25,485 nt of DNA from a virus. This document shows positions 1 through 25,485 of the stretch, piece by piece. The position numbers were made by a program, and so were the translations under genes. The stretch spans positions 1 through 25,485 of IMG/VR virus record IMGVR_UViG_3300017818_000099. One strand, written 5' to 3'. The notes under the pieces are model-generated. The model saw only the letters and a list, made by a program, of their open reading frames with translations. It did no database searches and was not told where the DNA came from. Every line of letters begins with the position of its first letter. The stretch's first letter is position 1.

Positions 1-2067
1 GTGTATAGCATACAAAATCTTAAAATAGCTTTGCCAAAAATATCTGATCCGCATGAATTTAAAAAAGATACGTGGGATCGAATAGATTATCCTAAAGAAC
101 TTGAAAAAATAAAAAGTGTATTTGAGTGGAATCAAATGCCTGAATACTTTAAAGAAAAATACTATGACTATATTGACGAAGAGTTTAAACGCCGCGATGA
201 AGGCTTTTCGTTCATTAACAAAGGTAATCCTACTTATATTACTGGCTCTCATTACATGTACCTGCAGTGGTCTAAAATTGACGTGGGCGCCGCAGATTTC
301 AGGGAATCAAATAGACTTTTCTTTATATTCTGGGAAGCATGTAAAGCCGATCAACGATGTTATGGTATGTGCTACCTCAAAAATAGACGGTCCGGTTTTT
401 CATTCATGGCATCATCAGAACTTGTCAATCAAGCAACGATATCTTCCGACTCACGTTTTGGAATACTATCAAAGTCAGGGGCCGATGCTAAAAAAATGTT
501 TACCGATAAAGTTGTACCCATATCAGTTAACTACCCATTCTTTTTCAAACCAATCCAAGATGGTATGGACAGACCAAAAACAGAATTGGCATACAGGGTA
601 CCAGCATCAAAGCTCACGCGGAGAAAGCTTGATCAGGGCCAAGGGCCGGAGGAGCTCGAAGGGCTCGATACAACAATCGACTGGAAGAACACGGGTGACA
701 ACTCATATGACGGTGAAAAGCTCAAGTTACTTGCCCACGATGAATCAGGTAAATGGGAGCGTCCGGATAACATTTTAAATAACTGGCGAGTTACAAAAAC
801 AACGCTTAGATTAGGTTCTAGAATCGTAGGTAAGTGTATGATGGGCTCGACCTCAAACGCATTAGATAAAGGTGGAGCAAATTTCAAAAAACTATACGAG
901 GATTCAGACGTTACTAAACGAAACCGCAACGGACAGACTAGCTCGGGATTATATTCTTTGTTTATACCTATGGAATGGAATTACGAAGGATTCATTGATA
1001 CTTATGGAAACCCTGTCTTTGATACACCACAGAAACCAGCTGAGGGCCCGTATGGAGAACTTATTGATCAAGGGGTAATAGAGCATTGGCAAAATGAAGT
1101 TGACGGTCTTAAAAACGATCAAGACGGTTTAAATGAATACTATCGGCAGTTTCCACGCACGGAACAACACGCTTTCAGAGATGAAGCAAAAGAATCTTTA
1201 TTTAATCTCACTAAGATTTACGAACAGATAGATTATAACGAAGAAGTTCAAAACGGAATGCAAGTTACGCAAGGTAACTTTCAATGGGAAAACGGCCAGC
1301 AAGATAGTAACGTTATATTTGCACCAAACAAAAACGGTAGGTTTAAGATATCTTGGGTGCCGCCTAAAAATCTACAAAACCGTGTAATAGTAAAGAATGG
1401 TGTTAAATACCCAGGTAATGAGCACGTTGGTGCATTTGGGTGTGACTCATATGATATATCAGGTACAGTTGATAAAAGAGGTTCTAAGGGATCTTTGCAT
1501 GGCCTAACGAAGTTTAGCATGGAAGATGCGCCTCCAAATATGTTTTTTTTAGAATATATTGCCAGGCCTCAAACAGCTGAAATATTTTTTGAAGATGTAC
1601 TTATGGCATTAGTATTTTACGGAATGCCGTTACTCGCAGAAAACAATAAACCTCGATTATTATATTATTTAAAACGAAGAGGTTATAGAGGTTTTTCAAT
1701 GAACCGACCAGATAAGCTTTGGAATAAGCTTTCTGTTACAGAAAAAGATATAGGCGGTATACCAAACTCGTCTGAAGATATTAAGCAAGCACACGCTGCT
1801 GCAATTGAAAGTTATATAGAAAATTATGTAGGTCAAGTTACTGAAGGCGTATACGGAGATATATACTTTCAAAAAACATTAGAAGACTGGGCTGGATTTA
1901 ATATAAACAACAGAACAAAGTTTGATGCAACAATTAGTTCTGGTTTAGCTATTATGGCTTGCAATAAAAACAGATATAGACCATCTGCGGAAAGGGTTGT
2001 AAAATCTGTACCGCTAGGGTTTAAAAAATATAACAACAAAGGATATAGTTCAAAAATAATACAATAA
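1..2067 (+). CDS. terL: Terminase large subunit (DNA-packaging ATPase/nuclease)
   Basis: This is the motor protein that pumps phage DNA into the prohead and cuts the concatemer. The frame is open from the first base. GTG at position 1 can serve as a start (688 residues), but the true start may lie upstream of the window. The ATPase half carries a deviant Walker A, KNRRSGFS at residues 127-134, resembling the KSARVGYS type of lambda gpA, where the lysine sits early in the loop. The Walker B is LKLLAHDE at 241-248, ending in D247 and E248. The C-terminal half looks like the RNase H-type nuclease, with candidate metal ligands D482 (in GCDSYDISG), E547 (in LLAENNKPRLLYY) and D642 (in KFDATISSGLA). 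Length and motifs match TerL of Crassvirales-like and flavobacterial podoviruses as I recall them. The stop codon directly abuts the portal ATG, so the two are probably translationally coupled. I am very sure of the function and less sure of the start. Confidence 0.93.
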   Translation: MYSIQNLKIALPKISDPHEFKKDTWDRIDYPKELEKIKSVFEWNQMPEYFKEKYYDYIDEEFKRRDEGFSFINKGNPTYITGSHYMYLQWSKIDVGAADFRESNRLFFIFWEACKADQRCYGMCYLKNRRSGFSFMASSELVNQATISSDSRFGILSKSGADAKKMFTDKVVPISVNYPFFFKPIQDGMDRPKTELAYRVPASKLTRRKLDQGQGPEELEGLDTTIDWKNTGDNSYDGEKLKLLAHDESGKWERPDNILNNWRVTKTTLRLGSRIVGKCMMGSTSNALDKGGANFKKLYEDSDVTKRNRNGQTSSGLYSLFIPMEWNYEGFIDTYGNPVFDTPQKPAEGPYGELIDQGVIEHWQNEVDGLKNDQDGLNEYYRQFPRTEQHAFRDEAKESLFNLTKIYEQIDYNEEVQNGMQVTQGNFQWENGQQDSNVIFAPNKNGRFKISWVPPKNLQNRVIVKNGVKYPGNEHVGAFGCDSYDISGTVDKRGSKGSLHGLTKFSMEDAPPNMFFLEYIARPQTAEIFFEDVLMALVFYGMPLLAENNKPRLLYYLKRRGYRGFSMNRPDKLWNKLSVTEKDIGGIPNSSEDIKQAHAAAIESYIENYVGQVTEGVYGDIYFQKTLEDWAGFNINNRTKFDATISSGLAIMACNKNRYRPSAERVVKSVPLGFKKYNNKGYSSKIIQ

Positions 2068-4473
2068 ATGGTTAATACTAATTACAAAAGCTCGTTTCCC
2101 GATCAGGTGGTACCTAATGAGGAAAAGCAATCATTAGAATATGGTTTGCAAGTAGCGAGAGCTATTGAAGGCGAGTGGTTTAGAAATAACCGTGGTGGTG
2201 ATCGATTTACTGCTAATTTTCAAGAGTATCATAGACGTAGGCTATATGCTCGTGGTGAACAGTCGATACAAAAATATAAAGATGAATTATCAATTAACGG
2301 TGATTTATCTTATCTTAATTTAGATTGGAAGCCTGTTCCTGTAATACCTAAGTTTGTAGACATTGTTGTGAATGGCATGTCGCAGCGTAATTATGAAATA
2401 AAAGCATACGCGCAAGACCCTATAGCAAAACAAAAGAAAACAAGATATGCTGAAACAGTTATGTCTGATATGTTTAATCGTCAGTCATTAACACAACTAA
2501 CACAAGAAACAGGCATTAACTTTTTTTCAGTACCAGATCCAGAAAATTTACCTAAAGATCAAGATGAGTTTGAGGTGTATATGCAGCTTAACTATAAAGA
2601 AGCTGTTGAAATAGCGTTAGAAGAGCTTATCAATAACTCTTTAGATAAAAATAAATACGACGAAGTTAGAAAAAGATTTATTTATGATTTAGTTGTATGC
2701 GGCATTGGTGCTGCTAAGACAGAATATAATAAATCAAATGGGTTACGTGTTAAATATGTAGATCCTGCTAACCTTGTATATTCATATACAGAAGACCCTA
2801 ACTTTGATGATTTATATTATATTGGCGAAGTAAAGCAGATTTCATTAAGTGAAATTGCAAAGTTGTTCCCGTATTTAACGCCTCAGGATTTAGCAGAAAT
2901 ACAAAAGTACCCAGGCAATAATGACTATATAAGAAATTATTATGGGCAAAATGATAATAACACAATTAGTGTTATGTTCTTTGAATACAAAACTTTTGAA
3001 AAGCAAGTATTTAAAATTAAAGAAACCGAGCAGGGGTTACAAAAAGCTTTAGAAAAACCTGATACTTTTAATCCACCAACAAATGATAATTTTGAAAGAG
3101 TTGAAAGAGTAATTGAGGTATTATATACAGGGGCAAAAATATTGGGGCATGAAAAAATGCTTTCATGGAAGATGGCTGAAAACATGACTAGGCCATATGC
3201 TGATTCGCCTAAAGTTGAAATGAATTACACTTTAGTTGCGCCTAGAATGTATAAAGGAAGGGTTGAATCATTAGTAAGCCGCATAACTGGGTTTGCAGAT
3301 ATGATTCAGCTTACACATTTAAAACTGCAGCAGGTAATGTCTCGTATGGTGCCAGATGGTGTTTATGTAGATGTTGACGGGTTAGCTGAGGTTGATTTAG
3401 GCAACGGAACTAATTATAATCCTGCTGAAGCATTAAACATGTACTTCCAAACTGGTAGCATAGTTGGTAGGTCATTCACACAAGATGGTGATATGAATCC
3501 TGGTAAAGTGCCTATTCAAGAACTACAAACTTCTTCCGGGCAAGGTAAAATTGCTTCGCTTATTAGCACGTATCAATATTATCTACAGATGATAAGGGAC
3601 GTAACGGGATTAAATGAAGCAAGAGATGGTAGCACACCGGATAAAAACGCATTAGTTGGTTTACAAAAACTTGCAGCAGCAAATAGCAACACAGCTACAA
3701 GACATATATTACAATCAGCTTCATATATTACGCTCAGGTTGTGTGAAAATATTGCATTAAAAGCAAAAGATATATTTGAGTTTGCATTAACAGAAGAAAG
3801 CTTAGAACAAAGCATAAACGATTTTAATGTAGAAACATTAAAAGAAATATCTAACTTGCATTTGCATGACTTTGGTATTTATTTGCAGCTCGAACCTGAT
3901 GTAGAAGAAAAGCAAGCATTGGAAAGTAATATACAAGCAGCTTTGCAATCTGGTTCTATTTATTTAGATGATGCTATTGAAATACGAAATATAAACAATA
4001 TTGATTTAGCAAATAAATATTTACGTATTAAAAGGCAAAAGAAACAAGAGGCTGACCAAGCGGCTCAACAACAAAATATACAGGCGCAGGGCCAAGCTAA
4101 TGCACAAGCTTCTGAAGCGGCCGCTTTGGCAGAAGTGCAAAAACAACAAGCACTTACCGAAAGTAAATTACAATTAGAACAAGGTAAGTCACAGTTTGAA
4201 ATACAAAAACTTGAGCGAGAGGCTGAAATTAAAATGCGCTTAATGGAACTTGAATTCCAATTTAATAAGCAATTAGCAGAAGCACAAGCTGAGGCTTTAA
4301 AAAATAAAGACGCTTATAAAGAAGATAGAAAAGATGAGCGCACTAAAATACAAGCAACGCAACAATCAGAATTAATTGATCAGCGTAAAAACGATACACT
4401 ACCAAAAAACTTTGAATCCGCTGGGTTTGACGTATTAGGTGGTTTTGACTTAGGTCAGTTCGACCCTAAGTAA
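2068..4473 (+). CDS. Portal protein
   Basis: The portal is the dodecameric ring at the capsid vertex through which DNA enters and leaves and on which the terminase and neck dock. The 801-residue length suits the large portals of Crassvirales-like phages. An N-terminal region with LNLDWKPVPVIPKFVDIVVNGM (about residues 87-108) and a central region around residues 405-560 (SRITGFADMIQLTHLKLQQ, then DVTGLNEARDGSTPD) are typical of this portal family as I remember it. From about residue 655 to 760 the protein becomes a Gln/Ala/Glu-rich heptad-like helix, which I interpret as the long C-terminal helical barrel or crown. It starts immediately after the terminase stop with no ribosome-binding motif, and sits just before the scaffold and capsid genes, the usual portal position. 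The call rests on recalled motifs and position. Confidence 0.9.
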   Translation: MVNTNYKSSFPDQVVPNEEKQSLEYGLQVARAIEGEWFRNNRGGDRFTANFQEYHRRRLYARGEQSIQKYKDELSINGDLSYLNLDWKPVPVIPKFVDIVVNGMSQRNYEIKAYAQDPIAKQKKTRYAETVMSDMFNRQSLTQLTQETGINFFSVPDPENLPKDQDEFEVYMQLNYKEAVEIALEELINNSLDKNKYDEVRKRFIYDLVVCGIGAAKTEYNKSNGLRVKYVDPANLVYSYTEDPNFDDLYYIGEVKQISLSEIAKLFPYLTPQDLAEIQKYPGNNDYIRNYYGQNDNNTISVMFFEYKTFEKQVFKIKETEQGLQKALEKPDTFNPPTNDNFERVERVIEVLYTGAKILGHEKMLSWKMAENMTRPYADSPKVEMNYTLVAPRMYKGRVESLVSRITGFADMIQLTHLKLQQVMSRMVPDGVYVDVDGLAEVDLGNGTNYNPAEALNMYFQTGSIVGRSFTQDGDMNPGKVPIQELQTSSGQGKIASLISTYQYYLQMIRDVTGLNEARDGSTPDKNALVGLQKLAAANSNTATRHILQSASYITLRLCENIALKAKDIFEFALTEESLEQSINDFNVETLKEISNLHLHDFGIYLQLEPDVEEKQALESNIQAALQSGSIYLDDAIEIRNINNIDLANKYLRIKRQKKQEADQAAQQQNIQAQGQANAQASEAAALAEVQKQQALTESKLQLEQGKSQFEIQKLEREAEIKMRLMELEFQFNKQLAEAQAEALKNKDAYKEDRKDERTKIQATQQSELIDQRKNDTLPKNFESAGFDVLGGFDLGQFDPK

Positions 4474-4500
4474 TTTTTATTAATTTTATAATATTTTATC
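4474..4500 (+). promoter_or_regulatory. A/T-only leader of the scaffold gene, no Shine-Dalgarno
   Basis: The 27 bases between the portal stop and the next ATG are almost entirely A and T and contain no purine-rich GGAG-like element. This is representative of all starts in the window. A closely similar leader (a run of ttaatttta followed by atcATG) precedes the 253-residue gene at 7232. SD-less A/T-rich leaders are the norm in Bacteroidota, so this supports the host inference. No -33/-7 promoter of the Bacteroidota type (TTTG ... TAnnTTTG) was found here. Confidence 0.5.
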
Positions 4501-5709
4501 ATGGCAGAAACAGTCAAGCAAGAGGGTGAATTTAAAGTTAAAACCCGAAAAATGAAAAAGCTTTCTGAGACACCTAAAACTATTAAAGTAGATTTGTCAA
4601 AAAAAGCGGAAGAAACGAAAGAAACAGGTGATACCATTAAGGTAGATCTTACCGAAAAAAAAGAACAAGAAGATGCCGTTCAAGTCAATACAACAGATGA
4701 GAGCAATGCTCCTGTCGAAGAATCCGGAGACTCGCAAAGTAGCGAAGAAGTGGTTGAAGAAGTACGGCAGCCCGAAGAAACGGTAGAAGATACACCTGTA
4801 ATACAAGAAGTAACAGAAGAAGAGGTTCAAGAGCAAACTGAAACCTTGCAAGAGCAAGTTGAGGACGCCGTGCAGCAATCACAAGATACTGCAGAACCAT
4901 TACCAGAAAACATTCAAAAAGTTGTAGACTTTATGAGTGAGACTGGTGGAACATTAGAAGATTATGTAAGATTAAACGCAGATTATTCTAATGTAGATAA
5001 CAATACACTTTTGCGGGAATATTACCGTCAAAGCAAACCTCATCTAGATTCTGAAGATGTAAGTATTCTTTTAGAAGATTTTACATGGGATGAAGATGTA
5101 GATGATGAAAAAGATATACGTAAGAAAAAAATTGCGTATAAAGAAGAAGTTGCAAAAGCCAAAGGTTTTTTAGAGGGACTGAAAGATAAATATTACGACG
5201 AGATCAAGTTGAGACCCGGCGTAACTCAAGAACAACAGAAAGCAGTTGACTTTTTCAATCGATACAATGAAGAGCAGCAAACTATAAAGCAGCGAACTGA
5301 AAGTTTTCAAAATCGTACAAAAACTTATTTCAACGACGATTTCAAAGGTTTTGATTTCAACCTCGGCGAAAAAAAGTTTAGATACGGGTTAAAAGATAAC
5401 TCTTCAGTTGCAAATCAACAACCAGATATAAGTAACTTTATCAAGAAGTTCTTGAATGACAAAGGTGAAGTGTCAGATTTAAGCGGATATCATAAAGCTT
5501 TATATGTAGCTAACAATCCTGACAGAGTAATAAATCATTTTTATGAGCAGGGGCGTGCAGATGCAGTTCGTGAATTAACAGCTAAGTCTAAAAACATTAG
5601 CAACGAGCCGCGTCAAACACAAACAGGCGATGTATTTATTAATGGTTTAAAAGTCAAAGCTGTTACTGGTGCTGATTCTTCAAAACTTAGAATTAAAAAT
5701 AAACGTTAA
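4501..5709 (+). CDS. Probable scaffolding / head-assembly protein
   Basis: This 402-residue protein lies between portal and major capsid protein, where many phages carry the scaffold. Residues 1-140 are low-complexity and strongly acidic, dominated by Glu, Val, Gln and Thr (for example EEVVEEVRQPEETVED), and are probably disordered. Residues 140-270 look helical and include LEDYVRLNADYSNVDNNTLL, a Y-Y-Q-containing stretch, and an EQQKAVDFFNRYNEEQQ helix. The C-terminal part holds NNPDRVINHFYEQGRADAVRE (about 337-357) and a basic tail ending RIKNKR. An acidic N-terminus with a helical middle and a basic C-terminal tail is a common scaffold design, the basic tail contacting the capsid protein. 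I recall similar proteins at this position in flavobacterial phages, but no catalytic motif is visible. An alternative is a head protease or cargo adaptor, though no protease motif was seen. Confidence 0.65.
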   Translation: MAETVKQEGEFKVKTRKMKKLSETPKTIKVDLSKKAEETKETGDTIKVDLTEKKEQEDAVQVNTTDESNAPVEESGDSQSSEEVVEEVRQPEETVEDTPVIQEVTEEEVQEQTETLQEQVEDAVQQSQDTAEPLPENIQKVVDFMSETGGTLEDYVRLNADYSNVDNNTLLREYYRQSKPHLDSEDVSILLEDFTWDEDVDDEKDIRKKKIAYKEEVAKAKGFLEGLKDKYYDEIKLRPGVTQEQQKAVDFFNRYNEEQQTIKQRTESFQNRTKTYFNDDFKGFDFNLGEKKFRYGLKDNSSVANQQPDISNFIKKFLNDKGEVSDLSGYHKALYVANNPDRVINHFYEQGRADAVRELTAKSKNISNEPRQTQTGDVFINGLKVKAVTGADSSKLRIKNKR

Positions 5710-5727
5710 ACTTTAAATTAAAAACAA

Positions 5728-7155
5728 ATGGCATTATCACCTTTGTTTGGGGATATTAACCCAACTGCACAAAAACAGCTAAGCACTGGTAGTTATATTG
5801 ACTTTACTAGCGGCGCTGGCAATGACTTCTCTCAGCAGTATCTACCTGAGATTTATGAAGCTGAAGTAGAGCGATACGGAAACCGTACGCTTTCTGGCTT
5901 CCTTCAAATGGTAGGCGCTGAGATGCCTATGACTTCTGACCAAGTTGTATGGAGTGAGCAAAACCGCTTGCATGTTTCTTATGATGCGTGTACAATTGCG
6001 GCTAACAATGACGCTACTATTACTATTGAAGATTCCGATGGATCTATCGCTGGGGGTAAGGAGCACGCTATTCGAGTTAACTCTCTAATTGTAGTTCTTG
6101 ATCCTGCTACTTCAACTGAGCAAAAAGCTATCGTTAAAGCGGTAACTGCATCTACTGTAGAAGCTTACCCTTTTGATTCAGCCACTTGGGCTGCTGGACT
6201 AGTTTCTGGAACAGCACTTAAGGTATTTGTATATGGTTCTGAATTTGCAAAAGGAACTGCTGGAATGTCTGGTTCTGTTGAGCCTTCTTTTACTCAATTT
6301 TCTAACTCCCCTATTATCATTAAAGATAAATATGGAATTAATGGATCTGACACTGCTCAGATTGGTTGGGTAGAGGTTGCTACAGAAGACGGAACTTCTG
6401 GTTACCTATGGTATTTGAAAGCTGAGTCTGAAACTCGCCTACGTTTTCAAGATTATCTTGAAATGACAATGGTTGAGTCTGAGCCGGCTAGCCAAGCTAC
6501 TGGAGGTATCTCTGCCGCTTCGCAATCTGCTAAAGGTACTGACGGTCTTTTCTACGCTATTGAAACTCGTGGAAATGTGTTCAGCGCTTTTTCAGCTTCG
6601 TTGACTGACTTTGACAACATTCTTAAAAACCTAGACGGACAAGGTGCTATTGAAGAAAATATGCTTTTCTTGGATCGTGCTACTAATCTAGCTTTTGATG
6701 ATATGCTTGCAGGTCTTTCTGCTGGTGCGAATGGAGGTACAGCTTATGGACTATTTGAAAACTCTGAAGAAATGGCTTTGAATCTTGGGTTCACTGGCTT
6801 CCGCAGAGGTTCTTATGACTTCTATAAGACTGACTGGAAATACTTAAACGATGCCTCAACTCGCGGTGCTGATTCAAACTTCAGCTCTGGAGAAGTAGAT
6901 GCTATTGACGGAGTTCTTATTCCAGCTGGTACTTCAACTGTATACGACCAAATCCTTGGTACTAATATTCGTCGTCCATTCCTTCACGTACGTTATCGTG
7001 CTTCTGAAGCTGACGATCGAAGACTTAAAACTTGGATTACAGGTTCAGTAGGAGGAGCGTTTACAAGCGATGTTGACGAAATGAACATTCACTTCTTATC
7101 AGAAAGAGCGTTGTGTGTTCAAGGAGCTAACAACTTTGTATTGCTAAAAGCCTAA
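5728..7155 (+). CDS. Major capsid protein (HK97-fold type)
   Basis: This 475-residue protein forms the icosahedral shell. It follows the scaffold, and its C-terminal part (TVYDQILGTNIRRPFLHVRY at about 403-422, then DDRRLKTWITGSVGGAFTSD and a C-terminal GANNF) matches my memory of Crassvirales-like capsid proteins. The N-terminal segment includes LPEIYEAEVERYGNRTLSGF, which would fit the N-arm region. The gene's base use differs from its neighbours: 15 of 18 arginines use CGN codons and third positions favour T or C, as expected for a very highly expressed gene. The start is preceded by an A-rich leader after an 18-base gap, and a strong hairpin with a U-tract follows the stop. An HK97 fold is assumed from the family and cannot be read directly from the sequence. 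Confidence 0.9.
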   Translation: MALSPLFGDINPTAQKQLSTGSYIDFTSGAGNDFSQQYLPEIYEAEVERYGNRTLSGFLQMVGAEMPMTSDQVVWSEQNRLHVSYDACTIAANNDATITIEDSDGSIAGGKEHAIRVNSLIVVLDPATSTEQKAIVKAVTASTVEAYPFDSATWAAGLVSGTALKVFVYGSEFAKGTAGMSGSVEPSFTQFSNSPIIIKDKYGINGSDTAQIGWVEVATEDGTSGYLWYLKAESETRLRFQDYLEMTMVESEPASQATGGISAASQSAKGTDGLFYAIETRGNVFSAFSASLTDFDNILKNLDGQGAIEENMLFLDRATNLAFDDMLAGLSAGANGGTAYGLFENSEEMALNLGFTGFRRGSYDFYKTDWKYLNDASTRGADSNFSSGEVDAIDGVLIPAGTSTVYDQILGTNIRRPFLHVRYRASEADDRRLKTWITGSVGGAFTSDVDEMNIHFLSERALCVQGANNFVLLKA

Positions 7156-7165
7156 TATAGTTACT

Positions 7166-7209
7166 TAAATCTGGGGTTGTTAATTCAGCCCCAGGTTTAT
7201 ATTTTTTTT
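7166..7209 (+). terminator. Intrinsic terminator after the capsid gene
   Basis: A left arm (7166-7179, TAAATCTGGGGTTG) pairs with a right arm (7186-7199, CAGCCCCAGGTTTA) around a six-base TTAATT loop. The result is a 14-pair stem with a GC-rich core and two G-U pairs. A run of eight T follows at 7202-7209. This is a textbook rho-independent terminator and the strongest one in the window. It sits 10 bases after the capsid stop, so it probably ends or attenuates capsid transcription, much as T7 terminates after gene 10. Confidence 0.88.
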
Positions 7210-7231
7210 AATTATTTAATTTTATCATATC

Positions 7232-7993
7232 ATGGGAAAAAATAAATCCTCAGAGGTCAGTAATTGGGAAATTAAAGACCGTCATTATTATTTGGTTGGA
7301 AAACAACCATTAACCTATACAATACCATCTCGCCACAGTACTAAAAGACCGTTATTATGGTTTGATCCAGAGAAAAAAGAGCAGCGAGAAATTAGATATG
7401 CTACGAATATGAACAGTGTATTTGTAGATGAGCAAAAGGGTGAAGCAACGCTTGGGCATATTATGTTTAAAGATGGCCACTTGCATGTGCCTAAAGAATT
7501 TCAATCTTTACAAAAGCTTTTATCTATTTATCATCCTTTTCTTAATAAAAGATATAGGGAACATGATTCAATAGTTGAAGCACAAGATGAACTTCAAACA
7601 ATTGAGCTAGAACTTGAAGCGCTTAATATTGCAACCAGTATGGAGATTGACATGGCAGAAGCTATTGTTCGCGTTGAACTCGGTAGCAGCGTTTCAGGTA
7701 TGAGTTCAAAAGAAATTAAAAGAGATTTACTTTTATTTGCTAAAAGAAATCCAGCTTTGTTTTTAGACTTAGCAAATGATGAAAATGTACAGCTTCGCAA
7801 CTTTGCAATTAAAGCAAAAGAAGCAAACATTATTAGTCTTTCACAAGATCAAAGAACAATATCTTGGGCGTCAAACGGTAAAAAGCTTATGACAGTACCA
7901 TTTGACGAAAACCCATATTCAGCTTTTGCTGCCTTCTTGCAAACAGATGAAGGTGTAGAAGTTTACAAATCAATAGAAAAAAAGTTTGCATAA
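7232..7993 (+). CDS. Conserved capsid-adjacent protein of unknown function
   Basis: This 253-residue protein lies between the capsid gene and the first neck gene. I recall similar proteins at the same place in Crassvirales-like and flavobacterial phages, but no function is known to me. Visible features are an N-terminal beta-rich segment (HYYLVGKQPLTYTIPSRH, then a WFD and an IRYATNMNSVFVDE stretch), followed by VPKEFQSLQKLLSIYHPF, and a helical region with LELEALNIATSMEIDMAEAI. The C-terminal part is marked by LFAKRNPALFLDLANDENVQ and DENPYSAFAAFLQTDEGVEVY. There is no signal peptide, membrane segment or catalytic motif. It is isolated by a hairpin on each side, which suggests that its expression is set separately from the capsid and tail genes. 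Its length and position would fit a minor head or head-completion protein, which is inference only. Confidence 0.7.
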   Translation: MGKNKSSEVSNWEIKDRHYYLVGKQPLTYTIPSRHSTKRPLLWFDPEKKEQREIRYATNMNSVFVDEQKGEATLGHIMFKDGHLHVPKEFQSLQKLLSIYHPFLNKRYREHDSIVEAQDELQTIELELEALNIATSMEIDMAEAIVRVELGSSVSGMSSKEIKRDLLLFAKRNPALFLDLANDENVQLRNFAIKAKEANIISLSQDQRTISWASNGKKLMTVPFDENPYSAFAAFLQTDEGVEVYKSIEKKFA

Positions 7994-8002
7994 CGTGTGA
8001 TA

Positions 8003-8043
8003 TTAATATAGAGCGGTAGCGTTATGTTGCCGCTCTTTATTAA
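8003..8043 (+). terminator. Long hairpin, probable terminator
   Basis: An 18-base left arm (8003-8020) pairs with an 18-base right arm (8026-8043) around the loop GTTAT. The core GAGCGGTAGC/GTTGCCGCTC includes two wobbles, and the outer A/T part has one T-T mismatch. Because the arms end in A/T runs, the T-tract is short and interrupted (TTTATTAA), so termination may be weaker than at the hairpin after the capsid gene. The near-symmetry could let it act on both strands or as an mRNA processing or stability element. It lies wholly in the 59-base gap between the 253-residue gene and the first ring gene. Confidence 0.65.
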
Positions 8044-8052
8044 AATAAAAAT

Positions 8053-8991
8053 ATGGCTATAAACGTAGATACAGTATACAGAACTGTTTTGTTGATAATG
8101 AACAAAGAGCAGCGCGGCTACTTAACGCCAGAAGAGTTCAATAAAATTGGGCAGCAGGTTCAGCTTGAAATATTTAATTCGTATTTTGAAGAGCTAAATC
8201 AACAATTACGTACAACTCCGAATGACAGCGAATATGCTAACAGAATAAAAAATATAGAACACAAATTAGAGCTTTTTAAAATGCCGCCTACTTCACTAAC
8301 ATTTAATGCGGCAAGCGGAGTTAGCACACAGTTTTTTACGCCTCCATTAGACTCTACACTAGTAGCAAGCCAAACTATAACTACTACTACAAATCAAGTT
8401 TATGATTTAACTGCAACTCCAGAGCAAGTAAAAGACGGAACTTTAAAAGTATTTTTAGACGGTTCTGAAATAATATCTCCAAATGATTATATCATATCTA
8501 CAGACGGTACAAAAATACAGTTAGTCGCCATTCCGACTTCGGGATTATCTTTAGTTATTCAAGTTTTTGATGATAACTTTTATAAGTTAGGTTCAGTAAT
8601 ATATAATAATAGTGTAGAAGCTGAAGAAGTGAGCCAATCATATTTTTTGAAAGCAAATATAAGCCCTTTAACCCAACCCACAACATCATTTCCGCTTTAT
8701 ATTTATGAAAAAGGCAGAATATTTATTAAGCCTACTTCTATAACTAGTAATATATCTGCAACATATGTTCGTAAGCCTATATCACCCAAATGGGATTTTA
8801 CTGTTGACTCAACAACTCAGGCTTATGTTTATAATTATAATACAAGTGTAAACTTTGAACTAGACTCAATAGAGCAAACAGCATTAATAATGCGAATATT
8901 ACTCTATGCGGGTGTAATTATTAAAGACCCACAGGTTGTACAGGTAGCTGCTAGTCAAATACAACAAGAACAAGCAAACGAAAAAAGTTAA
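8053..8991 (+). CDS. Ring / head-tail connector protein
   Basis: This 312-residue protein opens the neck block. Its N-terminus (VDTVYRTVLLIMNKEQRGYL, then TPEEFNKIGQQVQLEIFNSYFEELN, residues 5-48) resembles a conserved structural protein of Crassvirales-like and flavobacterial phages found just upstream of the tubular protein. The middle is Ser/Thr-rich and probably beta-structured, and the last 40 residues are helical (IEQTALIMRILLYAGVII) with a Gln-rich tail. In phages with this order, such proteins stack beneath the portal as ring proteins. The gene lies 3 bases before the next, suggesting coupled synthesis in fixed ratio. The family call is from memory. It could also be a different neck component. 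Confidence 0.7.
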   Translation: MAINVDTVYRTVLLIMNKEQRGYLTPEEFNKIGQQVQLEIFNSYFEELNQQLRTTPNDSEYANRIKNIEHKLELFKMPPTSLTFNAASGVSTQFFTPPLDSTLVASQTITTTTNQVYDLTATPEQVKDGTLKVFLDGSEIISPNDYIISTDGTKIQLVAIPTSGLSLVIQVFDDNFYKLGSVIYNNSVEAEEVSQSYFLKANISPLTQPTTSFPLYIYEKGRIFIKPTSITSNISATYVRKPISPKWDFTVDSTTQAYVYNYNTSVNFELDSIEQTALIMRILLYAGVIIKDPQVVQVAASQIQQEQANEKS

Positions 8992-8994
8992 TAA

Positions 8995-9909
8995 ATGGCA
9001 ATACCAAATGGAGGGCTAATAACCCAAACTAACGAACAATATTACACCGGTAATGATTATGGTAGCTATAGATATTTATCAATAGATGATATAATAAATA
9101 ACTTTATAATTAGCTATGTTGGCGATAACAAACTTTTACCTTCTGTAAAAAGAACAGATGTTATATTCCATGCTAAAAGAGCTATGCAGGAGTTTAGCTA
9201 TGACACGCTGAAAAGCATTAAGTCACAGGAGCTAACAATACCAAACAATCTTACTGTAGCAATTCCTCAAGACTATGTTAATTATGTTAAAGCGTCTTGG
9301 GTGGATCAATTAGGTGTTAAGCATGTTATATATCCTACTACTTTAACTAGTAATCCAACAGAAATACCTGTTCAGGATGGAGATGGCATTCCAACACAAG
9401 ATCAAAACGGTGAAAATTTAGAAGGTACTTCTATTACAGAAGAAAGGTGGGAAGAAGCAGACACTAAAAAAATAACAGGAGTATATCCTAATTATGATGA
9501 TAATCTTGATGTATATACGGATCCTGTTTACAAAACATTGTATGGCCAACGTTATGGTGAAAACCCTGAAACAACACAAATTAATGGCTGGTTTACTATA
9601 AACGAAAGAGAAGGTTTATTTTCATTTTCTAGCAATTTGGTTGATAAAATAATAATTTTAGAATACATATCTGATGGGCTTGCGTACACAGAAGATATGA
9701 AAGTGCCTAAAATGGCAGAAGAAGCTTTTTATGCTTATATAGCTTACGCAATAATTTCTGTTAGGCCAAGTATACCAGAATATATTGTAGCAAGGCTTAA
9801 AAAAGAAAAACGAGCAAAAATGCGTAACACTAAATTACGGTTATCAAATATAAAACTTGAAGAAATTTCACAGGTATTTAGAAATAAATCTAAAATAATT
9901 AAACACTAA
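8995..9909 (+). CDS. Tail tubular / ring protein (head-tail connector)
   Basis: This 304-residue protein probably forms a second ring below the portal, comparable in position to T7 gp11 or P22 gp4. Its N-terminal half contains YRYLSIDDIINNFIISYVGD (about 25-44), then LLPSVKRTDVIFHAKRAMQE, and then IPQDYVNYVKASWVDQLGVK, a run I recognise as the conserved part of this connector family. Residues of about 120-165 are an acidic, Gln/Asp/Gly-rich insertion, and the C-terminus is helical and basic (RLKKEKRAKMRNTKLRLSN). The stop codon overlaps the next ATG by one base (TAATG), which favours termination-reinitiation and tightly coupled output with the muzzle gene. Confidence 0.75.
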   Translation: MAIPNGGLITQTNEQYYTGNDYGSYRYLSIDDIINNFIISYVGDNKLLPSVKRTDVIFHAKRAMQEFSYDTLKSIKSQELTIPNNLTVAIPQDYVNYVKASWVDQLGVKHVIYPTTLTSNPTEIPVQDGDGIPTQDQNGENLEGTSITEERWEEADTKKITGVYPNYDDNLDVYTDPVYKTLYGQRYGENPETTQINGWFTINEREGLFSFSSNLVDKIIILEYISDGLAYTEDMKVPKMAEEAFYAYIAYAIISVRPSIPEYIVARLKKEKRAKMRNTKLRLSNIKLEEISQVFRNKSKIIKH

Positions 9910-12900
9910 TGCCAGAAGCTAAAAATACTTTCCTAAAGGCAAAAATGAATAAAGACCTAGATGATAGGTTATTGCCTAATGGTGAATATAGGGATGCTCA
10001 GAATGTACTTGTTGGTAAATCTGAAGAAGATAACGTTGGTACATTACAAAATATCCGTGGCAACAAAATACTTGATAGTCTGGTTCGCCCTGCTAATTCT
10101 TTTATTATAGGGTATTTAATGGACTCTACTAATAACAGGATTTATGTGTTTTTTACTGATGATAATAATAATCATTCTATTCGTTACCACGATATAAATA
10201 GCACAGGAAATAATCCATCGCCATGGGTAACTCTAGTTGAAGGGGCGTTTTTAAACTTTAGTACTGATTTTCCAATTATAAACGTAAACCTTTTAGAAGA
10301 TTTATTATTTTGGACAGACAATAATAATCAGCCTCGCAAAATAAATATAACCCACTCTTTAGGATATTATACAGAGGAGCACCAAATTAGTGTTGCTAAA
10401 TACAATCCATATCAACCTATATCGCTTGTAAAGCAGGAAATAGAGGCTATAACAAACTCGCCTACCTCACCGGGAACAACTTTTGAAATAGCAGAAAACA
10501 CTAGTATCGTTCCGGGAATGATTGTATTATCAAAAAGCGGATCTACATCTGTAATTACCGCTAGTGATTTTATTACGGTTGAAAGTGTTAGCACAACATC
10601 CCCAACGACAACCATCACGTTGTCTGATAGTGCTACAATTTTACAAGGTGATATTATGTATTTTCTTTCAAGTTCCATGACAGACGAGTCTGGTAATGCA
10701 GCTTGGCCCGGTGATCCCAGTTATTTAGAAGATAAGTTCGTAAGATTTTCATATAGGTTTAAATTTGATGATAATGAATATTCTATATTTGCGCCATTTA
10801 CGCAAATAGCTTTTATTCCTAAGCAAGATGGATATTTTATAAATGGACAAGAAAATGAAGCTGTAAGTAGTACGATATTGAGCTGGTTTGAAAACGGTAT
10901 AAATAATATTGATTTAATTATACCACTCCCAGATAAAGCAAATAATATTTTTAATAGTTATAAAATTAAAGAAATTGATATTCTTTATAAAGAATCTGAT
11001 CAAGTAGCGGTAAAAGTAATTGATACAATTACACCAAGCGGCACAGACAATTATTATGTATATAACTACCAGTCAAGAAAACCTATTCGTACATTGCCTG
11101 AAGCACAAACAGTGCGCGTATATGATAAAGTACCTGTAGTAGCTAATACACAAGAAATTGTTAGCAATAGAATTGTATATGGAAATTTTAAAACAAAATT
11201 AACCCCGCCAAATACCATAAACTACACGGTTAATGTGCAGGAAAAAGTATCACAAGGAAATGCTACTAATTTTGTAGAATACCCAAATCATACTATAAAA
11301 CAAAATAGAAATTATCAGGTAGGATTTGTTCTTTCCGATAAATATGGAAGACAGTCCGATGTAATTTTATCACCCGTTTCCGAAACAAGTGATGACAAAG
11401 GCTCAACTATATTTGCGCCATATATACCAGATGACCCAGTTGGCTCGGGTGTGCCTGACACAAACTACTATTCAGATTTAAGAAATTGGTATGGCAATTC
11501 TTTAATATTAAATTTATTAAGCCCTATAACAACTTCATCCCCACAAGATCCGCTTTATGCAACGGCAATAGGAAATGGATTTGATGTAGATCCAAATGCA
11601 ACTGTTTCAATTACAGATACAACATACGTATTTAATATTTTAGGCAATACGCAAGATGCCGATGTTCCTAACATAGGGGATTATATGAGAGGTGAATATG
11701 TAGACTATGTTAAAGTAACCGATCAATCTTTTGTAGATAGCCCAGTTGCTATTACGTATACAATTACCACAGATGGCAGAGTGAACGATATATATTTAAA
11801 AAATACACAGCTTTCTGGAAGTACGCCAGATACAAAATTTGCTTATACTATAGATGTAAACGGATGGTATTCATATAAAATTGTTATAAAACAAACAGAG
11901 CAAGAATATTACAATGTATATCTACCTAGCGCAATTGGAGCCACCGATTTCCCAACTGCAACAGCCTCAACAGATACTTCGGCATCAGTAAGTTATATTA
12001 CACTTATAAACGATAATATAAACAAAGTTCCTCGTGACTTAGCTGAGGTTGGCCCAGATCAAAAACAATATAGAAGTAGCGTTGAATTATTTGGTAGAGT
12101 GCAACCAACATTTATATCTTCAACTCATGGCAATAAACAATATTTTCCAATTAGAACAGCTGACACTTCAACAGCTGTTGGTAATACGGAGGATTTAGTA
12201 GGGGATTTAACAACCCCCACTCCTGATTTAAGCCCTGCTGTTTTTCAATATGACTCTAACCCTATATTAGCCCGTGTAACAACAAACAAACAATTTGGAG
12301 TTGATGCTGCGGATATTACAAACGCGGATAGATTCCAATTAGCCGTTTATGAAACAGAACCTGTTATATCAAATTTAGATATATATTGGGAAACTAGTCA
12401 TGCAGGTTTAATTTCAGATTTAAATGCCGAGGCGTTAACGGGGTTTGATGGCCCAGTTGGCTTAGATGGTTGGAATGATATTTTAAATGAAAATTTAGCA
12501 GTAAATTCATCAGTAAGTCAAGGCTTTGTTCCTGTGGATAGTGACGGCGTTGATATTAGCGGATATACTATTAATTTAGACAGTGTTGTTAATGCAAATA
12601 ATATTGATTCTTCTAGTAATTTTTCTTTACAGTACGACTCCGGTAATAATGAATACTACATTCAATTAGAACAAGAACTTGTTTTTGTACAACAAAGCCC
12701 AGTTAGAGATATATTTACTTTTACATTTACTATAACAGATACAAATCCTAATTCTGCGTGGGGAAGTGTGCAGCTTTCAGAAACATTAACGCTTTCTAAT
12801 ACAGACCCGACTTTTGATCCGCAGCCTTCTCAAACATATTATTATTTCTTTGAAGACTCAACTACAAGTTTTTCAATTAGAAACTTTTTAACGCAAAACA

Positions 12901-14147
12901 ACGCTTTAAATGGAAGCGCTGGTTCTAGCATAAATCAAGATGGATTAGTGTGGTCTATAAGCGGAACTGATGCTAACCTATTTACAATAAATTCAACCAC
13001 AGGTGTTTTATCACCTAGTTCGGCAGGTGTTTCAGCGGGCTTTAGCACATATGAAGTAGACGTTACTTTAAAAGATGCAAGTGGGATTGCTGCTGGAGGA
13101 TCAGTTACTCAAACATATACAATTATAAAAGGATTTACGCCTACAAATGTAGCTTTAGGTTACCGAGGGCCAACTGGCCCGTTTGAAGGATCTTACGGCA
13201 GCACTCATCCATCTATTATTCCACCACCACCCAATACAAGAGAATACCTATACTATGTATCGGCAAATAGCCTTACAGAAAGTCAATTACCGGGAGATCC
13301 AAACATAACAGCAACATTTATAAAAAGATTTGGTACACAGGCATTAACAACAGGGGCTATACAGTTTGGGCTTGAGAATGCATTTACTTTTGCCGGAGGC
13401 TCATCTGCTCCATCTTCTACCCCTTATGGTTGTACATTAGAAGTAACGCCATATTATAGGGCTAATAACAGCAGCGCTTGGGGAAATCTTGAAGATATAA
13501 ACAATAGAGATTTTAGCAGCGGTCCATCTACATTTGTTACAAACACCTCATCTAGTACGCCCACGTATTGGTCAAATATATTTTATGCGCAAAACACTCC
13601 GGGTGAATATGCTTGGGTAGTAAGATTAACGGCCGACGCAACATTCAATTCATATGGGATTGCTAGTTTTCAGGGTGCGCTAAGAGATTTACATTACACA
13701 GGCTCTTTCAACTCTGGCGACCAAGAGATATATCAATATAGACTTTATGATAATAATGGAGCCGGCTGGGCATCAATACCTACTAGTAATTCCAGTATAG
13801 GAACTTTTACTACGGTTTATTCGGATCAACCATTGGCAGAATATAATACAAAATTTTGGACAAATAGTGATTTATCAACAGTATATATACCTCCGGTTGC
13901 TAATAGATATTACGTTATAGAATTAAATAATACATTTCCGTCAACTGGAGATCGATATTTTTATAATTATAATAGTCCTGGCAATGAAATTTGGGCGGCG
14001 GCTGTTCTTTTATCTAATGGGGAAATACAAAGAACATCATCTAATCCGCATGTTACCACTTTACAAGTGTTTAGCAATAATACTCTTGCGCCAAACGTCC
14101 CATACCCAAGACAAACCGGCACTGGCAATCTTAAATACTATAATTAA
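9909..14147 (+). CDS. Muzzle/stabilization-like tail protein, N-terminal part, with cadherin-like insertion
   Basis: This 1412-residue protein is probably the tail stabilization or muzzle component at the distal end of the short tail. The N-terminus (MNKDLDDRLLPNGEYRDA at 13-30, then a GTLQNIRGN stretch) is a signature I associate with the large tail proteins of Crassvirales-like and marine flavobacterial phages. Repeated beta segments such as RIYVFFTDDNN and LLEDLLFWTDNNNQPRKINI (about 125-145) suggest a propeller-like fold. Around residues 965-1080 a cadherin-like module is visible: WSISGTDANLFTINSTTGVL followed by YEVDVTLKDASG. A weaker similar unit precedes it at about 880-965. The last 300 residues are Ser/Thr/Asn/Tyr-rich beta sequence of unknown type and may bind the host surface. 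The family's usual C-terminal core is absent here and appears in the next gene. No signal peptide was seen. Confidence 0.75.
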   Translation: MPEAKNTFLKAKMNKDLDDRLLPNGEYRDAQNVLVGKSEEDNVGTLQNIRGNKILDSLVRPANSFIIGYLMDSTNNRIYVFFTDDNNNHSIRYHDINSTGNNPSPWVTLVEGAFLNFSTDFPIINVNLLEDLLFWTDNNNQPRKINITHSLGYYTEEHQISVAKYNPYQPISLVKQEIEAITNSPTSPGTTFEIAENTSIVPGMIVLSKSGSTSVITASDFITVESVSTTSPTTTITLSDSATILQGDIMYFLSSSMTDESGNAAWPGDPSYLEDKFVRFSYRFKFDDNEYSIFAPFTQIAFIPKQDGYFINGQENEAVSSTILSWFENGINNIDLIIPLPDKANNIFNSYKIKEIDILYKESDQVAVKVIDTITPSGTDNYYVYNYQSRKPIRTLPEAQTVRVYDKVPVVANTQEIVSNRIVYGNFKTKLTPPNTINYTVNVQEKVSQGNATNFVEYPNHTIKQNRNYQVGFVLSDKYGRQSDVILSPVSETSDDKGSTIFAPYIPDDPVGSGVPDTNYYSDLRNWYGNSLILNLLSPITTSSPQDPLYATAIGNGFDVDPNATVSITDTTYVFNILGNTQDADVPNIGDYMRGEYVDYVKVTDQSFVDSPVAITYTITTDGRVNDIYLKNTQLSGSTPDTKFAYTIDVNGWYSYKIVIKQTEQEYYNVYLPSAIGATDFPTATASTDTSASVSYITLINDNINKVPRDLAEVGPDQKQYRSSVELFGRVQPTFISSTHGNKQYFPIRTADTSTAVGNTEDLVGDLTTPTPDLSPAVFQYDSNPILARVTTNKQFGVDAADITNADRFQLAVYETEPVISNLDIYWETSHAGLISDLNAEALTGFDGPVGLDGWNDILNENLAVNSSVSQGFVPVDSDGVDISGYTINLDSVVNANNIDSSSNFSLQYDSGNNEYYIQLEQELVFVQQSPVRDIFTFTFTITDTNPNSAWGSVQLSETLTLSNTDPTFDPQPSQTYYYFFEDSTTSFSIRNFLTQNNALNGSAGSSINQDGLVWSISGTDANLFTINSTTGVLSPSSAGVSAGFSTYEVDVTLKDASGIAAGGSVTQTYTIIKGFTPTNVALGYRGPTGPFEGSYGSTHPSIIPPPPNTREYLYYVSANSLTESQLPGDPNITATFIKRFGTQALTTGAIQFGLENAFTFAGGSSAPSSTPYGCTLEVTPYYRANNSSAWGNLEDINNRDFSSGPSTFVTNTSSSTPTYWSNIFYAQNTPGEYAWVVRLTADATFNSYGIASFQGALRDLHYTGSFNSGDQEIYQYRLYDNNGAGWASIPTSNSSIGTFTTVYSDQPLAEYNTKFWTNSDLSTVYIPPVANRYYVIELNNTFPSTGDRYFYNYNSPGNEIWAAAVLLSNGEIQRTSSNPHVTTLQVFSNNTLAPNVPYPRQTGTGNLKYYN

Positions 14148-14182
14148 ATGTAATTATAATGCAAAATAAGTGATTAAATAAT

Positions 14183-15772
14183 ATGGCAGCTACAATAGAA
14201 CTAAAATATTATAACTCTTTTTGGTTAAAGAAGATAAAAACTATAACTGATGTAGTAAATTCAAGCCCAACTTTTAGTTCACAAAGCGGTACAACTATAA
14301 CAATTAGCAGTTCGCTTAATGCTACGCAAATGAATGTGGGGCAAAAAGTAGTTATAGAATATGGCACTAATGATAGATACGTAGGGCACATAGTCGAAAG
14401 AGTAAGTGGTACAGAATTTGTTGTAGACCCTGAGCCAACCCCTGTCATAACAAATGTAACTAGCTTTGAACTTGGCCCTATAGATGATTTTACTAATATA
14501 CCTAAGGCGTATACAGGTAATGTAGCTGATGATTGGTATATTGAAGAATCTCGTATACGCGGTGGGTATAATAATACAACAGTGGATTTTGGCGTAAAAG
14601 CATATGCTGTTGATGAGGTCAAGCAAGGAGAAACTAGAGTAAATGCAATGATTTATTCAGGCATTTATAACTCTAGAACAGGTGTAAATAATACAAACCA
14701 ATTTTCAGTAGCTGATAACATTACAAAGGCAGTAGACCCTGCGTATAACTCAATACAAAAGCTGTATGCTGAAGATAGTAACCTTATTATATTCCAAGAA
14801 GATAAGGTAAGTAGGGCTCTTATTGATAAAGATGCAATATACTCAGCTGAAGGCGGAGGGACTGTAACTACATCAAATTTAGTTATTGGCCAAATTGTGC
14901 CTTACGCCGGAGAATTTGGAATATCAACAGAGCCTGAAAGTTTTGCGGTATATGGCTATAGAAAGTACTTTGCTGATAGAAAACGAAATGCTGTTTTAAG
15001 GCTATCCAGAGATGGTATTGAAGAAATATCTCGTTATGGTATGACTGATTTCTTTAGAGACGAATTAGCTAGCTTAAATGGAGCTGTAGACTCAACTACA
15101 AACAGGATTACAGGAAGAGTTATAGGCGGATATGACATTCATACAAAAAAATACGAATTATCTATTCAGCCTCAAGGAACATTTAGAGAAACGCCTTCTG
15201 ATCCATATAAAACTCTTTCTTTTGACGAAAGCGTTAAGGGTTGGACAAGTTTTTATACGTATGCACCGGATTTTATAGCTAGCTTAGGCAATGCGTTTTA
15301 TTCGTTTAAAAACGGGCAAGTTTACAAACATTATGATGAACTTGGCAATAGAGGTGAATTTTATGGAGTTCAAAATCCAGCTTCTGTTAAATTTGTGTTT
15401 AATCCTAATGTTTCAATGTCTAAAACATTTAAAACGGTAAACTATGAGGGCAGCTCTAGTTGGGAAGCTCAAATAACAACAGATAGTGATACTACAGAAA
15501 AGCTGCTTGGGATTAGACCTTATCAATTTTCAACATCACTACAGGGAATGCAAAATAATTTTATTGCATCAAATATTTTTATTAAAAAAGAAAATAAATA
15601 TTTTGCAAATATACTAAACGCGCAGCCTGCGAAAGCTGGTGAGGTCGTGTTCGGTGATCAAATTAGTGGATTAAAAGGGTTTGTTGCAGAAGTAACGCTT
15701 TCAACACCGTCCTCATCAGAAGATAAGGAGCTATTTGCGGTATCAACAGAATATGTGCAATCATCATATTAA
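14183..15772 (+). CDS. Muzzle-like tail protein, C-terminal core on its own gene
   Basis: This 529-residue protein carries the other conserved core of the muzzle family. It has RIRGGYNNTTVDFG from residue 124, IYSGIYNSRTGVNNTNQF at 157-174, SIQKLYAEDSNLIIFQEDK around 190-208, and RNAVLRLSRDGIEEISRYGM around 270-290. Later come KTLSFDESVKGWTSFYTYAP and FKTVNYEGSSSWE. These beta-rich units resemble blades of a propeller. In relatives as I recall them, this core follows the MNKDLDDR..NGEYRDA region in the same protein or the adjacent gene. The first 100 residues (IELKYYNSFWLKK, then Ser/Thr-rich beta) look like a junction or added domain. It starts 35 bases after the previous stop, so the two products are probably assembled together at the tail tip. 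Confidence 0.75.
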   Translation: MAATIELKYYNSFWLKKIKTITDVVNSSPTFSSQSGTTITISSSLNATQMNVGQKVVIEYGTNDRYVGHIVERVSGTEFVVDPEPTPVITNVTSFELGPIDDFTNIPKAYTGNVADDWYIEESRIRGGYNNTTVDFGVKAYAVDEVKQGETRVNAMIYSGIYNSRTGVNNTNQFSVADNITKAVDPAYNSIQKLYAEDSNLIIFQEDKVSRALIDKDAIYSAEGGGTVTTSNLVIGQIVPYAGEFGISTEPESFAVYGYRKYFADRKRNAVLRLSRDGIEEISRYGMTDFFRDELASLNGAVDSTTNRITGRVIGGYDIHTKKYELSIQPQGTFRETPSDPYKTLSFDESVKGWTSFYTYAPDFIASLGNAFYSFKNGQVYKHYDELGNRGEFYGVQNPASVKFVFNPNVSMSKTFKTVNYEGSSSWEAQITTDSDTTEKLLGIRPYQFSTSLQGMQNNFIASNIFIKKENKYFANILNAQPAKAGEVVFGDQISGLKGFVAEVTLSTPSSSEDKELFAVSTEYVQSSY

Positions 15773-15777
15773 ATTAA

Positions 15778-16224
15778 ATGGAATTAAGCAAGTTTATGCA
15801 AGATTTGGCTGTTTTAGAAAATCAGCTAATAACGCATAATGATAAAGAAGGCGTGTATGGAGATGGGAAGTCATTAGTTAATAATGAAGAATTTCCAATT
15901 GAGCATGATTTTGAAGATCAACTTTACATGCGTAAAATGAAAATGAAAGCCGGTAGTGTTGTTATTAGTGCAATACATGAAACTGACCATTTTTGGTTTC
16001 TCATGACTGGTAAAATATTAGTTAATACAAACGGTGAAATTATAGAGCATATTGCGCCGTGTTATGAGCACTCTGCTAAAGGTGCTAAAAGAATTATATA
16101 TTGTTTAGAGGATTGTGTATTTATTAATATACATAAAAACCCAAGCAATGAAAAAAATTTAAGTATATTAGAAAAACAATTGTATTCATTTACAATTGAA
16201 GAACATTTAGAAAAAAACAAATAA
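15778..16224 (+). CDS. Cupin-like phage structural-region protein
   Basis: This 148-residue protein has a helical N-terminus (KFMQDLAVLENQLIT) and then a double-stranded beta-helix-like core. LYMRKMKMKAGSVVISAIHE (49-68) leads into HETDHFWFLMTGKILV (67-82), then IAPCYEHSAKGAKRIIYCLE and VFINIHKN. Candidate metal ligands are H67, H71 and H119, as in a relaxed cupin motif. Small proteins of this pattern (AG..V..IH.T.H....L.GK) are common beside tail genes in many tailed phages, usually annotated as hypothetical or cupin-like. Enzymatic activity is not established. It follows the muzzle core by 5 bases and precedes the ejection genes by 1 base, so it is fully embedded in the operon. A role in tail assembly or carbohydrate contact is possible but inferred. 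Confidence 0.7.
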   Translation: MELSKFMQDLAVLENQLITHNDKEGVYGDGKSLVNNEEFPIEHDFEDQLYMRKMKMKAGSVVISAIHETDHFWFLMTGKILVNTNGEIIEHIAPCYEHSAKGAKRIIYCLEDCVFINIHKNPSNEKNLSILEKQLYSFTIEEHLEKNK

Positions 16225-16225
16225 T

Positions 16226-16945
16226 ATGTCTGGAATACTTGTCGGTGTTGGCGCTAGTTTGCTTGGAGGATTTCTAGGCAGCAGTGGTGCTAAAAAAAGA
16301 AGAAGAGCTGCAGAAAGAGCTGCAAGAGCAAAGCAGAGAGAGCTTAATAAGTTAGAAGCTAGTAGGCAGGCTGTTATAAATCCATATGCAGGTGTAACAA
16401 GTTTAGCGGATATGGCTAAAGATTTATCTGGTGAATTAAGTAATCCATTTGCTAATTTAGGTGTAGCTACAAAAGCAGCTGAAATACAAATAGAGCAATC
16501 TGATATTGCGTTAGCTAATACGTTAGATACATTGAGGGCAACAGGGGCTTCAGCTGGAGGTGCAACAGCGCTAGCGCAAGCAGCATTAAAATCTAAACAA
16601 GGTGTAGCAGCAAATATTGAACAGCAAGAGGCACAAAATGAAAAGTTAAAAGCTCAGGGTGAAGCTACTTTGCAATCACAGCGTATGGCTGAAAAACAGA
16701 GAATTCAAGGTATACAAATATCGGAGGGAGCTAGAGCTCAACAAGCACAGGCACAAGGTAAAGCTTTCGCGTTTAACGCTAGGGAATCTAGAGAAACAGC
16801 AAAAATTAATAGAGTTGCTGGGCAACTTGCTAATCAGCAACAAGCAGCTGCACAAGCCGCGCAGGACCAGTCTGCGGCATGGGCGGGGGCATTTAGCGGT
16901 ATAGGAAGTACAATAAGCGCCGGTATACAGGCAGATGCTTTTTAG
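16226..16945 (+). CDS. Small internal virion / ejection protein (T7 gp14-like by position and design)
   Basis: This 239-residue product begins with a Gly-rich hydrophobic segment (ILVGVGASLLGGFLGSSG, residues 4-21) immediately followed by a strongly basic patch (KKRRRAAERAARAKQR). After that come a conserved-looking INPYAGVTSLADMA and a long Ala/Gln/Glu/Lys-rich helical region (about 85-225). A membrane-prone N-terminus plus a coiled-coil body fits the small ejection proteins that form a pore in the outer membrane in short-tailed phages, such as T7 gp14. It is followed by medium and giant genes in the same order as T7 14-15-16. Its annotated stop at 16943-16945 is suspicious because sensible coding continues in the -1 frame for 31 residues. 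No enzyme motif was seen. Similarity to gp14 is functional analogy, not demonstrated homology. Confidence 0.7.
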   Translation: MSGILVGVGASLLGGFLGSSGAKKRRRAAERAARAKQRELNKLEASRQAVINPYAGVTSLADMAKDLSGELSNPFANLGVATKAAEIQIEQSDIALANTLDTLRATGASAGGATALAQAALKSKQGVAANIEQQEAQNEKLKAQGEATLQSQRMAEKQRIQGIQISEGARAQQAQAQGKAFAFNARESRETAKINRVAGQLANQQQAAAQAAQDQSAAWAGAFSGIGSTISAGIQADAF

Positions 16946-17037
16946 GGGCAGCGCCAATAAGTCCAACGCAACAAAATCAAATTGTAAACGCATTCATACC
17001 TGGAGTTGGTACGTTTTTACAAAATCAAGGTAATTAA
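16939..17037 (+). other. Candidate -1 frameshift site and 31-codon extension of the ejection gene
   Basis: The gene at 16226 ends GCT TTT TAG, with five T at 16939-16943. If the ribosome slips back one base on TTT, or if one more T were present, reading continues from TTA at 16942. It then gives 31 codons to a TAA at 17035-17037. The extension begins LGAAPISPTQQNQIVNAF and ends GVGTFLQNQGN, a plausible Gly/Gln/Asn-rich ending. It would raise the product to 270 residues and shrink the gap to the next ATG from 104 to 12 bases, matching the spacing elsewhere. A programmed shift at a stop codon, a real inactivating deletion and a homopolymer sequencing error are all possible. No strong downstream stimulatory structure is apparent. 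Confidence 0.55.
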
Positions 17038-17049
17038 AATAATAAATAA

Positions 17050-18633
17050 ATGGGAGCATACGAAAATCCACCACCAATACAGTTCCGAACTACAGGGGCA
17101 GGCGCGGCATGGGCTAATGCAGCAGCTAGTATTGGTAAAAATATTGGTAATGCTGTAGTAGAAAGAAAAAAATATCTTGATGCAAAGCTAGAAAAAGAAA
17201 ACAAAGAAATGCTTGATCTTGCTAGGCAGAGAAATGCTCTTGCTGCACAAGGGGCAGAAAAACTTAAATCTAATCTTGAAAAAATGAAAGGATTAGATGA
17301 AGAGTTTAGACAAGCATATATAAAAGAATTTAATGAAGGCTGGAAAGTTTATACAAGATCACAAACATCTACTGATTTAGAAGAGATAGAAAGCTTACAA
17401 CCTCAATTAAAAAGATTTAATCATTTTCAAGCTGTAAGTGGCGATCAAATACAAAATGCCAATAATTATTCAATTAAAATGGCTACATTTATTGATCAAA
17501 TAGCCATAGACGGACCAGGTGTGCCAAATACGGTAGATTTGTATTATAAGGGTAATAATAATTTAATGAAAGCTGCTAATATTGAAACTGGCGGTATTAC
17601 AGAAGGCGAAAGCAGAGAAGTTATTATAAATGATAAAGGCGACGCGGTAATGCGTTATACATTTGTAAATGAAGACGGGAAGTCAGAAACATTTGATTTA
17701 AATACAGCGGAGCTGGATTTAGACAATGTGCTTCAGGTGCCTGACTACAACAATAAGGTTGAGGGAACTATAGCTAATACAGGTATATTTAATGAAGACG
17801 GATCAATAAATCCTTCATATGCACCTTTAGATGAAAGTGGTCAGCCTCAATTAGAAGTAAAAACTGAAATAGTTGATGGCAAAAAAATAACTACACAAAA
17901 TCAGGTTGTAAACACAGAAGGTATAATACAACAATATACAGATGCAGGGATGAATGCTATGGGGGACATGACGCATGCTCAAAAAGTGTCTATATGGAAA
18001 AACACTATTGCCCCCGCATTAAAAGATTATGAGCCTGAAGATTTATCATACGATTCAGAAACAGGACAATTTACAAAAGAGCAAGCAGCTATATTTAACG
18101 CGGGTGTTGGCTCTTATCTTGGTGATATGGCTCTAATGAAAGTTGAAGCTGCAACAAAAGACAGCTATAAAAGAGTTATGACTGAAGCGCCTAGGGGCAC
18201 AGAAGTTAAAGCTCCAGATACATTTGCAGGCGAAATTTTTGAAGATATACAATCTGACCCAGCCACTGCATTTACAGCTGTTACAGGTAAAAAAGCTTCA
18301 TATGATGCTAATACTGATAAAGTAACCACAACAGAGCTCGTATTAAACAAAGAAACAAACGAATATGAAGAAGTTCCTGTTGTGTATGACTTAAGCAATC
18401 CTGGTATGTTAACTTATTTTTATAATACAGTATTAGAATCTACCCCTGGTTATTTAGGAGGACAATCAGGGGCTAGACAATCGCAAGAAATGCAAAAGCT
18501 CGTTAAAAAGCTTTTAAAAGAAAAACAAGAAGAAAACGAATTTGCTACTCCTGCTGAAGAACAGCCTAGATCTACAGAAGAATTTGATAGCTATGCTGAA
18601 AGCCTGCGAAATGTTAACCGACAAGGTAAATAA
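17050..18633 (+). CDS. Internal virion / cargo protein, medium-sized (T7 gp15-like by position)
   Basis: This 527-residue protein has no recognised enzymatic motif. It starts MGAYENPPPIQFRTTGAGAA, a beginning I associate with internal or cargo proteins of flavobacterial and Crassvirales-like phages. A long charged helical region follows (about 25-125, with KKYLDAKLEKENKEMLDLAR), then mixed segments (VIINDKGDAVMRYTFVNEDG around 195-215). The C-terminal tail is charged and helical (KLVKKLLKEKQEENE) before a disordered end. There is no signal peptide or membrane segment. Placed between the small membrane-prone protein and the giant protein, it most likely belongs to the set packaged inside the head and ejected with the DNA. 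The next ATG is 14 bases after its stop. Confidence 0.6.
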   Translation: MGAYENPPPIQFRTTGAGAAWANAAASIGKNIGNAVVERKKYLDAKLEKENKEMLDLARQRNALAAQGAEKLKSNLEKMKGLDEEFRQAYIKEFNEGWKVYTRSQTSTDLEEIESLQPQLKRFNHFQAVSGDQIQNANNYSIKMATFIDQIAIDGPGVPNTVDLYYKGNNNLMKAANIETGGITEGESREVIINDKGDAVMRYTFVNEDGKSETFDLNTAELDLDNVLQVPDYNNKVEGTIANTGIFNEDGSINPSYAPLDESGQPQLEVKTEIVDGKKITTQNQVVNTEGIIQQYTDAGMNAMGDMTHAQKVSIWKNTIAPALKDYEPEDLSYDSETGQFTKEQAAIFNAGVGSYLGDMALMKVEAATKDSYKRVMTEAPRGTEVKAPDTFAGEIFEDIQSDPATAFTAVTGKKASYDANTDKVTTTELVLNKETNEYEEVPVVYDLSNPGMLTYFYNTVLESTPGYLGGQSGARQSQEMQKLVKKLLKEKQEENEFATPAEEQPRSTEEFDSYAESLRNVNRQGK

Positions 18634-18647
18634 ACAAATATTTAATA

Positions 18648-21600
18648 ATGATTGAAATATATATTGTAGACGGTAGAGAATTTAAAGTTCATTCGTCTAG
18701 AAAAGATGAATTCCTTAAAAAATATCCTAGTGCTCAGCTAAAAGAAATTGAGCCGGGAAAGGAATCTCCCACAGCACCGGGTGCGGTTGTGGAGGAAACT
18801 GTAGCACCCGAACCCGTGAGTATGGACTTAGATTCGGAAAATATTTTATTGGATTCAATTCCTGAGCCGCCAAAGCAGATTGAGTCTCAAAAGCTGTCTT
18901 CTGACCAATATGATATGCTTTCGGATTATATAAGCGAGTTAGCTAAAAGTGAAAGAGAAAAACCAGAAGAGCCTTTTACGTATACGGGAGCGCTTGTTAA
19001 TGCCGCTTTAAATATTCCATTAGATTTACAAACAGCATGGGAAAGCACCAAAGCATTTGCTGTAGATTATATTAAGGACGTAGCTGGAACTGATGCTGCG
19101 GATTTTTTAGTTGGGGAAATGGGTGGAGCTATTGCTTGGATAGACCCGGAAACTTTAAGCAAGGTAACCTTTGAAAATGATCCAGAAAGATGGAAAGAGC
19201 TCGCTGCGCTAAACAGAAGAAATGATACAACTATAGACGCTGTTTATGATGATACAAATATAAAAATGGGTTCCGCTGCTGAAAAATATATCATAGACCA
19301 GTATAAAGAAGTTGAAAATTTAAGGTCTCAGCGTTTAAAAGCAGGTAAAATTGTTGAAGAATTTGATATAACAGACCCTTTTAATGTTGAATTTACTTCA
19401 GGGCCTGAGCTGTTTAGTGGTATAACAAATGTAGTTGGTAGTCTAATTAGTACTGTGGCACCAGCAGCTTTAACAAGGGGTGCTTCATTGGGACCTCAAA
19501 TTACAGCACCGATGTACATAGATTACAATGTGCAAAAAGCCGAAAGATTATATGGTGATGACCCTGATGCTCTTAAAAAGTTAGTAGAAAATAACCAAAC
19601 TGAAATAGCTACACCTTTAGCTCTTGGAACATTAGCAAGTGGTTTAGAATATATAGGTTTTAAAGGAATTACTAAGCAAATTGCATCTAAAGCAGGCGGA
19701 CTTAAGCCTTTAGTTTCATTGCTAGGTACCCAGAATAAAGAGGGAATAACAGAATTAAACCAAGCTGGATTAGAAACAGTAAACACTAGTTTAGCTGAGG
19801 GTAAATCTTTAAATAATGCTATTGTTGACGGTCTTAGTGCAATGGCAAGTGCTGATGGCTTAGAAAGCTATTTAGGCGGATTTATAGGCTCGGGTGTTAT
19901 TGCTGGGCCATCTAGCGTGGCTAAAGCATTAAGAAGTGACGAAGGGTCTATGAAAACAGTAATGGATCATATTGACGCTATAGGTACTTTACAAAAACAA
20001 AGATCTTTAAATAAAGATAAATCATATAGAAGTGCGATTGATTTAGAAATACAAAATGTTGAAAAATCCTTAAAAACATTTCTTGAAGATGCATATATAA
20101 AAACGTCTCTTCTTTCAAAAGAGCAAAGAGCTGAGCTTGATGGTTTCATAAAACAAAAAGAAGAAAATCAAACTAAACTAAAAGATTTAGAAAAATCTTA
20201 TAACGATAAAAAAATAACTGGACAACAGTATGGCCTTGCTAAAGGAATTATTGCTAATCAAAATAAAGCAATTTCAAATAGCATAGTTAAAATAAAAAAT
20301 TCAATAGACTTAGATAAAGTCGGACAAAGTATTGCTGAAAGAGAAGAAATGCTTAAAAAAGCACAAGAGCAGGGTGTTCTTCCAGATTTAAAAATAAGAT
20401 CTTTTGACAAGCAATCCGAACTTGAGGATTACGTAGCAAAAACAAAAGGAGCAAAAAAGTTTGACGGAAAATATGGGGTAATATATCAAAACCCCAATAC
20501 TAATGAACAAGAAATACTTATAAATAAAGAACAAAAGCTTAAAGATAAAATTGTAACAACAGCAGATCACGAGTTTTTGCATGCTGTATTATACCAAACT
20601 GTTAAAAACAATCCCGAAGCTCAAATTAATTTAGGGAAAGCTTTACATAATGAACTAATAAAGCAAGAAGGATTAGATGAAATTGTAAGTTCTGATTACT
20701 TTGATAGACTATCAAGTTATTTGGAAGGAGCTGTAACAGAACAACAACAAGGAAATGCGTGGGAAGAAAGTTTAACTCTTTATGCTGAAGGGCTTGCTAA
20801 TGGCGCCTTTAAAACGCCTAATAAATCTTTTATACAAAAAATAAAAGAATTTTTTGAAAAACTATTTGGTAAAAATGTTGCTGAAGATATAACCTTTAAC
20901 GAAGGTAAAGATGTTATAAAATTTATTCAAGACTACAATAAAAGTTTTCAAACCGGCAAATGGGGAGAAGGTATTAAAAAATTAGCAAAAGAAGGTGCAA
21001 AAGGAAAATTAATTGTATCACCAGAAAGTAAATCGCCACAGTTTAAAGAGTTTACAAATAAAGCAAGTAAAATATTTAAAGACCCTAAGCCTATATTTGC
21101 AAGTGACTTATCACCATTTGATCAATATGACTTTGTGCAAGTTGCTGCAAATTCAATGTTTCCAAATGTTGCAAATGAAGATAAGGTAAAATCCGGTCAG
21201 TTTAGTACATATGAAGCATTATCAGCAGATCAAAAGCTAGAGTTAATAGAAGACTTACTTGACAAAGGCGGATTAAAACCTAAGTTTAGTAGAAGCGTAT
21301 CGCCTGATAAAAAAGATCTTAAAGGCATATTTGATAAATTTGTACAAACACCAGAAGGTAAAACAAAATACAAAACCTTAGAAGCTTTTAGAAAATCTGA
21401 AGATTATTTTGATGCATATAATGAAGTTTCAGAAGGCGATGCCATAGGCAAGTATGTAAGAGGTCTTGTTAATGCTGATAAAAATCTTGGCTCGCTTGAT
21501 GAAAATATAAAAAGTGAAGTTATAAGTAATGTTAGAGAAGTTATAACTGAAAGATTTTTAAAGAACTTTGATCCGGCTAAAAACGAAAGTTTATTTGGTT

Positions 21601-24600
21601 ATTTGTTTGGTGCAAAGCCTATAGTTGATTTTGCGCTTCGTGATGTTAAAAAGAAGTACGCTCAACAAGTTAGAACTGTATCTACAGATGTTGAAACCGA
21701 GGGTAGAGGGTTTGAAGCGGTAGACACAGAGTCTGCACAAATAGAAGAAATTGTAGACAGAAGTTTAACAGAAGAGCAGCAAACTTTTGAATCACAGCTA
21801 AAGTCTACACTTACTGTTGGTGGTCAATCATTTATTACGCCTGAACTTGCACAAGAAATTAGAACAGCGGCTTATGAAACTTTTGAAGGTGATTTGCCGC
21901 CTATAGATAGCCGCGATTTTAGAAAGTTTGTTACTGACTCATACAAGAAAAAGCTTATGCCTATAATTAAAAAGGCATTAGGTAATAAAAAGAAGTTAGC
22001 AGATTTTGTTATAGAAAATAAACAAGACTTATTAGAGGGTTTACCTATTTCTTATTGGGTACAAATTGAAAGATTATTACCAGACACCCAAAAGATTTTT
22101 ACTAAGTATGTTAAAAGGTTAACTACACAAGCGGAAATAGATAAGTATACTGCTCTTGGCAGAGTATATACAGAAAATGATGCTGATGGCCCTGAGCTTT
22201 ATCAATTATTAAATCCTACTGATGCACAGATACAAGCGTTCTTTACTGGGCCAGTGGGCGATCAGTCAATGTCAGATATTCTTGGCTATACTGTTTCACC
22301 TTCTACATTAGCAGCTAGAAAGTCAGAATTAGGCGCCAATATAGGTTTACAAACAGCGTCGGATGCAACACCTGGTGTAGTTCAAACAAAACCTTACACA
22401 GAGCAGGAGGCCGCTAAAATAGCCTTAAAAGTAAATAGAGATTTACGACAAAAGTTTTCATCAGCTGGCAAAAAAATTAAAAAAATAAATGCTACTGAGC
22501 TTGTTAATTATATAAAAGATGGTGATTTAAATTCTGATATAGCTAAAAAATTAGGTGTTCCTGAAAGTTATGTTAATGCAATAGTTGATAGATTAAAAAA
22601 TAGATTTCCATCAAACGGTAATAAACAATACGGTCAAGACCAAATAGAATATTTAAATGATAAAGGCTTTAATCAAATTACAGAAGAAGCGGGTATTGTT
22701 ATGGTTGCTGGGGCATTTAATCAAAGATTTAGATTAAAAGGTGAATTAACTGTTAATGGCAAAAACCAAATTGATTTAGCTACAAATATTTTAAATAATA
22801 AAATATCACAAGCTACAACTGAAAGCGAAAAAGTTAAAGCTATAATTAATCATATGAGGTTCTACGGCAGAACTTTGCGTGCAAAAAATGGGGTGTTTAG
22901 AACAAACCGTCAAGCATGGGAAGAGATGTATAGCAATATAATAAATCAAAATAACATAGAAGGATTTGAGTTGCTTCCAGTAAGAAATGGAGAAGGTTTA
23001 TTTTATAATGGTCAAAACATAACTTCTTATGTAGACCCCACCAGCACAAAAGTAAAAAATAATATTGAACTTTTACAACCAGAATTTAACAAGCAATCAG
23101 AAGAAGCGCTTAATACTTTTTTAGAAACACTTGATTTTATTAAGACCCAACCAAACGCTGTAGAACTTGCAAAAGGTTATTTAACGCTTTCGGTAAGAGA
23201 AATGCGAAGCCCTTTAAAACTTTTAGCTAAAATAGCTTACAAAGAAAAAGGTGATCTTGTTAGTCCCGTATATGAGCATATGACTCCGGCATCACTGTTA
23301 GGCAGAATGAGTATGTCTTATGTAATTAGTGATAAATTAATTTCTAAAAATACACTTACTTCTTTTTTAAATGATAGTAAAATAGCATTAATATCTAAAA
23401 AATTAGATGCTAAGCTGCGTAAAGATTTTAAATTTACTATGCCGCCGGGTGGCCCAATTGCAAGATACGAGGAGTCTGGTATTGATATGAGTGTTTTAAC
23501 TCCATTGCAGCCCCAAGAAATAACAGAAAAGCTTAGTTCAAAAGCTGCTCCTGAATTTAATAGAATGATTGCAAGAGCAACTGGGTTTGGTACACGCGAA
23601 CAAATATCTGACAAGGTTGCTACAATGCTTGGTAAAAATAAAGGCCGATTCAGATTCTTTATACCGCCTTCGGCCGATGACTTTGCGGGTCTTATGTACT
23701 ATATGGTTGGAAAAGGCAAGCAGGGTAATGATGATTTAAAATTTTTAAAAGAAAACCTATTTGACCCATTTGGTAGAGCAATAAGAAAGTTTGATGCTGC
23801 AAAACAAAAACGTTTAGCAGACTTTAGAGAACTTAAAAAGTTAATACGCAGAACACCCAGTCGTCTTTCAAAGAAAAACGAAACAGGATTTACAAACGAG
23901 GATTCAGTAAGAATATATATATGGAATAGCTTAGGCTATACCATTCCTGGCATGCAAAAGAAAGACATTGTACCTCACGTAAAGCTTGTTAAAGGTAATG
24001 AAGATCTATTGGCATTCGCTCAAAACGTGCAAGGTATATCTATTATGGGTTATCCCGAACCTGATAATGGCTGGGATGCCGGCTCAATGACCACTGATCT
24101 TTTAACATATGTAAACAAAACAGAAAGATCTGAGTATTTAAAAGAATGGAAAGCAGCGAAAGATGCATTCTTTACCAATAAAACGATGAACAAGTTAAAA
24201 GCTGCATTTGGCGAAAGTTATACGGAAGCATTAGAAGATATTCTTTATAGAATGGAAACTGGCAGAAGAAGAACTACCGGCTCAAATAAACTTGTTAATG
24301 GTTTAATAAACTGGGTTAACGATTCTGTCGGTGCAATTATGTTCTTTAACTCTAGGTCAGCATTGCTACAGCAGTTATCAATGGTTAACTTTATAAATTT
24401 TAGTGATAATAATCCATTATCTGCCGGAGCTGCATTTGCAAACCAAGCACAGTTTTGGAAAGACTATACGTTTTTATTTAATTCTGATTTTCTTAAGCAA
24501 AGACGGTCAGGATTAAAAACAGATGTAAACGCAGATGAAATTGCTAAAGCTGCAGAGTCAGGAGCAAACCCTGTAAGGTCTGTAATAGCATCAATACTTA

Positions 24601-25485
24601 AAAAGGGATTTTTACCAACACAGCTTGCTGACTCACATGCAATCGCTATGGGCGGAGCTTCGTTTTATCGCAACAGATTAAAGCGATATATGAAAGAAGG
24701 CATGACAGAACAAAAAGCTGCTGATAAAGCGTTCTTAGATTTTCAAGAAGTTGCAGAAGAAACACAGCAATCATCAAGACCAGACCGTATTTCAATGCAG
24801 CAAGCAAGTGGTATAGGGCGCGTTATATTGGCTTTTGCTAACACTCCTATGCAGTACGCTCGGTTAACCAAAAAAGCTGCTTTAGATTTAGCTAATCGAA
24901 GAGGCGACTGGAAAACAAACCTTAGTAAATTAATGTATTATAGCACTATTCAAAACGTTATATTTTCTAGTCTGCAGTCAGCTATGTTTGCACTAATGTT
25001 TACCGATGAAGAAGAAGAAGAAACTAAGAAAAGATATTATAGAATTGCTAATAGCACCGCTGATTCTTTGCTCCGCGGTCTTGGATTTGCGGGTGCTGCC
25101 GTGGCTACAGGAAAGAATATGGTTCTTGAAACAATAAGGCAATATAAAAGCGGAAGACCTAATTATGAAAAAATTGCATTAGAAGCACTAACATTATCGC
25201 CACCTATTGATTCTAAAATAAGTAAACTAGCTTCAGCTGGTAGATCATTTACATATCGGCAATCTCGGGAAAAAATGAGAACTGAAGGTATAAGTTTAGA
25301 TAACCCTGCTTTTGAAGCTGTTGGTCAAATTATAGCATCAACTACAAACTTGCCAGCAGATAGAGTTGTTAGAAAACTTGACAACCTTACAACGCCCGTA
25401 AGACAGGACGTTGAAACCTGGCAAGCAATATCGCTTGCATTAGGTTATAGTAAGTGGGATGTAGGGCTTATAGAAAAGCAAACCA
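18648..25485 (+). CDS. Giant internal virion polyvalent-type protein, 3' end outside window
   Basis: The frame is open from ATG at 18648 to the window edge, giving at least 2279 residues. Residues 3-28 form a short unit (VDGREFKVHSSRKDEFLKKY, ending PSA), followed by an acidic Pro-rich linker to about 95. Residues 100-420 are Gly/Ala-rich helices (TLASGLEYIGF, then EGITELNQAGLETVN), and 430-600 look coiled-coil. HEFLH at 641-645 followed by EESLTLYAE at 706-714 resembles a zinc metallopeptidase (gluzincin) site. DIAKKLGVPESYVNAIV at 1297-1313 looks like a helix-turn-helix. The C-terminal third has conserved-looking blocks: FFIPPSADDF (1670), FFNSRSALLQQLSMVNF (1899), SSRPD (2042) and AFANTPMQY (2062). 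A hydrophobic helix (about 2103-2118) and an acidic patch come next. I recall these last blocks from giant proteins of marine phages. By position it matches T7 gp16. No lysozyme-type transglycosylase domain was recognised. Arginine is mostly AGA. Confidence 0.8.
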   Translation, partial: MIEIYIVDGREFKVHSSRKDEFLKKYPSAQLKEIEPGKESPTAPGAVVEETVAPEPVSMDLDSENILLDSIPEPPKQIESQKLSSDQYDMLSDYISELAKSEREKPEEPFTYTGALVNAALNIPLDLQTAWESTKAFAVDYIKDVAGTDAADFLVGEMGGAIAWIDPETLSKVTFENDPERWKELAALNRRNDTTIDAVYDDTNIKMGSAAEKYIIDQYKEVENLRSQRLKAGKIVEEFDITDPFNVEFTSGPELFSGITNVVGSLISTVAPAALTRGASLGPQITAPMYIDYNVQKAERLYGDDPDALKKLVENNQTEIATPLALGTLASGLEYIGFKGITKQIASKAGGLKPLVSLLGTQNKEGITELNQAGLETVNTSLAEGKSLNNAIVDGLSAMASADGLESYLGGFIGSGVIAGPSSVAKALRSDEGSMKTVMDHIDAIGTLQKQRSLNKDKSYRSAIDLEIQNVEKSLKTFLEDAYIKTSLLSKEQRAELDGFIKQKEENQTKLKDLEKSYNDKKITGQQYGLAKGIIANQNKAISNSIVKIKNSIDLDKVGQSIAEREEMLKKAQEQGVLPDLKIRSFDKQSELEDYVAKTKGAKKFDGKYGVIYQNPNTNEQEILINKEQKLKDKIVTTADHEFLHAVLYQTVKNNPEAQINLGKALHNELIKQEGLDEIVSSDYFDRLSSYLEGAVTEQQQGNAWEESLTLYAEGLANGAFKTPNKSFIQKIKEFFEKLFGKNVAEDITFNEGKDVIKFIQDYNKSFQTGKWGEGIKKLAKEGAKGKLIVSPESKSPQFKEFTNKASKIFKDPKPIFASDLSPFDQYDFVQVAANSMFPNVANEDKVKSGQFSTYEALSADQKLELIEDLLDKGGLKPKFSRSVSPDKKDLKGIFDKFVQTPEGKTKYKTLEAFRKSEDYFDAYNEVSEGDAIGKYVRGLVNADKNLGSLDENIKSEVISNVREVITERFLKNFDPAKNESLFGYLFGAKPIVDFALRDVKKKYAQQVRTVSTDVETEGRGFEAVDTESAQIEEIVDRSLTEEQQTFESQLKSTLTVGGQSFITPELAQEIRTAAYETFEGDLPPIDSRDFRKFVTDSYKKKLMPIIKKALGNKKKLADFVIENKQDLLEGLPISYWVQIERLLPDTQKIFTKYVKRLTTQAEIDKYTALGRVYTENDADGPELYQLLNPTDAQIQAFFTGPVGDQSMSDILGYTVSPSTLAARKSELGANIGLQTASDATPGVVQTKPYTEQEAAKIALKVNRDLRQKFSSAGKKIKKINATELVNYIKDGDLNSDIAKKLGVPESYVNAIVDRLKNRFPSNGNKQYGQDQIEYLNDKGFNQITEEAGIVMVAGAFNQRFRLKGELTVNGKNQIDLATNILNNKISQATTESEKVKAIINHMRFYGRTLRAKNGVFRTNRQAWEEMYSNIINQNNIEGFELLPVRNGEGLFYNGQNITSYVDPTSTKVKNNIELLQPEFNKQSEEALNTFLETLDFIKTQPNAVELAKGYLTLSVREMRSPLKLLAKIAYKEKGDLVSPVYEHMTPASLLGRMSMSYVISDKLISKNTLTSFLNDSKIALISKKLDAKLRKDFKFTMPPGGPIARYEESGIDMSVLTPLQPQEITEKLSSKAAPEFNRMIARATGFGTREQISDKVATMLGKNKGRFRFFIPPSADDFAGLMYYMVGKGKQGNDDLKFLKENLFDPFGRAIRKFDAAKQKRLADFRELKKLIRRTPSRLSKKNETGFTNEDSVRIYIWNSLGYTIPGMQKKDIVPHVKLVKGNEDLLAFAQNVQGISIMGYPEPDNGWDAGSMTTDLLTYVNKTERSEYLKEWKAAKDAFFTNKTMNKLKAAFGESYTEALEDILYRMETGRRRTTGSNKLVNGLINWVNDSVGAIMFFNSRSALLQQLSMVNFINFSDNNPLSAGAAFANQAQFWKDYTFLFNSDFLKQRRSGLKTDVNADEIAKAAESGANPVRSVIASILKKGFLPTQLADSHAIAMGGASFYRNRLKRYMKEGMTEQKAADKAFLDFQEVAEETQQSSRPDRISMQQASGIGRVILAFANTPMQYARLTKKAALDLANRRGDWKTNLSKLMYYSTIQNVIFSSLQSAMFALMFTDEEEEETKKRYYRIANSTADSLLRGLGFAGAAVATGKNMVLETIRQYKSGRPNYEKIALEALTLSPPIDSKISKLASAGRSFTYRQSREKMRTEGISLDNPAFEAVGQIIASTTNLPADRVVRKLDNLTTPVRQDVETWQAISLALGYSKWDVGLIEKQT

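Follow-up and report, generated by a model that had tools for sequence, protein, structure and literature searches.

Predicted -1 frameshifting and exchangeable C-terminal tails at the end of a putative ejection protein gene in phages related to flavobacterial podoviruses

The gene end and the gap behind it

The window, by which we mean the whole stretch of DNA analysed, is a virus record of 25,485 bases. Its terminase matched MW202828 (63%), Flavobacterium elemo phages (about 46%) and Cellulophaga phages (about 38%), that is, flavobacterial podophages and a spring-water podovirus. The gene family described here is one of uncultivated phages related to flavobacterial podoviruses. The locus comprises the following features:

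16226..16945, + strand: gene of a putative internal virion (ejection-type) protein, 0 frame, 239 codons plus TAG
16939..16945, + strand: proposed slip site T_TTT_TAG, a Z_ZZN minimal -1 site (PMC5009743) and not a canonical heptamer
16945..16967, + strand: position of the hairpin of relatives; in the window a weak hairpin only (p = 0.35)
16942..17037, + strand: tail in the -1 frame (31 codons, then TAA), with homology to that of relative L368
17050..18633, + strand: next operon gene, 527 aa, conserved, unlike the tail between

The 239-codon gene ends in GAT GCT TTT TAG, and its stop codon (16943-16945) overlaps a run of five T (16939-16943); the sequence and the open reading frames bore out the coordinates of the initial annotation. 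Read in the -1 frame from the TTT at 16939-16941, the DNA encodes LGAAPISPTQQNQIVNAFIPGVGTFLQNQGN and then reaches a TAA at 17035-17037. These 31 codons, likewise as first described, leave 12 bases to the ATG at 17050. The 104-base gap behind the stop is the longest in the window, but it is not the sole sizeable one, as had been claimed: two others, of 76 (7156-7231) and 59 bases (7994-8052), occur in the structural operon, and in these the -1 frame is open for 2 and 9 codons only. An AAAAAAG heptamer lies two codons upstream of the stop at 7993, where the -1 frame opens just 9 codons.

Past the stop of the 239-codon gene the +1 frame is likewise open, for 29 codons ending 16 bases short of the next gene. 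Taken by itself, the window thus has an open -1 frame of a length that chance would give; since the +1 frame is equally open, the -1 frame is singled out only by the relatives. The open +1 frame also suits the reading that the gap is non-coding, serving as a regulatory or promoter region with an open frame by chance, as does one weak promoter-like match (about chance expectation). Against this reading, which we consider very improbable, the gap holds neither an Rfam match nor a + strand terminator, tails in the family show protein homology when read in the -1 frame, and the tailed relatives share a slip motif.

The gene is the first of three that encode proteins of 239 aa, 527 aa and >2279 aa, an order that fits a gp14-like ejection protein. 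We take this succession of a small, a ~500 aa and a giant protein to resemble genes 14-15-16 of T7. The giant ORF (18648-25485, >2279 codons) runs past the window end and has no significant Pfam match; its position suggests a T7 gp16-like ejection protein. In isolates, the proteins at the same gene position are annotated as structural. A profile of the gene matched gp99 of Cellulophaga phi38:1 (annotated structural) only weakly, at an E value of 6e-7 that is compositionally biased, and gave no convincing match to the elemo and MW202828 proteins at the same position. The proteins from the window and from relative L036 had no match in 50,697 phage records, and the window gene had none in PHROGs, Pfam or PDB. 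An AlphaFold model of the product consists of long helices at low confidence; its best viral structure match, 'Internal virion protein', is borderline (E = 6e-3) and comes from this low-confidence model, while a structure search against PDB returned no match. From the gene order, the borderline structure match and the structural proteins of isolates, the product can reasonably be called a putative ejection-type internal virion protein. A lambda-type tail assembly chaperone was rejected: the operon is of podophage type, the nearest records are podoviruses, and the gene does not lie between major tail protein and tape measure genes. The related isolates examined have neither the gap nor a tail at this gene position.

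Slip sites, stop codons and hairpins in relatives

Five IMG/VR scans with different members of the family yielded 144 distinct genes with readable ends, and the next gene could be placed in 143. Spacing between the stop and the following ATG was bimodal, with 120/143 loci at -1 to 33 bases and 23/143 at 83 bases or more; the gap threshold of 60 bases was set after this bimodality was seen. For L283 (gap 309) the next gene is probably placed too far downstream. An in-frame X_XXY_YYZ heptamer was found 0-1 codons before the stop in 20 of the 23 gap loci (17 GGGAAAN, 3 AAAAAAN), while such a heptamer (Y = A or T) stood at the gene end in 2 of the 120 short-gap loci (Fisher p = 3e-19, a value that ignores relatedness). 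The gap loci lacking it were the window, L289 (CTA AAG TAA) and L074. The last has no recognisable tail, and its 0-frame end runs into the start of the next gene, so that its 0-frame C-terminus contains the N-terminus of that gene (MSYRNPQIIVDRSAEIWAQG...). L074 is probably an indel or assembly error; it is counted in the 23 and excluded from the tail statistics.

Pairs drawn from the tree are the safer test. Explaining the tail trait on the core tree takes 12 changes, no fewer than 8 of which fall on well-supported branches. Ten independent pairs differed in the heptamer, and the tail differed in the same direction in about 7, in the opposite direction in 0 and not at all in 3 (sign test p = 0.016). 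L394 and L393 were found after the 20/23 count, the Fisher test and the tree pairs had been computed; they enter only the hairpin test and the analysis of codon slots, stop codons and pooled tail differences.

In-frame GGGAAAN occupied 19/48 last codon slots of tailed genes, compared with 0/240 of untailed genes and 2/36,104 other slots. A Z_ZZN step lay at most one codon from the stop in all 22 tailed genes of the main set and in 40/120 others. TAG was the stop in 17/24 tailed genes and 12/120 untailed ones (set including L393 and L394); TAA dominates the untailed relatives (104/120), as TAG does the tailed. The -1 extensions of gap loci comprise 23-49 codons and usually end just before the next gene: in 20/22 tailed genes the extension was at least 23 codons long and ended 0-25 bases before it. 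The +1 frame was open for 23 codons in 4/22, the window among them.

The best hairpin just past the slip site was more stable than in dinucleotide shuffles, with a combined p of 7e-12 over 24 tailed junctions. A control stretch 35 bases further downstream gave p = 0.84 (paired test 4e-6). Relatedness among loci inflates such p values, and only the tree-based one takes it into account. The signal was absent by the shuffle test from some members, e.g. L368, L381 and the window.

The long form could instead arise if RNA polymerase slipped on the T run and put an extra base into some mRNAs, and a five-T run is indeed present in the window. A five-base run is short for transcriptional slippage, however, and relatives with a GGGAAAG site offer the polymerase no long run, so transcriptional realignment cannot explain the family; its probability is slight even though programmed transcriptional slippage is known (PMC5009743).

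Four phage contigs of the family (L396, L398, L399 and L401) were assigned to metagenome bins that bear the labels Aliivibrio, Ilumatobacteraceae and Woesearchaeota; these are probably misbinned viral contigs.

Tails as protein and their exchange between phages

Homologous -1 tails occur in different phages and form five groups. The window tail matched the -1 tail of L368 (AAPISPT...QQNQIVNAFIPG; E = 7e-9), whose slip site is GGGAAAA, with 67% identity over 21 aligned codons, and its first third resembles the tails of L033 and L394. In two cases a -1 tail matched the in-frame C-terminus of a relative: that of L272 matched L267 (E = 1e-9), and that of L289, which is also homologous to the L033 tail, matched L075 (E = 6e-4). 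The L036-L054 tail pair had a pN/pS of 0.16, with 4/1/9 differences by codon position, and pooling six tail pairs gave 36/17/46 differences by -1 codon position (p = 0.001); the L034-L283 and L165-L167 pairs showed no codon constraint. Stop-codon readthrough was ruled out, as the tail sits in the -1 frame. Independent restart was likewise rejected, with no ATG, GTG or TTG among the first 8 codons in 18/22 tails; it is possible at L368, because its ATG overlaps its TGA.

Tails could also serve as queries. When a single tail group was used as the query, four loci came back, of which three were already known and one, L393 (ending GGA AAG TAA), was new. A comparable search with the window/L368 tail gave 111 pattern matches and confirmed 0, but it was insensitive, L368 itself being in the collection.

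The initial annotation had suggested an alignment of close relatives and would have counted an unrelated downstream sequence behind the same stop as evidence against a -1 continuation. The outcome was mixed: the nearest relatives, L394 and L002, indeed terminate at the equivalent stop and differ largely from the window beyond it, but those sequences are themselves -1 tails, reached by GGGAAAT or GGGAAAA. L394, found in a contig scan, is the closest relative of the window (93% core identity). Its gene ends in GTG GGA AAT TAG, behind which lies a separate -1 tail of 31 codons, LEATSSVSPTSTRTYTRSELMDIFGGAEVKL, which resembles the L033 tail and is 23% identical to the window tail. DNA identity between the window and L394 was 84% over the core, 69% over the final 60 bases and 54% across the gap, and 89% over the first 590 bases of the next gene. 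L163 and L393, with different next genes, are 57% identical in the core and 90% in the tail. By these comparisons, the tail behaves as an exchangeable cassette swapped between phages. S, T, N, G, P and Q make up a larger share of the tails than of the remaining protein (0.51 vs 0.38), as do aromatics (0.09 vs 0.03), a composition that would fit short disordered contact peptides. In L043, L048, L290 and L305, the 0-frame protein is ~315-360 aa long and carries a different C-terminal module in-frame; that of L048 resembles an S74 endosialidase chaperone domain, below the Pfam cut-off.

The two-form idea and the -1 continuation, first proposed from the window alone, are thus strongly supported for the family by heptamers on the stop, hairpins, homologous -1 tails and in-frame tails, and it is highly probable that the family uses -1 frameshifting. 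We give an even chance to a wider proposal: that across uncultivated podophages, probably of Bacteroidota, the first ejection protein bears a short C-terminal peptide dosed by -1 frameshifting, and that slip site, stop, hairpin and tail are traded together as a cassette, with some lineages using no more than T_TTT or A_AAG ahead of the stop in place of the heptamer, or an in-frame fusion.

A two-form protein and the site in the window

We consider it likely that programmed -1 ribosomal frameshifting in the final codons of the gene yields two forms of the putative internal virion protein. The majority of ribosomes would terminate at TAG 16943-16945 and release the 239-residue form. In a minority, with the stop codon in the A site, the tRNA-Phe on TTT 16940-16942 would slip to TTT 16939-16941; these ribosomes would read TTA GGG GCA ... 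up to TAA 17035-17037 and so produce a form of 270 residues, of which the last 31 are the tail. A GGGAAAN or AAAAAAN heptamer on the stop codon and a hairpin a few bases downstream would serve the same process in relatives. Our best guess for the tail is that a minority of subunits bears a short, probably disordered peptide touching the portal or the next ejection protein. We infer both the slippage in the host and its efficiency, as well as this role.

The least certain part of the explanation is that the T_TTT site of the window works, although functional slippage there is still somewhat favoured. The slip of TTT onto TTT before TAG, as originally suggested, is a legitimate minimal -1 site, but the window junction, GCT TTT TAG, offers only the Z_ZZN step T_TTT, with no canonical heptamer, and the hairpin after its stop is not significant against shuffles. 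The less likely alternatives are a one-base error and a decayed site. In the former case, the family would frameshift while the window run would truly be six T, a base having been lost in sequencing or assembly, and its tail would be fused in-frame. Besides the missing heptamer and hairpin, the in-frame tails of L267 and L075 speak for such a fusion. On the other hand, five-base homopolymer runs are seldom misread in short-read data, and the stop-to-tail phase of the window equals that of L394 and L002, a modest argument against a lost T, as random base loss would produce this match about 1 time in 3. We regard a lost T as unlikely. A DNA pattern over the T run found no second copy of the window junction in the viral collection. 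In the latter case, the tail would be a leftover of a decayed slip site and just the 239-residue protein would be made, consistent with the absent heptamer, the weak hairpin and the fact that most relatives are tail-less. This too is improbable, for no stop has interrupted the 31 codons of the tail frame, its similarity to the L368 tail persists, and T_TTT before a stop is a minimal -1 site (PMC5009743).

The preferred reading, two forms via -1 frameshifting, has several known counterparts. The lambda G/GT heptamer is GGGAAAG (PMC9965538), and one gene there gives short and long forms in a fixed ratio (PMC5009743). Lambda G/GT and its counterparts in long-tailed phages share with our family the same heptamer near the end of a structural-module gene. 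Their products, however, are tail assembly chaperones absent from the virion, whereas here the product is presumed to be an internal virion protein of podophages, the heptamer lies directly on the stop, and the tail is short and exchangeable. In the T7/T3 10A/10B and phiEco32-like capsids, also of podophages, a -1 frameshift near the stop lengthens a virion protein. Kuraviruses and Privateer use GGGAAAG near the capsid stop (PMC9965538, PMC7881722); both capsid forms are reported in particles. Those cases concern the major capsid protein; here an ejection-type protein would gain tails of 23-49 residues that are not Ig-like by sequence. Ig-like C-terminal modules move between phages, in-frame or behind a frameshift (PMC5009743), as do the tails of L272/L267 and L289/L075, but they are folded domains on several proteins, in contrast to the short polar peptides of one family with mostly the same GGGAAAN-stop-hairpin signal. 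In Alteromonas podovirus H4/4, -1 slippage involving an internal virion protein was predicted for genes 39/40 (PMC5658483); there an endolysin gene runs, by way of an overlap, into that of the internal virion protein, while here a tail is added at the end, and both cases are predictions. Finally, single-tRNA Z_ZZN -1 slippage extends the protein in Bacillus cytidine deaminase and at the A_AAG of IS1222 (PMC5009743). The T_TTT of the window and the A_AAG before TAA of L289 resemble these sites, although the genes differ, and we came across no study that directly tests T_TTT with TAG behind it. In the literature covered, largely papers outside subscription, no ejection protein was found to be described with a C-terminal tail added by frameshifting. 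Thus, the type of frameshift is known from lambda G/GT and T7 10A/10B, while this gene family and its exchangeable tails appear to be unreported.

If the two-form reading is true, a structural protein of these phages is annotated 23-49 residues too short, and the ejection apparatus joins the phage virion functions dosed by frameshifting, which include tail chaperones, capsid and tail proteins. A tail borne by only some ejection-protein subunits would offer a testable handle on a minority contact in the ejectosome. Since the tail differs between near-identical phages and is common to distant ones, recombination seems to trade a peptide together with its expression ratio.
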